Position numbers and translations under genes: made by a program | NCBI RefSeq assembly: GCF_001904635.1 | Contig: NZ_MRCB01000001.1 | Location: forward strand, 381,667-445,666 | Direction of reading: 5' to 3' | Length of the DNA stretch: 64,000 nt | DNA from: Hydrococcus rivularis NIES-593 | Lineage (GTDB): Bacteria > Cyanobacteriota > Cyanobacteriia > Cyanobacteriales > Microcystaceae | Notes under the pieces: model-generated | Database searches by the model: none | Told to the model about the DNA's origin: nothing | What the model saw: only the letters and a program-made list of their open reading frames with translations | In this document: positions 1 to 64,000 of the stretch, in pieces | How the letters are laid out: each line of letters starts with the position of its first letter | Position numbering within the stretch: the stretch's first letter is position 1

Positions 1-62
1 GGAGAGGGGTTGGGGTGAGGGCGATCGACTATCTGTGTCATTAATGGATGAAAAATGGTATT
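1..62. repeat. Dispersed intergenic repeat, copy 1
   Basis: This segment matches the reverse complement of 38491-38552 with one 1-nt gap and one substitution over about 61 nt. The G-rich start (GGAGAGGGGTTGGGG) is one arm of the palindromic end that is complete in the other copy. The window edge cuts this copy. Confidence 0.8.
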
Positions 63-344
63 ACCTCTCCGCGACTTGCACCTTTGGCATCAACGCCTAG
101 AACTTTAGTTCTAGGCTCAAAACTCAACTTGATGAAAATCGACTGAAATTCTTATTGGGACTTGTTTAGAAGACTTTTTCGATCGTCCCAGAAATTAATG
201 ACAACAGCAGTTGTTGAGAATGGTGCAAGATTTTAGTTAAGAGAAATTTCTCATCCGAATCGCCGGCAAGCCTCATAGAAGAACGCGGATTCCGGTAAAC
301 TGAGGAATGGTTCATTGAATTAATTAAACGTAAATTAACTAGGA
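63..344. other. Intergenic region upstream of petP with a 10-bp palindrome
   Basis: No gene is visible. Positions 95-116 hold an inverted repeat with 10-bp arms (GCCTAGAACT, then AGTTCTAGGC) around a TT centre. It resembles the palindromes at 28409-28492 in design. The remainder is the probable promoter and 5' leader of petP, but no clear -10/-35 pair stands out. Confidence 0.5.
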
Positions 345-539
345 ATGGAAATCGGGCAAAAAGTTAAGGTTTATCGCCTCAGAGATCGCGTATCAACGGA
401 CATCGCCAACAAACTGGGCAAAGTCGGAACTATAAAAGAGTTCAAAATGACTGATGGTAGCGGTGTTGGAGCTATAGTGGAATTTGAGGACAATACAGCA
501 ACTTGGTTTTTTGAAGACGAAATCAAACCAGTCGATTAA
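345..539 (+). CDS. petP: Cytochrome b6f complex subunit PetP (DUF2862)
   Basis: This 64-residue protein has the compact SH3-like DUF2862 sequence that defines PetP, a small peripheral cyanobacterial subunit on the cytoplasmic face of cytochrome b6f. It affects linear electron flow. The start MEIGQKVKVYRLRDRVS and the ending WFFEDEIKP are what I recognise as typical of the family. It has no signal peptide or membrane segment, which fits a peripheral subunit. The next gene starts 39 nt downstream on the same strand, so co-transcription with get3d and chlG is plausible. Confidence 0.85.
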   Translation: MEIGQKVKVYRLRDRVSTDIANKLGKVGTIKEFKMTDGSGVGAIVEFEDNTATWFFEDEIKPVD

Positions 540-578
540 AGCTAAATAGCGAATACCAACAGTCCAAAGAGCGTCAAA

Positions 579-1676
579 ATGTCTCTAATTCTTACTTTTT
601 TAGGGAAAGGCGGTAGCGGTCGTACTACTATGGCGATCGCTGCTGCGAAAAAATTTGCCAGTAGTGGAAAGCGAGTCTTGTTGGTAGGGCAAGATCCCGG
701 CCCTACCCTGGGCTTATTGTTAGGGGAAACTACCAGCAATTCTCCCGCAGAAATTACCCCAAACCTATCGGTGGTTCAGCTATTCTCAACGATTATGTTA
801 GAGCAGAGCTGGGAACAGATCAAAGAGCTAGAGGCGAAGTACTTGCGCTCTCCGACTCTAAAAAACGTCTACGGACAAGAATTGGGGATCTTGCCGGGCA
901 TGGATAGCGCCCTCGCCCTTAATGCCATTCGCGAGTACGACAAAAGCGATCGCTACGATGTCATTGTCTATGACGGACCGGGAGATAACAATACTCTGAG
1001 AATGATGGGAATACCAGAAGTTTTAAGCTGGTACGTCCGTCGTTTTCGTAAGGTGTTGGGCGATTCCGACGTGGGGAAAGTGCTTGCTCCTTTCATTCAA
1101 CCCATTACCAGCGCCATTCTTAACGTGTCCTGGAGTGCGGACGATCTTGCTAAAGAACCGAGCGATCGCGCCAATAATTTATTAGAAGAAGGAAAAGCTG
1201 CTTTGGCCAATCCCAAACGGGTGACGGCTTATCTGGTGACCACAGCAGATCCAATCGCGATCGCAGCGGCAAAATATCTCTGGGGAAGCGCCCAGCAAGT
1301 TGGATTGACGGTCAGCGGCGTGCTGCTCAACCAAGCTGAAGCGTCCGAAGCCATAGCGACTGAATTCGCTCCCCTCGGTGTGAATGCTATTCCCAGTCGC
1401 GCAGGCGATGATTGGCAACCGCTAATCGAAGCCTTACCAGATTTTCAAACGGTGAGTCAGGTGCCCCAACCCATGACTGTCGATCTCGCTGCCCGTCAAG
1501 TTCGCGTTTTTCTGCCCGGCTTTGATAAAAAGCAGGTCAAGCTAACGCAATACGGACCAGAGATTACTATAGAGGCAGGCGACCAGCGACGGAATATCGA
1601 TTTGCCGTCGCCACTGAGAGGTCAACCCGTTCGAGGAGCCAAATATCAAAGCGGGTATCTCGTGATTTCCTTCTAA
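579..1676 (+). CDS. get3d: Get3d-like ArsA/GET3-family ATPase with C-terminal HSP20-like domain
   Basis: The N-terminal two-thirds is a SIMIBI-class ATPase of the ArsA/Get3 family. The P-loop at residues 9-17 is GKGGSGRTT: the signature lysine (K10) is kept, but the usual Walker A lysine is arginine (R15). About residues 304-365 look like the alpha-crystallin-type ArsA_HSP20 domain (VRVFLPGFDKK to the C-terminus). This two-domain layout matches the Get3d clade of cyanobacteria and plastids, proposed to bind hydrophobic helices of client proteins. The zinc-binding CxxC of eukaryotic Get3 was not seen. It lies between petP and chlG, which suggests a role in thylakoid protein handling (inference). 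Confidence 0.8.
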   Translation: MSLILTFLGKGGSGRTTMAIAAAKKFASSGKRVLLVGQDPGPTLGLLLGETTSNSPAEITPNLSVVQLFSTIMLEQSWEQIKELEAKYLRSPTLKNVYGQELGILPGMDSALALNAIREYDKSDRYDVIVYDGPGDNNTLRMMGIPEVLSWYVRRFRKVLGDSDVGKVLAPFIQPITSAILNVSWSADDLAKEPSDRANNLLEEGKAALANPKRVTAYLVTTADPIAIAAAKYLWGSAQQVGLTVSGVLLNQAEASEAIATEFAPLGVNAIPSRAGDDWQPLIEALPDFQTVSQVPQPMTVDLAARQVRVFLPGFDKKQVKLTQYGPEITIEAGDQRRNIDLPSPLRGQPVRGAKYQSGYLVISF

Positions 1677-1709
1677 TTTCAGTTGTAACTCTTGACTTTT
1701 GACTGGCTT

Positions 1710-2717
1710 ATGTCTGACTCTTCTGTGTCTAATCCGAGCGATCGCGTAAAACTCCCGACCAATGGCGATCGCGGCGCCAAAACCAGACAGCTACTGGGCA
1801 TGAAAGGGGCTGCCCCCGGCGAAACTTCGATCTGGAAAATTCGACTGCAATTGATGAAGCCGATCACCTGGATTCCCCTGATCTGGGGGGTAATTTGCGG
1901 TGCGGCTTCTTCTGGCGAATATACGTGGTCGCTCGAAAATCTTCTAAAAATTGCTGTGTGTATGGTTCTATCAGGACCTTTCATGACAGGCTATACGCAG
2001 ACAGTTAATGAATACTACGATCGCGAAATCGATGCTATTAACGAACCTTATCGTCCCATTCCATCGGGAGCAATTCCTCTTTCCCAGGTTATCGCCCAGA
2101 TAATCGTCCTTCTCCTAGGCGGGATCGGTTTGGCTTACGTTCTCGATGTATGGGCGGGTCATGAATTTCCAACCATCACTTGTATTGCCATTGGCGGAGC
2201 TTTGCTAGCTTATATCTATTCGGCTCCCCCTCTAAAACTCAAACAAAATGGCTGGTTGGGAACTTATGCCCTTGGTTCGAGTTACATCGCCCTGCCTTGG
2301 TGGACGGGTCACGCTTTGTTTGGCGACCTGAACTGGACAATCGTCATTTTGACCTTGATTTATAGTTTTGCCGGACTGGGAATTGCTGTCGTTAATGATT
2401 TTAAGAGTATAGAAGGCGATCGCCAGTTGGGATTAAAATCGCTTCCCGTCATGTTTGGCGTGACGGCGGCTGCTTGGATTTGCGTCTTAACGATCGATCT
2501 TTTCCAAGCTGCAATAGCAGCATACCTGATCTACATCCATGAGAATCTTTATGCCACTATTTTGCTGTTGTTAATTATCCCGCAAATTACTTTTCAGGAC
2601 ATGTATTTCCTGCGCGATCCTCTCAAAAACGACGTTAAATATCAAGCCAGCGCTCAACCTTTCTTGGTATTGGGAATGCTGGTCACCGGTTTAGCTTTGG
2701 GTCACGCCGGAGTTTAA
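1710..2717 (+). CDS. chlG: Chlorophyll synthase ChlG
   Basis: Chlorophyll synthase attaches phytyl or geranylgeranyl diphosphate to chlorophyllide, the last step of chlorophyll a synthesis, in the thylakoid or plasma membrane. The protein is a UbiA-type prenyltransferase with many membrane segments. Both polar motifs are present: NEYYDREIDAINEP near residue 105 and NDFKSIEGDRQLG near residue 230. I chose the ATG at 1710; a TTG at 1692 would add six residues (MTFDWL) without family support. The gene follows get3d by 33 nt. Length (335 aa) is normal for the family. Confidence 0.95.
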   Translation: MSDSSVSNPSDRVKLPTNGDRGAKTRQLLGMKGAAPGETSIWKIRLQLMKPITWIPLIWGVICGAASSGEYTWSLENLLKIAVCMVLSGPFMTGYTQTVNEYYDREIDAINEPYRPIPSGAIPLSQVIAQIIVLLLGGIGLAYVLDVWAGHEFPTITCIAIGGALLAYIYSAPPLKLKQNGWLGTYALGSSYIALPWWTGHALFGDLNWTIVILTLIYSFAGLGIAVVNDFKSIEGDRQLGLKSLPVMFGVTAAAWICVLTIDLFQAAIAAYLIYIHENLYATILLLLIIPQITFQDMYFLRDPLKNDVKYQASAQPFLVLGMLVTGLALGHAGV

Positions 2718-2812
2718 CAATTCGCCGGAAATTCTCTAATTTACTAGACCCCTTGCTTTCGATCGCAAGATTTAATTCCCACCCATGGGAAACTTTCGCT
2801 TGGGAAAAAAGT

Positions 2813-2844
2813 AAAGGGAAAACTTCTATAGACTTTTTCCCTTT
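2813..2844. terminator. Probable bidirectional terminator between chlG and phoD
   Basis: AAAGGGAAAA (2813-2822) pairs with TTTTCCCTTT (2835-2844) around a 12-nt loop, followed by T-rich sequence. It lies between two convergent genes. The stem is AU-rich, so strength is uncertain. Confidence 0.5.
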
Positions 2845-2864
2845 CTCCTTTAACCTTTCTGTTT

Positions 2865-4457
2865 CTATGAAGGTTCTAACTGCCGAACTTGAGGATTTCC
2901 ATCCTCCACTATGAATGTCGCCAGCGTGCTAACTTTGCTATCTTGCTGCTTGACCGTGTCTACTACCCGCAAGTCGCTGCGCCACTCCTGACGCGATACA
3001 GCACATTTAACGTAACCTCGCAACCGACTTTCAAAAAACTTAATATGAGGATTCTCCGGCAAAACAGACGCAAATTGCTCGTAGGGAACGCCATTTGAAC
3101 TAATCGACGTACCGACGAACTCGCAGGCGACTGTAGGAGAGGCGGGATCTTGAAAGTCTGGCTTGAGTTCGCTAACCCAAAACGAATGGATGTCGCCGCC
3201 GATAAAAATCGGATTGGACGGGCGCTGTTGGGCAATATGGTCGAGAATCCGCTTTCGATTGGCTGCATAGCCATCCCAACCGTCGCTCCAGTAACCTTCT
3301 CGACCGTCTTTTTGCTGCTTGAGTTGCGCGACTAGATATTGCTGGGCAATAATATCCCAATGGGCGGATGAATTGGTTAAACCATCGAGCAACCATTGTT
3401 CTTGAGGTTGACCGAGAAGCGATCGCGCTTCGGCTAATCGTTCTTGACACTCTACAACCTGACCGCCGCCATCACCATTTTCGTCGCAGGCTTGGTCGTC
3501 TCGATACTGTCGCGTATCCAAAACATGAAATAATGCTAGATTGCCCCAGCTAAAACGTCGATAGAGTTGCATGCGATCGCCTTGAGGACGAGAAGCGGGA
3601 CGGAAGGGTAAATGTTCGTAGTAAGCTTGGTAAGCTGCCGCGCGACGTTTGGCGAACGCTGCTATTTCATCAAAATCTTGCGATTCCAAGTTGGCATAGT
3701 CATTATCGACTTCGTGGTCGTCCCAGGTGCAAATAAAAGGAAATAATCGATGGGCTTCTTGGAGATCGCGATCGCTTCTATAGAGGGCGTAATGCCGCCG
3801 ATACCCCTCTAAATCCATCGGTTCGGGACTCCCATGGCTTCTTACATCATCCGGACGAGGCGCGCCTCCACCTTCGTAAATATAGTCGCCCAGATGAATA
3901 ACAAAATCGATTTCCTCCTCGCTCATGTGACGATAGGCATTGAAATAGCCGTGTTCGTAGTTTTGGCAGGAGGCAAAGGCAAAAGACAGGCGTTCGCTTG
4001 AAGCTGTCGGTGCGGGACAAGTGCGGGTACGACCGACAGGGCTAACTTCGTTTCCTGTTCTAAACTGATACCAGTACCAGCGATCGCTTTCCAGTCCTTC
4101 TACAACAACGCGAACCGAGTGCGCCCATTCGGGAGTTGCCGAGACCACGCCTTTGGCGACGACGCGACGCATTTTTTCATCGGTTGCCACTTGCCATTGC
4201 AGGGGAATGTCTGCCGATGGCAGGGCATTTCCCCGGCGGGGATTCGGTGCGAGTCGCGTCCAGAGGACGACGCTATTAGAATCGGGTTCTCCAGACGCCA
4301 CGCCCAAACTGAAGGGATAATCGGAATACTTGGGCTGGGCAATAAGATAGCGCGATCGATTGGTAATGGCTAAACCTCCCAGAACGCCAGCCCCTAGCAA
4401 TAAGTTGCGTCGTTTCAGCCGGGTAGATAGGAGATGATTGAAGAATGAGTTATTCAT
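2865..4457 (-). CDS. phoD: PhoD-like alkaline phosphatase/phosphodiesterase, Tat-exported
   Basis: This is a PhoD-family metallophosphatase, exported to release phosphate from organic phosphoesters. The N-terminus carries a twin-arginine signal (KRRNLLLGAGVLGG). Metal-site motifs are visible: HLGDYIYE, CTWDDHEVDNDY and IFIGGDIHSF. The PhoD N-terminal domain begins at PFSLGVASGEP, as in the family. A GTG at 4472 would add five residues but lies inside the terminator hairpin of psbU, so the ATG at 4457 is preferred. Length is 530 aa, normal for PhoD. No Pho box was identified with confidence. Confidence 0.9.
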   Translation of the reverse strand: MNNSFFNHLLSTRLKRRNLLLGAGVLGGLAITNRSRYLIAQPKYSDYPFSLGVASGEPDSNSVVLWTRLAPNPRRGNALPSADIPLQWQVATDEKMRRVVAKGVVSATPEWAHSVRVVVEGLESDRWYWYQFRTGNEVSPVGRTRTCPAPTASSERLSFAFASCQNYEHGYFNAYRHMSEEEIDFVIHLGDYIYEGGGAPRPDDVRSHGSPEPMDLEGYRRHYALYRSDRDLQEAHRLFPFICTWDDHEVDNDYANLESQDFDEIAAFAKRRAAAYQAYYEHLPFRPASRPQGDRMQLYRRFSWGNLALFHVLDTRQYRDDQACDENGDGGGQVVECQERLAEARSLLGQPQEQWLLDGLTNSSAHWDIIAQQYLVAQLKQQKDGREGYWSDGWDGYAANRKRILDHIAQQRPSNPIFIGGDIHSFWVSELKPDFQDPASPTVACEFVGTSISSNGVPYEQFASVLPENPHIKFFESRLRGYVKCAVSRQEWRSDLRVVDTVKQQDSKVSTLATFIVEDGNPQVRQLEPS

Positions 4458-4460
4458 CTT

Positions 4461-4489
4461 AAAAAAACCCACTCCTTACGGAGTGGGTT
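4461..4489 (-). terminator. Intrinsic terminator downstream of psbU
   Basis: On the minus strand AACCCACTCC and GGAGTGGGTT form a perfect 10-bp stem with a 4-nt loop, followed by a run of seven T (4461-4467). It lies just after psbU and just before the phoD start codon. Confidence 0.9.
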
Positions 4490-4519
4490 GAGAGACAAGT
4501 TACCTAGTTCATGGGGTTT

Positions 4520-4900
4520 TTAGTAAACGCCAGGATTGATGCGATCGCCACCTTCATTGAATTCTTTTGAAGGTGGGGTCACGATAAAATTATCCAAGTT
4601 AGCTTGCAGGCGTTCTTTTTGGCGTTCGGACAGTCCGGGAATGCTGAGAACATCCTCTACCTTGTTATAGGGAGAGTTTTTGATGATCTTACCCGCTAGA
4701 TTGGGGTAAAATCCGCGCAAATCCCGAAAGTCACGAATATCGCTGTTGTTGAGGTCGATCTTTTTCCCAAACTCGGTAGTCAGCATCGCATCAACAGCAT
4801 TGAGCTTAGGTTGCCCTGCAAATGCGGGAGTTGCTGGTAGGGTTAATAAGCAACTAACTATTAAAGTTAGTAAGGCTAGAATGCGAACCAAGCGTTTCAT
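4520..4900 (-). CDS. psbU: Photosystem II 12 kDa extrinsic protein PsbU
   Basis: PsbU is a lumenal extrinsic subunit that stabilises the manganese cluster region of photosystem II. Residues 1 to about 28 form a signal peptide ending in AFA. The mature part has the helix-hairpin-helix-like core of the family (DLNNSDIRDFRDLRGFYPNL, then VEDVLSIPGLSERQ) and the typical C-terminus ending in NPGVY. The upstream sequence has AGGAGG about 8 nt before the ATG. Length (126 aa) is normal. It is followed by a strong terminator, so it is probably monocistronic. Confidence 0.95.
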   Translation of the reverse strand: MKRLVRILALLTLIVSCLLTLPATPAFAGQPKLNAVDAMLTTEFGKKIDLNNSDIRDFRDLRGFYPNLAGKIIKNSPYNKVEDVLSIPGLSERQKERLQANLDNFIVTPPSKEFNEGGDRINPGVY

Positions 4901-5275
4901 TTAAGTTTGTTCCTCCTGAAAGAGTAGATTTTCTTAAATTGAGCGGCAATGTAGAAATTCACGCGCCGAGCGAGTACAGCAGATCGGATTTAAAAAATTT
5001 ATATCATGGCGAATATATTTTTATGACAATGAAATTGAGAATTGAAGACCCCAAATAGGCTGGCGCGTCTGACCGATCTCATGGGTTCTTTCAATCGCTC
5101 TCAATTTCAGGGAGTTTTCGTTCCGCTGCACCCTCGATCGTACCGCAATTTGAGGTCATCGATCGCGGAATGTCAACAGTGAATTATTATAAATCCCTAA
5201 AATCTGATATGAAAATGCATCTTTTGTGGCAAGATCGAAAATTGTCCCTATCTAAGTTTTATGGGAATTAAGACT
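4901..5275. other. Divergent promoter region psbU/peroxiredoxin
   Basis: This gap of 375 nt separates two divergent genes and should hold both promoters. The psbU Shine-Dalgarno (AGGAGG on the minus strand) is at about 4908-4914. I see no other structured element. Confidence 0.5.
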
Positions 5276-5911
5276 ATGGCTCTCCAATTAGGCGATACAG
5301 TACCAAACTTCACACAAGATTCTAGCGAAGGAACTATTTCATTCTACGAATGGGCAGGAGACAGTTGGGTCGTTCTCTTCTCCCACCCCGCAGACTATAC
5401 CCCAGTTTGCACTACCGAATTGGGGGCTGTTGCCAAACTTAAGCCAGAATTTGATAAGCGCAATGTTAAGATCCTGGCTTTGAGCGTTGATGATGCAGAG
5501 TCCCATAGGGGGTGGATTAAAGATATTAACGAAACCCAGAATGCTACGGTGAATTATCCGATTATTGCCGACCCCGATCGCAAGGTTTCTAACCTTTACG
5601 GGATGATCCATCCCAACTCTCTCGATAACTTGACAGTTCGTTCTGTCTTTATCATCGACCCCAATAAAAAACTGCGCTTAACAATTACTTATCCCGCTAG
5701 CACGGGTCGTAACTTCGATGAGATTCTTCGGGTCATTGATTCTTTACAATTAACAGATAATTATCAAGTCGCGACTCCAGCTAACTGGAAAGATGGAGAT
5801 GATTGCGTTGTCGTACCTTCCATCCCAACTGAAGAAGCGAAAGCCAAATTCCCCAAAGGAGTTACTGAAATTAAGTCTTATCTGCGCATGACTCCTCAGC
5901 CTAACAAGTAA
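5276..5911 (+). CDS. 1-Cys peroxiredoxin (Prx6 type)
   Basis: This thiol peroxidase reduces hydrogen peroxide and organic hydroperoxides in the cytoplasm. The peroxidatic cysteine is C45 in PADYTPVCTTELG. The extended C-terminal domain and the absence of a 2-Cys-type resolving cysteine place it in the 1-Cys Prx6 group; the only other cysteine in view is in DGDDCVVVP. The family start MALQLGDTVPNF points to the ATG at 5276; the frame is open from 5261 (MGIKT). Length is 211 aa, normal. It is isolated on its strand and has a likely terminator downstream. Confidence 0.92.
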   Translation: MALQLGDTVPNFTQDSSEGTISFYEWAGDSWVVLFSHPADYTPVCTTELGAVAKLKPEFDKRNVKILALSVDDAESHRGWIKDINETQNATVNYPIIADPDRKVSNLYGMIHPNSLDNLTVRSVFIIDPNKKLRLTITYPASTGRNFDEILRVIDSLQLTDNYQVATPANWKDGDDCVVVPSIPTEEAKAKFPKGVTEIKSYLRMTPQPNK

Positions 5912-5973
5912 ATGGCTTCAAGCGGTCAGCTGGCTACCGATCGCTTTATTAGACTTCTTGCAGAAGTAGGGAA

Positions 5974-6028
5974 AGGAGTAAGGGAGAAAGGGGAAGGAGA
6001 TAATTTTCCCTTTCCCCTTTCTCCTTTT
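5974..6028 (+). terminator. Probable terminator after peroxiredoxin gene
   Basis: AGAAAGGGGAA (5985-5995) pairs with TTCCCCTTTCT (6012-6022), followed by CCTTTT. The surrounding purine and pyrimidine tracts add weaker pairing. Confidence 0.55.
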
Positions 6029-6103
6029 GTGTGACATTTTCATAACAGGTCTATTACATACAATATATCAATATATAAAGTGCAAGCTCTAAAACATAGC
6101 CGA

Positions 6104-7051
6104 TCAAAGCCACTCGATTGTTTTGGCTTGCTCTGATAATTGGGCTTGTTTTTGTCCTGCCGTTCTAGCTTGAAAACCAATGAGATCGATGGGCGTTTTG
6201 ATAAGCTCGATCGCCTTCGCTTTGCCAATAACTAATTTAGCGCTATCTCTTGGCAACTCTTTAAGCAACCAGCGACTGAGTCGGTACAACGATTCCCTGA
6301 AAGTCAATTCTCGCATGAGAGAGACACCATGCAGTTCGTGTAGATAGCGATTGGACGTACCGTATCGCCGCCACTGACTTTTGAACTCTCGCAGATTCGC
6401 ACGATGTCGATGGCGGACAATTGCCTGGGGTGCAAATTCTAATTTCCAGCCTGTCTGTTTTTGGATGCGCCAGCAAATATCGGCATCTCCCCCAGTAGTT
6501 AGGTAAGGGCGAAATAAACCCACCCGTTCAAAAATCTCTCTGCGTATAGCTATGTTAGCCGTTTGACCGTAGGAACAAAAAGGATGTTCGACGAGAAACT
6601 TTTGCGACATGAGTTCGTATCGCTCGGCATATTGTTCTAGGATCGTATTACCCGGCAAAGCCACCAGTTCGCCAACAACGATTCCTACGATTGGATCGGC
6701 AAAAGGAATGACGAGCTTTTCTAGCCAATCGGGTTGGGGGCGACAGTCCGCGTCTGTAAAAGCGATAATTTCTCCTTGGGCGATTCTTATGGCTTTATTT
6801 CTCGCAGCATAGGAACTTTGAATCTTATCTTCCGTCAAAACTTGAAGGTTGATTTTTTCGGTAGAGGTTTGAGCGGCAGCGGTTGCTAGGATTTGTCCCG
6901 TGCGATCGCTGCTGTTATTGTCTACTAAGAGATACTCGACGCGATCGCGCGGATAGGTTTGCGCCCTCAAGCATTCAATTAAACCGGGTAAATCCGCCTC
7001 GCCGTTATAAATGGGTACGATAACCGATACTTTAGATTGGTCGTTGGTCAT
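6104..7051 (-). CDS. Glycosyltransferase family 2
   Basis: This GT-A type transferase begins with the family signature VSVIVPIYNGEADLPGLIE and carries the acidic metal/nucleotide motif FTDADCRPQP near residue 95. It probably adds a sugar from a nucleotide donor to a cell-surface glycan or lipid; the substrate cannot be told from sequence. The start codon and first codons (MTNDQSK) lie inside a 7-bp tandem repeat array (7036-7070), so the N-terminus may be repeat-derived. It is followed upstream by ispD on the same strand with a 64-nt gap. Confidence 0.85.
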   Translation of the reverse strand: MTNDQSKVSVIVPIYNGEADLPGLIECLRAQTYPRDRVEYLLVDNNSSDRTGQILATAAAQTSTEKINLQVLTEDKIQSSYAARNKAIRIAQGEIIAFTDADCRPQPDWLEKLVIPFADPIVGIVVGELVALPGNTILEQYAERYELMSQKFLVEHPFCSYGQTANIAIRREIFERVGLFRPYLTTGGDADICWRIQKQTGWKLEFAPQAIVRHRHRANLREFKSQWRRYGTSNRYLHELHGVSLMRELTFRESLYRLSRWLLKELPRDSAKLVIGKAKAIELIKTPIDLIGFQARTAGQKQAQLSEQAKTIEWL

Positions 7052-7070
7052 TCGTCATTTGTCCTTTGTC
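7036..7070. repeat. Heptamer tandem repeat (5 units) over the glycosyltransferase start codon
   Basis: Five 7-nt units are read on the plus strand as attggtc, gttggtc, attcgtc, atttgtc, ctttgtc. The start codon of the GT2 gene (7049-7051) lies within them. This is the short tandemly repeated repetitive (STRR) type known from cyanobacteria. Confidence 0.85.
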
Positions 7071-7100
7071 TAGCAGATGCAAAACATTGCGCCTCTACTG

Positions 7101-7128
7101 GTAACTGATTACTGATTACTGATTACTG
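7101..7128. repeat. Heptamer tandem repeat over the ispD stop codon
   Basis: Units gtaactg, attactg, attactg, attactg run from 7101 to 7128. The ispD stop codon (7116-7118) and its last codons fall inside the array. Confidence 0.85.
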
Positions 7129-7808
7129 AATAGACGTTGGCGAAGAATAAATTCGGCGATCGCGAGATCGATGGGAGTCGTTACTTTCAGATTTGTTTCT
7201 TCCCCCTCCACAATCTGGACGGGGAAGTGGCACCGCTCAAACAATGCGGCATCGTCAGTGACTTCCCAACCGAGTTTGCGTCCTTTTTCGTGACATTCTT
7301 TGAGAAGTTGTACTTTAAAACCTTGCGGGGTTTGAGCTGCCCATAAATAACGGCGTTCGGGCGTATCTTTAATTAAATTAGTCTTATCGACGATTTTAAT
7401 CGTATCTTTGACCGGAATAGCAGCAATTAAGCCTTGACAGGTTAACAAAGCTTCCGCACAGCGATCGAACAATTCTGGCGTTGCCAAACACCTCGCCCCA
7501 TCGTGAATCAATACCCGTTCTGCCGATGGGGGCAATGCTTGCAAGCCATTATTGACCGATTCCTGACGGGTTTCTCCCCCTTTGATCAGTTCGACGGGCT
7601 TGGTGAGGGCAAGCTCGGCGATAATTGCCTTAAAGTCGGCAAAATTATCGGGTTGTCCGATGATGCCGATCCAACTGATTTGACGCGAGGCTTCGGCTGC
7701 TGATAGCGTCCACGCCAGTAGGGGTTTGCCCAGTAAGGTTAGCAGAAGTTTATTGCGATCGCTTCCCATCCGTTTTCCCATTCCGGCAGCGGGAATCAAG
7801 AAATACAT
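7116..7808 (-). CDS. ispD: 2-C-methyl-D-erythritol 4-phosphate cytidylyltransferase IspD
   Basis: IspD converts MEP and CTP to CDP-ME in the MEP isoprenoid pathway, which supplies carotenoids, phytyl chains and quinones. The nucleotide-binding signature IPAAGMGKRMGSDRNKLLL is at residues 5-23. Other conserved patches are HDGARC near residue 103 and VTDDAALFE near residue 185. Length (230 aa) is standard. The last residues (LFSNQ) and the stop codon come from an invading heptamer array, so the native C-terminus has been slightly altered. Confidence 0.95.
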   Translation of the reverse strand: MYFLIPAAGMGKRMGSDRNKLLLTLLGKPLLAWTLSAAEASRQISWIGIIGQPDNFADFKAIIAELALTKPVELIKGGETRQESVNNGLQALPPSAERVLIHDGARCLATPELFDRCAEALLTCQGLIAAIPVKDTIKIVDKTNLIKDTPERRYLWAAQTPQGFKVQLLKECHEKGRKLGWEVTDDAALFERCHFPVQIVEGEETNLKVTTPIDLAIAEFILRQRLFSNQ

Positions 7809-8037
7809 AGTCGTTTGGATATCGATTACTCAATCTAAATTATCAGAGGAAAGCGCGATCGATTTAGACTTACTTTCGTCGATTGGAAGAGACATAGATG
7901 GCTGTACTCCTATATTATCTATATCGAAGATCTAGAATTTGTTGTGAATAAACCAACGGTTTAGGTATATCTTCCTTTACAATGAATGTTGTCATGTTGC
8001 GATCGACCCGACAGATGTCTAAACTAAAGATCGAAAG

Positions 8038-8982
8038 ATGAGAATAATAGCTCTTGTTCCTGGGGGAATTAGCGAGCAAATTCTGTTTTTTCCTACCCTG
8101 GAAGACCTCAAAAAACAATATCCCAAAGCCGCGATCGATGTAATGATAGAGCCTTGTGCTAAAGCGGCTTATCGAGTTTGCCCTTATGTTAATGAAGTCC
8201 TCGTCTTCGACTATAGAGATCGTAACGGCTTGGCGGATTATCTGAATCTGTTGGGGATAATCCGCGATCGCGAGTACGATATGGCCTTGAGTTTCAGCCA
8301 GCGTTGGACGATAGGACTGTTGCTCTGGCTCAATGGCATCCCGATTCGGATAGGCTATAAAAATAATGCTTCCTGGTTTTTATCTGACTCCGTTCCTCTC
8401 AAAAGCGAGCAGTATGCTGCCCACAAGTATCACGATCTGCTGCAAGCGTTAGGGATTCAATCCTCTTGCCCGGAACTTAAAGTCACGTTGCCTAAAGAAG
8501 ATATCGATTGGGCAGAAGCAGAACAGAAACGCTTAGATATCAAAGAGAGCGGTTATATTCTCATTTACGATAGTTCCGAAGGAAGTGATAACGCCTATCC
8601 CGTCGCAAAATGGCGAAAGATTGTCGAAGATATCCAGCAAAAGCAACCCGACTTACCCATTGTTTTGCTTCGAGACTCTGAAAACGAGCGATGGGTGACG
8701 GCGATGACGGAAAATCGTCCTAATCTTAAAGTAGTGTCTCCTCCAGATCTTGGTAAGTTAGCTGCGATCGTCGCCGGTGCTAATTTGATGGTGTGTACTG
8801 ACAGCGTGCCGATGCACTTATCGGTGGCAGTCGGTACTTATACAATCGCCTTATTTGGTTCTACAGATGCAACTAAACTCCTGCCACCCAATTCGGAGCG
8901 CAGCATCGGCATTCAATCTCCAACGAAGAAAGTTGCCGATATCGAACCGGAAACCGTTCTCCAGCAGATTTGGCGCGGCTAG
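8038..8982 (+). CDS. Glycosyltransferase family 9 (heptosyltransferase-like)
   Basis: The protein has the GT-B fold pattern of family 9 enzymes, which build LPS cores or related glycans. The N-terminus (MRIIALVPGGISEQILFFPT) resembles the family start with its GD/GE loop. The C-terminal donor-binding part contains VCTDSVPMHLSVAVG and ALFGSTDATKLLP, matching the usual D[ST]xxMH and alFGxT motifs. 314 residues is slightly short but complete. The start at 8038 overlaps nothing. It is divergent from ispD and the substrate is unknown. Confidence 0.85.
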   Translation: MRIIALVPGGISEQILFFPTLEDLKKQYPKAAIDVMIEPCAKAAYRVCPYVNEVLVFDYRDRNGLADYLNLLGIIRDREYDMALSFSQRWTIGLLLWLNGIPIRIGYKNNASWFLSDSVPLKSEQYAAHKYHDLLQALGIQSSCPELKVTLPKEDIDWAEAEQKRLDIKESGYILIYDSSEGSDNAYPVAKWRKIVEDIQQKQPDLPIVLLRDSENERWVTAMTENRPNLKVVSPPDLGKLAAIVAGANLMVCTDSVPMHLSVAVGTYTIALFGSTDATKLLPPNSERSIGIQSPTKKVADIEPETVLQQIWRG

Positions 8983-9071
8983 GTCAATTATCACAATTAT
9001 CAATTAAGAATCTAAGAGCAGAGCCAAGTCAGCTCTGCCAAAGAGCAAAATTGAGATGCTGCTCTTGCCCC

Positions 9072-9371
9072 CTAACTGATACTCTTGCGAAGATGTTCTA
9101 GAATTTGCATTTTGCGCTCTTTCTCATCTAGAGAAAAATCGCCAAAATCCGCACTGCTGCGAGCGATATGATCCATTATTCGCTTTTTGCGATCGCCCGC
9201 TTTGGCTGTACTCGGTACGGGAGCTGGAGTTGGAGTGGGGATAGGAGGTGGGGGTGGTGGAGCCGATGTAGCAGGAGTTACGGGACTTTTTTTCGGGGAC
9301 AGGAATTTCATTCCATCCGAACTCATTGCTAAATGCTCCATGATACGCCGTTTACGATCGTCAACCGCCAT
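9072..9371 (-). CDS. Small protein with three KRxIMxH helical motifs and a proline-rich linker
   Basis: Function not recognised. The 99 residues contain three copies of a basic, probably helical motif: DRKRRIMEHLAMSS (5-18), DRKKRIMDHIARSS (near 60) and ERKMQILEHLRKS at the C-terminus. The first two are joined by a linker rich in P, T and A (PPPPPPIPTPTPAPVP). This looks like a linear multivalent binding protein: three short interaction modules on a flexible tether. There is no signal peptide or membrane segment. It stands alone, on the strand opposite to its left neighbour. Confidence 0.7.
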   Translation of the reverse strand: MAVDDRKRRIMEHLAMSSDGMKFLSPKKSPVTPATSAPPPPPPIPTPTPAPVPSTAKAGDRKKRIMDHIARSSADFGDFSLDEKERKMQILEHLRKSIS

Positions 9372-9580
9372 GATTCTTCCAAATTTTAAATTTTTCTAAA
9401 TTTTTGTAACTAATTTGTATTGTTATACATTTCTTATGATTCGAGCAAGCGATGTCATCCTATTTTGGATTTTGGACTTTAGATTTTGGATTGGGAAAGC
9501 ATTGCTCGGCTAGGAACCAAGTTTATACTTGTTGTAATCTTTTTTCACATTGGTGTCAGGAGATTCGTAGGGGCGGGTTG

Positions 9581-9712
9581 ATATCAAATCCGTTTAATTA
9601 GTCGTAATATGTAGTGCGTTCGCGTAGCGTGCGCGTAAGCGCATACGTCCCGAAAAGCGACTCCTGTCGGTCGCACTACTGATTATTGTAGTCGTTCATC
9701 CGGATTTGATAT
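9581..9712. mobile_element. MITE-like nested inverted repeat
   Basis: The ends are perfect 12-bp inverted repeats: ATATCAAATCCG (9581-9592) and CGGATTTGATAT (9701-9712). Inside them GTAGTGCG (9611-9618) pairs with CGCACTAC (9672-9679). There is no coding capacity in 132 nt, so a miniature non-autonomous element is likely. It occupies much of the gene-free stretch 9372-9863; I saw nothing else there. Confidence 0.7.
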
Positions 9713-9863
9713 TAGTAAACAGTTCCAAACTATGGAACTTGAGAGCAAAACCTGCTCTTACAAGTTTTCTGGTTATTTAATTGGATTTGATAGGCGAGTC
9801 GATCGCGCCTTGCTTTTCTCGGTCAAAACTACCGCGATCGAACGATCTAAAAGGCAAAATCGA

Positions 9864-11219
9864 TTAATTGGAATTCCCAGAAACTATTTCGCCTGACAAA
9901 CTAAAGGCACGAGCTTCTGTAATTTTCACTTTCACCAACTTGCCTTTCAATTGTTGGATATTGCCAGTGAAAAAGGTGAGGCGATTGCCTCTCGTTCGTC
10001 CCATCACTTGAGTCGAATCTTTGGGATTTTGGTCTTCTACGAGAACCTCTTCAATGCGTCCGAGATAGCGCCGGGTTCTTTCGGCAGCTTTAGTTGCGAC
10101 TAGGTGATTGAGTCGTTGCAAGCGATCGCTTTTCACTTCCTCGCTAATTTGATTTTCCCAGATAGCAGCAGGCGTACCGGGACGAGGAGAATAAGCTGCC
10201 GTATTCAATTGGTCGAAGCCAAGATCTTCTACTAATTGTAACGTATTCTCAAACTGTTCTTCTGTCTCCCCAGGGAAACCGACGATCGCATCGGCACTGA
10301 TAGACGCATCGGGCATGCACTCGCGAATTTTCTCGATAATCTGGCGATATCTCTGGTGGGTATAACCGCGCTTCATCGCTTTGAGAATTTCATTATCTCC
10401 CGACTGGAAAGGAATATGAAAATGCTCGCAGACTTTAGGTAACTCTTGACAAGCCTTTATCAGCCTTTCGGTAAAGTAACGGGGATGGCTAGTAGCAAAG
10501 CGAATGCGTTCGATTCCCGGCACGTCATGGACGTAGTAAAGCAAATCGGTCAGAGTATGTTGGTGCCTTCCCGTTTCCGTCACTCCTGGCAAATCGCGTC
10601 CGTATGCGTCGATATTTTGCCCCAGCAGCGTCACTTCCTTGTAGCCCTGCCTTGCCAATTCTTCTATTTCAGCGCGAATTGCCTCTGGCGTGCGCGACTG
10701 TTCTACTCCTCTAACGCTGGGGACGACGCAATAGGTACAGCGTTCGTTACACCCATAAATGACATTCACCCAGGCAGTTACAGCGCTTTCCCGACGCGGT
10801 TTGGTAATATCTTCCATAATGTGGACGGGTTCGGTAGCCACAACCTGACTGCCTGCGAATACCTCTTCTAGCAAGTCGTGCAAGCGATTGACGTGCTGGG
10901 GGCCCATGACCAGATCCAGTTCGGGAACGCGCCGCAATAATTGTTCGCCCTCCTGCTGAGCAACGCAACCTGCGACGATTAAGGTTAAGTCTGGTTGTTC
11001 GTGCTTGCGTTTTGCCTGTCTGCCGAGGTAAGAATAGACTTTTTGTTCGGCATTGTCCCGAATCGTACAAGTATTGTAGAGAATGAGATCTGCCTCATTG
11101 GGATCTTCGGATCGCGCAAAACCCATCTCCTCCAAAATCCCTGCCATGCGTTCCGAGTCAGCTTTATTCATCTGACAGCCAAAAGTGGTGATGTGGTAGC
11201 GACGCTGAGAATTGGTCAT
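9864..11219 (-). CDS. miaB: tRNA-2-methylthio-N6-dimethylallyladenosine synthase MiaB
   Basis: MiaB is a radical SAM methylthiotransferase that modifies i6A37 to ms2i6A37 in tRNAs reading UNN codons. All three parts are visible. The N-terminal MTTase domain has its cluster cysteines ([25 protein letters not shown]). The radical SAM motif is [15 protein letters not shown] near residue 155. The C-terminal part ([12 protein letters not shown] to [14 protein letters not shown]) is a TRAM domain. Length (451 aa) is normal. It has no evident operon partner. Confidence 0.96.
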
Positions 11220-11297
11220 GGTTGAGAAGCGGTTAGATTGCGATCGATTAGTATTAGAGTCCAGCTTTCCATTATAAATTTTTACAATTCCATTTGT

Positions 11298-11625
11298 GGA
11301 ACTTGGCTAGCCGAGCAACCGATTAATTCAATGCGAATTTTACCGATGGCGTTTTGTTACTGTATCAAAGGAGATAGAGAATTTATCGATCTAACTCATG
11401 ATATTTCGGCTGTTCTCACGCCCATCCGCGATCGCAAATGGCTTGCGGAATATATGTCAGCATTGATATTAACCTCTTAAAAGGAGAATCTTCCCAAACA
11501 GCCTATCGAGAAGGAATCGAATGAGAATCGCTTATCTATCAAGTTCCTTACTTTAAAAAAGAACTGCCCAACTTCGATCGCGTTATGTCGGGATCTTTAG
11601 CAAATCTCTCAGAATTATTTTTAAT
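11298..11625 (+). pseudogene. Decayed ADP-ribosylglycohydrolase (DraG-like) fragment
   Basis: Reading from 11298 gives NSMRILPMAFCYC and DISAVLT, like the middle of ADP-ribosylglycohydrolases (GNGSAMRxxPL and the ISAxLTHxHP region). At about 11414 the frame slips by one: the other frame continues SHAHPRSQMACGIYVSIDIN and LLKGESSQTAYREGIE. A TGA stop (11522-11524) follows, then the same frame resumes with ESLIYQVPYFKKELPNFDRV and MSGSLANLSE. Both ends of the gene are missing. One frameshift, one stop and truncation at both ends mark it as non-functional. This accounts for most of the gap 11220-11764. Confidence 0.6.
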
Positions 11626-11764
11626 TCCTGTCAAATGCTGCGAGATTATATCGATTTTCTTTTCAGCCACGACTCTTTTTCGTGCAATTGCATTTTTAGC
11701 CGCCCAGAAACAATCTCGCAGATAATTAAGCAAGATTTTTGCATTTAATAGGAGTTTGGCGCTC

Positions 11765-12103
11765 ATGCCCGACACACCGATACAAATTACGACCGAACTC
11801 AGCAAAGCTCTCGAACAAATTAACCAGAAACTGGACAAGATGGATGCAAAGTTCGAGGCAAAATTCGACAAGATGGACGAACGGCTTAACAGGATGGAAA
11901 TAGGGCAAGCCAGACTAGAAGAGAAGCTAACCGGATCGGAAGACAAATTAACCGGAAAAATTAATGCCCTTGATGAAAAAGTCGATGGATTAAGCAAACG
12001 AATTGATAGCGTCGATTTTATCAATCGCGGTGTATTCGTAGCGTTAATTATCGCAATATTGGGCGGATTTGCCAAACTATTTGGTTTTGTTGGTAATCCT
12101 TAA
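11765..12103 (+). CDS. Coiled-coil protein with C-terminal membrane anchor
   Basis: Function not recognised. About residues 10-85 form a long heptad-rich coiled coil (repeats like KLDKMDAKFEAKFDKMDERL), and about 90-110 form one hydrophobic segment (GVFVALIIAILGGFAKLFG). Such small coiled-coil tail-anchored proteins are common in cyanobacteria and are often annotated as hypothetical or DUF-type. The ATG at 11765 is chosen because AGGAG (11750-11754) is 10 nt upstream; the TTG at 11756 would lie directly on the Shine-Dalgarno. The protein is 112 residues. Confidence 0.75.
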   Translation: MPDTPIQITTELSKALEQINQKLDKMDAKFEAKFDKMDERLNRMEIGQARLEEKLTGSEDKLTGKINALDEKVDGLSKRIDSVDFINRGVFVALIIAILGGFAKLFGFVGNP

Positions 12104-12291
12104 ATATTATACGATTGCGACTTCCCGATTGATTTAAATTACAGATAGATTCCAATCTTCTCAATATACTCAAAAAGTCAACAGATTTCTGAGTGGCAAT
12201 GACTAAAACGACTGAGTATTATATCGACGGAAATAGGATTAAATGGGATTTACAGCGGTGAATAAATTTCTTTATGTCTAAGGGATACAAT

Positions 12292-12406
12292 TTGCTTAAA
12301 GCTCAGAAAGAAGCTAATGTAACGATGCAAGATATTCAGGAGAAACCAGGACAGAGGAGTAGATTATGTAGAAGAAGTCGATCCGCTTCCTTTTGATGAT
12401 GCATGA
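12292..12406 (+). pseudogene. Small frameshifted ORF remnant
   Basis: Two open pieces in different frames look like parts of one small protein: LLKAQKEANVTMQDIQEK (from 12292) and VDYVEEVDPLPFDDA followed by TGA (12359-12406). The frame changes at about 12345-12359. I do not recognise the family; an antitoxin-sized hypothetical is possible. Apart from this remnant and the repeat at 12419-12465, the gap 12104-12515 shows nothing. Confidence 0.3.
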
Positions 12407-12418
12407 CTGGGAACCGCA

Positions 12419-12465
12419 ATCCCCGCCTTTAACGAAGCGAAGCGTAGTGGAGGCGTGGGGAGTCG
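12419..12465. repeat. Cyanobacterial intergenic palindromic repeat
   Basis: The stretch begins CCCCGCCTTTAACGAAGCGA and ends with AGTGGAGGCGTGGGG. The outer parts (CCCCGCCT, then AGGCGTGGGG) pair imperfectly. It has the look of a dispersed genome repeat. Confidence 0.5.
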
Positions 12466-12515
12466 TCAAGAATGCAAGAGCTAAGATTTAAACTAGGTAC
12501 GCTCCTAATTACTGG

Positions 12516-14003
12516 TTACTGGCTAATAACCCGTAACGTCTGCAAGCTAGCATCCGCACAACCGCTAACGAACCCGCCAGCATCAACAATCTTTTGTAAC
12601 GACGCGATCGCATCTTCTGTAATCGCTTCTCCGGGCAACAGGATCGGAATTCCCGGCGGATAGGGACAAATCGTTTCCGCACTGATGCGACCAACTGCTT
12701 GAGCAATGGGTACGGTTTCGGTAGGAGAAAAGAAAGCAGCGCGGGGGGATAATACAGGCATGGAGTTTGGGGGAGGAGCGAATTTTTGAAAGCTTTGTTC
12801 TTCAATCTTTCCCGTGCCCTTGCTTCTGCATTCCTCAGATAAATGCTTAAATGCATCGACCAAGCGATCGCCATCTTCGGCTGTATTTCCCAAAGTAATA
12901 ATAAAAGTGAGATGTTGTAGGGTTGGCAGTTCGGCAGTAACTCCTAATTGCTCGTAGAAGATTTCGTCAGCCGTAAAACCATCGATGCCCAAGCCAGAGA
13001 CGGTAACTGTCAGGCGGGTGGGATCGAGGGCGTAAAAACCCAGCGTTCTCGTTGGTTTTGGCTGTAGAACTGATAATCCAGGAATTTGCTCGATACGCGA
13101 TCGCGCTTCGTCAGCTAACCGAATAGTGCGTTCCAGCAAAGCTTTGCCTTGGGTTGCCATTTGTTGTCTGGCGGCATCTAAAGAAGCTAAGAGGAGATTG
13201 CTGGGGCTGCTGGACTGTAATAGTTGTAGCGCTTTGCTGACTCTTCCCGGATCGATGCGCGAACCTTTGAGATGCAACATCGATGCCTGAGTCATGGCAG
13301 ATAGAGTTTTGTGAGTCGATTGTATCGCCAAATCTGCCCCCGCTGCTAGCGCCGCAGTAGGTAGGGCTGGATGGAAGGCAAAATGAGCGCCATGGGCTTC
13401 GTCAACCAGTAGGGGAATGCCGTAATTATGAACTTGTCGCGCGATCGCGGCGATATCTCCACAAACGCCTTGGTAAGTTGGAGAGACTATCATCACCGCT
13501 TTAGCATCCGCATGTTGTTCTAGTGCCTCGGCAATCGTTTCGGGCGCGACGTTGTGGGTTAAATCCAAAACCGGATCGTATTCTGGCACGACAAAGACGG
13601 GATGAGCGCCAGAAACAATTAGTCCCGCGATCGCAGATTGATGGATATTGCGCGGCAGAATAATCTTATCTCCTGGGGCGCAGGTTGCCACGATCGCTGC
13701 CATTACGCCACAGGTTGAGCCATTGACTAAAAACCAAGTGCGATCGGCTCCAAAGGCTTCTGCTGCTAGATTCTGGGCTTTCGCGATCGCGCCGTCGGGT
13801 GCAAATAAACTCAGTCCGGGCAAGTCTGGTAAGTCCGATTGAAAGATTTGGCGACCAAACAGTTCGGTAATCCTATCTGACGTTCCTCGACCCCGCTTGT
13901 GTCCTGGCGTGTAGAAGGGGACAGTCGGGGATTGAACTTCAACCCGTAAAGCATCGAGTAGTGGCGTAGCGATCTGCGGGTTGGCAGCAGGATCTAATAC
14001 CAT
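12516..14003 (-). CDS. Orn/Lys/Arg decarboxylase family protein (PLP-dependent)
   Basis: The protein is a fold-type I PLP enzyme of the Orn/Lys/Arg decarboxylase group, involved in polyamine or basic amino acid metabolism. Motifs: TPGHKRGRGTS near residue 33 at the start of the major domain, VDEAHGAHFAFHP near 200, and the PLP lysine in STHKTLSAMTQ near 230. The C-terminal Orn/Lys/Arg domain (ICPYPPGIPILLPGE) is present. At 495 aa it is the short form found in cyanobacteria, often called lysine decarboxylase. Substrate cannot be settled from sequence. The C-terminus (RVISQ) and stop lie in a degenerate heptamer repeat. Confidence 0.85.
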   Translation of the reverse strand: MVLDPAANPQIATPLLDALRVEVQSPTVPFYTPGHKRGRGTSDRITELFGRQIFQSDLPDLPGLSLFAPDGAIAKAQNLAAEAFGADRTWFLVNGSTCGVMAAIVATCAPGDKIILPRNIHQSAIAGLIVSGAHPVFVVPEYDPVLDLTHNVAPETIAEALEQHADAKAVMIVSPTYQGVCGDIAAIARQVHNYGIPLLVDEAHGAHFAFHPALPTAALAAGADLAIQSTHKTLSAMTQASMLHLKGSRIDPGRVSKALQLLQSSSPSNLLLASLDAARQQMATQGKALLERTIRLADEARSRIEQIPGLSVLQPKPTRTLGFYALDPTRLTVTVSGLGIDGFTADEIFYEQLGVTAELPTLQHLTFIITLGNTAEDGDRLVDAFKHLSEECRSKGTGKIEEQSFQKFAPPPNSMPVLSPRAAFFSPTETVPIAQAVGRISAETICPYPPGIPILLPGEAITEDAIASLQKIVDAGGFVSGCADASLQTLRVISQ

Positions 14004-14029
14004 TTCTTAATTTGCTAGCCGTTGAACTT

Positions 14030-14713
14030 TTATACGATCGTACCATCCGGTAAGGTGGCTCCTTGGAGATTAGCTTCCTGAAGACTTTCCTTGCTAGCAT
14101 TAGTACCATACAAATTAGCTTGGCTCAAGTCGGCTTCGGCAAGACTGGCACCGTATAAATTGGCTCCAGCTAGCGTGGCTTCGTGCAGGTTGGTTTTGGA
14201 TAAGTTCGCACCAGCTAGATTGGCTCCTCTTAAATTAGCGCCGCTTAGGTTAGCCTCAACCAAACTTGCGTTACTTAAGTTAGCCCCTGCTAGATTGGCT
14301 GCTATCAGAGTAGCACTCAAAACCGCTCCGCTCAGATTAGCACCTTTAAGGGATGCCTCGCTTAAATTAGCGCCACTGAGATTAGCACCGCTCAAATTGC
14401 TGCCGTTCAATGTAATTTTCGCCAAGTTAGCTTCAGCTAGTTTGGCTCCGCCGAGATTGGCTCCGATGATATCTGCATGAGTGAAGTTGGCGCCGATCGA
14501 GTTAGCTCCGCTCAGGTTAGCACCAATCAAGTTAGCTTCGCTCAAATCTGCTTCTACTAGATCTGCTCCGCTGAGATTAGCTCCAACTAAGTTGGCACCT
14601 TTGAGGTTAATTCCTCTCAGTCTAGCGCGATAGAGGCACGTTCCCGTGAGATCGACCCCCTCAAAATTTCTTTCTCCGGCTGCATATTGCTTCAATAGGT
14701 TATCGACATTCAT
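14030..14713 (-). CDS. Pentapeptide repeat protein
   Basis: The protein is nearly all pentapeptide repeats of the A(N/D)LxG type, which fold as a right-handed quadrilateral beta helix. It starts with a short N-terminal cap (MNVDNLLKQYAAGERNFEG) shared with its upstream neighbour (KLLTRYAAGERDF), so the two are paralogues. Function of such cyanobacterial proteins is mostly unknown. A TTG at 14731 would overlap the upstream gene by 7 nt; the ATG at 14713 starts 11 nt after the upstream stop and fits the cap. The two genes are probably co-transcribed. Confidence 0.85.
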   Translation of the reverse strand: MNVDNLLKQYAAGERNFEGVDLTGTCLYRARLRGINLKGANLVGANLSGADLVEADLSEANLIGANLSGANSIGANFTHADIIGANLGGAKLAEANLAKITLNGSNLSGANLSGANLSEASLKGANLSGAVLSATLIAANLAGANLSNASLVEANLSGANLRGANLAGANLSKTNLHEATLAGANLYGASLAEADLSQANLYGTNASKESLQEANLQGATLPDGTIV

Positions 14714-14724
14714 TTTTTTACTTG

Positions 14725-15249
14725 TTACCAATGAATCGTACCATCTGGCATAATCGTTCTTTCGAGGTTGGCTCCGCGCAGGTTGGTGCGACTGAGATCG
14801 GCATTCCTGAGATCGGCTCTTCGCAAGTCGGCACCGTAGAGATTGGCTCCTTGCAGATTGGCTCCTCGTAGATTGGATTCTGCTAGGTTTACTCCTGCGA
14901 GAATTGCCCCTCGCAGCTTCGCACCCGACAGGTTGGCTCTTTGCAAAACGGCACCCGTCAAGACGGCTTCGCTCAAGTTAGCGCCGCTTAGGTTAGCTTC
15001 CTTGAGGTCGGCTCCGCTCAAATTCGCTACAATCAGACAAGCTTCTCGGAGATCGGCTCGATCTAGGCTGGCTACTACCAGAAATGCACCGCTCAAGTTA
15101 GCACCTCTTAATAGTGCCCCAGACAGATTGGCTCGAATGAGATTGGCTCCGCTGAGTTTTGCCTGCGCTAGATCGACTCCGTGTAAATCTATTCTGCTAA
15201 AATCCCGTTCCCCAGCAGCGTATCGTGTCAGTAGCTTATTGCCATTCAT
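14725..15249 (-). CDS. Pentapeptide repeat protein, paralogue of the downstream gene
   Basis: 174 residues made of a YAAGERDFSRIDLHG cap followed by about 27 A(D/N)L-type pentapeptides, predicted to form a regular beta helix with no other domain. It lacks a signal peptide. It is first in a two-gene unit with the pentapeptide gene ending at 14030. Sequence similarity in the cap suggests an old tandem duplication. Confidence 0.85.
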   Translation of the reverse strand: MNGNKLLTRYAAGERDFSRIDLHGVDLAQAKLSGANLIRANLSGALLRGANLSGAFLVVASLDRADLREACLIVANLSGADLKEANLSGANLSEAVLTGAVLQRANLSGAKLRGAILAGVNLAESNLRGANLQGANLYGADLRRADLRNADLSRTNLRGANLERTIMPDGTIHW

Positions 15250-16043
15250 ACTCGGCAGTTAGTCATATTAAGTAGTCGCGAGTTGTTCGGGGAGCAGGAT
15301 AAAATTCCAACACCCCAATTTATTTAAAAGAGCTAGTTCTTTCTGACTATTAATCTTTGCGTCTTGATTTCTTAAAGTTTTTAGCTCGTTCATAACAGGT
15401 TAGTCGGTTGGTTCGAGTCTCTAATTTAAATAAGTTATTAATCAATTGCGACTAACAGTTTTTCGATGTTTATACTTGATTCAACTTTCAATTCTCGTTT
15501 CGATTGTCGATCGCCCAAACCATTTTTAAAACCACCACTAACTTTTTTAGAAGTTCGCACGCCTGGAAGATTTCCTTAAAGAAATAAAGTAAAGAATAGG
15601 GTTTTCTTCAAGAATTTCTAGGGTTTACTCCTATCTCTATTCTACTTATCAATTCATCTCTAAGTGTCTCCGAAAATTGTTGTTAGCTTTTTAGCTTGAC
15701 TGAATAAATTTATAACAACAATCCTTAGCGATGACAAGAAAATTTTTCTTGTCTACCTTAAAAATTTTTACGTCCTTGTCATCGTCAGCGATCGCGGTAT
15801 ACTTGCGGGGATTTTATCTAGGTACTTTTACTGTAGCTTAAGGTGAAGATAGTTAGGCAGAAAAAGTCACTAAAATCAACATTGTTGAGCTGACTAAGAA
15901 TAACGTTAAGGATTTTTGTTTTCGGAAATTTGTTCGTTACTGGCAATAGCAATCCTCAATGAGTTATGTCAATGAAATGAAACTGCGATCGCGCTAAGCT
16001 TTTGCTACATCCTTTTGTATTACCGAAAAGTTGCTTAAAGTCG
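15250..16043. other. Long gene-free region with alternative hairpins
   Basis: No coding region is visible in 794 nt. Positions 15733-15753 form a near-perfect hairpin (GACAAGAAAA, T, TTTTCTTGTC). The same left arm, extended to CGATGACAAG (15729-15738), can pair instead with CTTGTCATCG (15775-15784). The two pairings exclude each other. No promoter or terminator was clear enough to call, so an RNA gene is only a possibility. Confidence 0.4.
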
Positions 16044-17663
16044 CTACAATCCCAAAATTTCTCTCAATCGCTCTCGATCTGCTGGTTTAATTTCAAAGCG
16101 CTTGTGTTCGATATCCCTGACCCAACTTTGGCTTTTGCCCATCATCTTTGCCAAACGTCTTTGGCTCCAGCCTTTATTGTTGCGAGCGGCTATCACTGCT
16201 TCTCCAGTTAGGTCGGGCTGTATTTTGCGCTTCGCTTTTTCTGTGGCAGTTTCTTTTTTTTGAGCTTCAAACTCAGCTATTCCCCGCGCGAATTCCGTCG
16301 GCAATTCAAACTTGAGAATGTAAGCATTCATCAGCCGCTCCCATTTTCGGCGAGGAGCGGGATCGGTGATTCGCCTATCTTTGCTAGCATCATCGATCCA
16401 AAAGTCGAGATCGGCTTCGCTATCTTCGGGAATATCGAGTAATTTAGCCCAAAGCGGCTGGATTTCTGGGGCATAGGTTGCCGGATCGAAAACGGGTTTA
16501 AAACCGCGTTCGTATAAGACTTCTAAATCGTTTTCAAAAGTTTGTAGGCGCTGCGCGCGACGATCGCGTTTTTTATTAGTTGGTGCAATTGGCTCCTCGC
16601 CATAGCCAACTTTCATTAGGGTTGAAACAGCGATCGCTTCTTCTGGTTCCTGCTGAAGTTTAAATAGCAGCCAGAGCATCATGCGAGCCGCTCCTTGGTG
16701 CTTCTGCCAAAGGCTCATGACTTTTTCCAAGAGCGATTTAGGTAGGATGGCAGATTGATAAAAGGCAGTCTTTTCTTTTGCTCCTTGGGGATTGAGGAAA
16801 TATTTCGCCCACTGACCTGCCCTAATCCTAAACCGAAGCCCGATGACGTGTTTGTTGCCAAAGGCATCTTCTTGAAAGCGATGTTCGATGCTCAGTAGGT
16901 GCCAGAGTCGGCTTTCTTCTACTGTAAAGGCTCTGAGGCGCTCCTGTTGGGGAAAGCGAATAGAAGCGAGCAGTTGGCAGGGTTGCCGAGCTAGAAATTT
17001 AATTAGGGCTAGTTTGTCGTGTCTGGATAGGTCTTTACGTTCGTCTAATCTTAAATAAGCTTCAATCTGTCTGTCGTCAATGACGAATGCTTCTTCCCAA
17101 GGACGTTCCAAAGTCGTCGCACAAGCAGCATAGATGAGGTGCATGCAAGCCGCTCTAAGATTAAATAGTTCGATCGCTCGCCAAGCTGCGTCGCCGCCAA
17201 GGGAATTGGGACATTCGTCTTCTAAATTTTCGGCTATGCGGAAGCGGATCTTTCCCTTGCCATACCGAAATGGCTGGCTGTAGGAAACTTTTCCATCCGG
17301 TTCGGTTAGCCAAGGAAGCGAACTCGATTGAGCCAGGAGATTGCAAGCTTCCCAAATGACCCTCGCTGCCGCGATCGCAGTTATTTTTCCATTTGAAAAT
17401 AGTTCTGGGCTAGCGAGGTTTTCTTTGTCCGACCAACGACATTTTTTCCTCTTAATTTTAAAGGACGGATCGATTTCTAAGGGAACCGGATGGAGAGTCG
17501 GACATAGCACTACGCACAGCGGATCGGGATAATATTCCAGACAGTTATTGCAGAGATAGGGATCGATTTGATAGAGATTTTCTCTTCTCGCGATCGCTTC
17601 TGTCGGACATCGAGGACGGCAAGCATCGCAGGCGATACACTCAGTCACGATTGTATAGGTCAT
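16044..17663 (-). CDS. cnfR: CnfR/PatB-type ferredoxin-HTH transcriptional regulator
   Basis: The layout is a bacterial ferredoxin domain fused to a long middle part and a C-terminal XRE-type helix-turn-helix. Cluster ligands are C9, C12, C15, C19 and C38, C41, C50, C54 (CxxCxxCxxxCP and CxxC-x8-CxxxCP), enough for two 4Fe-4S clusters. The HTH is at about residues 490-539 (WSQRRLAKMMGKSQSWVRDI). This matches CnfR/PatB, which activates nif genes under low oxygen through its O2-sensitive clusters. Length (539 aa) fits PatB (about 530). No nif gene lies in the window. A different cyanobacterial Fe-S/HTH paralogue cannot be excluded. Confidence 0.75.
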   Translation of the reverse strand: MTYTIVTECIACDACRPRCPTEAIARRENLYQIDPYLCNNCLEYYPDPLCVVLCPTLHPVPLEIDPSFKIKRKKCRWSDKENLASPELFSNGKITAIAAARVIWEACNLLAQSSSLPWLTEPDGKVSYSQPFRYGKGKIRFRIAENLEDECPNSLGGDAAWRAIELFNLRAACMHLIYAACATTLERPWEEAFVIDDRQIEAYLRLDERKDLSRHDKLALIKFLARQPCQLLASIRFPQQERLRAFTVEESRLWHLLSIEHRFQEDAFGNKHVIGLRFRIRAGQWAKYFLNPQGAKEKTAFYQSAILPKSLLEKVMSLWQKHQGAARMMLWLLFKLQQEPEEAIAVSTLMKVGYGEEPIAPTNKKRDRRAQRLQTFENDLEVLYERGFKPVFDPATYAPEIQPLWAKLLDIPEDSEADLDFWIDDASKDRRITDPAPRRKWERLMNAYILKFELPTEFARGIAEFEAQKKETATEKAKRKIQPDLTGEAVIAARNNKGWSQRRLAKMMGKSQSWVRDIEHKRFEIKPADRERLREILGL

Positions 17664-17835
17664 TGCGTTACCCAGAGTTCGTTATTTGCCGATCGCTAAG
17701 CTGGCAAATATCTGGGTTTGATGAGCAATCTTAATTGCTGCATCTCAACTCAGGTTACTTTCAGTATGCTAGGAAACTGTCTGGATTTCTGTTCGTAGCA
17801 AGCACTACGAAGAAAAATTCCCCAAAAAATTGGCG

Positions 17836-19281
17836 TTAGGAAGCCACCGTTTTCGTTTGGGGAGATTCGGGAAACAAACGCGCTAGCGCACCTTTGACGA
17901 AACCTTGTAGAAGTGCGCCCCGTTGATTTTGCTCGAATACCTGTTTGAGCTTTTGTGCCAATTTTTCTGGGTTCAAACCGTCTCCTGAAGCGATACCGAT
18001 TTCTTGTTCTTGGAAATATTCGGTCAGACTTAACCCTGCCAGGCGAGTCAGATAGGCGGCACTGATTCCCTGTACCGCACCGCCGGCAACGTAGGTTATG
18101 GCATTACTTTTCAGTAAGCTGCCGATCGTTTGGGTAGACAGTTCGACTAATCCTAACTGCACCATCAGCTTGCCAATCGTGCCAGAAGCCGCTTTTGCTT
18201 GGGAGAGGGAGAATTTTTGCTGGTAGATGTCGCTCAAATCGACTAGCATTTGAGCGTTAATTGCAGCCGTTGCTAATAAATCGAGGGCAGCAACGGGGTT
18301 GGTAAAGGCGGCGGCAGCGGCAATCCACTGATATTGTTCGATGACGGGAATGGCGCGATCGCGTCTGACTTCATTGAGAATTGTTTTGGCTTGTTGCTTC
18401 AACTCCATTGCTTCTCGCCAAGTCGTTCCCCAGATCAGTTGTTCTCTTTGTTGCATCAGAATTTGCTTGAGGCGATCGCGCAACGCGCCGATTTCTGCTG
18501 GTGGGTTTTCCATCCATTCTTGTACGGAACCATCGTCTCGATGTTGTCTAACTTTCACTGGGTTGGGAGCGGCAGCGATCGCGATAACATTTTCAAGGGG
18601 GAGAATCTCTCTGACTCGCTGCTGCAATTGTTGTAAGATTTCTTCCCGTTCTTGGGGAAGGTATTGGTCTTGTTTGTTAAATAGCAGGACGATTTGCTGA
18701 TGGGATCCTCTCAGTTGCTCTATGATTTGTCGTTCTGACTCGGTTAAATCTCCACTTGTTAGGAATAATACTAAGTCAGACGCTAAGGCAACTTCTTTGG
18801 CGGCAGCATCGGTTGTATCCGTTTCGGATAAGAAAGCGGCTGTTTCTACCCATTGGAGATTTTCGGCAATCTTTTGGCTTTCCAGAATTTGTTTTAAGGT
18901 GGTTTTGCCGACTTTCTTTCCGCCGGCGATCGCTAGTCGTAATGTTTGCCGCTTAAACGATTCGGGCAATTGAGCGGCTTGTTGTCTTAAGGAGGAGATA
19001 TCTCGATCCGGGGCTTCTGTTGCCAAAGCTGCGATCGCTGCTTCAGCTTGAGCGATTGCCCGATCGACGATTTCTCGTTTTAGAGGCGAAAGTAACTGTA
19101 GGGATTTGCTGCGAGAGGCTTTTTGTTGTAGCATCCAAGAACCCATTCCCAACGCGATCGCTCCTAAAATGCCCCACTCGCCCACTTCGAGCATTTCTTC
19201 GTGAAGACCATCCCACAGCCAGAGTAGGATAGATATGCCGATGCCTGCGACTAAAATCGGCTTGCGTAATTTAACCGCCAT
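17836..19281 (-). CDS. Membrane-anchored dynamin-like GTPase with DUF697 domain
   Basis: Two hydrophobic stretches occupy residues 9-22 and 37-50. A P-loop GTPase domain follows (GGKKVGKTT at 120-128; LLFNKQDQYLP as the G4 NKxD motif). The C-terminal third (SAIPVI... region, TNPVAALDLLATAAINAQML onward) matches DUF697/YcjF, also hydrophobic. Such GTPases sit at the cytoplasmic face of membranes; the role in cyanobacteria is unknown. 481 aa is usual for the cyanobacterial form. It is monocistronic, with a 294-nt upstream gap. Confidence 0.8.
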   Translation of the reverse strand: MAVKLRKPILVAGIGISILLWLWDGLHEEMLEVGEWGILGAIALGMGSWMLQQKASRSKSLQLLSPLKREIVDRAIAQAEAAIAALATEAPDRDISSLRQQAAQLPESFKRQTLRLAIAGGKKVGKTTLKQILESQKIAENLQWVETAAFLSETDTTDAAAKEVALASDLVLFLTSGDLTESERQIIEQLRGSHQQIVLLFNKQDQYLPQEREEILQQLQQRVREILPLENVIAIAAAPNPVKVRQHRDDGSVQEWMENPPAEIGALRDRLKQILMQQREQLIWGTTWREAMELKQQAKTILNEVRRDRAIPVIEQYQWIAAAAAFTNPVAALDLLATAAINAQMLVDLSDIYQQKFSLSQAKAASGTIGKLMVQLGLVELSTQTIGSLLKSNAITYVAGGAVQGISAAYLTRLAGLSLTEYFQEQEIGIASGDGLNPEKLAQKLKQVFEQNQRGALLQGFVKGALARLFPESPQTKTVAS

Positions 19282-19575
19282 TTTTTCTCCCCTACGGTTA
19301 CTCTCGTGAAGATTTTATCTCTATTATGCTACGTCTTAAGGGGCTATCTTTTCTAGTAATCGATAGAAATTGCAACGCTAAGCTTGACTTGCGAAAACTT
19401 TCGCTGATTCTCCCTGACGAACAGATCTTGATAAAAGCATCGAACCTCGATTGATTTTAAATGTCTGTGTCGCAATAAATTTTCCCAACTCCAACTTTCT
19501 GTAGGACAAGCGTTGCAGCACATAACAAATCGATAATATAGCTACATATAATGTTTATCAGTAATAGGAGTTGGC

Positions 19576-19878
19576 ATGTTAGAAGGTCGAATTCAGCAAT
19601 TCAAAGATCGCGATCGCTCTCGCCTTAATTTACTAGGAATTATCTTCACTTCTTTAGGACATGCTAGTAATATGGGAGAAAAAATCAGACGTAGATTGAG
19701 CGAGGATTTTGGCGATCGAGCAATTTTTCAGACAGAAATTCCGCTTAACATTGCGGTGGCAAGAGCTGTTGAAGAATATAAACCCGTCGTTTTAACGGAA
19801 CCTCAATCTCCCGGTGCTAAAGCTTTTTATTGCTTAAGCCATGAATTTTTAGAGAAATTTACTTGTTGGTCGCGATAA
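19576..19878 (+). CDS. Truncated ParA-family protein (C-terminal part only)
   Basis: The 100 residues align with the C-terminal third of ParA/Soj ATPases: LLGIIFTSLGHASNMGEKIR, then DRAIFQTEIPLNIAVARAVE and SPGAKAFYCLSHEFLEK. The Walker A and B motifs are absent, so it cannot bind ATP as ParA does. It nevertheless has its own ATG and an AGGAG 9 nt upstream. It could be a remnant, or a small domesticated protein that interacts with a full ParA. No parB or parS is nearby. Confidence 0.55.
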   Translation: MLEGRIQQFKDRDRSRLNLLGIIFTSLGHASNMGEKIRRRLSEDFGDRAIFQTEIPLNIAVARAVEEYKPVVLTEPQSPGAKAFYCLSHEFLEKFTCWSR

Positions 19879-19979
19879 CCAATTTTTTTTTGCAATAGCT
19901 AAGTCTTAGAGGACTTTATATTTGGGTCCCTAGAAACTTCTTTCTTGATGAGATCGAGTCAGAATGAAATCGCCTTGAC

Positions 19980-20363
19980 TTATTCAACGCCTAAAACAAA
20001 TTCACGCAATCTAAGCAAACTTAAAGTTTGTCCCAAATTTAACGGCAGCAGAGAAATTCCTTCTAAGCGAGACTGTACCCATCCCTCTCCCCAAGACCAT
20101 TCGTGATATCCATCGATTCCCTGACTCAATAACAAGCGCAAATAGTTTTTATCTACCACTTCTACTTGGTGATGGATAGAAAATGGTCCTATCCAGCTCG
20201 TAAAAACTAATCCTGAATGTAATTTTTCTGGCAATCCTGGAGAAAAACGCTGGGGAAAAAGCCATTGTTTCAGTTTGCTCGTATTGAGCAAGCTATCTCG
20301 GATTGTACTTTCATTAGCTTCTAACTCGATGCGGAGATGGCTTTGTTGGAAAGTTCCGAACAT
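19980..20363 (-). CDS. SRPBCC-fold family protein
   Basis: 127 residues with the beta-rich helix-grip pattern of SRPBCC/START-like proteins seen in cyanobacteria: an N-terminal strand-helix (RIELEANESTIRDSLLNTSK), middle strands (SGLVFTSWIGPFSIHHQVEV) and a C-terminal helix (LNLGQTLSLLRLREFV). These proteins bind hydrophobic ligands, but this group has no assigned ligand. No signal peptide. It stands just downstream of desC copy 1 on the same strand, separated by a terminator. Confidence 0.6.
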   Translation of the reverse strand: MFGTFQQSHLRIELEANESTIRDSLLNTSKLKQWLFPQRFSPGLPEKLHSGLVFTSWIGPFSIHHQVEVVDKNYLRLLLSQGIDGYHEWSWGEGWVQSRLEGISLLPLNLGQTLSLLRLREFVLGVE

Positions 20364-20423
20364 ATTGACGCAATGCGATCGTTTAGCATTTTTATTGTAA
20401 CCATATCCAAAAAATTAAAAATC

Positions 20424-20460
20424 AAAACCCCTCTTCATCGCTTAACTTCATGAAGAAGGG
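20424..20460 (-). terminator. Intrinsic terminator downstream of desC copy 1
   Basis: On the minus strand CCCTTCTTCAT (20450-20460) pairs with ATGAAGAGGGG (20428-20438) with one wobble pair, followed by TTTTGATTTTT. Confidence 0.75.
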
Positions 20461-20493
20461 CTTTGAGATTGTAAGGTTATTTACAATAAATTC

Positions 20494-21312
20494 CTATTGC
20501 TTTGGCGCTAACTTAACATTTTTGGCCAACCCAAGAATTTGTAGAACTCGAATCGTCATCCAAGTGAGATCGATTTCCCACCACTCCAAACCGTGACGTG
20601 CTGAATATTGATAGGCATGATGATTGTTGTGCCATCCTTCGCCAAAAGTTAGTAGGGCAACCCACCAACAGTTTCTTGAATTATCGTTAGATTCATAACT
20701 TTGATAGCCAAATTTGTGAGTGGCGCTGTTAACAAACCATGTGAAATGAAATACGACCACTAAGCGCACAAAAATTCCCCAAATCACAAATGACCAACCG
20801 CCCCACCAATAGAGCAGTAATCCTAAGACAATTTGAATGGGAATGAAATATTTTTCACAAAATTGATAGAAAGGATCGTCTTGGATATCTTTGGTGTAGC
20901 GAGGAATATCTTCTTTTACGGAAGCATTTTCCCATAACATCCAACCGAGATGGCTCCACCAAAAACCTTTATTAGAATCGTGGGGATCTAATTCGGTATC
21001 GGAATATTTATGATGGATTCGATGTCCGCCAATCCAATAAAGTGGACCACCCTGACAGGCGAGCGTACCACAAAAAACTAGGACATACTCTAACCATTTG
21101 GGAACTTCAAAACTTCGGTGAGAAACTAAGCGATGAAATCCTAATGTAATTCCTATGCAAGCAGTTAGCCAGTAAAGCAAGAAAGCAACTCCTACGGCTC
21201 CCCAACTAAAGTTACCAGGAAATAAAGCGAGTAAGGCTACCAGATGAATCGTAGCCATGTAAATAATAATGCTCCAAGCAGGAGAAAGTTTGTCAGATGT
21301 GGCAACAGTCAT
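20494..21312 (-). CDS. desC: Acyl-lipid delta-9 desaturase DesC, copy 1
   Basis: The enzyme inserts the first double bond (delta-9) into acyl chains of membrane lipids, using ferredoxin. The three histidine clusters of the family are present: HRLVSHRS, HRIHHKYSD and HNNHHAYQYS. Hydrophobic segments precede and follow the second cluster. The gene is the downstream member of a tandem pair with the gene at 21390-22217; protein sequences differ at only a few sites (for example M19/I19 and FHFTW/FHVTW) and at the last residues. Length (272 aa) is normal. Confidence 0.93.
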   Translation of the reverse strand: MTVATSDKLSPAWSIIIYMATIHLVALLALFPGNFSWGAVGVAFLLYWLTACIGITLGFHRLVSHRSFEVPKWLEYVLVFCGTLACQGGPLYWIGGHRIHHKYSDTELDPHDSNKGFWWSHLGWMLWENASVKEDIPRYTKDIQDDPFYQFCEKYFIPIQIVLGLLLYWWGGWSFVIWGIFVRLVVVFHFTWFVNSATHKFGYQSYESNDNSRNCWWVALLTFGEGWHNNHHAYQYSARHGLEWWEIDLTWMTIRVLQILGLAKNVKLAPKQ

Positions 21313-22227
21313 GCAATAACCTAGAAAAAAAAATGGAAAAAATCGCGTTTTTAACGCGAAATAAATAGGGTATTTAGCTATGAAAAAACTTAGTCGCTCG
21401 ATCGCGTTGGCGCTAACTTAACATTTTTGGCCAACCCAAGAATTTGTAGAACTCGAATCGTCATCCAAGTGAGATCGATTTCCCACCACTCCAAACCGTG
21501 ACGTGCTGAATATTGATAGGCATGATGATTGTTGTGCCATCCTTCGCCAAAAGTTAGTAGGGCAACCCACCAACAGTTTCTTGAATTATCGTTAGATTCA
21601 TAACTTTGATAGCCAAATTTGTGAGTGGCGCTGTTAACAAACCAAGTCACGTGAAATACGACCACTAAGCGCACAAAAATTCCCCAAATTACAAACGACC
21701 AACCGCCCCACCAGTAAAGCAGTAATCCTAAGACAATTTGAATGGGAATGAAATATTTTTCACAAAATTGATAGAAAGGATCGTCTTGGATATCTTTGGT
21801 GTAGCGAGGAATATCTTCTTTTACGGAAGCATTTTCCCATAACATCCAACCGAGATGGCTCCACCAAAAACCTTTATTAGAATCGTGGGGATCTAATTCG
21901 GTATCGGAATATTTATGATGGATTCGATGTCCGCCAATCCAATAAAGTGGACCACCCTGACAGGCGAGCGTACCACAAAAAACTAGGACATACTCTAACC
22001 ATTTGGGAACTTCAAAACTTCGGTGAGAAACTAAGCGATGAAATCCTAATGTAATTCCTATGCAAGCAGTTAGCCAGTAAAGCAAGAAAGCAACTCCTAC
22101 GGCTCCCCAGCTAAAGTTACCAGGAAATAAAGCGAGTAAGGCTATCAGATGAACCGTAGCTATGTAAATAATAATGCTCCAAGCAGGAGAAAGTTTGTCA
22201 GATGTGGCAACAGTCATGCAATAACCT
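20502..22227. repeat. Tandem duplication of the desC gene
   Basis: The two desC copies align at a constant offset of 905 nt without any gap from 20502/21407 to just upstream of each start codon (GCATGAC with AGGTTATT before it). Only scattered substitutions separate them. The 77-nt spacer between copies is unrelated to the flanks. Confidence 0.9.
21390..22217 (-). CDS. desC: Acyl-lipid delta-9 desaturase DesC, copy 2
   Basis: This is the promoter-proximal member of the tandem pair and has the same three histidine clusters (HRLVSHRS, HRIHHKYSD, HNNHHAYQYS). It is 275 residues; its C-terminus (LAPTRSSD) differs from copy 1 (LAPKQ) because the homology ends six codons before the stop. The long upstream gap to 22435 probably carries the cold- or light-responsive promoter usual for desaturases, although no specific box was recognised. 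Whether copy 1 has its own promoter in the 77-nt spacer is unclear. Confidence 0.93.
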   Translation of the reverse strand: MTVATSDKLSPAWSIIIYIATVHLIALLALFPGNFSWGAVGVAFLLYWLTACIGITLGFHRLVSHRSFEVPKWLEYVLVFCGTLACQGGPLYWIGGHRIHHKYSDTELDPHDSNKGFWWSHLGWMLWENASVKEDIPRYTKDIQDDPFYQFCEKYFIPIQIVLGLLLYWWGGWSFVIWGIFVRLVVVFHVTWFVNSATHKFGYQSYESNDNSRNCWWVALLTFGEGWHNNHHAYQYSARHGLEWWEIDLTWMTIRVLQILGLAKNVKLAPTRSSD

Positions 22228-22435
22228 AAAATGGAATTTTCGTCGAAAAAGATAGGAAATTCAGTGATGTAAATCTTTGCTCGAAGAACTTAATACATAA
22301 GTTGGTAAATATGACAAGCAATTTAAGATTTTATTTACATAACTGAATGAGAAAAAACCTTTATTGATTTGACCCAGGGGTAGGTTGGGGTATTAAATCA
22401 ATAATCGGCAACAAAATTTTACTTTCACTGAGTAA

Positions 22436-23668
22436 ATGGACGATTTATCGTTACTTAAAGCGGCAGAAACAGCCCTCTTACCGATTTTTTCTGAAATTGA
22501 CACCCAGGTCAAGCAAAATCTCAAAAAAGTTCTGGAAGCTTTTCGCAGCTATCGAGTTGGCGTTCATCATTTCTCCAGCGTGAGCGGTTATGGACACGAC
22601 GACCTCGGACGGGAGACGCTGGACAAAGTTTTTGCTCGCGCGATGGGAGCAGAAGCTGCTGCCGTGCGGGTACAGTTTGTATCGGGAACTCACGCGATCG
22701 CATGTGCTTTGTTCGGCGTGCTTCGCCCTGGAGACGAAATGCTAGCCGTCGCAGGCGCACCCTACGATACCCTCGAAGAAGTCATTGGTCTGCGAGGCAT
22801 CGCTCAAGGTTCCCTCGCTGAGTTTAACATTAAATATCGGGAATTAGCCCTAACCAAAAGAGGGACGATAGATTGGCAAGCGCTTAACACTGCGGTAAAA
22901 GACAATACCCGTCTGGTATTAATTCAGCGTTCCTGCGGCTATTCCTGGCGACAGAGTTTATCGATTGAGGAAATAGAAAAGATTATTCATCTAGTCAAAC
23001 AACAAAATCCCAATACCGTTTGCTTTGTCGATAATTGTTACGGAGAATTTATCGAAGATCGAGAACCGACAGATGTAGGGGCAGATCTAATGGCAGGTTC
23101 TCTGATTAAAAATCCGGGGGGAACCATCGTCACGGCAGGGGGCTATATTGCAGGAAAAGAAGAATTGGTAGAAGCAGCGGCATGTCGTTTGACGGCACCC
23201 GGAATTGGCAGCAGTGGCGGGGCAACTTTTGACCAAAATCGCTTGCTATTTCAGGGTTTATTCCTAGCACCGCAAATGGTCGGCGAAGCAATGAAAGGCA
23301 GTCATCTCATTGCCTATGTTTTTGATAAATTGGGCTATCCTGTGAACCCGCCGCCGCTGGTTCCCCGTCGGGATGTTATTCAAGCGATTCAATTGGGTTC
23401 GCCAGAAAAGCTAATTGCCTTCTGTCGGGCGATTCAACGTTATTCTCCCGTCGGTTCTTATCTAGACCCCGTTCCCGCAGAAATGCCAGGATATGAGAGT
23501 CAGTTAGTCATGGCTGGCGGAACGTTTATCGATGGGAGTACCTCTGAATTTTCTGCCGACGGTCCCCTACGAGAGCCTTATATCGTTTTTTGTCAGGGGG
23601 GAACCCATTGGACTCACGTCGCGATCGCGCTAGAATCGGCGATCGAAGCAGTGGGAAAAGCAGGCTAG
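22436..23668 (+). CDS. Methionine gamma-lyase family / aluminium-resistance-type PLP protein
   Basis: This is a fold-type I PLP enzyme of the Alum_res (PF06838) family. Conserved patches: HHFSSVSGYGHDDLGRETLD near residue 43, VSGTHAIACALFGVLRPGDE near 84, VDNCYGEF near 199, and the probable PLP lysine in GSLIKNPGGT near 225. The family name comes from aluminium resistance in other bacteria; the true reaction, likely a C-S lyase on a sulfur amino acid, is not established here. Length (410 aa) is normal. It is divergent from desC. Confidence 0.85.
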   Translation: MDDLSLLKAAETALLPIFSEIDTQVKQNLKKVLEAFRSYRVGVHHFSSVSGYGHDDLGRETLDKVFARAMGAEAAAVRVQFVSGTHAIACALFGVLRPGDEMLAVAGAPYDTLEEVIGLRGIAQGSLAEFNIKYRELALTKRGTIDWQALNTAVKDNTRLVLIQRSCGYSWRQSLSIEEIEKIIHLVKQQNPNTVCFVDNCYGEFIEDREPTDVGADLMAGSLIKNPGGTIVTAGGYIAGKEELVEAAACRLTAPGIGSSGGATFDQNRLLFQGLFLAPQMVGEAMKGSHLIAYVFDKLGYPVNPPPLVPRRDVIQAIQLGSPEKLIAFCRAIQRYSPVGSYLDPVPAEMPGYESQLVMAGGTFIDGSTSEFSADGPLREPYIVFCQGGTHWTHVAIALESAIEAVGKAG

Positions 23669-23705
23669 AATCACTTTAATAGGGTTTAACCAGCTTTGGA
23701 TAGTT

Positions 23706-24467
23706 TTGCCAAAACTCATCAAGGCGATCGCGTTTCAGTTTAGTCTGGAGGATAGATTATTTTACAAAAAACCACCAAACATGTCACGTGGGGATCAAAT
23801 TTACGTCTACAGGGAATTAATTAATCTGCAAGGCGTTTACGAACATCACGGGATCGACTGCGGTGATGGGAGTGTCATTCATTATCGCAAACCTAGCGAA
23901 ACTATCGAAAGAACCTCAATAGAAACTTTTACCAGAGGAAATCGAATTTACGTCAGAGAATATCCAATAGGATTTTGTTTTATTGCCGATGTCGTCGTCG
24001 ATCGCGCTCAAAGTCGCTTGGGCGAGAGAAAATACAATTTACTATTCAATAATTGCGAGCATTTTGCGACTTGGTGTAAAACTGGCATTAGCGATAGCAG
24101 ACAAATTAGAGAGTTTGTGCCGATTGCTACTCAACTCAATACCTCTCAATTATACGAACCTCTCAAACAAGCTCTGCGAAGTTCAGATCCCAAAAATGCC
24201 CAACAGATCTTAAATGAAGCTTTGAGGGATATAAAAGTGGTCTGGGACGATATACAACCTCGCTATAAAGCAGCCCTTCAAGAAATAGATGACTGGAATC
24301 GAGTAGCGGTAGAAGCCCTCAAGCTAAATCGAGAAGATTTAGCCAAGGAAGCCCTAAAACGAAAGTTAACCTCTAAAAAACAGGCTGGGGATCTGCAAGA
24401 ACAATTGCAGCAGCTAGCAACAATGACAGAAACGCTGCTCCGTAACAGTCAGAATTTACAACCTTAA
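23706..24467 (+). CDS. LRAT-domain (NlpC/P60-superfamily) protein
   Basis: Residues about 26-125 match the lecithin-retinol-acyltransferase domain. The GDQIYVYR start leads to the catalytic histidine in YEHHGIDCGDGSVIHY and the conserved NNCEHFATWC with the nucleophile cysteine. In animals this thiol fold transfers acyl groups; the bacterial role is unknown but lipid or peptide acyl chemistry is expected. The C-terminal 120 residues are helical and charged. The start is uncertain: TTG at 23706 or ATG at 23781 (MSRGDQ), the second fitting the domain boundary but lacking a good Shine-Dalgarno. Confidence 0.75.
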   Translation: MPKLIKAIAFQFSLEDRLFYKKPPNMSRGDQIYVYRELINLQGVYEHHGIDCGDGSVIHYRKPSETIERTSIETFTRGNRIYVREYPIGFCFIADVVVDRAQSRLGERKYNLLFNNCEHFATWCKTGISDSRQIREFVPIATQLNTSQLYEPLKQALRSSDPKNAQQILNEALRDIKVVWDDIQPRYKAALQEIDDWNRVAVEALKLNREDLAKEALKRKLTSKKQAGDLQEQLQQLATMTETLLRNSQNLQP

Positions 24468-24545
24468 AAAACTTGACCGAGCGGTAAAACTTCAGAATGC
24501 TGCTGATATGATTTTCCTAGAAAAATCCCCCTTAGCTGGAAACGA

Positions 24546-25427
24546 ATGACTTTTTCAAAACTCTCCTTGCCTTCGTGGTTGAACCTATTAGTGCGTCCTA
24601 GCATCTCATCGCAATTGATGCTCTTTGGACTAATTATTACGGTTGTCTTCATCCTGCTAGCAATTTTCTGCCCGCTACTAACCGCTTGGGGACTCATCCC
24701 AGATCCTACCGATTTGTTAAGCAATAACCCTCTCGAACCCCCAGAAAGCCGCCATTGGTTCGGCACGAACGTTCGCGGCTACGACGTATTTGCACGTACC
24801 CTCTATGGTTCTCAAGCGGCGTTAGAAGTCGTTCTTCTCGCTACCACTCTCTCCCTAATTATTGGCGTTCCCTTGGGGTTAATTAGCGGTTATCTCAGCG
24901 GTCGAGTCGATAAAATTCTGCTATTTTTAATGGATACTATTTATACGCTGCCGGGATTGTTGCTGTCGGTGACTCTGGCTTTCGTATTGGGGCGGGGAAT
25001 TTTGAACGTCGCGATCGCAGTTAGCATTTCCTATATCCCCCAATACTATCGTGTCGTTCGCAATCATACGACTAGCGTTAAAACAGAATTGTTCGTCGAA
25101 GCCGCACAAGCGATGGGGGCAACTCCTACTAGAGTTCTCTCCCGCTATCTATTTTTCAACGTCATTCAAAGCGTTCCCGTCCTATTTACCCTCAATGCAG
25201 CAGATGCGATTTTGATTTTGGGAGGACTGGGATTTTTGGGATTGGGACTACCAGAAGAAGTCCCGGAATGGGGGCACGATTTAAAAGAAGCGATGCCAGA
25301 TCTTTCGATCGGAATTTGGTGGACGACTTTGTTTCCCGGTCTTGCCTTGACTTTAATGGTAACGGGATTGTCTTTGTTGGGTGAAGGGTTGAGCGAGATC
25401 TTTAATCCTCGCTTGCACAAAAAATAG
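24546..25427 (+). CDS. ABC transporter permease, DppC/OppC type
   Basis: An integral membrane permease of the peptide/nickel (DppC) class. It shows the N-terminal OppC-N segment (LMLFGLIITVVFILLAIF), the periplasmic HWFGTNVRGYDVFART motif, and the cytoplasmic EAA-like loop EAAQAMGATPTRVLSRY. Five to six membrane segments are evident. The partners (DppB, ATPases, binding protein) are not in the window, which is common in cyanobacteria where these genes are scattered. It ends 7 nt before the phosphorylase gene, so the two may share a transcript. Confidence 0.88.
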   Translation: MTFSKLSLPSWLNLLVRPSISSQLMLFGLIITVVFILLAIFCPLLTAWGLIPDPTDLLSNNPLEPPESRHWFGTNVRGYDVFARTLYGSQAALEVVLLATTLSLIIGVPLGLISGYLSGRVDKILLFLMDTIYTLPGLLLSVTLAFVLGRGILNVAIAVSISYIPQYYRVVRNHTTSVKTELFVEAAQAMGATPTRVLSRYLFFNVIQSVPVLFTLNAADAILILGGLGFLGLGLPEEVPEWGHDLKEAMPDLSIGIWWTTLFPGLALTLMVTGLSLLGEGLSEIFNPRLHKK

Positions 25428-25434
25428 TTAGAAA

Positions 25435-26214
25435 ATGAAACTTTATCACATCGGTTTTGGGACAGAAGATTTAGGCGACAATCCACCCAAGCTAGCATTT
25501 TTATCCGGGGAACCGGAGCGATCGCGCTACATTGCCCAAAACTACTTACGCGATTTTCGTTTATTATCAGACTATCGAGGACTCAATAGCTACTTGGGTT
25601 ATCTATCTAACGGTCAACCCATTTTAGCTGCGACTAGCGGCATGGGCGCGCCTTCTCTTAGTATTGTCGTCAACGAATTGATTCAGGTTGGTATTACCGA
25701 AATTATTCGCATTGGCACATGCGGTTCGATTCAGCCACACGTGCCAATAGGCAGTCTCGTTATCTCCCAAGCCGCTTTATGCCGACAGGGTGCTGCCAAC
25801 GACATTGCCCCTCTAGAGTATCCTGCCGCCGCCGATCCCTTTTTGACCGTCGCTTTGGCGCGATCGGCGCAAGCATTGAAAGTCGATTATCATCTAGGCA
25901 TTACTGCTTCTGTGGATACTTTTTATGAAGGTCAAGAGCGTTATGAATCTTCTGTTAATCCCCATCTGCAACGTTGGCTGCAAGGAATTACTCAAGAATA
26001 TCGAAACTTAAATATTTTGAATTATGAAATGGAAGCAGGAACGTTGTTCAAAATGGCCGGCGTCTATGGCTTTTCTGCTGGCTGTATCTGTGCGGTAGTC
26101 GCTCAACGGACAGAAAAAGAAAGTATCGTTCTAGATAGTAAAAAAGCCGCTGTTGAAAGCGCGATCGCAGTGGCAATGAAAGCAGCACAAAGCGAGTTAG
26201 AGCAATTCCGTTAA
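25435..26214 (+). CDS. Nucleoside phosphorylase (uridine phosphorylase-like)
   Basis: Belongs to the PNP/UDP phosphorylase family: phosphorolysis of a nucleoside to base and ribose-1-phosphate. Visible motifs are the phosphate and ribose site IIRIGTCGSIQPHVPIGS near residue 95, the conserved NYEMEAGTLF near 200 that contacts ribose, and GxGAPS-like SGMGAPSLSIV near 67. The sequence (ASVDTFYEGQ) is closest to uridine phosphorylases, but base specificity is not certain. It starts 7 nt after the permease, hinting at nucleoside or peptide salvage. Confidence 0.85.
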   Translation: MKLYHIGFGTEDLGDNPPKLAFLSGEPERSRYIAQNYLRDFRLLSDYRGLNSYLGYLSNGQPILAATSGMGAPSLSIVVNELIQVGITEIIRIGTCGSIQPHVPIGSLVISQAALCRQGAANDIAPLEYPAAADPFLTVALARSAQALKVDYHLGITASVDTFYEGQERYESSVNPHLQRWLQGITQEYRNLNILNYEMEAGTLFKMAGVYGFSAGCICAVVAQRTEKESIVLDSKKAAVESAIAVAMKAAQSELEQFR

Positions 26215-26332
26215 TGTTGGAATTGGGTACATATATAGTACGAGCATCCCGATCGCATATAGTCTTCTCTGCTTGAGTAAAACGATAGAAATTCGTCTCT
26301 AGAGAACAACAATAATCACTATTAGCTCGACT

Positions 26333-26686
26333 TTACTTGCTGTGAATTGCGTGATTATCCCGATCCTGTGACTGTGAAGGTTCGATCTGATACTTTATTA
26401 GATTGGCGAGATCTTGTAATTGAGCGATCGCTTCTGCGCCTTCTAGTTTCATCAATTCGCGATCGTCGCGCATTTCTGTCCAAGTGATCCCATAATCGGA
26501 CACCAAAAAGCGAATTAAATGATTTTCTCCCAGGCTAACCATAAATGAAGCGCTGTTCATTTGGCTGCCGCAGGTATAACAAGAAGCCAAATAGCCTCGG
26601 TTTTCAAGAACGATCGCCAATGCTTGGAGATTCATTACCAAGTCTCGAACAAATTGACGGTGCTGTTGTGCTAGTCGTGTAAACAC
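26333..26686 (-). CDS. DUF1815 family protein
   Basis: A short cyanobacterium-specific protein of unknown function. It has the family pattern from VFTRLAQQHRQFVRDLVMNL through SCYTCGSQMN to FLVSDYGITWTEM. Start choice: an AGGAGG sits inside the longer open frame (start 26707), 7 nt before a GTG at 26686. That GTG is therefore the real start, giving 117 residues. The CYTC pair could bind a metal or form a disulfide (inference). Gene order gives no functional hint. Confidence 0.8.
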   Translation of the reverse strand: MFTRLAQQHRQFVRDLVMNLQALAIVLENRGYLASCYTCGSQMNSASFMVSLGENHLIRFLVSDYGITWTEMRDDRELMKLEGAEAIAQLQDLANLIKYQIEPSQSQDRDNHAIHSK

Positions 26687-27029
26687 CTCTATTCCTCCTA
26701 TTAACACTCCTCATTATAAAACCTTAAGACTTTTTTAAGATTCTTTATCATGAAAATGATGTATCCTTTTAAAAATTAATAGACACTATCCTCGCTGGCG
26801 AGCCACTATGCACTAGGCTAGCTCGATTCTCTCGAATTGCCCAGTATCAAGAATTACACTTAAATTGAAGATAGCTACCTTAATCGATCGTGCCCGTCTT
26901 TAAGAATTTAGGCATCATAGGCAATACATAATTTAACAAATGGAGCCAAACAAGGCGATTGTGGGTCGATCTGTTCCGAGGTGCTACTCTAGTTGGGTAG
27001 AGTAGAATGCAGACTTCTAGATAGTAGCG
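26687..27029. other. Intergenic region with an 8-bp hairpin before the ABA4-like gene
   Basis: Divergent promoter region of 343 nt. CTACTCTA (26984-26991) and TAGAGTAG (26998-27005) form a perfect 8-bp stem with a 6-nt loop, ending 24 nt before the ATG at 27030. It could be an operator or a 5'UTR hairpin. Nothing else stands out. Confidence 0.5.
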
Positions 27030-27497
27030 ATGACGATTACTCAACTGTTTAATGTTTCCAATCTCTTTGTTTTGCCTTTTTGGGCATTGATAATTCTCCT
27101 GCCTAACTGGGGAGTTACCAAAAAAGTGATGGAGTCCTTGCTTCCATTTGTAGCGCTTGCTGTACTTTATATTTATTTTTTTGTTGAGGCTATTACGCCC
27201 GAATCGGCACAAGCCCTTGCCAGCCCTCAGTTAGCCGATCTCGCTAAAGCCTTTTCAGATGAAACAGTCATGGCAACGGGCTGGACTCATTTTTTAGTGA
27301 TGGATTTATTTGTCGGCAGGTGGATTTATTGGGAAGGACAGCAAACTGGCATTTGGACGCTTCACTCTCTAATTCTTTGCCTGTTTGCCGGTCCTGTCGG
27401 GCTATTATCTCACATTTTGACAGCTTGGATTGGCAAGCGATTTTTCTCGGCTACAGAAACGGAAGCGCCCTCTACTACAGCTACAACTGAAAGTTAA
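27030..27497 (+). CDS. ABA4-like membrane protein (DUF4281)
   Basis: The sequence has four hydrophobic segments and the ABA4 pattern: NLFVLPFWALIILLPNWGVT at the N-terminus, GWTHFLVMDLFVGRWIYWEG in the middle and LHSLILCLFAGPVGLLSHIL near the end. In plants ABA4 is needed for neoxanthin synthesis; in cyanobacteria the role is unassigned, possibly in carotenoid handling in membranes. The C-terminus (about 15 residues) is a polar T/E/S-rich tail. It converges with the hydrolase at 27505, with a 7-nt gap and no clear terminator. Confidence 0.85.
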   Translation: MTITQLFNVSNLFVLPFWALIILLPNWGVTKKVMESLLPFVALAVLYIYFFVEAITPESAQALASPQLADLAKAFSDETVMATGWTHFLVMDLFVGRWIYWEGQQTGIWTLHSLILCLFAGPVGLLSHILTAWIGKRFFSATETEAPSTTATTES

Positions 27498-27504
27498 ATT
27501 TTTA

Positions 27505-28371
27505 TCAGAAAAATTCTCGAATTGCCGAATAAGTCTCTTCTGGGGCTTCTTCTGGGAGAAAATGACCGCAGTTAATAGCGTTTCCTTTCACTGCGATCGC
27601 TTTTCTCTTCCAAATTTCTAAAACATCATATTTGCGTCCAATTATTCCTTGTTCGCCCCAAAGTACCAAAAACGGACAAGTGATTTTTTTGGCAAGATCT
27701 GCTTCATCATCAATGAGATCGATGGTGGCGCCAGCGCGATAGTCTTCACAAGTTGCATGAATCGTAGCGGGATCGCTAAAGCAACGAATATATTCTGCTA
27801 AAGCATCAGGGGTAAAAGCAGAAAAATCTTTACTCCAGGATTGCAAACAATGGCGTAAAAAATATTCGGGATTGGCACCGATTAGCGTTTCGGGTAGAGG
27901 ATAGGGTTGTATGAGAAAAAACCAATGATAATAAGCACTAGCAAATTCTTTATCGGTAGTTTGGTAGAGATCGTAGGTAGGAATAATATCTAAGACGGCT
28001 AATTTTTTAACTTTTTCGGGATAATCTAGAGTTAAACGATGGGCAACTCTTGCGCCGCGATCGTGACCGACGAGATAAAATTCTTCATAGCCTAATTGCG
28101 ACATAATCTCAACCCAATCTCGTGCCATTGCCCGCTTAGAATAATTGCTATGGTCTGGTTTTCCTTGAGGTTTAGAACTGTCTCCATAGCCTCTCAAATC
28201 AGCGATTATTACTGTAAAATCTTCGACTAAACGAGGTGCTATTTTGTGCCACATATAATGAGTTTGAGGATAGCCGTGGAGTAGTAAAAGAGGAAAACCT
28301 TTCCCAGCAGTAAATGTATTAATTTGAGCTTCAGTTGTATCAATGATTTTTTGTTGAAAATTAGTTAGCAT
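27505..28371 (-). CDS. Alpha/beta hydrolase, fluoroacetate/haloacetate dehalogenase type
   Basis: An alpha/beta hydrolase whose nucleophile is aspartate: VGHDRGAR gives D104, R105 and R108, and LDIIPT gives D128. Their spacing equals that of Asp110, Arg111, Arg114 and Asp134 in the characterised fluoroacetate dehalogenase. The catalytic histidine is in NCGHFLPEE near residue 270. The oxyanion loop HGYPQTHYMW is also present. Haloacid hydrolysis is the family reaction, but epoxide hydrolase activity is a realistic alternative. Length (288 aa) is normal. Confidence 0.8.
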   Translation of the reverse strand: MLTNFQQKIIDTTEAQINTFTAGKGFPLLLLHGYPQTHYMWHKIAPRLVEDFTVIIADLRGYGDSSKPQGKPDHSNYSKRAMARDWVEIMSQLGYEEFYLVGHDRGARVAHRLTLDYPEKVKKLAVLDIIPTYDLYQTTDKEFASAYYHWFFLIQPYPLPETLIGANPEYFLRHCLQSWSKDFSAFTPDALAEYIRCFSDPATIHATCEDYRAGATIDLIDDEADLAKKITCPFLVLWGEQGIIGRKYDVLEIWKRKAIAVKGNAINCGHFLPEEAPEETYSAIREFF

Positions 28372-28408
28372 GTATCTTTCGTTGACTTCGGTAAATTATC
28401 GACACCCG

Positions 28409-28492
28409 CCAAGAAATTAATTTCTTGGAACCAATAGATGAAGTCTACTTAAGTGGACTTGAGCTGTTAGCTTGGGAATTAATTCCCAAGCT
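28409..28492. repeat. Cluster of three palindromes
   Basis: Three consecutive palindromes: a perfect 20-mer CCAAGAAATTAATTTCTTGG (28409-28428), a near-perfect 20-mer (28441-28460, AAGTCTACTTAAGTGGACTT) and a perfect 24-mer (28469-28492, AGCTTGGGAATT and its mirror). The set looks like a dispersed palindromic element. Confidence 0.75.
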
Positions 28493-28525
28493 AAAGTTGT
28501 ACTTAGCTCGATTTTAGATTAACGC

Positions 28526-28579
28526 AAAAAATACCCCCTAGCTTCGCTATCTCTCTTGCTCGGAGAGATGATAGGGGGT
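28526..28579 (-). terminator. Intrinsic terminator of the P-type ATPase gene
   Basis: On the minus strand ACCCCCTA (28572-28579) pairs with TAGGGGGT (28533-28540), with an inner stem ATCTCTC/GAGAGAT, followed by ATTTTTTG. It lies 40 nt after the ATPase stop codon. Confidence 0.85.
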
Positions 28580-28618
28580 TTACGTTAAACTGACCGTTTT
28601 AACTGACACCTAAACTCT

Positions 28619-31390
28619 TTAATTGGGAGGATCGAAACGATTGACAAAAGCTGACCAAAAGATCATCGGCGTACCGACTGCTAAACAAAACAACCATTGA
28701 CTCCAGCTTAAAGGAGCCGTATAAAATACTTGATTAATTAAAGGAGCATGGGCAAAAACGATTTGTAAAGCAATCGCCCCAATAATTCCAAAGCCAATGG
28801 CAGGAATTTCTATTTCTGTATTACCTTCATCTTTCAGTTTTGCTCTTAAATGGGGAATCAATTGACTAATACTCAACAGGTAAAAGATCCGACCAGAAAT
28901 TAAAGAATTAATCGTCATCGTTCGGGCGAGATTTAAATCTCCCGTTGTCGCACGAATATATTCAAATACTCCAAAAATTAAGCCCCAGTTAAACGCAGAA
29001 ATAGCTAGAATTCGTAGAAGGCGACTCTTGGTTAATAAAGGCTCGTTGGGATTGCGGGGAGGATTTTGCATTACATGACTAGCCTTTGGTTCAAAAGCGA
29101 GTGGAGTCGTCATGGTGATGGTATTAATCATATTAATCCAGAGAATTTGCAGAGAGAGAATCGGTAGATCTCTGGCGAGTAAAGTACTCAATAAAATTGT
29201 CATCGACTCTCCCCCATTGACGGGAAGAATGAAACAAATTGCATTCAATAAATTCTTATAAACTGACCGTCCTTCCTCAACGGCTGCTTCGATTGAAGCA
29301 AAGTTATCATCGGCGAGTAGCATATCAGAAGCTTCTTTAGCTACTTCTGTTCCTACACCTCCCATAGCAATTCCGATATCAGCTTGTTTGAGGGCGGGTG
29401 CGTCGTTGACTCCATCGCCCGTCATGGCAACGATTTCACCCCGCGATTGTAGGGCTTCTACGAGACGCAATTTTTGCTCTGGGGCGACGCGGGCAAAAAC
29501 TGAGCCATCTTCTACCGCTTGGGTTAATTGGTCGCTACTCATGGTAGCGAGTTGAGCGCCCGTAAATGCTACGATCTTGCCGTTTTTATTGATGCCCATT
29601 TGTCGAGCGATCGCGCTGGCAGTGACGGCATGATCCCCGGTAATCATCTTGACTTGAATTCCTGCACCCCGACAAGCTTTTACCGCCGCGATCGCGCTTT
29701 CGCGGGGCGGATCGATCGCGCCCTGCAATCCCAAAAAGATTAATCCTTGCTCGATATCCTCATGGTCTACTGTAGATTGACTTTCTGGTACGGGTAATTT
29801 GGCTAGGGCTAACACTCTCAACCCTTGCCGTGCCATGCGTTGTACTTGTTCGGTAATATCAGATTCAAGAGTTTCAATCGGTTCGCGATCGCCGGTTGCA
29901 TTTAACCCATATTGACAGCGTTTGAGAATTGCCTCGACGGAACCTTTGATATAAATTATTCTACCGTTGGGAATTTGGTGCAGGGTTGCCATATACTGAT
30001 AGTCGGATTCAAAGGGAATTGAATCCAATCTCGGCATAGCTTTTTCTATGTCTGGCTGCTCTAACCCAGCTTTATGAGCGGCGACAATTAATGCACCTTC
30101 TGTCGGATCTCCCACGACGATCCATTGCTCGTTTTTGTATTCAATATGCGAGTCGTTGCACAATAAACCTGCGATTAAACATTCGCGTAAAGTCGGTTCG
30201 TTGGTAATATTGATGGCGCGATCGTTGAGGAGAATTTCCCCAGTCATGTCCATGGGTTTGTTGTTGAGGAAAATTTCTCCAGTTAAGTTATAACCTAACC
30301 CCGTGAGACTGTAACATTTCGCCCCAGCAAAAATCCTCTGGACGGTCATCTGATTTTCTGTAAGGGTTCCGGTTTTGTCGGAACAGATGACGGTAGCGCT
30401 TCCCAAGGTTTCGACGGCAGGTAGCTTGCGGATAATAGCGTGACGTTTTGCCATGCGACTGACACCGATGGCGAGGGTAATGGTGATGACGGCTGGCAAT
30501 CCTTCAGGAATGGCACTCACGGTTAAGGCAACTGCCGCTTCCGCCGCCTCTTTTATCCCTCGATGCTGTAAGCCAACGAGAAAGGTAATCGTCGTCAAAC
30601 AAAGGACGATTAAAAGCCATTTTTGAATAAATTTATTGAATTTACGGGTTAAAGGCGTAGATAAACCCGTATGCTCTTCCATTAGTTTAGAAATTTGCCC
30701 GGTTTCCGTCTGATTCCCCGTGGCAACGACAATCCCCATTCCTTGCCCAAAGGTAACGTATCCGCCAGCGTGGGCCATATTCGAGCGATCGCCCAAGGGA
30801 ATATCGGCAGGTAGCATTTCTGTGCTTTTCTCGACGGCAATGGATTCTCCGGTTAAGGCAGATTCGTTAATTTGCAAGCTTCGCACCTTAAACAGGCGCA
30901 AATCAGCAGGAACTTTATCGCCTGAATTGAGGATAACGATATCTCCTGGCACTAATTCACCGGAAGGAATGCGCTGTTTTTTGCCGGATCGAATCACTGT
31001 GGTTTCGGTTTGTACTGAAGAGGCTAAAGCTGCGATCGCTCCTTCTGCTTTAGACTCCTGAATAAAACTCAGTAGCGCATTGGTGGTGGTGACACCCCAA
31101 ATTACCCCTGCATTCACCCATTCTCCCAAAATTGCCTTGGTTGCTCCTGCCCCCAGCAAGATATACAGCAGGGGTTGGTTGAATTGCAGCAAGAACTTTA
31201 ACCACCAGGGCTTACCTTTTCGCCCTTGCAGTTCGTTTGCGCCATATTGCGCTAGTCTTTGCTTGACTTCCTCTGCATTTAACCCCCATTCTGGGTCACT
31301 ATCAAGCAGGCTAATTGCTTTATCAATATCAAGATGATGCCAAATGACCGTCTCTTGGGAAGGAACTCTCGATTTTGATAGTGTCACCAT
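28619..31390 (-). CDS. Cation-transporting P-type ATPase (P2 type, Pma1/PacL-like)
   Basis: A full-length P-type ATPase (923 aa) that moves a cation across the membrane by ATP hydrolysis. Landmarks: actuator loop TGES near residue 185, ion-binding PEGLP in the fourth membrane helix (296-300), phosphorylation site D338 in DKTGTLT, hinge MTGDGVNDAPALKQ, and ten probable membrane segments. The sixth helix reads WINMINTITMTTPLAFEP, lacking the aspartate typical of calcium pumps, so Ca2+ specificity is doubtful; Na+ or another cation is possible. It is divergent from the AAA gene across a palindromic operator-like site. Confidence 0.88.
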   Translation of the reverse strand: MVTLSKSRVPSQETVIWHHLDIDKAISLLDSDPEWGLNAEEVKQRLAQYGANELQGRKGKPWWLKFLLQFNQPLLYILLGAGATKAILGEWVNAGVIWGVTTTNALLSFIQESKAEGAIAALASSVQTETTVIRSGKKQRIPSGELVPGDIVILNSGDKVPADLRLFKVRSLQINESALTGESIAVEKSTEMLPADIPLGDRSNMAHAGGYVTFGQGMGIVVATGNQTETGQISKLMEEHTGLSTPLTRKFNKFIQKWLLIVLCLTTITFLVGLQHRGIKEAAEAAVALTVSAIPEGLPAVITITLAIGVSRMAKRHAIIRKLPAVETLGSATVICSDKTGTLTENQMTVQRIFAGAKCYSLTGLGYNLTGEIFLNNKPMDMTGEILLNDRAINITNEPTLRECLIAGLLCNDSHIEYKNEQWIVVGDPTEGALIVAAHKAGLEQPDIEKAMPRLDSIPFESDYQYMATLHQIPNGRIIYIKGSVEAILKRCQYGLNATGDREPIETLESDITEQVQRMARQGLRVLALAKLPVPESQSTVDHEDIEQGLIFLGLQGAIDPPRESAIAAVKACRGAGIQVKMITGDHAVTASAIARQMGINKNGKIVAFTGAQLATMSSDQLTQAVEDGSVFARVAPEQKLRLVEALQSRGEIVAMTGDGVNDAPALKQADIGIAMGGVGTEVAKEASDMLLADDNFASIEAAVEEGRSVYKNLLNAICFILPVNGGESMTILLSTLLARDLPILSLQILWINMINTITMTTPLAFEPKASHVMQNPPRNPNEPLLTKSRLLRILAISAFNWGLIFGVFEYIRATTGDLNLARTMTINSLISGRIFYLLSISQLIPHLRAKLKDEGNTEIEIPAIGFGIIGAIALQIVFAHAPLINQVFYTAPLSWSQWLFCLAVGTPMIFWSAFVNRFDPPN

Positions 31391-31425
31391 AAATCTATAA
31401 ACAAAAAAGCTTATTTATAATTTAA

Positions 31426-31446
31426 TAGCACTATTAAATAGTGCTA
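31426..31446. promoter_or_regulatory. Operator-like 21-bp palindrome between divergent genes
   Basis: TAGCACTAT (31426-31434) and ATAGTGCTA (31438-31446) are perfect 9-bp arms around TAA. The site lies 36 nt from the ATPase start codon and within the only intergenic space shared with the AAA gene. This placement fits a repressor operator. The binding protein is unknown. Confidence 0.6.
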
Positions 31447-31522
31447 GCAATCGAGATTAATAATTCCTTAATAAATCGATTGACACGATTAGATAGTTTT
31501 ATGGTTGGCATTAGCCAGGAAA

Positions 31523-32659
31523 ATGGTAATATCACCGAGCGATCTACAAACAGAAACAAGCGTGACGATCTCCAACATCTCCGCACCACTAGACTTATTT
31601 GGGCGACAGGTGCAGTTCCAGCAAATTACCCAGGCACTCGCATTAGATAGAGATGTCTTAATTGCAGGGGTGCCCGGTAGCGGACGACGAACGCTGGTAA
31701 GGCGTGCTGCTGCCGCTGTTGGGGCAAAAATGATAGAAGTAGACTGTATTCGCGCTACCGATAGCAAACGGTTCGTGCAACTGCTGTGCGAAGGCATCAG
31801 TCAAGGATGTAAGAGTCCAGAGTCGATCGCCCTATTGCACAAATGGGTAGAAGAAGAAAAGGATCTTTTTAGCCTTAAAGAAGACGGTAAAAGCATCAAG
31901 CTGCGGCAAAGCGAGACTGTAGAGCAGCTTTGGCAGGCATTTAAAAGCTTGCTCTGCCTTCCCCACCGCCTCGCCACTTCCTTGGATAAACGGGTTGTTC
32001 TCATCTTGTATGGATTTTCCCACATTCGTGCTTGGGATCGCCAGGGAGAATGGGAAACCTTACTTAGAGAGGAAATTAAACGCCAGACAGCAGTAAGTTA
32101 CGTGCTAGTAGCAACGATCGCAGAAACCAGCCATCCAACCGAAGCGATTGGCAAGAACTTAGAAATTATTCAGCTAACCCCAGTCGCTAATGAAGTAGTG
32201 GCGGCTTGGGCACAGGAAGTTTTAAACCAAGAAGGGTTAGCCTTCGATCCGCGATCGCAAGCTTTGGACACTTTTTTGGATGCGGTACAGGGACATATTG
32301 CCGATGCGACAGCCTTAATAGGGCGCTTGCGTGCCGTGCGCGTCAGCCAGAAACTAATTGGCAATGCAGAAATCGAACAAGCCATTCAAGCATTACTCGC
32401 GGATTTATCGACCACCTTTGAATCCTTGCTGGTGCTGCTTCCTCCTTCTCAGGCACAACTATTAGAAAGTTTGGCGCTCGATCCTACCGATAAACCGCAG
32501 AGTCGAGATTACATTAGCAAGCATTGCCTCTGTCGCGGGGGAAGTCTCCAAGGTGCGATCGCGGGGTTACAACATAAAGGTTTGATCTATGGGTCAGAAT
32601 TAGACTATCGCCTAGCGCTTCCCCTCTTTGCCCTATGGATTCGTCAGCGCCTTAGTTAA
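31523..32659 (+). CDS. AAA/STAND-type ATPase with C-terminal winged-helix-like domain
   Basis: The N-terminal half is a P-loop ATPase of the archaeal/STAND-like group: Walker A GVPGSGRRTL, Walker B-like VVLILYGFSH, and a sensor-like VLVATIAET. It starts with LFGRQVQFQQITQAL, the usual module before the P-loop. The C-terminal 90 residues (LLVLLPPSQAQLLESLA to PLFALWIRQRL) look like a winged helix. Start options are TTG at 31505 and ATG at 31523; neither has an ideal Shine-Dalgarno. The role is unknown; it may be a signalling or scaffold ATPase. Confidence 0.65.
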   Translation: MVISPSDLQTETSVTISNISAPLDLFGRQVQFQQITQALALDRDVLIAGVPGSGRRTLVRRAAAAVGAKMIEVDCIRATDSKRFVQLLCEGISQGCKSPESIALLHKWVEEEKDLFSLKEDGKSIKLRQSETVEQLWQAFKSLLCLPHRLATSLDKRVVLILYGFSHIRAWDRQGEWETLLREEIKRQTAVSYVLVATIAETSHPTEAIGKNLEIIQLTPVANEVVAAWAQEVLNQEGLAFDPRSQALDTFLDAVQGHIADATALIGRLRAVRVSQKLIGNAEIEQAIQALLADLSTTFESLLVLLPPSQAQLLESLALDPTDKPQSRDYISKHCLCRGGSLQGAIAGLQHKGLIYGSELDYRLALPLFALWIRQRLS

Positions 32660-32729
32660 AGCGGTTATGGAGCAGTGCGATTATCTTTCTAGAAATCAAG
32701 ATGCGATCGCACACTTACCGATCGTTTTT

Positions 32730-34415
32730 TTATCGGGGCCAAACTTTAATTGCTATGTCAGCTAAATACTCGGCACGTTTTTGAATAGTTCCTACGTTCC
32801 AAGTCTCTACATCTTTAAAAGATTTATTTAGCGACAAGTTAGATTTTTGGTAAATTGATTTCTTTTCAGCAAATGATTTATTTGATAGTTCGGAATTATA
32901 GCCTGTCAAGGTTAGATTCCCTAACGTATGAAGATATTGCTTTTGTATACTATCACAATTAGTTCCTAACAATGTTTTCCATTCACGAGTTAATTTTTGA
33001 GGCATAATATGTTCAATATTAAGAGGTTGAGGATCGACGAGTTCTTTACTTTGAAAATTCTCTAATCTTTCTAAAATAAGTTTTACTCGATCGATTGAAC
33101 CAGAACTGTAAATACTTTTATTGACTATTCCTTTGCGAAAATCATCATCATTAGGCCAAACTTTCTTCCCTTCATAGCTCATTAGAACTTCACGTAAATC
33201 ATTTACTAAATTCTTTGAATCTTTTACCTCTTGATACAAATTGTTGAATACATTACCTAAAACCTGTGTAGAAACTCCTGCGAATAGGCGACGCACAAAA
33301 TAGGATTCTAAATATAGAAGAATATTCTCAAAATCTTGGATAGATAAGAGTTTTGCCTCGTACTCATGATAAACGTTTAATAAAAATATGTGACAAGTAT
33401 TAAACTTTAAACGAAGCAATCGCTTAAACCAAGTATTTAGCCTTGGCTCTGGTTCTCTATGATTGAAGTTAAGACGTTGATAGTAGTTGGTAAATCTAAC
33501 AATCTCTTTGATTTCATACTCAATTCCTTTTTCTGAATTGTCACAACGTTTTTTAATAGCTTTATAAACTTCTTTTTGACTAACTCCTTTTCCATCTTTG
33601 CGTAAATAAAACCAGAATGCCTTAGTTAGTTCTTCTACATATTCATCTTCTTTCATGTCAGCTTTAAATTTTTCTTGAAAAGGCAACCATTCATTTTGAT
33701 ATATTTTTTCTCTTTTTTCAGCAGGCAGCTTCATGAAAATATAGTTTCGTACTAAATCTGCCTGAGTTAAAGCCTGCCCTTTATGATTTAGGCTTTCAAA
33801 TATTAGATACGGATTATCTTCATCTTCCGAAGTTATATTGACTAGCCTTAAATTTTCTAATATAACTATTTTTAACTTTGCTAGTTCTAAATTGGTTTCT
33901 CTTTCAGAGTACCATTTCTGGATTTGATTATCAAAAAAAACATAAGCTTCAGATACTTTGCTTTTTCCTTCTAATTCACTTGTATCTTCTTTAGAAATTA
34001 TCTTTTTATAGGTATCCCGATCGTCTTGAGTTGGTAGAACTTTATAAGAATCATTGCTTTGTTTAAACTTATTAATTAAGTACAATTCATATAGCTCATC
34101 TGCTAGTGAATCGTTCTTCTGCTTAATCAAATGATCTCTTAGTGTTGCTAAAAGAATAGTAAGGGTTATAAGACGTTGTTGTCCATCAATCACAACAAAT
34201 GGAGATATGCCATCTGCCGTTCCAGGTATTGCTTGAGTTACAATTGGACCAAGAAAATATGAACCTTCAACTTCACCATTGTAGAGACTCAGTATATCTT
34301 CCCATAAAGTTTCCCAGTTTTTCCTTTCCCAAGCATATGGACGTTGAAAAAGTGGAATCTGAAATTGTTTACCTCCTTCTAGCAAGTTACGCAGGCTAGT
34401 TTCCGATGCTTTCAT
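32730..34415 (-). CDS. GmrSD-like protein (DUF262 + DUF1524), putative type IV restriction
   Basis: The N-terminal DUF262 domain has FQIPLFQRPYAWE and the nucleotide-site motif DGQQR (77-81). The C-terminal DUF1524 has an HNH-type nuclease pattern, IEHIMPQ (H469) followed by TLGNLTLTGYNSELSN. This fused arrangement is that of GmrSD, which cuts modified phage DNA, and of related defence proteins. The gene is clearly more AT-rich than its neighbours and has few GCGATCGC sites, suggesting transfer. It stands alone, without methyltransferase. Full length (561 aa). Confidence 0.85.
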   Translation of the reverse strand: MKASETSLRNLLEGGKQFQIPLFQRPYAWERKNWETLWEDILSLYNGEVEGSYFLGPIVTQAIPGTADGISPFVVIDGQQRLITLTILLATLRDHLIKQKNDSLADELYELYLINKFKQSNDSYKVLPTQDDRDTYKKIISKEDTSELEGKSKVSEAYVFFDNQIQKWYSERETNLELAKLKIVILENLRLVNITSEDEDNPYLIFESLNHKGQALTQADLVRNYIFMKLPAEKREKIYQNEWLPFQEKFKADMKEDEYVEELTKAFWFYLRKDGKGVSQKEVYKAIKKRCDNSEKGIEYEIKEIVRFTNYYQRLNFNHREPEPRLNTWFKRLLRLKFNTCHIFLLNVYHEYEAKLLSIQDFENILLYLESYFVRRLFAGVSTQVLGNVFNNLYQEVKDSKNLVNDLREVLMSYEGKKVWPNDDDFRKGIVNKSIYSSGSIDRVKLILERLENFQSKELVDPQPLNIEHIMPQKLTREWKTLLGTNCDSIQKQYLHTLGNLTLTGYNSELSNKSFAEKKSIYQKSNLSLNKSFKDVETWNVGTIQKRAEYLADIAIKVWPR

Positions 34416-34595
34416 TTTTACTCCTTACAGTTCTAGTTCTTTCAAGTATTCCCATAGGAACCGCTTAAATAACATAGATCTGGGGTCAATTTCCTACCAA
34501 GCGATGGAATAAAACTAGAAAAATCAGAGAACTAGCAGCTTATCAGTAAAATCAATACAATAGTATTGCTGGCATCCAAAACCTTGTTTTGCCTT

Positions 34596-35348
34596 ATGGC
34601 ACGAGCAATTTTTTGCTTTCAAGCCGAACTCAATCATTTCCTTCCGCCACACAGAAAAGGAGTAAGTTTTACTCATGAGTTTAAAGAACGCCCGTCGATT
34701 AAAGACACCATCGAAGCATTAGGCGTTCCCCACCCAGAAGTTTATGCCATTGTTGCCAATGGAGTTGCGGTAGAATTTTCTTATAGTCTTCAAGATGGCG
34801 ATCGCATTACTGTCTATCCTATCTCCGCCTCTCCTGAAATTCCGTCAGGCATTAGACTTCAGCCGCCTTTACCCGAAGTTGCACGCTTTGTGTTAGATGT
34901 TCATTTAGGAAAACTAGCGTCATTGTTACGGATGCTGGGTTTTGATACTCTCTATCGCAATGACTATGAAGATGCCGAACTCGCTCAAATTTCGGCACTA
35001 GAAGATAGGATTCTTTTAACTCGCGATAAAGGAGTATTAATGAGAAATCTAGTAACCTACGGTTACTATGTAAGGGAAACCAACCCAGAAAAGCAAGTTG
35101 TCGAAGTGTTGCGACATTTTAACTTGTTTGATGCTATCAAGCCATTTCAAAGATGCATGCGTTGTAATGGTAATATCAAACCAATTGATAAAGCGTCAAT
35201 TGTAGACTTGGTTCCCTCGCGAATAAGCAGAGAAATTGAAGAATTTCATTGCTGCACGGGTTGTAGCCAAATTTATTGGCAAGGGTCGCATTTTCAGCGA
35301 ATGGAACGAGCAATCGAAAGGTTGATCTCTTCTGCTAGCCTCTCGTAA
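34596..35348 (+). CDS. Mut7-C RNase-domain protein with N-terminal ubiquitin-like domain
   Basis: Residues about 1-80 form the Mut7-C ubiquitin-like domain (VYAIVANGVAVEFSYSLQDG), and the rest is a Mut7-C/PIN-like putative RNase with a conserved acidic site (FVLDVHLGKLASLLRMLGFD, then ILLTRDKGVLMR). A C-terminal zinc ribbon is formed by CMRC and CCTGC. The combination is known in cyanobacteria. The ATG at 34596 starts the recognisable domain (MARAIFCFQAELN); the upstream TTG at 34566 adds ten residues. The natural RNA substrate is unknown. Confidence 0.85.
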   Translation: MARAIFCFQAELNHFLPPHRKGVSFTHEFKERPSIKDTIEALGVPHPEVYAIVANGVAVEFSYSLQDGDRITVYPISASPEIPSGIRLQPPLPEVARFVLDVHLGKLASLLRMLGFDTLYRNDYEDAELAQISALEDRILLTRDKGVLMRNLVTYGYYVRETNPEKQVVEVLRHFNLFDAIKPFQRCMRCNGNIKPIDKASIVDLVPSRISREIEEFHCCTGCSQIYWQGSHFQRMERAIERLISSASLS

Positions 35349-35370
35349 CTTTATCAACATTTTCCAGACC

Positions 35371-36288
35371 ATGTTTCCAGTTATTTACTCGGACGAATTT
35401 CTTGCTCACGATACAGGACGCTATCATCCAGAAAGATCGGAACGCTTGACAGCAATTGTAGAAGCCCTAAAAACAGTTACCTGGGCGAATAAACTGGACT
35501 GGCAATTGCCAACTCCCGTACCGAATAGGGATGTCATGCCATACATCCAAAAGGTACATACTCGCGCCTACATAGATAAAGTACGCCAGATTGCAGAAAG
35601 CGGCGGAGGGTTGTTGGATCTCGATACTCCCGTTTGCCCTCGCAGCTACGATCTGGCCTTATTAGCCGTCAGCGCTTGGTTAGATGGAGTCGATAAGGTA
35701 CTGGCAACCAATAACCCCGCTTTTGTCTTGGCGCGTCCGCCAGGACATCATGCAGAAAGAGAAAGAGGAATGGGATTTTGTCTGTTTTCTAATGCTGCGA
35801 TCGCAGCTTATTATGCCTTAGAACAACCAGGGGTAAATCGGGTGGCAATCTTAGACTGGGACGTGCATCACGGCAATGGCACTGAAGCAATTGTCGAAAC
35901 TAATCCCAATATTATTTATTGCTCGCTCCATCAATCTCCTTGCTATCCTGGAACGGGGAGGGCAAGCGATCGCGGCAAGCATAATAACGTCCTCAATATT
36001 CCTATGGCACCAGGGAGTACGTTTGAGAGTTATCAACCCGCCTTTGAAAATTTAGTCGTTCCTTTCCTCAGCGATTTCCAGCCAAATATTTTAATCGTGA
36101 GTGCGGGTTACGATGCCAATTCCGACGATCCTTTAGCTGAGATAGCTTTGCAACCAAAAGATTATGGTTCGTTTACCGATTACCTATTAAAAATTACTCG
36201 CCGCATTCTCTTCGGACTCGAAGGAGGATATGCACTCAGGGCACTATCGCAATCCGTAGTTGCAACCATCGAAAAGTGTTTATTGTAA
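35371..36288 (+). CDS. Histone-deacetylase-family (acetoin utilisation-like) deacetylase
   Basis: A zinc-dependent deacetylase of the HDAC/AcuC/APAH superfamily. Motifs in order: FLAHDTGRYHPE at the start, RPPGHHAERERGMGFC with the tandem histidines, LDWDVHHGNGTE with zinc-binding Asp and His, and SAGYDANSDDPL near residue 248. Bacterial members deacetylate polyamines or proteins. Length (305 aa) is normal. It follows the Mut7-C gene by 22 nt on the same strand, so both may be transcribed together. Confidence 0.9.
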   Translation: MFPVIYSDEFLAHDTGRYHPERSERLTAIVEALKTVTWANKLDWQLPTPVPNRDVMPYIQKVHTRAYIDKVRQIAESGGGLLDLDTPVCPRSYDLALLAVSAWLDGVDKVLATNNPAFVLARPPGHHAERERGMGFCLFSNAAIAAYYALEQPGVNRVAILDWDVHHGNGTEAIVETNPNIIYCSLHQSPCYPGTGRASDRGKHNNVLNIPMAPGSTFESYQPAFENLVVPFLSDFQPNILIVSAGYDANSDDPLAEIALQPKDYGSFTDYLLKITRRILFGLEGGYALRALSQSVVATIEKCLL

Positions 36289-36418
36289 TTTTGAGCCAAT
36301 CATCGAGCCGATTTTAAAAATATATTGACTAAATCGCTCGTCAATCGAGCCGTTCAACTAACATGATAGTTAGAGATAGAACGCGATCGCGCTTAGAATT
36401 CACTCATAATGAATAACA

Positions 36419-37042
36419 ATGACTAACGTAACCGCGAAAATTTTATCGGCACTACAAAAAATTCCCCCAGGTTACTTGAACATTATGGGCTATGTTGATG
36501 AATCAGAAGTCAACGGACCTGGTTGTCGTGCTGTAGTTTGGGTGCAAGGATGCCCGCGAGAATGTCCTGGATGTTTTAATCCCTCTTCTTGGTCATTTGA
36601 AATCAATCAACTCATCTCAGTCGAAGAACTCGCTCAAAAAATCCTCAGCAATCCTCGCAACACGGGCGTTACTTTTTCCGGTGGCGAACCTTTTTGGCAA
36701 GCGCCTGCCTTGGCAGAGTTAGCTAAGCGAGTCAAAGCGGCGCGATTAAATGTCATGTCGTTTAGTGGCTTTACTTTAGAACAACTGCAATCCAAATCTG
36801 CCCCGCCAGGTTCGTCAGAGTTATTAGAACAGCTAGATATTTTAATCGATGGTCCGTATATTGAATCTCTAGCCATTCACTCTCCCGAATCGCCTGTATC
36901 CTCTAGCAATCAAAAAGTTCGCGTCTTCAATCCCGCCTTCCAAGACAAAATTACTTGGGCATCCGACCAAATAGAAATTCACATCCTCAAAGATGGCACT
37001 CGCATTATTTCGGGTTTTTGGGGTCAGATGGGACTGGAGTAA
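36419..37042 (+). CDS. Radical SAM protein, NrdG-like (4Fe-4S single cluster)
   Basis: The cluster motif CxxxCxxC appears as WVQGCPRECPGCFNPSSW near residue 40, followed by GVTFSGGEPFWQ, the SAM-binding GGE. This is the arrangement of anaerobic ribonucleotide reductase activases (NrdG) and related 4Fe-4S single-cluster proteins. No NrdD is nearby, so the partner enzyme is unknown. The gene starts at an ATG immediately preceded by AATAACA and is 207 aa. After the stop there is a repeat-rich stretch. Confidence 0.8.
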   Translation: MTNVTAKILSALQKIPPGYLNIMGYVDESEVNGPGCRAVVWVQGCPRECPGCFNPSSWSFEINQLISVEELAQKILSNPRNTGVTFSGGEPFWQAPALAELAKRVKAARLNVMSFSGFTLEQLQSKSAPPGSSELLEQLDILIDGPYIESLAIHSPESPVSSSNQKVRVFNPAFQDKITWASDQIEIHILKDGTRIISGFWGQMGLE

Positions 37043-37049
37043 GTACCAG

Positions 37050-37098
37050 TTATCAGTTACCAGTTATCAGTTATTTCGCATCGCTGATAACTGATAAC
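37050..37098. repeat. Repeat of TTATCAGTTA-type units
   Basis: The sequence AGTTATCAGTTACCAGTTAT is followed by its inverted form TGATAACTGATAAC, forming an imperfect stem. This is the same class of short dispersed repeat as at 7101-7128. It lies between two convergent genes and could act as a terminator. Confidence 0.55.
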
Positions 37099-37108
37099 GG
37101 TTCGCTGC

Positions 37109-37204
37109 TTAAATTAGTTTAATGCTACGGAATCCAAAGTACAGTCCCAGAGCGATCGCAGTAAATAGCAATAGGATGGCTATGTAGGAGATGACTGCAA
37201 ACAT
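37109..37204 (-). CDS. petL: Cytochrome b6f complex subunit VI (PetL)
   Basis: A 31-codon ORF encodes one membrane helix: MFAVISYIAILLLFTAIALG followed by LYFGFRSIKLI. The pattern (SY near the start, IxLI at the end, single hydrophobic span) matches PetL, a small peripheral helix that stabilises the b6f complex. A second ATG two codons upstream (37210, MSMFAV) is also possible; AAAGGA lies 5-6 nt before it. The gene is short enough to be missed by automatic annotation. It is divergent from aroB, separated by about 100 nt. Confidence 0.8.
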   Translation of the reverse strand: MFAVISYIAILLLFTAIALGLYFGFRSIKLI

Positions 37205-37305
37205 CGACATTTTTCCTTTAAACACTTACTAAACATTTGTTCTTTGCTATTGTACTCTTGAGAGATACCCCTATTCTCACTGCATTTTCCCAGTTCTTAT
37301 TCTTC

Positions 37306-38403
37306 ATGCTTTCTGTCATTGCGGTTAAGTTACCCGAAAACTCTTATGAAATTGCGATCGCGCCTGGTAGTCTCACTCAACTGGGTAGCTATATCAACAA
37401 GCTTAATTTAGGAAAAAAAATTTTGCTTGTCTCCAATCCAGATATTTTTAGCCATTATGGTGAAATAGCCTTAACTTCTCTCAAAGATTCTGGTTTTGAT
37501 GTCTTTACTCACTCGATCCCCGAAGGCGAAGTCAATAAAACCTTAGATTCAATCGCCCAAATCTACGATACCGCCTTAGAAAATTACCTGGAACGTTCCT
37601 CTACCATGTTGGCTTTAGGAGGCGGCGTAATTGGCGATATGACGGGTTTTGCGGCGGCTACCTGGTTGCGGGGGATTAATTTCGTGCAAGTTCCTACCTC
37701 GTTACTGTCAATGGTTGATGCCTCTATTGGGGGTAAAACGGGTGTCAATCATCCCAAAGGAAAAAATCTCATTGGTGCATTTTATCAACCTCGTCTAGTA
37801 TTAATCGATCCCCAAGTTTTAAAAACTTTACCCGTGAGAGAATTTCGTGCTGGGATGGCAGAAGTCATCAAATATGGCGTTATCTGGGATGGAGATTTAT
37901 TCGCTAAATTAGAAGGAGCAGATCGTTTAGATGATATTGCTTATTTGAGCGAAGAATTATTACAAATCATTCTAACTCGTTCTTGCCAAGCGAAAGCCAA
38001 TGTCGTTGGCAAGGATGAAAAAGAAGCCGGATTGAGAGCGATTTTAAACTACGGTCATACTATCGGTCATGCGATCGAAAGTTTGACTGGATATAGCGTC
38101 ATTAATCACGGCGAAGCAGTAGCAATAGGAATGGTTGCCGCCGGAAGAATTGCGACTAAATTACAGATGTGGACTCAGGAGGAAGAAATCCGCCAAAATC
38201 ATTTAATTCAAAAAGCAGGTTTGCCGACAAAAATTCCTACTGATTTGAATAGCGAAGCTGTTATTGAAACGTTGCAAACTGATAAAAAAGTAAAAGCAGG
38301 TAAGGTTCGATTTATTCTTCCCACTCAAATAGGGAAGGTGACAATAACCGACCGGGTTCCGTCGGATTTGATTCGGGAAGTTCTTGAGGAAATCAGAATT
38401 TGA
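37306..38403 (+). CDS. aroB: 3-dehydroquinate synthase AroB
   Basis: AroB converts DAHP to 3-dehydroquinate, the second step of the shikimate pathway, using NAD and a divalent metal. Family motifs: [20 protein letters not shown] near residue 105, [20 protein letters not shown] near 148, and metal ligands in [12 protein letters not shown] and [11 protein letters not shown]. The recognisable N-terminus ([18 protein letters not shown]) supports the ATG at 37306; the open frame extends to a TTG at 37237. Length 365 aa is normal. Confidence 0.95.
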
Positions 38404-38490
38404 AATAATAAGACGACAGATGAATTGACAAAATTCAATGGAATTATTAGATGACTATAAAAAGTATTAATTATGCCTACCTAGTGACTT

Positions 38491-38578
38491 ATACCATTTT
38501 TCATTCATTAATGACACAGATAGTCGATCGCCCTCACCCCCAACCCCTCTCCCAAATAGGGAGAGGGGTGAAGAATGT
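38491..38578. repeat. Dispersed intergenic repeat, copy 2, with palindromic end
   Basis: Positions 38491-38552 match the reverse complement of 1-62. The repeat continues as a perfect palindrome, CCCCTCTCCC, then a 6-nt loop, then GGAGAGGGG. This is a REP-like end found in many cyanobacterial intergenic regions. It lies between the convergent aroB and xseB genes. Confidence 0.8.
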
Positions 38579-38609
38579 CGATCGCGAAAACCTGAAAATT
38601 GGTATTATC

Positions 38610-38843
38610 TTAAAATTCAATATCTTCTTCTTTTTCTAACGTTTCTATTAATAAATTCATTCTCTCTTTCCCAATTGCTAAAAAAGATTCGCATTCGCGC
38701 AGACGTTCGATCGCGATCGCGAACTTCTCAAAAACTTCTTCTAGGGGCAGCGAACCCGATTCGATCTGCTCGATAATTTTCTCAACTTGGGCTACGGTTT
38801 CCTCATACTTCCAATTTTGATTATTTTTGCGATCGCTATTCAT
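38610..38843 (-). CDS. xseB: Exodeoxyribonuclease VII small subunit XseB
   Basis: The 77-residue protein has the XseB core (YEETVAQVEKIIEQIESGSL, then EEVFEKFAIAIERLRECESF): two helices that bind several copies to one XseA and form the exonuclease VII holoenzyme, which degrades single-stranded DNA. The ATG overlaps the xseA stop codon by 4 nt (38840-38843), a translational-coupling arrangement. The C-terminal acidic tail (EKEEDIEF) is usual. Confidence 0.92.
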   Translation of the reverse strand: MNSDRKNNQNWKYEETVAQVEKIIEQIESGSLPLEEVFEKFAIAIERLRECESFLAIGKERMNLLIETLEKEEDIEF

Positions 38844-39988
38844 TGTAGAATTTCAGTAATTTTTACTTTAATAACTCCTCGACCTAACTGAATTTTTAAC
38901 GTTTGCTCCGTAGCTAAATTAGAACTAGAGCGCACAATAGTATCATTTTCTTCTCTTACTACCGCATAGCCTCTTTGTAAAACTGCTCGCGGGTCGAGAG
39001 CCATTAATTTTTGTTTCAATAACTGGCAGCGTGCAGTAGCTTGTAGTAGCTGTGGAGAAGTCGAGGGGAAGCGTTTTAGACGAGTTTCCAATTGTTCCAA
39101 ACGTTTCGATTCTAGGTCAATTCGCCGCTGACATACTTCAATTAGCGCTGTGACTCGTTGTTGGTGTTCGATAACCAGTTGAGAATATAAAGGAACTGCT
39201 GTTTCTGCGGCAGCTGTTGGGGTATGAGCGCTAAAATCGGCAACTAAATCAGCTAATGACTCGTCTCGTTGATGACCGATTCCTGTAATAATGGGGATTT
39301 TACTTTGAGCGATCGCCCTCGCCACTCTTTCATCATTAAAACAAGATAAATCTTCCACTGCACCGCCACCTCTTGCTAGAATCAATACTTCAGCGCGACC
39401 ATCTCGATTCACTTTTTCGATTGCCTCGACGATAGAATCGGGCGCGTCTATTCCTTGAACGGTTGCAGGGGAGAGAAGAATATGCAATCCAGGATAGCGC
39501 CGTGCAAGAGTGCGTTGAATATCTCCCCAAGCAGCAGCAGTAGGAGAAGTGACTACGGCAATAGTTTGCGGATAGGGGGGAAGGGGACGTTTTCTTTCGA
39601 GATCGAACAATCCTTCAGCTTGTAGGCGCGATCGCAATTGTTGATACTGCAATGCTTGCAATCCCTCGCCGATGGCTACTGCTTGAAAAACCGTCAGTCG
39701 ATATTCTCCTCGTTTCGGATAGAGACGAAGACTGCCTAGAACGATTAATAATTCTCCTCGCTGCGGTTGTCGTGCCAGTCGCGATCGCAAAGAATTCCAG
39801 ACGACGCATTGGATCGCAGCATCCTCATGGGGATCGCAGAGGGTAAAAAACAATCCCCTAGAATGTTCGTGAAGGCTGGAAACTTCGCCTGCCACTACAA
39901 TCTGTTGCAGCAAGCGATCGCCTTCTAAAAGGTCTCGAATATAGGCAGTGAGTTCGGCGACTGATATAGCCGTTCGGGCAGTAGACAT
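38840..39988 (-). CDS. xseA: Exodeoxyribonuclease VII large subunit XseA
   Basis: XseA is the catalytic subunit of exonuclease VII. An N-terminal OB-fold (SVAELTAYIRDLLEGDRLLQ to LIVLGSLRLYPKRGEY) is followed by the catalytic region with conserved VVTSPTAAAWGDIQ, ILARGGGAVEDLSCFNDE and GIGHQRDESLADLVAD, and a C-terminal coiled-coil that binds XseB. Length 382 aa is on the short side of the family but the domains are complete. It is coupled to xseB by a 4-nt overlap. Confidence 0.95.
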   Translation of the reverse strand: MSTARTAISVAELTAYIRDLLEGDRLLQQIVVAGEVSSLHEHSRGLFFTLCDPHEDAAIQCVVWNSLRSRLARQPQRGELLIVLGSLRLYPKRGEYRLTVFQAVAIGEGLQALQYQQLRSRLQAEGLFDLERKRPLPPYPQTIAVVTSPTAAAWGDIQRTLARRYPGLHILLSPATVQGIDAPDSIVEAIEKVNRDGRAEVLILARGGGAVEDLSCFNDERVARAIAQSKIPIITGIGHQRDESLADLVADFSAHTPTAAAETAVPLYSQLVIEHQQRVTALIEVCQRRIDLESKRLEQLETRLKRFPSTSPQLLQATARCQLLKQKLMALDPRAVLQRGYAVVREENDTIVRSSSNLATEQTLKIQLGRGVIKVKITEILQ

Positions 39989-40030
39989 AAGATAATTAAG
40001 TTAACTTTTTAACAAAGTTAGCGCAGACAA

Positions 40031-41404
40031 ATGAAAGACATAGGGGAAGAACAACCCATATCCTTTGAAATCGCACTTAGAGTAGCAGATGCAGCCGTTT
40101 TTGCCAAAACTTCTCGGCATCTAAGAAATATTGAAGTCGCCGTTTTTCAGGGAGCCTTGCAAGGAAAAAGATACGACCAGATCGCAGACGAGATTGGCTA
40201 TGCTCCTGAGTATATCAAGCATGATGTCGGGCCTAAGCTGTGGCAGTTACTTTCCTTAAGTCTTGGAGAAAAGGTTAGTAAAACAAATTTAATGGCAGTG
40301 CTGGCCCAGCAAGCTGCTCGAGTAGTATGTATTCGATCGCCAATCGACAGTTCTCAGGTTGTAGAATTAAAGTCGCCAGTAGGATTAATTCCCCTTAAAT
40401 CGGCTTTTTATATAGAACGTCCGACCGTTGAATCGCGCTGCTATCAAGAGATTATCAGATCGGGTGCGCTCATTCGCATTAAAGCACCGACTCAAATGGG
40501 TAAGACTTCCTTAATGGTCAGAATACTCGATCGCGCCAGACAACAGATTTCAGATCGAGTCTATACTGTTCCCTTAAGCCTCCAAAGAGCAGATAAAGCC
40601 ATTTTTAGCGATTTAGATCGCTTTTTGCGCTGGTTTTGTGCTTCCATTGCTCGTAAGTTACAACTATCCCAACAAGTAGACGATTATTGGAGCGATACTT
40701 TTGGCTCTAAAAGTAATTGTACGACGTATTTTGAAGACTGTTTGCTGCAAGAACTTAATGCACCTTTAGTTCTAGCACTCGATGGCGTTGACGAGGTATT
40801 TTTACATCCAGAGATTGCCGATGATTTCTTTTCGCTGTTGCGATCTTGGTACGAAGAAGCAGCTTACGGAGAAAGCGGCAATCCCCTCTGGCAAAACCTG
40901 CGGCTGATTATCGTTCATTCTACAGAAGTTTATATTCCTCTCGATATCAATCAATCGCCGTTTAATGTAGGATTGGCGATCGAATTGCATCCTTTTAGTA
41001 ACGAACAAGTTCTCGATTTATCTAAACGCTATCAACTTAACTTATCTGAAGGCGAACTGTCTCAACTAATGCAACTTCTGGCAGGACATCCTTATCTTGT
41101 CCAACAGGCACTATATCATCTCGCGCGACGAGATCTGACACTCGAACAATTAATGCAAACGGCAGCGACAGATGCAGGGATTTACAGCAATCATTTACAT
41201 CGCCATTTAAGCCATTTGCAAGAACATCCTCAATTGGCATCCGCTTGCGATCGCGTTATTAAAGCTTCCACTCCTGTTGAATTAGAACAAAATTTAAAAT
41301 TTAAGTTACACAGCATGGGATTAGTTAATTTGCAAGGCGATCTTGTCGTTCCCAGTTGCGAGTTATATCGGCAGTATTTTTGCGATCGCATCGTATCTTC
41401 CTAA
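40031..41404 (+). CDS. AAA-like domain protein with vMAP-type N-terminal HTH
   Basis: The N-terminus (ISFEIALRVADAAVFAKTSR, then IEVAVFQGALQGKRYDQIA) matches the winged-helix-like N-terminal domain of vWA-MoxR-associated proteins. The central part is an AAA_35-like ATPase with Walker A IKAPTQMGKTSLM and Walker B LVLALDGVDEVF. The C-terminal region ends in a helical domain (LEQNLKFKLHSMGLV). Such proteins are expanded in cyanobacteria and may act as STAND-type sensors in ternary conflict systems. No effector partner is adjacent. 457 aa, complete. Confidence 0.75.
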   Translation: MKDIGEEQPISFEIALRVADAAVFAKTSRHLRNIEVAVFQGALQGKRYDQIADEIGYAPEYIKHDVGPKLWQLLSLSLGEKVSKTNLMAVLAQQAARVVCIRSPIDSSQVVELKSPVGLIPLKSAFYIERPTVESRCYQEIIRSGALIRIKAPTQMGKTSLMVRILDRARQQISDRVYTVPLSLQRADKAIFSDLDRFLRWFCASIARKLQLSQQVDDYWSDTFGSKSNCTTYFEDCLLQELNAPLVLALDGVDEVFLHPEIADDFFSLLRSWYEEAAYGESGNPLWQNLRLIIVHSTEVYIPLDINQSPFNVGLAIELHPFSNEQVLDLSKRYQLNLSEGELSQLMQLLAGHPYLVQQALYHLARRDLTLEQLMQTAATDAGIYSNHLHRHLSHLQEHPQLASACDRVIKASTPVELEQNLKFKLHSMGLVNLQGDLVVPSCELYRQYFCDRIVSS

Positions 41405-41443
41405 AAGTTAAGTTATCAAAGTGCATAACCTGTCCGACTGTTT

Positions 41444-41557
41444 TTCGATGTTGATGGGACTGGCGCTGCCGCGCAACAGCAAATTACCTCGATTGTCTTC
41501 CCGTCAGGTTCTCTGATTATTCTGAGTGCTGCTGATATCTTTGTTGGTGGTTTTTAA
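41444..41557 (+). pseudogene. C-terminal remnant of an RTX/calcium-binding-type protein
   Basis: A 37-codon open stretch reads FDVDGTGAAAQQQITSIV and ends LSAADIFVGGF with TAA. This resembles the C-terminal ending of cyanobacterial hemolysin-type calcium-binding proteins (FDADGTG..., then LSAxDFxV). There is no start codon; a stop precedes it in frame (TAA at 41426-41428). It is probably a relic of a larger gene. The rest of the gap 41405-41806 holds a terminator and a regulatory site. Confidence 0.4.
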
Positions 41558-41588
41558 CTAAACAAAAGTTCGGAATAAAAAATTAAAC

Positions 41589-41628
41589 GTTAAAGAGTTA
41601 TTGTTGTTCTAACTCCTTAACTTTTTTT
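41589..41628 (+). terminator. Intrinsic terminator
   Basis: GTTAAAGAGTTA (41589-41600) pairs with TAACTCCTTAAC (41610-41621) with one mismatch, followed by seven T. It would end transcription from the AAA gene or the RTX remnant. Confidence 0.75.
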
Positions 41629-41695
41629 GTTTTTGATAAGCTGCGATCGCGTCTTCAGTTTTTTGCCTATCTTAACTTCACACTTCCAACTCTCG

Positions 41696-41769
41696 AAAAG
41701 TTAAGTTTCTCTTCCTGCTAACTCCCTAACTTTTCTGTATCGATTCTAATTTTCAAAAGCCTTATAAAA
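41696..41769 (+). promoter_or_regulatory. Shared dyad element, site A, upstream of the surface-protein cluster
   Basis: AAAAGTTAAG (41696-41705), 19 nt, CCTAACTTTT (41725-41734), CTGTATCGA (41735-41743), 19 nt, TATAAAA (41763-41769, probable -10). The first gene of the cluster (DUF4278) starts 38 nt after it. The same layout recurs at 45395 and 52426. Confidence 0.7.
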
Positions 41770-41806
41770 GGATTAGCAAACAAAAGAGATAAACGGAGCC
41801 AAAATT

Positions 41807-42049
41807 ATGAAACTTTCCTATCGCGGTTGTCAGTATGAGTTGCAAGCCATCTCTTCACCCATTCTTAAAAATGAAATAACCGTAAAATATCGCGGCATTA
41901 CTTATCAAATCGAAAATCCTAAACCTCAATCGATTCTACGTCAAACAAATATTCAACTAAAATATCGCGGTATTTCCTATTCAAAAAAGATAATTTTAAC
42001 CAAGCATAACCAAGCAGGTAAGACTGAGTTAAAAACAGCGATCGCTTAA
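41807..42049 (+). CDS. DUF4278 protein with three YRG repeats
   Basis: An 80-residue cyanobacterial protein made of three copies of a short beta motif: KLSYRGCQYEL, VKYRGITYQI and LKYRGISYSK. DUF4278 proteins are unassigned; this one has no signal peptide. AGGAG-like sequence (CGGAGCC) precedes the ATG. It is first in a row of four same-strand genes ending with the RTX protein, and lies directly behind regulatory site A, so it may be co-regulated with exported proteins. Confidence 0.8.
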   Translation: MKLSYRGCQYELQAISSPILKNEITVKYRGITYQIENPKPQSILRQTNIQLKYRGISYSKKIILTKHNQAGKTELKTAIA

Positions 42050-42076
42050 TCGAATATTCTAATAGGAGAAAAATAG

Positions 42077-42964
42077 ATGAAATTTAAGGGAATTATAGCA
42101 ACAACCTGCGCGATCGCATCAACAATCGCAATACCATCGGTAGCCAAAGCTGTCACCTTAAAGTTAACCATTGAGAATATAGCACCCCAACAAGGCGCTT
42201 TAGTGACTCCAGTTTGGTTTGGTTTTCACGATGGTAGCTTTAATACCTTCGATCCTGGTGCTACTGCTTCAACTGGAATCGAACACGTTGCCGAAGATGG
42301 ATATACAGGGTTAGAAAATCGTCTTCCAGGTTTTGAAAATCTCGGTATCGATGTTAATAATTTCATCATTCCGCTAGAAAATACAATTTCAGGCTTATTT
42401 GCTAATAGCAATGAAGGAACGCAAGACATTCTTTCTTCCGAAGAAAATCCTTTTTTTGGACTTTTCCCCGGTCAATCTAATTCAACTCTTATTAATCTCA
42501 ATGGCAATTTAGCTCAAAATCACTTCTTCAGTTATGCTGCCATGTTTTTTCCCAGCAATGATGCCTTCATTGCCGATGAAAATCCTCTTGAAATTTTTGA
42601 TAGCGAAGGGAATTTTCTAGGGGCAGATTTTATTATTTCCGGCAATCAAGTTTGGGATGCAGGAACGGAAGTCAATGACGAAAGTTTAGCCAATGTTCCC
42701 TTTACCTTGCCACAAATCGCTCAGGGAGTTGAAGAAAACGGAACGATTCAACGTCACCCAGGTTTTCGTCCGCGCGGGACTGGCGGCGTTTTAGATTCAG
42801 CTAATGGATTATTTACTAATGCTGATTTTACAGCCCCAGACTATCAGATAGCTCGAATCAAAATCGAAAAAGTCAGCGTACCAGAACCAGGTATTAGTGC
42901 AGGTTTGCTAGTTTTTGGCGCAACCTTTTTAGCAGGGTATCGTTTGCGTCGGAAAGCAAATTAA
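42077..42964 (+). CDS. Spondin-N domain protein with PEP-CTERM anchor
   Basis: A signal peptide (residues 1-25, ending AKA) precedes a spondin_N domain (VTLKLTIENIAPQQGALVTP onward). The C-terminus is a PEP-CTERM sorting signal: VPEPG, a hydrophobic span and RLRRK. Such proteins are exported and processed by exosortase; spondin_N proteins in bacteria are often surface or biofilm-associated. 295 aa. RBS AGGAG (42063-42067) precedes the ATG. The exosortase itself is not in the window. Confidence 0.85.
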   Translation: MKFKGIIATTCAIASTIAIPSVAKAVTLKLTIENIAPQQGALVTPVWFGFHDGSFNTFDPGATASTGIEHVAEDGYTGLENRLPGFENLGIDVNNFIIPLENTISGLFANSNEGTQDILSSEENPFFGLFPGQSNSTLINLNGNLAQNHFFSYAAMFFPSNDAFIADENPLEIFDSEGNFLGADFIISGNQVWDAGTEVNDESLANVPFTLPQIAQGVEENGTIQRHPGFRPRGTGGVLDSANGLFTNADFTAPDYQIARIKIEKVSVPEPGISAGLLVFGATFLAGYRLRRKAN

Positions 42965-42990
42965 TCCCGAAATTATTGGAGGGGATAATT

Positions 42991-43284
42991 ATGCCAAAAC
43001 CCAAATTTTGCGATCGCGAGAAGTCCGCCCCTAGTTGGAATTACTTTTGGATGATAAGTTCAAGCAATTGGAGTCAGATTTTCCAAGAAGAATTCCTCAA
43101 AGCGAACCAAAAACCTCTCGAAGAGGAAGAGTCAATTTTTGTCAGACAAATAATATCCTTGGGAGTTTGGTTGACTCTAATCTTGTTAATTTCTATTGCA
43201 GGAATTCAAGCAACAAAAAATTCCCAAGCAGTCCAAGGACTAGACGCAAAATCAGTCAGACAATTGATGTTTCTGCGTAACTAG
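42991..43284 (+). CDS. Small single-span membrane protein
   Basis: Not recognised. The start ATG at 42991 has an excellent GGAGGGG 8 nt upstream; the longer frame (42976) can be ignored. The 97 residues have a hydrophilic N-terminal part with several W and F residues and one membrane helix (IISLGVWLTLILLISIAGIQ, near 57-76), then a short tail. Its place between the PEP-CTERM protein and the RTX protein suggests a role in surface expression or anchoring, but that is inference. Confidence 0.7.
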   Translation: MPKPKFCDREKSAPSWNYFWMISSSNWSQIFQEEFLKANQKPLEEEESIFVRQIISLGVWLTLILLISIAGIQATKNSQAVQGLDAKSVRQLMFLRN

Positions 43285-43339
43285 CTCGGAAAAAATTAAC
43301 CATTAATCGTACAAAACTAAGCAATTGGAGAAAAATCTC

Positions 43340-45298
43340 ATGACTACTATTAACATTCCTGCCGGACAAACCGTAACTGAAGGCGTAATCTTAGATGAAT
43401 TTGGCGAATCTTTAAAAGTCGCAGGTCGTCTAGAGACAGATGCAACTCAACCCGCCGTCCTCACTCAAAATACACTCAATCAAATTGATGTCAAAGATAG
43501 CGGCGAGATTGTTAGTGCAGATCCAACTAATACAGCCATTCAAGTTGAAGGAATTGGTACTGTCATTAATAATGATGGCTTAATCAATGGCGGTTTCAAT
43601 GGCATTAACATTGCTAATGGCGATACCGCCTCTGCTCGTATCTTCAATACTGGCACGATTACCAGTGGCAGTCGCGCTGTCAATATTGGCGGTGTTGGCG
43701 GGGTACTTATTAACGAGGGATTGATTACAGGTTCGGCAGATCCTCGTAACGGAACGGTTTACGGCGATGTAACGGCTCGCAATATCTTTATTGAAAACCG
43801 TTCTACTGGCGTTATCGATGTTGGAGAAGGCTTAAATGGCGATGCTATCTCCTTAGAGTTGGGTGCTGAAGTCAATGGTTCGGTGGTTAACCGAGGATTG
43901 GTGCAGGGACGCGGTTTGCCCGATGGTGCGCCCGATAATAATACCAACCAAGCTTCTGCGGTGCGCCTCTACTGGGTTGGCGCTTCGGGTGCAGAAACGT
44001 CCGTTTTTAAAGGCAATATCGAAAACTATGGCACTTTTGCGGCGGAAAATGGCGCAGCCGTATTGATAGAAAACCGCACGCAACTTAATGGCGACATTAT
44101 CAATAGCGGCACGATTATTAGCGATAACCTTGCCAACGGAACGGGTATTCTCTTGGCAAATGGCAGCCAACTGACAGGAGAAATCGTTAACAGTGGCACG
44201 ATTAACGGCGGACGAGATGGGGTTAACTTCGCTAATGGCGGTCAAGTTAATGGCGTACTTCGCAACACTGAAGATGGCATTATCACCAGTAGCAGTCGTT
44301 CTGTTAATATCGGTGGCGATGAAGTAACGCTGATTAACGAGGGATTGATTACAGGTTCGGCAGATCCTCGTAACGGAACGGTTTACGGCGATGTAACGGC
44401 TCGCAATATCTTTATTGAAAACCGTTCTACTGGCGTTATCGATGTTGGAGAAGGCTTAAATGGCGATGCTATCTCCTTAGAGTTGGGTGCTGAAGTCAAT
44501 GGTTCGGTGGTTAACCGAGGATTGGTACAGGGACGCGGTTTGCCCGATGGTGCGCCCGATAACAATACTAACCAAGCTTCTGCGGTGCGTCTCTATTGGG
44601 TTGGCGCGTCGGGTGCAGAAACATCCGTTTTCAATGGCAATATCGAAAACTACGGCACTTTTGCCGCAGAAAATGGGGCAACTGTCTTGATTGAAGACCG
44701 CACTCAACTTAATGGTTGGATTATCAACCGTGGCACGATTGATGGCGGTGCTATTCCTGACGGAAAACTCGCGATCGATGCTAGCGAAGCTGAAGGATTC
44801 GTGCGGGTTCGCAACCAAGGAACGATTAACGGAGATGTCTTGCTGAGTGCTGGTAACGATCTCTTTGACGGTCGCGGTGGAACGGTCAACGGTTTGGTTT
44901 ACGGCGGCGACGGAAACGACACCCTCATCGGCGGTAACGGGAAAGACTATCTTGCTGGCGGTTTAGGTAATGACGTTTTGCGCGGCAATGGCGGTGATGA
45001 CTGGCTCGATGGCGGTGCGGGGAGCGACATTCTACGGGGTGGCGGCGGAGGCGATACTTTCCGCTTTGGCGGCGAGATTTTCCAAGACGGACAGCAAGAT
45101 CTCGATCGCATTCGAGGTTTCCAAGCAGGAGATACCTTCGACTTTAGCGAGTATCTACAAGTTGGCGGACAAATCAGCTTCGTTCGCGGTCAGCAAGATT
45201 TACTGATTAATTTGAGTAACGAAGATTTCGTCAACGTCCGAGGCAATCTCAATGCAGCCGAACAGCAACTTTTAAATCTTACTAGCACTGTGGTTTAA
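43340..45298 (+). CDS. RTX calcium-binding protein with internal duplication
   Basis: 652 residues without a signal peptide, typical for type I secretion. The N-terminal 500 residues are beta-rich repeats (NxGxI, VNRGLVxGxG, NYGTFAAENGA). A block of about 116 residues occurs twice with a period of 208 residues (624 nt). About residues 515-575 are RTX nonapeptides (GGDGNDTLIGGNGKDYLAGG and on), which bind calcium. The C-terminal part (GFQAGDTFDFSEY) is the usual secretion end. The ATG at 43340 starts MTTINIPAGQTV. No transporter is adjacent. Confidence 0.85.
   Translation: MTTINIPAGQTVTEGVILDEFGESLKVAGRLETDATQPAVLTQNTLNQIDVKDSGEIVSADPTNTAIQVEGIGTVINNDGLINGGFNGINIANGDTASARIFNTGTITSGSRAVNIGGVGGVLINEGLITGSADPRNGTVYGDVTARNIFIENRSTGVIDVGEGLNGDAISLELGAEVNGSVVNRGLVQGRGLPDGAPDNNTNQASAVRLYWVGASGAETSVFKGNIENYGTFAAENGAAVLIENRTQLNGDIINSGTIISDNLANGTGILLANGSQLTGEIVNSGTINGGRDGVNFANGGQVNGVLRNTEDGIITSSSRSVNIGGDEVTLINEGLITGSADPRNGTVYGDVTARNIFIENRSTGVIDVGEGLNGDAISLELGAEVNGSVVNRGLVQGRGLPDGAPDNNTNQASAVRLYWVGASGAETSVFNGNIENYGTFAAENGATVLIEDRTQLNGWIINRGTIDGGAIPDGKLAIDASEAEGFVRVRNQGTINGDVLLSAGNDLFDGRGGTVNGLVYGGDGNDTLIGGNGKDYLAGGLGNDVLRGNGGDDWLDGGAGSDILRGGGGGDTFRFGGEIFQDGQQDLDRIRGFQAGDTFDFSEYLQVGGQISFVRGQQDLLINLSNEDFVNVRGNLNAAEQQLLNLTSTVV
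43709..44681. repeat. Internal tandem duplication in the RTX gene
   Basis: The segment 43709 to about 44057 recurs at 44333 to about 44681 with only scattered substitutions, mostly near the ends. The offset is exactly 624 nt (208 codons), so the frame is kept. Confidence 0.9.
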
Positions 45299-45336
45299 AG
45301 TCTCTTGCATCAAGCTTAATTGCCTCAACAAGTAAT

Positions 45337-45360
45337 GCCCGCCCGCGCGGGCTTCTTTTA
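45337..45360 (+). terminator. Intrinsic terminator of the RTX gene
   Basis: GCCCG (45337-45341) pairs with CGGGC (45348-45352), followed by TTCTTTTAT, about 40 nt after the stop codon. Confidence 0.7.
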
Positions 45361-45394
45361 TGTTTTATCTATGCGATCGCAAGAATTAAGGCTG

Positions 45395-45468
45395 AAAAGT
45401 TAAGTCGATCTCATCGATAAAATCCTAACTTTTCTGTATCGAAATTTCTTCTTAAAAATCCTATAAAA
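45395..45468 (+). promoter_or_regulatory. Shared dyad element, site B, upstream of the lipase
   Basis: AAAAGTTAAG (45395-45404), 19 nt, CCTAACTTTT (45424-45433), CTGTATCGA (45434-45442), 19 nt, TATAAAA (45462-45468). Spacing is identical to site A. The loop holds TCGAT/ATCGA that extends the dyad. Confidence 0.7.
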
Positions 45469-45514
45469 AGAATATAGATTAATGCAAAATAATTTAATTC
45501 TAACAGGAGCAAAA

Positions 45515-46429
45515 ATGACAGCTATTAATTTCAAAGAAATCTTAGAATATGGCTTGCGATCGCAGCTAGCTTATACTATCAGTCAAATCGGATGGGATAT
45601 TACTGAAACATTAGGATGGAGAGTACCCAATCCATCTAAATTAATTATTCGCGAAGTGCGGCGATCGGAAGTAAATGTCATCGTTGAAGTGGACGATCTA
45701 ACTCAAACTCAATGGATTGCCGTTCGAGGTTCGAGTAATTTAAGAAACTGGTTGCTTAATTTTCGCTATATGCAACGTTCCTTCAACAAAAACTTTATGG
45801 ATCGTCGCGTCAATATCGACCTTCATACGGGGTTTTATATCGCTGCTGATGATGTTTATAAAGCCATTTTGCCACACCTAAACAAAGAGTATAAAACTCG
45901 AATTGCCGGACATAGTTTAGGAGGCGCGATCGCAGTTATTCTGATGATGTTCCTCAAAGAAGATGGCTATCAACTCGAAAAATGTATTACCTTCGGTCAG
46001 CCAAAAGTAACCGACCGAAAAGGCGCTCAAATGTGTCAGCATCTTCCGTTGCTTCGCATTATTAATCATGAAGATGTCGTTCCACTTTTGCCCCCAGGAA
46101 CCATTTTGACCAGATTACAAGGTGGCTATCATCATTTTGGCTCAAAGATCGTGCTAGGAGAAGAAAACGGTTACACGTATACTCAACCGCAAGCTTTAGA
46201 CAACTCGATGTATAACTTTTGGATGAGGTTAATTAGCGCGATCGGACAAAAGAATATTAGATATAGCACGGAAAATATTAAAGATCATAATCTCGCTTTC
46301 TATCTACTCAAAATTGCCGTAAATCTGGGAAATCCAGAGCAAAGTCTGGAAAAGTTATTGTGCAATTTATCTTATGAAACTGGAGAGTTTTACAGTCAAT
46401 TAAATTGTTTAAATTTTTCAAAAGTTTAG
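45515..46429 (+). CDS. Class 3 lipase family protein
   Basis: A lipase_3-type alpha/beta hydrolase. The nucleophile elbow is GHSLGGA near residue 140, preceded by VAVRGSSNLRNWLLNF-type strand and loop (VRGSSN), and followed by ITFGQPKVTDR and the catalytic aspartate/histidine region (NHEDVVPLLPP, then YHHFG). It probably hydrolyses acylglycerols or membrane lipids. The frame opens at 45482, but AGGAG (45505-45509) 5 nt before the ATG at 45515 fixes the start. No signal peptide is seen. 304 aa. Confidence 0.85.
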   Translation: MTAINFKEILEYGLRSQLAYTISQIGWDITETLGWRVPNPSKLIIREVRRSEVNVIVEVDDLTQTQWIAVRGSSNLRNWLLNFRYMQRSFNKNFMDRRVNIDLHTGFYIAADDVYKAILPHLNKEYKTRIAGHSLGGAIAVILMMFLKEDGYQLEKCITFGQPKVTDRKGAQMCQHLPLLRIINHEDVVPLLPPGTILTRLQGGYHHFGSKIVLGEENGYTYTQPQALDNSMYNFWMRLISAIGQKNIRYSTENIKDHNLAFYLLKIAVNLGNPEQSLEKLLCNLSYETGEFYSQLNCLNFSKV

Positions 46430-46571
46430 CTGCAATCTTTAAAAGTTAAATTCTTATTCTCGATATCATCTTAATAGGGGATAGTTGTTCTGGCTGGCTG
46501 TTTCGGTTATATCAATACTGCTTGCCTCCCATGCAAAAGGAGAAAGCAAACTAACCAAGGAGACACGAACT

Positions 46572-46958
46572 ATGATTGATGCGAACGAGGTTCTTAAGGG
46601 AATGTGCGAGAAGTATCAGGCAGCCGTTAACGCCAACGATTCAGTAGCCTATGGTCAGCTATTTGCCGCAGACGCAATTCGGATTCCACCGGGTTCAGAG
46701 CCTGAGCATGGACCGGACGAGATTGCAAAGAGCGAACAAAAGGACTATGATGTGGCGAAATGGAGTATCCAATCTCAACCCATTGATGCTCTGCGGATCG
46801 ACGAGCGATGGATATACGGAATCGCGCAAGTTGACGGGACTGCTATAGCCTACGCTGATGGGACAACGAATTCATTCAAATTAACAAAGACCTGGCTTCT
46901 CCACCAAGAGGCATCAGGGGAATGGTTGATTAAAAGACAGATGTGGAATCTCAAGTAA
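46572..46958 (+). CDS. NTF2-like/SnoaL-type (DUF4440) protein
   Basis: The 128 residues from the ATG at 46572 match the small NTF2-like fold (MIDANEVLKGMCEKYQAAVN, then LFAADAIRIPPGSEPEHGPD, then EWLIKRQMWNLK), related to SgcJ/YybH-type proteins. Such folds hold small ligands or act as enzymes; the ligand is unknown. Base composition (gagcctgagcatgg-type codons) differs from the neighbours, suggesting transfer. The frame opens upstream at a TTG (46485); GGAGA lies 12 nt before the ATG, so the start is only probable. Confidence 0.65.
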   Translation: MIDANEVLKGMCEKYQAAVNANDSVAYGQLFAADAIRIPPGSEPEHGPDEIAKSEQKDYDVAKWSIQSQPIDALRIDERWIYGIAQVDGTAIAYADGTTNSFKLTKTWLLHQEASGEWLIKRQMWNLK

Positions 46959-46965
46959 CGATCGT

Positions 46966-47011
46966 TGAGGTGGGTTTTCTTCTGCTGAAGAAAATAGAAA
47001 GTGCCACCTCA
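46966..47011. terminator. Two-part hairpin between convergent genes
   Basis: TGAGGTGG (46966-46973) pairs with CCACCTCA (47004-47011), and inside TTTTCTTC (46975-46982) pairs with GAAGAAAA (46987-46994). There is no clear T-run after the outer stem, so termination is only likely. Confidence 0.55.
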
Positions 47012-47054
47012 CAATTGCATTGCACCGGACTGAAGGGATTCGCTGGGGTCAAGT

Positions 47055-47660
47055 TTAAAGTTGCTGGCAGCCGCTTCGCTCTCCCAAAAGTTCTGTGTTT
47101 GTTTTCATTGAAATAATAGGCTTTTTCCATGTCAGCTTCTCGACTGCTTTGTCCAGAGGTGTGCCAGCAATGGAGTTTGTATAGTTGCTCATTGTCTTAA
47201 CTGCAATTCCCAAGATTACTTCAAGAGCTTGCTGGGCACAATAGCCTGCTCTGAAAAATGCCTTTAATTCGGCTTCTACTATCTTTCCTCGATTCAAGAT
47301 TAAAGACTGCGTGAATCGCCGCAATGCTTCAAGCTTTGGGTCTGATAATTCTGCTCCGCGCCTTAACGCCTCAATCTCATTGGGAGGCATACCAGCAAGC
47401 TGTGAAAGCTTCGTGTGCCAAGGAACACAATATTCACATTGGTTCTCAAAATTGGCTGTTTGATAAACAACCTGACGTTCGATAAGTGATAATGACGTAG
47501 TATCAAATAGCTCCCAGAGGCGAACGTATCCCTCAAGCAGCGCGGGAGATTCAGCCATTACCTTCTCCAAATTCGGAATCGTACCGAGGTTCTTTTTTGC
47601 TTGCTCCAGCAGTGGTTTAGAAGCCTCTGGTGCAGTAGTTTCATCGTGAATTGGAAACAT
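47055..47660 (-). CDS. Carboxymuconolactone decarboxylase (CMD) family protein
   Basis: An AhpD/CMD-type helical protein with the catalytic motif CEYCVPWH (CxxCxxxH) in the centre. Proteins of this type are peroxidases or disulfide reductants working with small thiols. The N-terminus MFPIHDETTAPEASKPLLEQ fits the family, so the ATG at 47660 is preferred over the open frame to 47798. It is divergent from the HxlR-type regulator gene at 47771, an arrangement typical of regulator and target. 201 aa. Confidence 0.8.
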   Translation of the reverse strand: MFPIHDETTAPEASKPLLEQAKKNLGTIPNLEKVMAESPALLEGYVRLWELFDTTSLSLIERQVVYQTANFENQCEYCVPWHTKLSQLAGMPPNEIEALRRGAELSDPKLEALRRFTQSLILNRGKIVEAELKAFFRAGYCAQQALEVILGIAVKTMSNYTNSIAGTPLDKAVEKLTWKKPIISMKTNTELLGERSGCQQL

Positions 47661-47770
47661 TTGTATTTTTTGCACTCCTAGCGATCGCTGATGTAGGTTA
47701 AGATAAAGGACTTCTAACTCAACTTCAAGACAATACTTTTTGGTAAGGTAGGTACTTTTTAGTTGCAAAT

Positions 47771-48130
47771 ATGAAATCGTCAGCGAACGCAGACTCAAAA
47801 ATTTTTTCTAACTATCCATCTGACCTAATCGCTATATTTGAGGATTGTCTTGGGTGCAAGTGGACGATCCATATTCTCGCGCAAATTCGTTGTGGGACAA
47901 TTCGCCCTAGCGCATTGGTGAAAACTGAAAAAGGGTTGAGTACAAAAGTATTGAATGAGTGTTTAATGAGACTGATTCAGTTCGGAATTGTAGAGAAATT
48001 AAGTTATCCAGAAGTTCCACCCCGCGTTGAGTACCGCTTAACCCCTTTTGGTCAAGAATTTGTTGAAATTCTCGATCGCATTGAAGCTTTACAGGATAAA
48101 TTCGGAAATCAAGCGCGATCGCTCCCATAA
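47771..48130 (+). CDS. HxlR-family transcriptional regulator
   Basis: A winged-helix regulator of the HxlR/DUF24 group. The DNA-binding part reads WTIHILAQIRCGTIRPSALV, LSTKVLNECLMRLIQFGIVE, then the wing VPPRVEYRLTPFGQEF. Two cysteines near the N-terminus (EDCLGCKW) sit where thiol- or aldehyde-sensing members keep theirs, so a redox or electrophile signal is plausible. It is divergent from the CMD gene with a 110-nt gap and probably controls it and itself. 119 aa. Confidence 0.85.
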   Translation: MKSSANADSKIFSNYPSDLIAIFEDCLGCKWTIHILAQIRCGTIRPSALVKTEKGLSTKVLNECLMRLIQFGIVEKLSYPEVPPRVEYRLTPFGQEFVEILDRIEALQDKFGNQARSLP

Positions 48131-48246
48131 AAACCTCAAAACACCACCATTCAGGTAAATTAAAGTAATTTAAGGAACGCGATCGCCTTGCTCAGAGCAT
48201 TTAGTCTCTGCTGATAGATAGCCTGTGCGGAAGCCGATCCTAACAT

Positions 48247-48588
48247 TTAGAGTGCCTGCTGCACCATTTCCAGATATTGCTTTTTCGGCTTCAGTCCTGC
48301 AATTCGAGCCAGTTCTTGCTTTTGTTTAAACAGTACTACAGTCGGAGCATTTCTAATCCCCAGTTCTATCGCCATTTCAGTTTCTTCAACTATATCGATT
48401 TCAACTAAGTGCAGGCGATCGACATATTCGGTTGCCAACCCCTCCAGCACAGGCTTGAGAGTAATACAGGAACCACAGTGCTGCGCAACGAACTTGACAA
48501 TAATCAGTTTATCCGAACTTTGCATCAGTATCTGCCAAGCTGCTTTGCCAGTATAAAAGGTTTCATTTAAGTAATAAGTTTCTTGCAT
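48247..48588 (-). CDS. Thioredoxin-like protein (CGSC)
   Basis: 113 residues with the thioredoxin fold. The active site is CGSC (in VAQHCGSCITLKPVL) instead of the common CGPC, and the cis-proline loop is NAPTVVLF. AGGAGA just before the ATG at 48588 supports that start; the longer frame upstream is out of place. It is the last member of a minus-strand set with ccdA and a TlpA-like gene, and is the likely cytoplasmic electron donor for CcdA. The serine may change the redox potential. Confidence 0.82.
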   Translation of the reverse strand: MQETYYLNETFYTGKAAWQILMQSSDKLIIVKFVAQHCGSCITLKPVLEGLATEYVDRLHLVEIDIVEETEMAIELGIRNAPTVVLFKQKQELARIAGLKPKKQYLEMVQQAL

Positions 48589-48626
48589 TTTTTGTCTCCT
48601 AAAAAGGCGATGAAATTTGAATTGAC

Positions 48627-49469
48627 TTAGAAAAACCAAAGCATACCAACAACCAGATAATATCCCCCTGCTAGGAGTAGAGCTATGCTGCCAATGCGGA
48701 CAATCCACTCCGAGTAGTTCAGCAAAAGTTTGGTTTGCTTTGCCAGTCCCGCCATTAGGCTTGTGAGAAAAATGACAATCGTGTAGCCGAGAGCATAACT
48801 GACCATTGTTAGCACTCCCATGATTTGAGATCCAGTTGCCGCCGCCGCCAGTACCGCAAATAAAACCGGACTCGCACAAGGAGAACTCACCAGTGCAAAG
48901 GTTACGCCGACTCCATAGGGACTCAAACCAGAGGTATTGACATTAACTTGAGGTAAAGGGATTTTGACAATTCCCAACAGGCTCAAACCCATTACTAAAA
49001 CGATCGCGCCGACGATGAGGTTAATATAGCCTCGGTATTCGACCATAACCACTCCGGCAAACGAGGAAACCAAACCAAAGAGACTGAGGATAGTTATCGT
49101 ACCGAGTACAAACAAACTTGCCTTAACAAAAGCATCTCGACGAGATTTAATATTGCGCGTGCCGATGTAGCTTAAGTTAACGGGTAGCATTGCCAAGATA
49201 CAGGGGGAAATACTGGCAATCAGTCCGCCAATAAAGGCTAGAGGAAAAAGCACTAGCGGATTAGTCGTATCCTGTTTGTCCAACCATTGCTGATAGCTGT
49301 TTTCCACTACCGAGATCGAGTATTCGATTTTCTTGGAGATGGGTTCGGCAAAGATTAAGGCGATCGCTAATCCTAGCAGTACGAAACCACCAAAAAACAA
49401 CCACTGTTTTTGTCGTCGAGAAATTTTACCCGTAGCAATTTTTTCGTCGGGTTTGCGGACGATTTTCAT
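48627..49469 (-). CDS. ccdA: Cytochrome c biogenesis protein CcdA (thiol transporter)
   Basis: A polytopic membrane protein that carries electrons from cytoplasmic thioredoxin to the outside. Both redox cysteines are in their usual places: ISPCILAMLPV and VSSPCASPVLF. About seven membrane spans are visible, with a longer cytoplasmic N-terminus (about 45 residues). The open frame reaches 49550, but GGAGAATCTTG before the ATG at 49469 makes that the start (280 aa). Neighbours on both sides are thioredoxin-fold proteins, confirming the role. Confidence 0.88.
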   Translation of the reverse strand: MKIVRKPDEKIATGKISRRQKQWLFFGGFVLLGLAIALIFAEPISKKIEYSISVVENSYQQWLDKQDTTNPLVLFPLAFIGGLIASISPCILAMLPVNLSYIGTRNIKSRRDAFVKASLFVLGTITILSLFGLVSSFAGVVMVEYRGYINLIVGAIVLVMGLSLLGIVKIPLPQVNVNTSGLSPYGVGVTFALVSSPCASPVLFAVLAAAATGSQIMGVLTMVSYALGYTIVIFLTSLMAGLAKQTKLLLNYSEWIVRIGSIALLLAGGYYLVVGMLWFF

Positions 49470-49582
49470 CAAGATTCTCCAAATTTTCGGGAATTCTGCG
49501 TTTCTAGAAATGCTGCTCGGATGCAAGCTAGATTTGAGCCAGAGCAGCATCGATCTGGATTGTTGCGATCGCGTACTAAAAA

Positions 49583-50134
49583 CTACTTTTTAGCGAGTTC
49601 GGTATTGAGGACGCTAGTGTAAGCTGACAAGTCGGGATTGTTTTTGTGTTGCGCTAAGATGTTGCCTGTAGCTGGATCGATAATCGTCACCGTTCCTGTT
49701 TTGGATTTGTTCGCCGCAAAAAACTCAGCAAGTCCCAACTGGCTAGCTTTGCTTTCCGACTGCTGTGAAGCAGATTTATCGCTTACGTCGAGGACGACAA
49801 AATGAACGCGATCGCCATATTGTTGTTTCAGTTGCGATAAAGTAGGTGCGATATTCTTGCAAGCCGGACACCAACTGGCATAGATATCAACTACGACGGG
49901 TTTTCCCTGTAGTTCTCTCGATAGGGTACCGCCGACGGAACCGAGTTTACCAGCACAGGGATTGGCTGAAGCGCAAGGATTAGCCGAAGCGCAAGGATTG
50001 GCTTGAGCGACTTCAATTCTAGAGGATACGATCGCAGTGGCAGAAGTTTTTACTGAGGCGATCGCAACGAGCGATACAGAAAAGACTAGGCTACTTAAAC
50101 ATAGCTTGAGCAATAAATTGGAAGGTCTGTGCAT
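49583..50134 (-). CDS. Exported thioredoxin-like (TlpA/ResA-type) protein with NPCA repeats
   Basis: The N-terminus is a signal or anchor (LLLKLCLSSLVFSVSLVAIA) followed by three copies of the short motif ANPCA. The thioredoxin domain has VVDIYASWCPACKNIAPTL, with a CPAC active site, and GTVTIIDPATGNIL near the C-terminus. It would act in the lumen or periplasm as the acceptor of electrons from CcdA, reducing cytochrome c apoproteins or other targets. The NPCA repeats add three cysteines of unclear function. It starts an apparent operon with ccdA and trx. 183 aa. Confidence 0.85.
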   Translation of the reverse strand: MHRPSNLLLKLCLSSLVFSVSLVAIASVKTSATAIVSSRIEVAQANPCASANPCASANPCAGKLGSVGGTLSRELQGKPVVVDIYASWCPACKNIAPTLSQLKQQYGDRVHFVVLDVSDKSASQQSESKASQLGLAEFFAANKSKTGTVTIIDPATGNILAQHKNNPDLSAYTSVLNTELAKK

Positions 50135-50412
50135 AGCGATCTCCTTGAATTTTGTCGTGTCTATCTTTCATGACGATCGCTAAGACGTTTTGGATTTAAA
50201 TCATCTGAAAAGTTATTGACGCGATCGTTTTAACATCAAGTATTGATGCTCTATTCCCATTCGCTCTGTGTTAATTTTTTGTAGAAAAAAACCCAATCCA
50301 ATTCGCTGCGCCAAGCGTCATATAGATAGAGAATAGTTGATGCTGCTACAGGAGGGAGATTGTGGAAAAAAGTTTCTTGCTAACTTGGAAATTATCGGCT
50401 TCTTGAGAAAGC

Positions 50413-51015
50413 ATGGAGCCTCAACTACCCAAATCCAACCCAACCGAACCTTCGTCTTTAACAGATGAAGCGTTGTTTGATGCGCTCAAAAAGGGAAATT
50501 CCTATGCGTTAAATGTTCTCTTCAATCGTTACGGTCGGCTCGTCTATGGATTAGCGCTCAAAATCCTGGGAAACTCTCAAGAAGCAGAAGACTTGACTCA
50601 AGATGTTTTTCTGGCATTGTGGCGCAATGCGTCTAGATATCCCGATTGTCGCTATTTCGTGCGCTATCTCGTTAGTATGACCCGATCTCGATCGCTCGAT
50701 AAACTTCGTTCTCGCAACCGACAGCTAAAACTCCTCGAACGATGGGGACAAACCATGACTCAAGAAACATCTTATCCTACGCCAGTCGAGCAAGCTACCC
50801 TAGCAGAGCGTCAAAAACGCCTTCGCGATGCTCTCTCCCAACTCCCAGACAAGCAGCGAAGAGCGATCGAGATGGCTTACGATGGAGGACTCACTCAGGC
50901 GGAAATTGCCCGAAAACTCGATCTTCCTCTAGGGACACTCAAAACTTGCACCCGTCAGGGGTTGCTGAAACTCAAACAAATTCTCTTAGATTCCAGTGCA
51001 GTAACCTATGAATGA
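50413..51015 (+). CDS. ECF-type RNA polymerase sigma factor
   Basis: Sigma-70 family of the extracytoplasmic function class, 200 aa. Region 2 is LFNRYGRLVYGLALKILGNS with the conserved QEAEDLTQDVFLALW, and region 4 is LPDKQRRAIEMAYDGGLTQA with EIARKLDLPLGTLKT. It overlaps the anti-sigma gene by 8 nt. The divergent neighbour is the trx/ccdA/TlpA unit across a 278-nt gap that probably includes the sigma factor's own promoter. It resembles the SigK/SigG-type group whose partner is an RskA anti-sigma factor. Confidence 0.9.
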   Translation: MEPQLPKSNPTEPSSLTDEALFDALKKGNSYALNVLFNRYGRLVYGLALKILGNSQEAEDLTQDVFLALWRNASRYPDCRYFVRYLVSMTRSRSLDKLRSRNRQLKLLERWGQTMTQETSYPTPVEQATLAERQKRLRDALSQLPDKQRRAIEMAYDGGLTQAEIARKLDLPLGTLKTCTRQGLLKLKQILLDSSAVTYE

Positions 51016-51790
51016 ATCTCCAGAACGCGATCGCATCAAATCCCTCGCGGCAGGTTTTGTCGTCGATGACCTCACCCCTGAAGAAGCTGAAGAGTTTCAG
51101 CAATTACTTGCTAACAATCCCGAACTCGTCAAAGAAGTCGATGACTTACAAGAAGTCTTGCGACAAGTCCTCGATGGTTTTACCGAGGTAGAAACACCAA
51201 CTCATCTATTACCAGCCATCCTCGCCAAGGCTGAAATTTCGAGCGATAAACCTACCGCAGCAAAACGATCTCGGATGCGATGGGGAAGAGTCGCTGGCAG
51301 TTTGGCGGCTTTGTTTGTTGCTGTTTTAGGGTTCGATTACTACCGCTTGCGTCAGAATTTGAGCGTTCTTACGGCAGATAACCAGCGTTTGCGCCAAGAA
51401 CTCAGTCAGTCTCAAGCTGTCAATACTTTGCTTCAAGAATCAGGAACTCGCCTATTTACCTTCAAGGGAGTCAACGCAACTAATACAGCTTCAGGCAGTA
51501 TTATGATGAATCCCGACCGAGAAAAAGCGGTAATGGTCGTTCGCAATCTACCTGCTCCTCCCCCAGGATACGTTTATTTGCTCTGGACGGTAATTGATAG
51601 TAGAAAGTTACCCTGCGGTGAGGTTAAGCCTTATTCTTGGGGAGACTTTACCTCTCAACTTCCCTTTACTTCTCAAATGTACGCAGAATTTTATCATCCT
51701 CAATTTAGAGGGTTAATCGTAACGCTAGAAAAAGATCCGAATTCTTCTCGTCCTACGGGTCCTATTGTGATGAAGAGTTCGCAGATATGA
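51008..51790 (+). CDS. RskA-type anti-sigma factor
   Basis: The cytoplasmic N-terminus (RDRIKSLAAGFVVDDLTPEE) is the anti-sigma domain. One membrane helix follows (WGRVAGSLAALFVAVLGFDY near 97-116), then a short coiled coil (LSVLTADNQRLRQELSQSQ) and the C-terminal RskA domain (AVMVVRNLPAPPPGYVYLLW). It holds the ECF sigma factor inactive until a signal at the outside. It overlaps sigma by 8 nt upstream and the cupin gene by 4 nt downstream, so the three genes form one operon. The exposed cysteine (LPCGE) could sense thiols (inference). Confidence 0.88.
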   Translation: MNESPERDRIKSLAAGFVVDDLTPEEAEEFQQLLANNPELVKEVDDLQEVLRQVLDGFTEVETPTHLLPAILAKAEISSDKPTAAKRSRMRWGRVAGSLAALFVAVLGFDYYRLRQNLSVLTADNQRLRQELSQSQAVNTLLQESGTRLFTFKGVNATNTASGSIMMNPDREKAVMVVRNLPAPPPGYVYLLWTVIDSRKLPCGEVKPYSWGDFTSQLPFTSQMYAEFYHPQFRGLIVTLEKDPNSSRPTGPIVMKSSQI

Positions 51791-52392
51791 GTGAAGATTG
51801 GCTAGTAAATGGCAATGGCGACTGCGTTGCGCTTCCTCTAGACGAACTCGAACTACCCCAAAAGCCTTATCGTCTCTACCGATTTCTCACGGAACTAGAG
51901 GACATTCTCGATACTGTAGCAGACGATCGCGATCGCATTCGCGCGATCGCGCCCAGAGTGCGAAAGCTTCTCACTAGCTCCTATTGGCTGCAAATGCAAT
52001 TTGTCGATCCCCCGAACGCTCCTGGTTGGTCGGTGCATTTTCTTTATGAGGATTGCGACTTTCCCCTGACAGTACAAATGGTAGCTTGGCTGCCAGGAAA
52101 TATTTCGCCGATTCACAACCATGCCACTTGGGGAATTGTTGCTCTTATTAACGGAGAAGAAAAGCATCGGTTTTGGCGGCGATCGCCTACTCTAGAATAT
52201 CCTAATCGAATCGAGTTAGTTAGCGAAAGAATTTTCGTGCCTGGAGATATTATTGGCTTTCTACCCGATACCATTCACAGCGTCGAGCCTTTGGGTTGCG
52301 AACCGACAATCTCATTTAATCTTTATGGGGTTACAGACTATTCCCAACGGTTTGAGTTCGATTCGATGACTCATACCGCCAAGAATTTCTGA
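51787..52392 (+). CDS. Cysteine dioxygenase-type cupin
   Basis: A cupin with the metal-binding histidines in ISPIHNHATWGI and the later GEEKHRF and DTIHSVEPLG, matching the cysteine dioxygenase/thiol dioxygenase superfamily. Such Fe-enzymes add O2 to small thiols such as cysteine. The start at 51787 overlaps the anti-sigma stop by 4 nt. Its place after sigma and anti-sigma suggests that it makes or removes the thiol signal, or is a target gene. 201 aa. The substrate is unproven. Confidence 0.75.
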   Translation: MSEDWLVNGNGDCVALPLDELELPQKPYRLYRFLTELEDILDTVADDRDRIRAIAPRVRKLLTSSYWLQMQFVDPPNAPGWSVHFLYEDCDFPLTVQMVAWLPGNISPIHNHATWGIVALINGEEKHRFWRRSPTLEYPNRIELVSERIFVPGDIIGFLPDTIHSVEPLGCEPTISFNLYGVTDYSQRFEFDSMTHTAKNF

Positions 52393-52425
52393 AGCCAAAA
52401 CCCAGTTCTACAGCAAAAGTCTTTC

Positions 52426-52503
52426 AAAAGTTAAGTGCGATCGCGTCTCAAATCCTTAACTTTTCTGTATCGACAGTTTGGTAATTAAACATTATTTATA
52501 AAA
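52426..52503 (+). promoter_or_regulatory. Shared dyad element, site C, upstream of the WD40 protein
   Basis: AAAAGTTAAG (52426-52435), 19 nt, CTTAACTTTT (52455-52464), CTGTATCGA (52465-52473), 23 nt, TATAAAA (52497-52503). The WD40 gene begins 53 nt later. Confidence 0.7.
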
Positions 52504-52556
52504 AATACCATCTTAGCGAAGGGAGATCGCCTGAAAATAGAAAGGCAGGTCTAGCC

Positions 52557-55500
52557 ATGCAAAATATGCTCTCATTCTACGAATATCAAGTCGGCGGTCG
52601 CTTGAGAGTCGATGCTCCTAGTTACGTCATGCGACAAGCAGATGAAGAACTCTATCGCGCCTTGAAAGCAGGGGAGTTTTGTTATGTCTTCAACTGTCGT
52701 CAGATGGGAAAATCTAGCTTGCGAGTACAAGTCGCGAAACGATTGCAAGAGGACGGCATTGCTTGCGCGACGGTTGATCTGTCGGGGATTGGCAACCGAG
52801 GTATTACGCCGGAACAATGGTACGCCGATATCATCATGCGACTGGTAAGGACTTTTAATCTTTCCAGTCAAATTCATATCCGTAATTGGTTAGCCGAAAG
52901 ACAGGATCTATCGCCTGTAGCACGATTGGGCGAGTTACTGAAAGCTACTTTACCAGAGTTAATTCCCCATGCGATCGCAATTTTTTTTGACGAGATCGAT
53001 AGCACTCTCAGCTTACCTTTTAATACCGATGACTTTTTTGCCTTAATTCGAGCTTGTCACGAACAAAAACGCCTCACCTTTGCTCTACTAGGAGTAACAA
53101 CGCCTTCCGATTTGATTGCCGACAAAACGCGAACGCCTTTTAATATCGGTCGAGCAATACAATTAAATGGTTTCCGCACTTGTGAAGTAGAACCGCTAGC
53201 GCAAGGATTAATCGGCGTTACAGACAATCCCACAACAGCGATGGAAGAGATTTTATCTTGGACGGGAGGACAACCATTTCTGACGCAAAAGCTGTGTCAG
53301 TTAGTCGTACAGCAGGGAAAAGAGATGAGAGGGAGAGAGGGAGATGGGGAGAGTGGGGGAAAAAATGTCAAGTTTAAGAATAGTATTGCAGATCTCGTTC
53401 GGACTTATATTATTGAGAATTGGGCAGCACAGGACGAACCACCGCATTTAAGAACGATACGCGATCGCATTCTGGTTAACGAACAACGCGCTAGCCGATT
53501 ACTCGGACTCTATCAGCAAATCTTACAAACTGGAAACGTCTCGGCGGATGATTCCCCCGAACAAATCGAATTGCTCCTATCGGGATTAGTCGTCAAACAA
53601 CAGGGAAAGTTGAAAGTTTACAACCGCATTTACGAGGGAGTATTTAATCTCGAATGGGTTGAAAAACAGTTCCAGAAGATTCGACCCTACGCTCAATTTC
53701 TTAATGCCTGGGTGGATTCTGGCTACCAAGATGAAACCTTTCTTTTGCGAGGAGAAACGCTAAAAGAAGCTCAAGTTTGGGCAAAAGGAAAGAGTTTGAG
53801 CAACCAAGATTATCGTTTCTTAGCTGCCAGCGAGGAATACGACAAACGAGAAGTGCAAAGCGAGTTAGCTGCTTCCCAACAGGCAAATCAAATTCTCACC
53901 GAAGCCGAACAACAAGCTAAACAGACTATTCGTAAAGGATTGCGATTGGTTTCTCTGCTTTCTTTGGGGTCCGTTGCCCTTCTGGGACTGTCAGGATTGC
54001 TGGCGTGGCAAACGTCTTATCAAAAGCGCCGAGTTGCTCTTAGCGAAGTAAATGCTATGACCATCGCCTCAGAAGTCGCCATTGAATCCGAACAACCCTT
54101 CGATGCCTTACTCCAAAGCTTGAAGGCGGGGATTAAGCTTAAACAAATCGGTTGGCAGAATGCAGACACAGACCTACAAATGCGAGTCGAAAAATCTCTT
54201 CAACAGTCCCTTTACTGGGTGCGAGAAAGCAATCGTTTAGTTGGTCATGGGGATATTGTCACGCGAGTTCAATTTAGTCCCGACGGTGAAACTTTAGCGA
54301 GTTCGAGTTGGGATAAAACGGTCAAAATTTGGGGACGCGATGGCAAGTTATTGCATACCCTGCGAGGTCATAGCGATGCCGTTTGGAGTATTAATTACAG
54401 TCCCGATGGAACGATGCTTGCCAGTGCCAGTCGCGATAAAACCGTCAAAATCTGGCGCGTTGCCGATGGCAAAGAACTAATGACTTTATCGGGTTTCCAG
54501 GATTGGGTTGCCTGCGTCGCTTGGAGTCCCGACGGAAAAACGGTGGCGGCAATGGAGTGGCACGGTAGGATGCGACTTTGGAATTTAGCAGGTCAACAGA
54601 TAAAATCGTTTCAAACTCATAATGCGCCTGTGGTTGCTATTAGTTTTAGTCCAATCCCCCCAACCCCCCTTAGTAAGGGGGGCGAAGGGGGGATAATCGC
54701 TACTGCCAGTCGGGATGGCACGGCAAAGGTTTGGAGTACCGATGGCAAAGAATTGCTAACATTACGAGGGCATCTATCGTGGTTAATGTACATCAATTTT
54801 AGTCGCGACGGTCAAACGATTGTTACTTCCAGTCGAGATAAGACGGCGAAACTGTGGAATTTAAAGGGAGAAGAACTAGCAACCCTGCAAAGACACGGCG
54901 ATACGGTTGCCAGTGCTATTTTTAGCCGCGACGGTCAAATTGTTGCCACAGCGAGTTGGGATCGAAGCGTTCGACTGTGGAACCGTCAAGGTCAATTATT
55001 ACAAACGCTGTCGGGACATACCGATAACGTCTGGGGTGTCAGTTTCAGCCCTGATGGACAAACCCTCGCTAGCAGTAGCGAGGATGGAACGGTTAGACTG
55101 TGGAGTTTTGCGAAGACCAATGCTGGAAGTATTAATATTGGCGATGCCGCAACAGAAAGCATTAGTTTCAGTCCCAACGGCGAGATTTTCGGCACGACGG
55201 GGAAATATATGATGGCAAAACTGTGGAGTCGCCAAGGAAAAGAAATTGTTGCTCTCAACGGTCATCAAGAACTCATCAGAAATCTACAATTTAGTCCAGA
55301 CGGACAGAAAATTGCTACTGCCAGTCAAGACAGAACCGTTAAGCTATGGAATTTAGTGGGTCAAGAACTGGCTACAATGCAGGGTCATCAAGCAGATGTT
55401 AGAAGTGTAAGTTTTAGCCCTGACAGTCAAACTATTGCCAGTGCTAGTTGGGATACAACCGCTAAATTGTGGAATCTGGCAGGCAAGGAACTGGTAACGT

Positions 55501-56114
55501 TCAAAGGTCATCAAGCAGGTTTGTGGAGTATAGCGTTTAGTCCTGACGGAATGACGATCGCGACGGCTAGCGAAGATGGTACGGCGAAACTTTGGAATCG
55601 TCAAGGGAAAGAATTGTTCGCATTGAAAGGTCATCAAGCTGGCGTTATGATGGTAAAATTTAGCCCCGACGGACAGACCATTGCTACAGCTAGCAAAGAT
55701 GGGTCAGTAAAACTTTGGGATTTGCAAGGACGAGAATTGCTGACTTTTATTTGTCATGAGGGTGCAGTTAATGCGATCGCATTCAGTCCCGATGGTAAAC
55801 TAATTGCTTCGGCAGGCGAGGATATGACGATCAAGCTATGGAACCTTAAAGGAGAGAGAATACAATCCTTTGGCGGTCACATGGCAGGTGTAAAAAGCTT
55901 GAGTTTTAATCGAGACGGTCGAGTATTAGCTTCTACCGATTCGGTTGGCGAAGTAATTCTCTCGAATGTGGATGCGAATTTTACGCCAGACCAACTATTA
56001 GAGAGGGGTTGCAACTGGGTAAAAGATTATCTCAAAACCAATGCCAGTCTAAAACAAGAAGACCGTCAGTTGTGCGATCGCCCCAGACAAATCTCTCAAT
56101 TTCTACTTTCGTAA
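52557..56114 (+). CDS. AAA-like (STAND) protein with 14 WD40 repeats
   Basis: The N-terminal AAA_35-like ATPase domain has a P-loop-like CRQMGKSSL near residue 48 and a Walker B-like [10 protein letters not shown] membrane helix follows at about 465-485 ([20 protein letters not shown]), and then 14 WD40 repeats (about 560-1130), enough for two seven-bladed propellers. Such proteins are thought to be scaffolds or sensors in cyanobacteria. Two low-complexity insertions derived from genomic repeats are present, near residues 257-270 and 700-713 ([12 protein letters not shown]). The gene is behind regulatory site C and its end overlaps the response-regulator pseudogene by 12 nt. Confidence 0.85.
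53322..53363. repeat. G/A-rich insertion inside the WD40 gene
   Basis: An agagggagagagggag-type stretch encodes the charged linker [13 protein letters not shown] just after the AAA domain. It resembles intergenic purine-rich repeats and is absent from the conserved fold. Confidence 0.5.
54655..54693. repeat. REP-like palindrome inserted in frame in a WD40 blade
   Basis: CCCCCCTT (54664-54671) pairs with AAGGGGGG (54675-54682), and outside TCCCCCC (54655-54661) pairs with GGGGGGA (54687-54693). It encodes [12 protein letters not shown] within blade 4, replacing the usual DGQT turn. Confidence 0.85.
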
Positions 56115-56545
56115 GGCATAACCAACACCGCGTACCGTATGAATCAAACGCTTTTCGTTGTTTTCTTCTAATTTTAGGCGCAGGTAGGGGATATAAACTT
56201 CAATAATTTAGAATCGTCCATAAAGTCGTATCCCCAGACGCGCTCTAGAATCATGTCTTTGGTAAGTACCTGTCGGGGATGACTCAGAAGATACTCCAGT
56301 AGATCGAACTCCTTGGCGGTTAGATCGATGGCGCGTTTGCTCCGATAAACCTCGCGGGTGCGGCGATTTAAACTCAAGTCTTCAAATTGTAAGACATCTT
56401 CTTCTTTTTCTTGAGTACGGCGTAGATGAGCGCGAATTCTAGCCAGTAATTCCTCGATGCTAAAGGGGTTAATCACATAATCATCGGCTCCCACATCCAA
56501 ACCCGCCACGCGATCGCCGACTTCATCCTTTGAGGAATCTATTTT
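56103..56545 (-). pseudogene. OmpR-type response regulator pseudogene (truncated and frameshifted)
   Basis: The minus strand encodes the end of a receiver domain (KDEVGDRVAGLDVGADDYV) and an OmpR/PhoB winged helix (DLTAKEFDLLEYLLSHPRQV, VWGYDF). The first 70 or so receiver residues, including the phosphorylated aspartate, are missing. Near 56208 one base is deleted: the frame would otherwise go on [20 protein letters not shown] and [14 protein letters not shown] one-base shift plus N-terminal loss makes it non-functional. It overlaps the WD40 gene end by 12 nt. The intact relative would be an RpaA- or PhoB-like regulator. Confidence 0.8.
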
Positions 56546-56792
56546 TACGATCCCGATGACTTTTTATTAGAAATAAGCTGCAATCCGGAAGATTAATCGC
56601 TCGACTAACCATCCAAAATTTAAATCAAGCGAATAAAATCCTTTTATTTATTTCTTTTGATTTTCCTGGGAATTTTATTTCAACATGGATATCACTGCTT
56701 TAGGCGCAATGTTTTATGTAATCTATCAAAATTTGTATAATTCATGTTTACTGTTAAATTTTAAGAGAAATTCTTAACTTAAAAAAATTGAA

Positions 56793-58193
56793 ATGAGCTT
56801 AGTTATTGCGGGCGAACGTAGTGGGGTAGGAAAGACAACCGTCACCCTGGCGATGCTTTCATTTTTGTCTCGTCAAAAAAGCAAGGTGCAGTCTTTTAAA
56901 ATCGGTCCGGATTACATCGATCCCATGTTTCATACCTCGGTCACGGATCGCCCTTGTCGCAATCTAGATCCGATCCTGACTTCCGAAGCTTATGTGCGAT
57001 CCTGTTTTGCTTCCCATTGCCAAGGTATGGGCTATGCGTTAGTAGAAGGAGTCATGGGATTATTTGACGGCGTTGCATCATCTGGTGAAAACAAAGGACA
57101 AATAACAGATTTTGCTAGTACTGCTCATATCGCCCGACTGCTAGAGTTACCCGTTGTATTAGTCATTGATTGTAGTCGCTTGTCGGGTTCGGTTGCTGCC
57201 ATCGTCCACGGCTATCGTTCGCTCGATCCCAGAATCAACCTTGCTGGCATAATTTTAAATCGGGTTGGGAGCGATCGCCACTTAACTTTACTCAAAAATG
57301 CCCTAGAACCTGTCAAAATTCCAATTCTAGGAATTTTGCACCGCCAAGACGAGATTGCTATCCCAGACAGACACCTCGGCTTAATTCCAAGCGCAGAACT
57401 AAACCACTTAGAAACCCTTTTCGATCGCTTAGCACACTTAGCTCACAATAGTTTCGATTGGGAACGATTGCTACCTTTACTAAAAGTCTATTCTTCACCG
57501 AGTCCCCCAGTCCCCCAGTCCCCCAGTCCCCCAGTCCCCCCGTCTCCGATTAAAATCGCTATTGCCCGCGATCGCGCCTTTAATTTTTATTATCAAGATA
57601 ATCTCGACCTATTAGAAAAACTCGGCGCTGAACTTATTCCTTGGAGTCCTCTGGAAGACGCAAAACCGCCTGAAGCAGCTTGCGGACTCTACTTTGGTGG
57701 CGGGTTTCCTGAAGTCTTTGCTAGAGAGCTTGCTGAAAATCACTCGGCACGCGAAGCCGTTCGTCAAGCCGTTTTATCGGGAATGCCAACCTATGCCGAG
57801 TGCGGCGGTTTGATGTATCTGTGCGAAAAGCTAGTAGACTTTAACGAACAAACTTGGTCTATGGTCGGGATTTTGCCTGCAAATGCCGCAATGGGAAAAC
57901 ATCTAACCCTTGGATACCGCCAAGCAACTGCTCTAGACAACAGTTTACTCTTTAGGGCTAAAGAAACTGTTTGGGGACACGAATTTCATCGCTCTCAACT
58001 AACTTCCCAGCCTCAACCACCACTATTTGAAACTAGAGGCTGTTGGGTAAACAGTCCGGTTTTTCTAGAAGGATGGCGATTTCAACAAGTTCATGCCTCC
58101 TATATTCATTTGCATTTCGGCACCCAGCAAGCAATTGCTCAACGATTTCTTGCCCGCTGCCTTGCTTTTCACAAAGAAAATAGGTTAGGATGA
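56793..58193 (+). CDS. cbiA: Cobyrinate a,c-diamide synthase CbiA
   Basis: The enzyme amidates the a and c carboxylates of cobyrinate with glutamine and ATP during cobalamin or pseudocobalamin synthesis. The N-terminal dethiobiotin-synthase-like domain has AGERSGVGKTTVTLAML at residues 5-21. The C-terminal glutaminase-like domain has YAECGGLMYLCEK with the nucleophile cysteine, and HEFHRSQL. Between them (about residues 236-252) is a linker made by an 8-bp tandem repeat. Length 466 aa is normal. No cobalamin riboswitch is visible upstream. Confidence 0.92.
   Translation: MSLVIAGERSGVGKTTVTLAMLSFLSRQKSKVQSFKIGPDYIDPMFHTSVTDRPCRNLDPILTSEAYVRSCFASHCQGMGYALVEGVMGLFDGVASSGENKGQITDFASTAHIARLLELPVVLVIDCSRLSGSVAAIVHGYRSLDPRINLAGIILNRVGSDRHLTLLKNALEPVKIPILGILHRQDEIAIPDRHLGLIPSAELNHLETLFDRLAHLAHNSFDWERLLPLLKVYSSPSPPVPQSPSPPVPPSPIKIAIARDRAFNFYYQDNLDLLEKLGAELIPWSPLEDAKPPEAACGLYFGGGFPEVFARELAENHSAREAVRQAVLSGMPTYAECGGLMYLCEKLVDFNEQTWSMVGILPANAAMGKHLTLGYRQATALDNSLLFRAKETVWGHEFHRSQLTSQPQPPLFETRGCWVNSPVFLEGWRFQQVHASYIHLHFGTQQAIAQRFLARCLAFHKENRLG
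57501..57540. repeat. Five tandem AGTCCCCC octamers inside cbiA
   Basis: Exactly five copies of the 8-bp unit AGTCCCCC run from 57501 to 57540. As 8 is not a multiple of 3, the array is read in changing frames and yields a S/P/V/Q-rich linker. Gain or loss of one unit would shift the reading frame of the second domain. Confidence 0.95.
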
Positions 58194-58246
58194 CAGATGT
58201 CGTCTTTGAGACATAAACCGTTCAGGCAACAAAGGAGGTGATGCCC

Positions 58247-58318
58247 ATGGTAGAAAGTAGTAAAATCATGGGTCTCCTGGTTGATAATAGCCGGCTGCGT
58301 GCCGGGGCTGTTCTCTAG
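58247..58318 (+). CDS. Possible 23-aa leader peptide
   Basis: The ATG at 58247 follows AAAGGAGGTGAT (58231-58242), a 12-nt perfect match to the 16S 3' end. It opens MVESSKIMGLLVDNSRLRAG and ends AVL with TAG. The peptide enters the structured region, so translation should disturb the folding. The start codon lies in a CCCATG/CATGGG inverted repeat (58244-58249 and 58267-58272). No homologue is known to me. Confidence 0.45.
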   Translation: MVESSKIMGLLVDNSRLRAGAVL

Positions 58319-58393
58319 CAGTCAGTTTAACCTGTTTAAACTGCTGCTGGCGTTCCTTCCGGCAGTCAGGTTTCAACCAGAAGACCCACTAGA

Positions 58394-58456
58394 CCGCTCT
58401 CGCATCCCGTGTCGCTAAATGAGACACTATCCCTATGCGAGAGCGGATAGCTTTTT
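58394..58456 (+). terminator. Strong intrinsic terminator after the structured RNA
   Basis: CCGCTCTCGCAT (58394-58405) and ATGCGAGAGCGG (58435-58446) form a perfect 12-bp stem. GTGTC/GACAC (58409-58413, 58423-58427) makes an inner stem. TTTTT follows at 58452-58456. It ends about 43 nt before the queF start. Confidence 0.88.
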
Positions 58457-58498
58457 AAGGGCGATCGCTCCCCTAGGTAGGTTGATGAGAATGGTAAA

Positions 58499-58903
58499 AT
58501 GCAAGCACCCGAACGAGAAAAACCAGAAATGAAATACGGAGAACGCGCGATCGCACAAGGAGAGTTAATTACTTTCCCAAATCCCCGTATCGGTCGCCGT
58601 TACGATATTCACATTACTTTGCCAGAGTTTACTTGTAAATGTCCCTTTTCTGGCTATCCCGATTTTGCCACGATTTATATTACCTATTGTCCGGATGAAA
58701 AGGTCGTGGAGTTAAAAGCTCTGAAACTGTATATTAATAGCTACCGCGATCGCTATATTTCCCACGAAGAAGCGGTCAATCAAATTTTAGATGACTTTGT
58801 GGCTGCTTGCGATCCACTAGAAGCTAAAATTAAAGGGGATTTTAACCCACGGGGAAACGTACATACGGTAATTGAAGTTTGTCATCACAAGCAAAGTCAA
58901 TAA
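58499..58903 (+). CDS. queF: NADPH-dependent 7-cyano-7-deazaguanine reductase QueF
   Basis: QueF reduces preQ0 to preQ1 in queuosine synthesis. The single-domain (type I) form is recognised by TCKCPFSGYPDFATI, with the catalytic cysteine in CPFSG, and by the QueF motif LKALKLYINSYRDRYISHEE. Length (134 aa) is normal. The first ATG is at 58499; a second at 58529 (MKYGERAI) would give a shorter N-terminus close to other QueF proteins. The gene follows the structured RNA and its terminator, so its promoter is either read-through or located in the 43 nt between. Confidence 0.92.
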   Translation: MQAPEREKPEMKYGERAIAQGELITFPNPRIGRRYDIHITLPEFTCKCPFSGYPDFATIYITYCPDEKVVELKALKLYINSYRDRYISHEEAVNQILDDFVAACDPLEAKIKGDFNPRGNVHTVIEVCHHKQSQ

Positions 58904-59434
58904 ATTTCTGGCTGTCATAATTCCCCGTAGCAAAGGGGTAGGGCGAATTGCTCTACCCCTCGCCTTTTTCTCAGGGTATTTAATCAACATTAACGGAATC
59001 CCTCGCTTCATATAAATTTTAAATTTCCCTCGATTTTACCGAGTTTATTTTGAAGTTTTGATGAACTTCTTTCAAAAACGTAGACGGCTTTTTTTAAGAG
59101 TGTTATTAAAGAATTAATCAAATTAAATTTTTTCTAAATCTAATCCAACAACAGGAGCAAGCTTTTAATTCTCCAGATTATTTCTGCTGTAATGGGCAGT
59201 TTTTAATTCTTGTAGAGATTTAGAAAGGATTAATAAATCTCTTTTGAGCGGCTTAATCCTGAAATTTTCTAGTACCTTTTTTTGAAAAAACTTTCATATT
59301 TTTTGACAAAAAATTGTTGGTACTATCCATAATTTTGCCGATAGGAAATAGCTTCCTTGTGTCATTACCATCTTTCAAACCGTGAGTAAAACGCGGGATA
59401 GCTCATTTTAAGGCTCTAGCTACTGACTCGATTT
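58904..59434. other. Gene-free region after queF with a terminator
   Basis: AGGGGTAG (58934-58941) pairs with CTACCCCT (58953-58960), and TTTTT follows at 58965-58969; this is a good queF terminator. The remaining 460 nt are AT-rich. I see no gene or clear structured element there, only the probable promoter of the haloperoxidase gene. Confidence 0.7.
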
Positions 59435-61108
59435 ATGAACCCAATCTCTCTATCAACTCGGCTTTCTCGTCGGATGGATAAATCTCGTTTTTCATTTCTC
59501 TTGTCTGTTGGACTAGCCATTGCAGGGAGCGCGATCGACCTACCTGCGAACGCCGCTACCCTAGCCAATAGCTGGGTGAGCGAAGCGCTAGAGGCAGTCA
59601 AATATAATCCTAAAATAGGTCCGACAGGGGCTTCCCGCGCCTACGGCATTCTGGGAACCGCCATGTACGATGCTTGGTCGGCTTATGAACTCACGCCCAT
59701 CAGCACTCAACTGGGCGATAACCTACAACGCCCCGGCAGCGAAAACACGCTTGCAAATAAAGAAACAGCTATTAGCTATGCCGCTTATCGAGTGCTTGCC
59801 GAACTGTTTCCCAATCGCATCGATTCTCTCAATGCACGTATGTCGAATCTGGGTTTCGACCCCAACAATCTCACTACCGACACGACAACAGCAGTGGGAA
59901 TTGGTAATGTCATGGCAGATGCTCTCATGCAGTTGAGACGCTACGATGGATCTAACCAATTGGGAGGCTATGTAGATACGAGCGGGTATTCACCCATCAA
60001 CAACAGACCAGAGAACGTTATCGACATCGAAAGATGGACGCCAGAATACATAAGCGATGAGGCAAGTGCGCCTTTGCAACAATACCTTACGCCTCATTGG
60101 GGTGAAGTAATTCCTTTTGCTCTTGCTTCGGGGAATGAGTTTCGACCTCCTGCCCCAGAACCGTTTCTATTAGTCGAGGGAGCGACGGTCGATTTGGCAG
60201 CTAAAACCATCACGCTTCAAGATGGTTCGCAAGTGAATATAGATCGCTCCCTTATTGGGACGATTATCAATCCTGGATTTATCCAACAAGCACAAGAACT
60301 AATCGATATCAGTGCCAATCTCACCGACAAGCAAAAACTGATTGCCGAATTTTGGGAAGATCCAGCCGGAACGCCTTTTCCTCCCGGTCATTGGATGTAC
60401 TTCGGTCAACTGGTTTCCCAACAAAGAAATCATACTCTCGATGATGATATTCAGATGTTCTTTGCCCTTGGCAATGCCGTTATGGATGCGGGAATTGCCA
60501 CTTGGGAGGCAAAAGGATTTTATGATTATACTCGTCCCGTCAGAGCAATTCGCGAGTTAGGTAGATTGGGATTGATTGGTACTGACGATGGCACTGGTAC
60601 GTTTTGCATCGAGGCATGGGGAGGTGCGGGAAAAGGAACTGTCACCATGCCAGCCACCGAGTTTATAACTTACCAGACTCCAGGGAGCCATCCTTCGCCT
60701 CCGTTTGCCGAATACACGTCCGGACACAGTGCTTTTAGTTCGGCATCGGCTGAAATTCTCAAATTATTTACTGGAAGCGATGCGTTTGGGGCATCGGTAA
60801 CGTTTTATCCGGGGACATCTCGATTTGAACCTGGGATAACGCCAAATGATACGGTTACTCTTTCTTGGGCGACGTTTACTGAGGCTGCCGAAGAAGCTGG
60901 TATGTCTCGTCTTTATGGAGGAATTCACTTTAGCGATGGAAATATCCAAAGCCAGATTATGGGACAAAAAGTTGGAGCGAAGGTTTGGCAGCGAACCCAG
61001 TTTTACATTAATGGCGGAGTTACAGTGCCGGAACCAGCAACAACTACAGCCTTGCTAATCTTGGGATGGTTGTCCTTAGCAGGCGCGAGAAAATGTCGGC
61101 AACAATAG
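59435..61108 (+). CDS. Vanadium-dependent haloperoxidase-like protein with PEP-CTERM
   Basis: A PAP2-superfamily protein of the vanadium haloperoxidase group. Vanadate-binding features include YTRPVRAIRELGRLG (the K/R-x6-RP region), the phosphatase-like HPSPPFAEYTSGHSAFSSAS, and SRLYGGIHFSDG with the final histidine. It has an N-terminal signal (residues 15-40) and a C-terminal PEP-CTERM (VPEPA, hydrophobic span, RKCRQQ), so it is exported and anchored. Whether it oxidises halides or acts as an acid phosphatase is undecided. 557 aa. Confidence 0.85.
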   Translation: MNPISLSTRLSRRMDKSRFSFLLSVGLAIAGSAIDLPANAATLANSWVSEALEAVKYNPKIGPTGASRAYGILGTAMYDAWSAYELTPISTQLGDNLQRPGSENTLANKETAISYAAYRVLAELFPNRIDSLNARMSNLGFDPNNLTTDTTTAVGIGNVMADALMQLRRYDGSNQLGGYVDTSGYSPINNRPENVIDIERWTPEYISDEASAPLQQYLTPHWGEVIPFALASGNEFRPPAPEPFLLVEGATVDLAAKTITLQDGSQVNIDRSLIGTIINPGFIQQAQELIDISANLTDKQKLIAEFWEDPAGTPFPPGHWMYFGQLVSQQRNHTLDDDIQMFFALGNAVMDAGIATWEAKGFYDYTRPVRAIRELGRLGLIGTDDGTGTFCIEAWGGAGKGTVTMPATEFITYQTPGSHPSPPFAEYTSGHSAFSSASAEILKLFTGSDAFGASVTFYPGTSRFEPGITPNDTVTLSWATFTEAAEEAGMSRLYGGIHFSDGNIQSQIMGQKVGAKVWQRTQFYINGGVTVPEPATTTALLILGWLSLAGARKCRQQ

Positions 61109-61142
61109 AGCTGCTCTATTTCTCGCGAACGAGCCAGCCTAT

Positions 61143-61316
61143 CCCTCTTCTGTCACTTTAGGGCAGCGAGATCTTTTAAACTCCGATCTGATAAGCGTTT
61201 TGGCGATCAAACTATGTTTTGATTTCAACAATTAAAATTAATCGCCAAAACGCTTACGTCAAAGGACATCTCGGTTATCCTTGTGATAAATGTTTTCCAG
61301 GAATGACAGAAGAGGG
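61143..61316. mobile_element. Foldback element with three nested stems
   Basis: Outer arms: CCCTCTTCTGTCA (61143-61155) and TGACAGAAGAGGG (61304-61316), perfect 13 bp. Middle: CGAGAT (61167-61172) and ATCTCG (61268-61273). Inner: TAAGCGTTTTGGCGAT (61192-61207) and ATCGCCAAAACGCTTA (61241-61256), perfect 16 bp. No ORF fits inside 174 nt. A MITE or a structured RNA are both possible. It fills most of the gap 61109-61417. Confidence 0.8.
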
Positions 61317-61417
61317 CTATAGACGCGATCGCAAATGAGATACAAAGTCGCTAGTCGTTGGCTCGATAAATAACTATCCTAATGTTAGGATTACTTGTGC
61401 TGTAATTGGTAAAAACT

Positions 61418-62401
61418 ATGGCAGAAACATTACTTTTTAATGCGCTGCGCCAAGCTATAGATGAGGAAATGGCTCGCGACCAACGGGTATTTGTTCTTGG
61501 GGAAGATGTAGGACACTATGGCGGGTCTTACAAAGTTACCAAAGATTTATATCAGAAATATGGCGAGCTAAGGGTTCTCGATACGCCCATCGCAGAAAAT
61601 AGTTTTACCGGATTAGCAGTAGGCGCAGCCATGACTGGGTTGCGACCGATTATTGAAGGAATGAATATGGGGTTTTTGCTCCTCGCCTTCAACCAAATTG
61701 CTAATAATGCGGGAATGCTGCGCTACACCTCCGGCGGAAATTTTAAAATTCCGATGGTGATTCGCGGTCCTGGCGGCGTAGGCAGACAATTAGGGGCAGA
61801 ACATTCCCAGCGTCTCGAAGCCTATTTTCACGCCGTTCCAGGCTTAAAAATCGTTGCCTGCTCGACCCCTTATAACGCTAAAGGATTGCTCAAGTCGGCG
61901 ATTCGCGACGACAATCCCGTACTTTTCTTCGAGCACGTCTTGCTTTATAACCTGAAAGAATATTTACCCGATAGGGAGTATTTAGTCCCGCTAGATAAAG
62001 CAGAAATCGTTCGTCCTGGCAAAGATGTAACAATTCTGACCTACTCGCGGATGCGTCACCATTGCTTGCAGGCATTGAAACAGTTGGAAAAAGAAGGTTG
62101 CGACCCCGAAATTATCGACTTGATTTCTCTTAAACCCTTCGACATGGAGACGATTAGCAACTCGATTCGCAAAACTCACCGAGTTATTATCGTCGAAGAA
62201 TGTATGAAGACGGGGGGAATTGCGGCAGAATTAATTGCACTAATCAACGAGCAACTGTTTGATGAGTTAGACGCGCCAGTTGTCCGACTATCGTCTCAAG
62301 ATATTCCCACGCCTTATAATGGCACCCTAGAGAGACTCACTATCGTCCAACCTCCCCAAATTGTTGAAGCCGTGAAGAACATGCTGGCCTTGAAGGTTTG
62401 A
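61418..62401 (+). CDS. pdhB: Pyruvate dehydrogenase E1 component, beta subunit
   Basis: The beta subunit of the thiamine-diphosphate E1 enzyme, which starts pyruvate conversion to acetyl-CoA. The N-terminal Transket_pyr domain has [20 protein letters not shown] and the catalytic-pocket glutamate in [18 protein letters not shown]. The C-terminal Transketolase_C domain begins [12 protein letters not shown] and ends with [14 protein letters not shown] at 61418 (MAETLLFN) is the family start; four residues upstream are open. The pdhA gene is elsewhere, as is usual in cyanobacteria. Confidence 0.95.
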
Positions 62402-62482
62402 TGATTAGTTATTAGTTGTTGGTTAGTCGTTATCGATCCGCACAACCAACAACTAACTACTAATAACTAACTATTAATAGCG
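62402..62482. repeat. Inverted repeat between pdhB and secD
   Basis: TTAGTTATTAGTTGTTGGTT is mirrored by AACCAACAACTAACTACTAA across about 20 nt, giving a long AU-rich stem. It is of the short-repeat type seen elsewhere in the window and could end pdhB transcription. Confidence 0.6.
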
Positions 62483-62485
62483 AAT

Positions 62486-63892
62486 ATGCAAAAACAAAGT
62501 TGGAAAATTGCCTTAATTTTGGCGCTAATCGTCGGCGCGATCGCGACTATAATATTGATTCCCCCTCAGCTTGGCTTGGATCTTAGAGGCGGCGCGCAAC
62601 TAACGATTCAGGTACAAACCACCAAGGAAGCCAAAGAGATTAAACCAGAAGATTTGACAGCCGTTAAAACGGTCATTGAAAACCGTATTAATGCGCTAGG
62701 CGTTTCAGAACCTCTCATCCAAACTGTCGGCGCCAATAAGATTTTAGTACAGTTACCGGGCGTAACCGACTCTCAACAAGCCGAACGGATTTTAGGCGGT
62801 ACGGCACAGCTAGAATTTCGAGCGCAGAAAAAGGGAACGGAAGCTCAGTTTAATGCCGAGTATGCTATTAAACGGCAGTTAGAAACAGAACTCACCCAGC
62901 TCAGAAAAAATCCTCAAGGAAATGCTCAAAGAATTGCTGAATTAAATGAATCTATCAAGAAATCTAACGCAGCGATCGCACCACTCTTTGAATCGGTCGG
63001 TTTAACCGGAAAAAATCTTAAAAACGCTTATCCGAGTTCTACTCAAGGCAGTGCCTGGGAAGTGGCTATTAGCTTTGATAGCGAAGGAGCCAACAAATTT
63101 GCCGAACTGACTAAGAACTTAGCAGGAACGCGGCGCAGTATTGGAATTTTCCTCGATAACGATCTTATCAGCGCTCCGATTGTTGACGTGAAATTTGCCA
63201 CAACGGGGATTACTGGTGGCAATGCCGTGATTACGGGCAACTTTACCGTTGAAACGGCTAACGAACTAGCCGTCCAGCTTCGCGGCGGTTCGCTTCCTTT
63301 CCCAGTAGAAGTGGTAGAAAACCGCACTGTCGGTGCAACGCTAGGACAAGACAGCATCCGTCGCAGTATCTATGCCGGAATGGCTGGCTTGATCTTGGTG
63401 TTAATTTTTATGGGAGTTTACTATCGACTTCCCGGACTCATTGCCGATTTAGCCTTGCTTATCTATGCGTTGCTAACGCTAGCTTGTTTTGCTTTGGTGG
63501 GAGTAACCTTAACCTTACCTGGAATCGCGGGATTTATCCTCAGTATCGGTATGGCAGTGGATGCTAACGTACTCATTTTTGAGCGCACCAGAGAAGAACT
63601 CCGCGCTGGCAACACCCTCTATCGCGCCGTTGAAGCCGGTTTTTATCGAGCTTTTTCTAGTATTTTGGATAGTAACGTTACTACATTAATTGCTTGCGGG
63701 GCGCTAGCTTGGCTGGGTTCGGGTTTAGTCAGGGGTTTTGCCGTTACGCTGGGCATCGGCGTAGGGGTCAGTATGTTCACTGCGCTGACTTGCAGTCGGA
63801 CTTTCATGTTGCTATTGGTGTTGGGATTTCCAGGGATTCGACAAAAACCAGAACTCTTTTGTCCCAACTTACCTGTCTCGTTGAAGGGATGA
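62486..63892 (+). CDS. secD: Protein translocase subunit SecD
   Basis: SecD, with SecF, pulls secreted proteins across the membrane using the proton gradient. The N-terminal helix is at residues 7-27, followed by LDLRGGAQLTIQV (the D1 signature). The large outside domain holds the P1 region, and the C-terminal membrane part carries FILSIGMAVDANVLIFERTR, conserved in SecD. Six membrane segments are visible in all. Length (468 aa) is typical of cyanobacteria. The start of secF lies 47 nt downstream. Confidence 0.95.
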   Translation: MQKQSWKIALILALIVGAIATIILIPPQLGLDLRGGAQLTIQVQTTKEAKEIKPEDLTAVKTVIENRINALGVSEPLIQTVGANKILVQLPGVTDSQQAERILGGTAQLEFRAQKKGTEAQFNAEYAIKRQLETELTQLRKNPQGNAQRIAELNESIKKSNAAIAPLFESVGLTGKNLKNAYPSSTQGSAWEVAISFDSEGANKFAELTKNLAGTRRSIGIFLDNDLISAPIVDVKFATTGITGGNAVITGNFTVETANELAVQLRGGSLPFPVEVVENRTVGATLGQDSIRRSIYAGMAGLILVLIFMGVYYRLPGLIADLALLIYALLTLACFALVGVTLTLPGIAGFILSIGMAVDANVLIFERTREELRAGNTLYRAVEAGFYRAFSSILDSNVTTLIACGALAWLGSGLVRGFAVTLGIGVGVSMFTALTCSRTFMLLLVLGFPGIRQKPELFCPNLPVSLKG

Positions 63893-63939
63893 GATGAACT
63901 CAGAAGTCAGAAATCAGAAATAATCAATGACGAATGATA

Positions 63940-64000
63940 ATGAAATTTAGCGCTATCAAACAGCAACGCATCTGGTGGACGATATCTTTACTGGTAATTT
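63940..64000 (+). CDS. secF: Protein translocase subunit SecF (partial, 5' end)
   Basis: The last 61 nt encode MKFSAIKQQRIWWTISLLVI, the N-terminus and first membrane helix expected of SecF, right after secD. The window ends here. An ATG at 63934 (two codons earlier) is an alternative start. Confidence 0.8.
   Translation, partial: MKFSAIKQQRIWWTISLLVI

Follow-up and report, generated by a model that had tools for sequence, protein, structure and literature searches.

A structured small RNA with a short open reading frame upstream of queF in Hydrococcus rivularis: a probable member of the cyanobacterial ncl0160/Sye_sRNA1 family

Introduction

What is the structured RNA encoded between cobB/cbiA and queF in Hydrococcus rivularis NIES-593, and does it have anything to do with queF? 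The original prediction, made from the nucleotide sequence alone, described positions 58231–58456 as a leader or noncoding RNA of unknown family, and offered two readings: a leader that decides between termination and queF transcription, perhaps by sensing preQ1, or a small RNA in its own right, situated between cbiA and queF. Here, we examined the fold, the genomic neighborhood, the phyletic distribution, and the coding capacity of this element. All positions refer to the window, that is, the whole 64,000-nucleotide stretch of contig NZ_MRCB01000001.1 that was analyzed, and all features of the RNA lie on its plus strand.

A Conserved Folded Element Ending in a Terminator

The segment 58231–58456 folds at −93.1 kcal/mol, compared with −66.0 ± 4.65 kcal/mol for shuffled sequences (z = −5.8), and none of 200 shuffles folded as low. 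In 38 diverse sequences, 94.7% of the cells in stems P1–P4 form standard pairs and 12 pairs are altered on both sides, while none of 500 shuffles equaled any of five covariation measures; as a control, sliding the partner columns by 1–3 positions brought pairing down to 26–53%. The search for compensatory changes in related cyanobacteria, proposed with the original prediction as the mark of a functional structure, hence gave strong covariation: the folded element is genuine and its structure is conserved.

The closing stem P1 joins 58270–58284 with 58373–58387, exactly where it had been placed, with 14 pairs instead of the 13 first reported, 6 of them altered on both sides. The two hairpins that it was thought to enclose turned out to be a single long imperfect arm with a variable tip. 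This arm consists of P2 (58290–58296 with 58364–58371) and P3 (58301–58307 with 58357–58363), both supported by folding and covariation, and of P4 (58313–58318 with 58347–58352), which carries a stop codon in its 5′ arm and is more weakly paired (82.9% of cells). The 12-bp terminator with a T-run was correctly recognized: the hairpin spans 58394–58446, with its outer stem formed by 58394–58405 and 58435–58446 and with CTTTTT at 58451–58456, and its sequence recurs in relatives: of 188 homologs, 159 contain ACCGCYC and 155 contain GRGCGGATAG-T. With a loop of 29 nt and a gap of 4 nt, this terminator escaped a simple terminator scan.

The conserved block begins 5′ of 58231 and extends from the near-invariant motif ACCGTTCAGG (58216–58225; alignment A1) to the terminator, which forms the 3′ end of the RNA gene; with a putative 5′ end, the whole gene occupies approximately 58200–58456. 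The 10-mer ACCGTTYAGG found at 58216–58225 and in the homologs, 5′ of the Shine–Dalgarno sequence, is conserved with no pairing partner assigned to it. Comparison with the consensus resolved no sigma-70 promoter for the RNA gene.

The RNA Is Not Linked to queF

Searches against NCBIfam confirmed the neighbors in the window as CobB and QueF, and in this genome 43 nt separate the end of the terminator from queF. By using tblastn, we found cobB/cbiA upstream of the RNA in 49 loci, this position being occupied in other genomes by psbD, a glmU-like gene, or others. On the downstream side, queF adjoins the RNA only in this species (G000) and in its nearest relative (G002); all of the 39 genomes searched encode queF, at an unrelated place in 37 of them. 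The genes that follow the RNA include queF, a pterin carbinolamine dehydratase-like gene, a porin gene, a cysteine synthase-like gene, and others. Because queF is adjacent in two genomes only and other genes take its place elsewhere, the RNA is not a queF leader, and a choice between termination and queF transcription finds no support. The second reading, that of an independent small RNA, was right, in keeping with the varying neighbors and with the retention of the RNA at loci that do not have queF beside it.

Several other features of these loci were recorded. In other families, a pterin-4a-carbinolamine dehydratase-like gene and SLH-type porin genes often lie 3′ of the RNA (many loci, among them L282). 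Within the cbiA/cobB frame of the window, a run of CCCCCAGT repeats (57500–57545) encodes a Pro-Ser-rich linker. On the minus strand, 56174–56509 holds the remnant of an OmpR-family response regulator, whose best NCBIfam match, far below the cut-off, is NblR (positions 95–195 of 228); its C-terminal end continues in another frame, and it looks like a decayed gene.

Correspondence with a Published RNA Family

An Rfam covariance search of the element returned nothing at the gathering threshold and nothing at E ≤ 10, and this included the preQ1 riboswitch families, in agreement with the earlier remark that the element is unlike the known preQ1 classes. We also considered other candidates. The 6S RNA (RF00013) of this genome is encoded elsewhere (G000:C23, 59096–59278, 104.6 bits), no tRNA or tmRNA was detected within the window, and a phage origin was dismissed for want of a match. 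Yfr6 and Yfr103 are wrong in length, distribution, or copy number. An rRNA operon, suggested by contigs that end just 5′ of the RNA in many draft genomes, was rejected as no rRNA family matched and psbD was found instead. Many cyanobacteria carry more than one copy of psbD.

The description "unknown family" holds for Rfam and fails for the literature, in which two accounts fit the element. In Synechococcus elongatus UTEX 2973, Sye_sRNA1 is about 200 nt long on Northern blots, is the most abundant sRNA in standard growth, and is transiently lower in high light; its 53 homologs, mostly downstream of psbD or cobB, have a conserved structure and include TU475 of Synechocystis 6803 at sll1501 (PMC6091082). 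TU475 and TU2045 belong with this RNA, which the text of that paper treats as noncoding and to which it assigns no function (PMC6091082). The second account concerns ncl0160 of Synechocystis 6803 and Nostoc 7120, which is widely conserved and is predicted to encode a peptide of 23–25 amino acids behind a ribosome binding site, the stop codons among 83 homologs being TAA (47), TAG (34), and TGA (2); picocyanobacteria were excluded from that study (Brenes-Alvarez et al. 2016; PMC4734099).

The element of the window shares with these RNAs a position downstream of cobB/cbiA (49 loci) or psbD, a reading frame of 23–25 amino acids behind a ribosome binding site with TAA, TAG, or TGA stops, a conserved secondary structure, and a wide cyanobacterial distribution. 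Moreover, in a 2.7-Mb genome that is apparently S. elongatus-like (G128), the RNA follows psbD, with the start of the second porin gene some 2.7 kb further on; this spacing agrees with the 2,714 nt published between the start sites of Sye_sRNA1 and somA, and thus supports the identity with Sye_sRNA1. Because synteny, reading frame length, and spread coincide, we regard the family as already known: compared with the published descriptions, the element corresponds to ncl0160/Sye_sRNA1 on every feature tested. Both the RNA and its probable coding of a peptide have therefore been described before, and the family is absent from Rfam 15. The main texts of both papers, to which our search was confined, contain no mention of the competition between helices P0 and P1, the 17-codon frames, the picocyanobacterial homologs, or the weak selection on the peptide that are reported below; in the ncl0160 paper, this difference concerns the P0/P1 competition and the 17-codon forms in particular (PMC4734099).

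Distribution in Cyanobacteria

The RNA is single-copy in its own genome and has a match at E ≤ 1 in 95 of 98 related genomes, mostly a strong one spanning a core of about 190 nt. Of 386 genomes drawn from the phylum at large, 130 gave a hit with a covariance model built from 38 sequences (R1); these lie in the order of the window and in other families of the class, and many of the remaining genomes are outside the class or picocyanobacteria-like. The weakest R1 hits fall in family f41, which, judging from genome sizes and kinship, is probably the marine or picocyanobacterial family, and were taken as real because they share the plan GGAGG-ATG-GGGTC...GACCC. A second model (R2), built from seven f41 sequences, detected the RNA in 74 of 121 genomes of this family, with E-values down to 1e-36. 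In one of them (G205:C1), R2 matches at 2018526–2018644 (1.7e-29) and, about 5 kb away, at 2023861–2023975 (1.2e-8) may represent a duplicate. In the wider phylum, two loci of family f47 (L250 and L251) were discarded as apparent chance matches to the Shine–Dalgarno sequence, with short and different reading frames. Judging from these matches, a free-standing RNA is present in most oxygenic cyanobacteria, with shortened forms in picocyanobacteria-like genomes.

No match of meaningful score was found in two 1.4–1.5-Mb genomes of the window's own family, which seem to resemble the reduced symbiont UCYN-A, nor in some further genomes. Closed or nearly closed genomes without a convincing copy are G137 and G292 (genus g58) and G010 and G018 (genus g8). 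The RNA can therefore be lost, and the natural losses in genera g58 and g8 could reveal its purpose.

A Conserved Reading Frame within the RNA

Our preferred reading, to which we give somewhat better than even weight, is that this local copy of ncl0160/Sye_sRNA1 is translated and that its own folding gates its translation. The 5′ half of the element, whose coding capacity went unnoticed in the original prediction, carries at 58231–58242 the sequence AAAGGAGGTGAT, a near-perfect Shine–Dalgarno sequence complementary along its length to the 3′ end of 16S rRNA, in which GGAGGTGATG is invariant among 58 aligned homologs. This 12-mer occurs only three times in the genome; we rejected the idea that it is unique apart from 16S, since the two other copies lie in other sequence, one of them before an ORF. 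Downstream stands a predicted 23-codon ORF, MVESSKIMGLLVDNSRLRAGAVL (58247–58318), with its ATG at 58247 and a TAG stop at 58316–58318. Among 196 distinct core sequences, the ORF has 22–25 codons in 195, the exception (L259) stopping at codon 17, and the stops are TAA (98), TAG (95), and TGA (3). In the distinct cores, ATG and GGGTC lie 20, 23, or 26 nt apart and never at another distance. With independent columns, the 146 distinct 23-codon frames should together contain about eight internal stops. In some families, the ORF ends at codon 17, after MADSSKRLGRRFGV.QL, and all 19 distinct sequences from picocyanobacteria-like genomes are 17-codon forms such as MISSCLIQGLLIAENAG.

These frames bear on a different reading, in which the RNA acts in trans by base pairing and the ORF is a by-product or a secondary function. 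The published status of the RNA as an abundant sRNA, a constraint that is stronger at the RNA than at the peptide level, and the conservation of the 3′ arm all speak for such a role. We nonetheless consider it unlikely, if worth serious attention, because frame, Shine–Dalgarno sequence, and stop are kept in all lineages despite exchanges between TAG, TAA, and TGA, replacement stops at the next codon, and 3-nt indels, and because few long stretches of the structured region are both conserved and unpaired.

If the RNA is translated, as we prefer to think, what is selected could still be the peptide itself, and the RNA would simply be a structured message encoding a functional micropeptide. The pattern M-x-[DE]-SSK-x-MG...RL-CAGAVL is indeed kept across the class. 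Against this, covariation of the stem goes along with free exchange of the middle residues (LLVE to HQIG), and the final six residues are lost in the families with 17-codon frames. The synonymous signal is likewise weak: in frame, the synonymous share reaches 0.19, versus 0.15 and 0.16 in the other frames, BLOSUM scores of the replacements are hardly better, and at the conserved codons (AGT AGT, GGT, CTG, GCC) synonyms are almost never used. From the weak synonymous signal and the near absence of synonymous swaps, we conclude that constraint at the RNA level dominates. Amino-acid selection on the predicted peptide is thus weak, a micropeptide function seems rather improbable, and the reading frame seems to be more important than the peptide.

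Two Mutually Exclusive Helices around the Start Codon

Translation gated by folding, as we favor, finds support in a second helix, P0. In an RNAalifold analysis of 58 sequences, part of the Shine–Dalgarno sequence and the AUG (58237–58249) pair with 58267–58277. In this helix, 98.7% of cells are paired. Nearly all changes in P0 are from G-C to G-U or A-U to G-U or the reverse and keep the pairing; the homologs contain no double-sided changes, the support being one-sided because the Shine–Dalgarno sequence and the AUG cannot vary, and the shuffling control is uninformative as one side hardly varies. The third base of codon 10 provides independent support, since 144 of 146 sequences have a pyrimidine there, though the Leu and Arg codons at this site permit A or G: P0 needs this base, accepting C and T against G, and P1 does not, having a mismatch or U-A. 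This support for P0 concerns the main core homologs, as distinct from the picocyanobacterial form.

P0 and P1 draw on common nucleotides: the 3′ arm of the former runs into the 5′ arm of the latter, and GGGUC is needed both by P0 and by the outer half of P1, which makes the two helices mutually exclusive. In thermodynamic predictions at 37 °C for 38 sequences, the median probability of P0 falls from 1.0 in 5′ part transcripts to 0.18 in the full core, that of an unpaired AUG rises from 0.0 to 0.41, and that of the outer half of P1 reaches 0.82 in the full core. Several of the 38 sequences are predicted to retain P0 in the full core, most clearly L009, L018, L025, and L068. Taken as a model, two conserved and mutually exclusive helices suggest a translation that gates itself.

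The masking by P0 also weighs on the proposal that an abundant RNA with a near-perfect Shine–Dalgarno sequence serves as a decoy tying up free 30S subunits. Such a decoy would account for the abundance of the homologs and for an invariant GGAGGTGATG longer than initiation requires; it would leave the conserved frame and stop unexplained and would have its own bait partly hidden, so that we hold it to be very improbable. Least credible of all is a queF leader, whether acting by attenuation or as a preQ1 riboswitch of a new class, which has the closeness of terminator and queF in this genome in its favor and is already contradicted by synteny and by the lack of an Rfam preQ1 match.

Proposed Mechanism and Comparison with Known Systems

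In the mechanism that we propose for self-gated translation, the RNA would be a terminated, free-standing transcript with an ORF of 17–25 codons within a conserved long hairpin. While only the 5′ half exists, P0 would mask part of the Shine–Dalgarno sequence and the AUG. Once the 3′ arm is made, P1 would join GGGUC with GACCC, break P0, and expose the start. A ribosome reaching the stop codon in P4 would then open the long hairpin and so release its conserved 3′ arm. As a more speculative extension, to which we attach a fairly low probability, the selected trait may be the act of translating the tiny ORF and not the peptide, P0 and P1 competing and the passage of the ribosome exposing the 3′ arm.

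Dual-function RNAs such as SgrS/SgrT or SR1 are small RNAs that carry a short ORF. The present element has this in common with them but has no known target, and its ORF lies within the structured core. Leader-peptide attenuators combine a short ORF, a strong Shine–Dalgarno sequence, and competing helices, all of which are found here; in contrast to them, the element has no fixed downstream gene and its terminator ends an independent transcript. We rejected this class as well, given that the downstream genes vary where a fixed downstream operon would be expected.

Significance

Few small RNAs of oxygenic cyanobacteria are as abundant or as widely conserved as this one, yet it has neither an Rfam family nor an assigned function. 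From its covariance model and picocyanobacterial forms, together with the competing helices and a frame that is kept while the peptide drifts, one can derive a set of point mutations for testing in Synechocystis or S. elongatus. If the proposal that translation itself is the selected trait were true, an ancient RNA would report the state of translation and change its shape accordingly.

Follow-up and report, generated by a model that had tools for sequence, protein, structure and literature searches.

The window is a stretch of 64,000 nucleotides of cyanobacterial DNA from Hydrococcus rivularis NIES-593. Between positions 56793 and 58903 it contains a cobB-like gene (56793-58193), a compact unit of small features and the gene queF (58499-58903). 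These names, like the other gene names used below, were recognised by us from the translations and should be taken as presumptive. The cobB-like gene carries a tandem CCCAGTCC repeat (57498-57545) that encodes a Pro/Ser linker. The features of the compact unit are the following:

58162-58191, + strand: promoter-like region (TTGCTT, 18 nt, TAGGAT) inside the 3' end of the cobB-like gene, assigned by homology
58217-58225, + strand: untranslated 5' block CCGTTCAGG, conserved among homologs
58231-58242, + strand: maximal Shine-Dalgarno (SD) sequence AAAGGAGGTGAT, of which GGAGGTGATG is invariant in 87 homologs
58243-58273, + strand: putative start-hiding hairpin, GCCCATG (58243-58249) with CATGGGT (58267-58273) and GAAAGTAGTAAA in the loop, from pairing and folding
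58247-58318, + strand: 23-codon ORF MVESSKIMGLLVDNSRLRAGAVL, ATG at 58247-58249 and stop codon TAG at 58316-58318, conserved in homologs
58270-58307, + strand: 5' strand of the long stem, GGGTC...GCCGGGG, entirely within the ORF, from covariation
58319-58349, + strand: apical hairpin just 3' of the stop codon, paired in the fold but freely variable in sequence and length, with indels of any size
58357-58387, + strand: 3' strand of the long stem, with GACCC (58383-58387) at its end, which competes for the GGG that the start hairpin uses, from covariation and folding
58391-58457, + strand: intrinsic terminator CCGCTCTCGCAT...ATGCGAGAGCGG followed by ATAGCTTTTT, from sequence and fold

A scanner for consensus promoters and terminators, run with strict rules, found neither at this locus. 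The terminator was missed because its loop is too long, and a terminator of similar kind is present in most homologs. The promoter of the window copy, which also escaped the scanner, is probably weak and was placed by homology, the pattern TTGN3-N16-18-TAN3T preceding the SD in 52 of 84 homologs but in only 8% of shuffled sequences. The 5' block is kept as CCGTTYAGG in nearly all cyanobacterial homologs. Over 245 nt the window copy folds with a z-score of -4.85, and none of 200 shuffles was as low.

The first-pass annotation had described a 12-nt SD, a 23-codon ORF and the arms CCCATG and CATGGG, all of which are present in the sequence at the positions given, the arms being extended by one pair in the list above. 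The genome, of 5.14 Mb, has three copies of the 12-mer AAAGGAGGTGAT, of which this is the sole one within the window, where even GGAGGTGAT is found once. The only other 12-nt maximal SD seen in the genome before an ATG at normal spacing (G000:C2:113634-113645, L249) precedes an ORF which we take to encode ribosomal protein L10. The complementarity of AAAGGAGGTGAT to the 3' end of the 16S rRNA is textbook knowledge, and it is on this that the statement rests here, since a search of the assembly for the 16S 3' end did not find it.

Of 98 relatives nearly all gave a match to the element in a DNA search, and a covariance model found exactly one copy per genome in 119 of the 386 genomes of the phylum, all of them in the class to which the window belongs. 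The same model found no copy in the small-genome family f41, which is probably the marine Synechococcus/Prochlorococcus group. Most members of the Cyanobacteriia have a single genomic copy of the element. Systematic scanning covered Cyanobacteria and Chloroflexota. Among the matches listed in a collection-wide pattern scan there were cyanobacteria and at least three Anaerolineales (L134, L186 and L216); as the cyanobacterial model gives the latter only weak scores (E 0.01-0.03) they are regarded as probable and not as certain members. The cyanobacterial model alone detects one Chloroflexota group at E ~1e-6, and patterns combined with a second model retrieve 51 of 301 Chloroflexota genomes at E <=0.01, about 40 of them strongly and with essentially one copy each. 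Viral contigs gave no match to the element, and a distant search of plasmid records with a Chloroflexota member gave none either.

The gene upstream of the element is often cobB or psbD. At many loci (L038, L046, L048, L055, L057, L064 and others) the assembly breaks 250-600 bp 5' of the element; where the gene on that side can be read it is often psbD-like, psbD being a gene that is commonly duplicated. Downstream, the first-pass annotation had spoken of a leader, and queF indeed starts about 40 nt past the terminator on the same strand. A cis-acting leader or attenuator of the following gene would also accord with the porin gene that is often next in cyanobacteria (48 ORFs in the cluster) and with the methylmalonyl-CoA mutase small-subunit-like gene that follows in Anaerolineales. 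However, queF is the next gene only in the genome of the window and its nearest relative, PCD-like, cysK-like and unrelated genes occupy this place as well as porins, 23 of 83 loci have a convergent gene in this position, and no common downstream gene was found in the Chloroflexota. Moreover, Rfam models (preQ1, cobalamin, 6S, Cyano-1 and others) gave nothing at the gathering threshold and nothing up to E 5 at the locus, and Rfam searches of the Chloroflexota members matched no family; a preQ1 riboswitch or queF leader was rejected on these grounds together with the lack of conserved linkage. The context thus already largely refutes a cis-acting leader, which we regard as very improbable, and the word leader has to be given up. 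With its own terminator and promoter-like sequence, and with the next gene so frequently convergent, the element stands alone: it is an independent transcription unit and not a leader of queF.

The small RNA ncl0160 of Synechocystis PCC 6803 has been described with 83 homologs in 89 cyanobacterial genomes and with a conserved peptide of 23-25 residues which a ribosome site always precedes, the stop codons being TAA in 47 cases, TAG in 34 and TGA in 2 (Brenes-Alvarez et al. 2016, PMC4734099). The element likewise has an ORF of 23-25 codons behind a ribosome-binding site and occurs in nearly all cyanobacterial lineages except f41, and its stop codons follow the same order (TAA 109, TAG 100 and TGA 2 across all lineages). 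As all the features given in the main text of that paper match, the cyanobacterial element is very probably ncl0160, an identification made by description and not by sequence. The same main text contains no alternative folds, covariation, non-cyanobacterial occurrence or function (PMC4734099). The alternative folds with their putative switch, the covariation and the range into the Chloroflexota appear to be new, no description of them having been found in the literature. Norf-type small proteins of Synechocystis were also considered and set aside, as the reported constructs and sizes differ (PMC5126843).

The ORF of 23-25 codons is intact in all 203 extracted cyanobacterial loci; outside this set L071 and L083 look frameshifted and L088 is without the exact SD. 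The codon-level conservation that had been proposed for examination in related genomes was found: indels in the ORF are multiples of three only and the stop codon is kept, as TAA, TAG or rarely TGA, whereas the region just past it varies freely in length, for which reason a frameshift extension beyond the stop was rejected. A set of 87 diverse homologs shows no variation in GGAGGTGATG, in the ATG or in GGGTC, and the spacing between SD and ATG is invariant too. The ATG and SD, whose loss from homologs had been named beforehand as a finding that would count against the first-pass reading, are conserved in more than 200. This comparative evidence indicates that the ORF is translated. The peptide gave no match in Pfam or NCBIfam, and its strings retrieved only unrelated matches from the literature.

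These observations would also suit a conserved small-protein gene in which the peptide alone matters and the RNA structure serves stability, the folds having no regulatory role. The motif M-x-[DE]-S-S-K-x-M-G ... A-G-[AE]-[AV]-[LR] is common to both phyla, the stop codon is retained despite changes of its letters, and ncl0160 is judged likely to be translated in the main text of the published analysis (PMC4734099). However, third-position entropy barely exceeds that of the first and second positions and codon choice is fixed at sites that both folds require, Gly9 being GGT in 54 of 54 sequences. Ser4-Ser5 (58256-58261 in the window) are likewise encoded almost exclusively by AGT AGT, which lies in the hairpin loop and which neither fold explains.

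The pairing evidence extends this constraint beyond the peptide. The long stem (58270-58307/58357-58387) comprises 27 pairs and is 97.2% paired across 87 sequences; 15 of the 27 pairs have changed on both sides, which none of 500 shuffles attained, and the signal collapses if slid by one column. The earlier claim that the GGG in the right arm of the hairpin (58270-58272) is also needed for the stem with GACCC at 58383 is borne out: GGGTC (58270-58274) can pair with GACCC (58383-58387). In the start hairpin 96.9% of cells are paired, with one-sided wobble changes only; double changes are missing because the 5' arm is fixed. The 3' strand of the long stem lies beyond the ORF and yet is equally conserved, which a gene constrained by its peptide alone does not account for.

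Sequestration of the SD by the anti-SD-like CCUYC of the 3' strand was examined and rejected: it is pairable in 98.4% but without covariation, and when the ORF is blocked the pairing of the SD to the tail is 0.30 against 0.55 for shuffled tails, below the control. The same comparison weighs against a trans-acting dual-function sRNA, which would pair mainly with other mRNAs while the ORF only tuned its folding. Such a molecule would fit a free-standing element with one copy per genome and a strong terminator, as well as the conserved unpaired GUUCC and the loop GAUAGUAGUA, and ncl0160 was published as an sRNA in the account cited above (PMC4734099). Nevertheless the length and frame of the ORF are conserved throughout, and the short Chloroflexota forms are without the GUUCC motif, so that a mainly trans-acting role seems to us quite improbable.

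Folding of 105 homologs gave a start-hairpin probability of 0.92 for RNAs ending at the stop codon, 0.95 for those ending just before GACCC and 0.13 once GACCC is included. Opening the ribosome site costs about 11.5 kcal/mol without GACCC and 5.5 kcal/mol with it, a decrease shown by 97% of the 105 homologs, while the cost stays at 10.4 kcal/mol if the last 12 nt are shuffled, all these energies being thermodynamic values that leave aside kinetics, Mg2+ and proteins. In the full-length fold of the window copy the SD is free (2% paired) and the ATG is paired (99%), partly with the 5' block; the opening cost is 8.9 kcal/mol, and the start region pairs upstream as well as downstream. The two mutually exclusive structures of the first-pass annotation are supported, with one refinement: on thermodynamic grounds the long stem is predicted to win in the full RNA and the start hairpin only in shorter RNAs. 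Completion of the transcript would thus be the first predicted trigger of a switch to which, at the level of sequence, these folds point.

Exclusivity is kept in the Chloroflexota with different letters. Their common 5' block, SD, spacing and start read CCGnYYAGGnAnrAAGGAGGTGATGCCCATGAGTGATAGTA, in which the 5' block takes the form CCGnYYAGG, and their ORFs of 13-21 codons (for example MSDSKRMGVTAGETR and MSDCSKRQGVTAGEAL) differ in sequence from the cyanobacterial ones. The ribosome-binding site is nearly always GGTGATGCCC and pairs with an ORF arm of the form GGG[CT][AG]T[CT][AG]C[CT] in a hairpin of 10 bp; the arm also pairs with a downstream near-copy of the ribosome-binding site. The variants of the arm include GGGTGTCACC, GGGCGTCGCC, GGGCATCACC and GGGTATCACT, and in those of GCCC type the pairing with the ribosome site of the same copy is complete (10/10). 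The arms match their own downstream segments with a score of 9.18, against 8.53 for permuted ones (0 of 500), in a permutation which, like the counts, ignores kinship. Of 37 Chloroflexota sequences 84% show a lower opening cost in the full RNA, and L256, L258, L259, L272, L276 and L277 show no opening in the full fold. As the arm pairs with the ribosome-binding site and covaries with the downstream near-copy, both folds look selected, and nothing argues more strongly for the use of both than this double constraint. Moreover, all arm variants retain wobble pairing to the fixed ribosome site, which a peptide-only gene would not require; taken with the frozen synonymous sites and the 3' strand, this makes such a gene unlikely.

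Three Anaerolineales loci (L134 1657-1908, L186 6667-6829 and L216) have an 18-codon ORF, M[VS]DSSTxxSAAASLLxxG, with the same ribosome-binding site, a long stem (GCGCTGCGG) and a terminator. The ORF of L134 and that of L186 lie directly 5' of genes which we take to be methylmalonyl-CoA mutase B12-binding (small) subunit-like and meaB-like. GATAGTAGT recurs in part of the Chloroflexota. In a group with genomes of 6.0-6.8 Mb (L242-L247) the element adjoins, in L242, the 5S and 23S rRNA genes, in convergent orientation.

The reading that we favour, with a probability of roughly 55%, is an independent small gene with a bistable mRNA, whose start is hidden until the transcript is finished and whose translation is then self-limiting. 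According to the folding predictions the hairpin would shut the start site during transcription, and once GACCC has been transcribed the long stem would capture GGG(UC) and free the ribosome-binding site, so that translation would be delayed to the completion of the transcript. Since codons 8-21 make up the 5' strand of the long stem, each ribosome would have to melt this stem, whereupon the start hairpin could re-form and limit re-initiation; this resetting of the fold by translation is suggested by the geometry. The output is probably the peptide in controlled amounts, and an additional role of the RNA is conceivable.

Leader-peptide attenuators of the TnaC and trp type also have a short ORF that overlaps one strand of competing stems, as the ORF of the element does. 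They differ in that no consistent regulated gene follows the element, and the competition here concerns the ORF's own start site. In the AapA/hok systems the finished mRNA is kept translationally closed, whereas the predicted opening cost of the element falls in the full RNA. We know of no antisense RNA to the element. The nearest mechanism in the literature is that of the AapA mRNAs, in which metastable hairpins are proposed to sequester the SD during transcription and to be replaced later (PMC6733600). A metastable SD-hiding hairpin preceding long-range pairing is predicted here too, and together with the small ORF it would be compatible with a type I toxin mRNA whose antisense antitoxin is still to be discovered. 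Unlike mobile toxin-antitoxin loci, however, the element is strictly single-copy and almost universally conserved over two phyla, and it has no toxin-like peptide, the short polar peptides of the Chloroflexota (e.g. MNDSKRMGVAAGEAR) not being membrane toxins by composition. As the full-length form is moreover predicted to be open, opposite to AapA and hok, a toxin mRNA appears highly unlikely.

A wider proposal can be made tentatively. The bistable gene may represent an unrecognised RNA family of Cyanobacteria and Chloroflexota, in which an arm of the ORF pairs both with the ribosome-binding site and with its downstream near-copy, only finished transcripts would be translated and ribosomes would reset the switch. 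As the SD is near-perfect over such a distance, the RNA might report on free ribosomes or initiation capacity. It is rare for a gene of 13-25 codons to be kept as a single copy in each genome over two phyla while its RNA is constrained as strongly as its peptide, and neither Rfam nor Pfam nor NCBIfam has this family. Should the switch be real, it would be a compact natural case, other than the toxin-antitoxin systems, in which translation is coupled to the completion of the transcript. It would also offer a testable explanation for the conservation of a maximal SD in cyanobacteria, where the use of such sequences is thought to be weak.

Cyano-1/Yfr2 and Yfr1 are likewise small RNAs found throughout the cyanobacteria; they gave no model match at the locus, and to our knowledge they have no conserved ORF. 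A Cyano-1 RNA of the Yfr2 type lies close to the element in L013 (1617-1691, minus strand).
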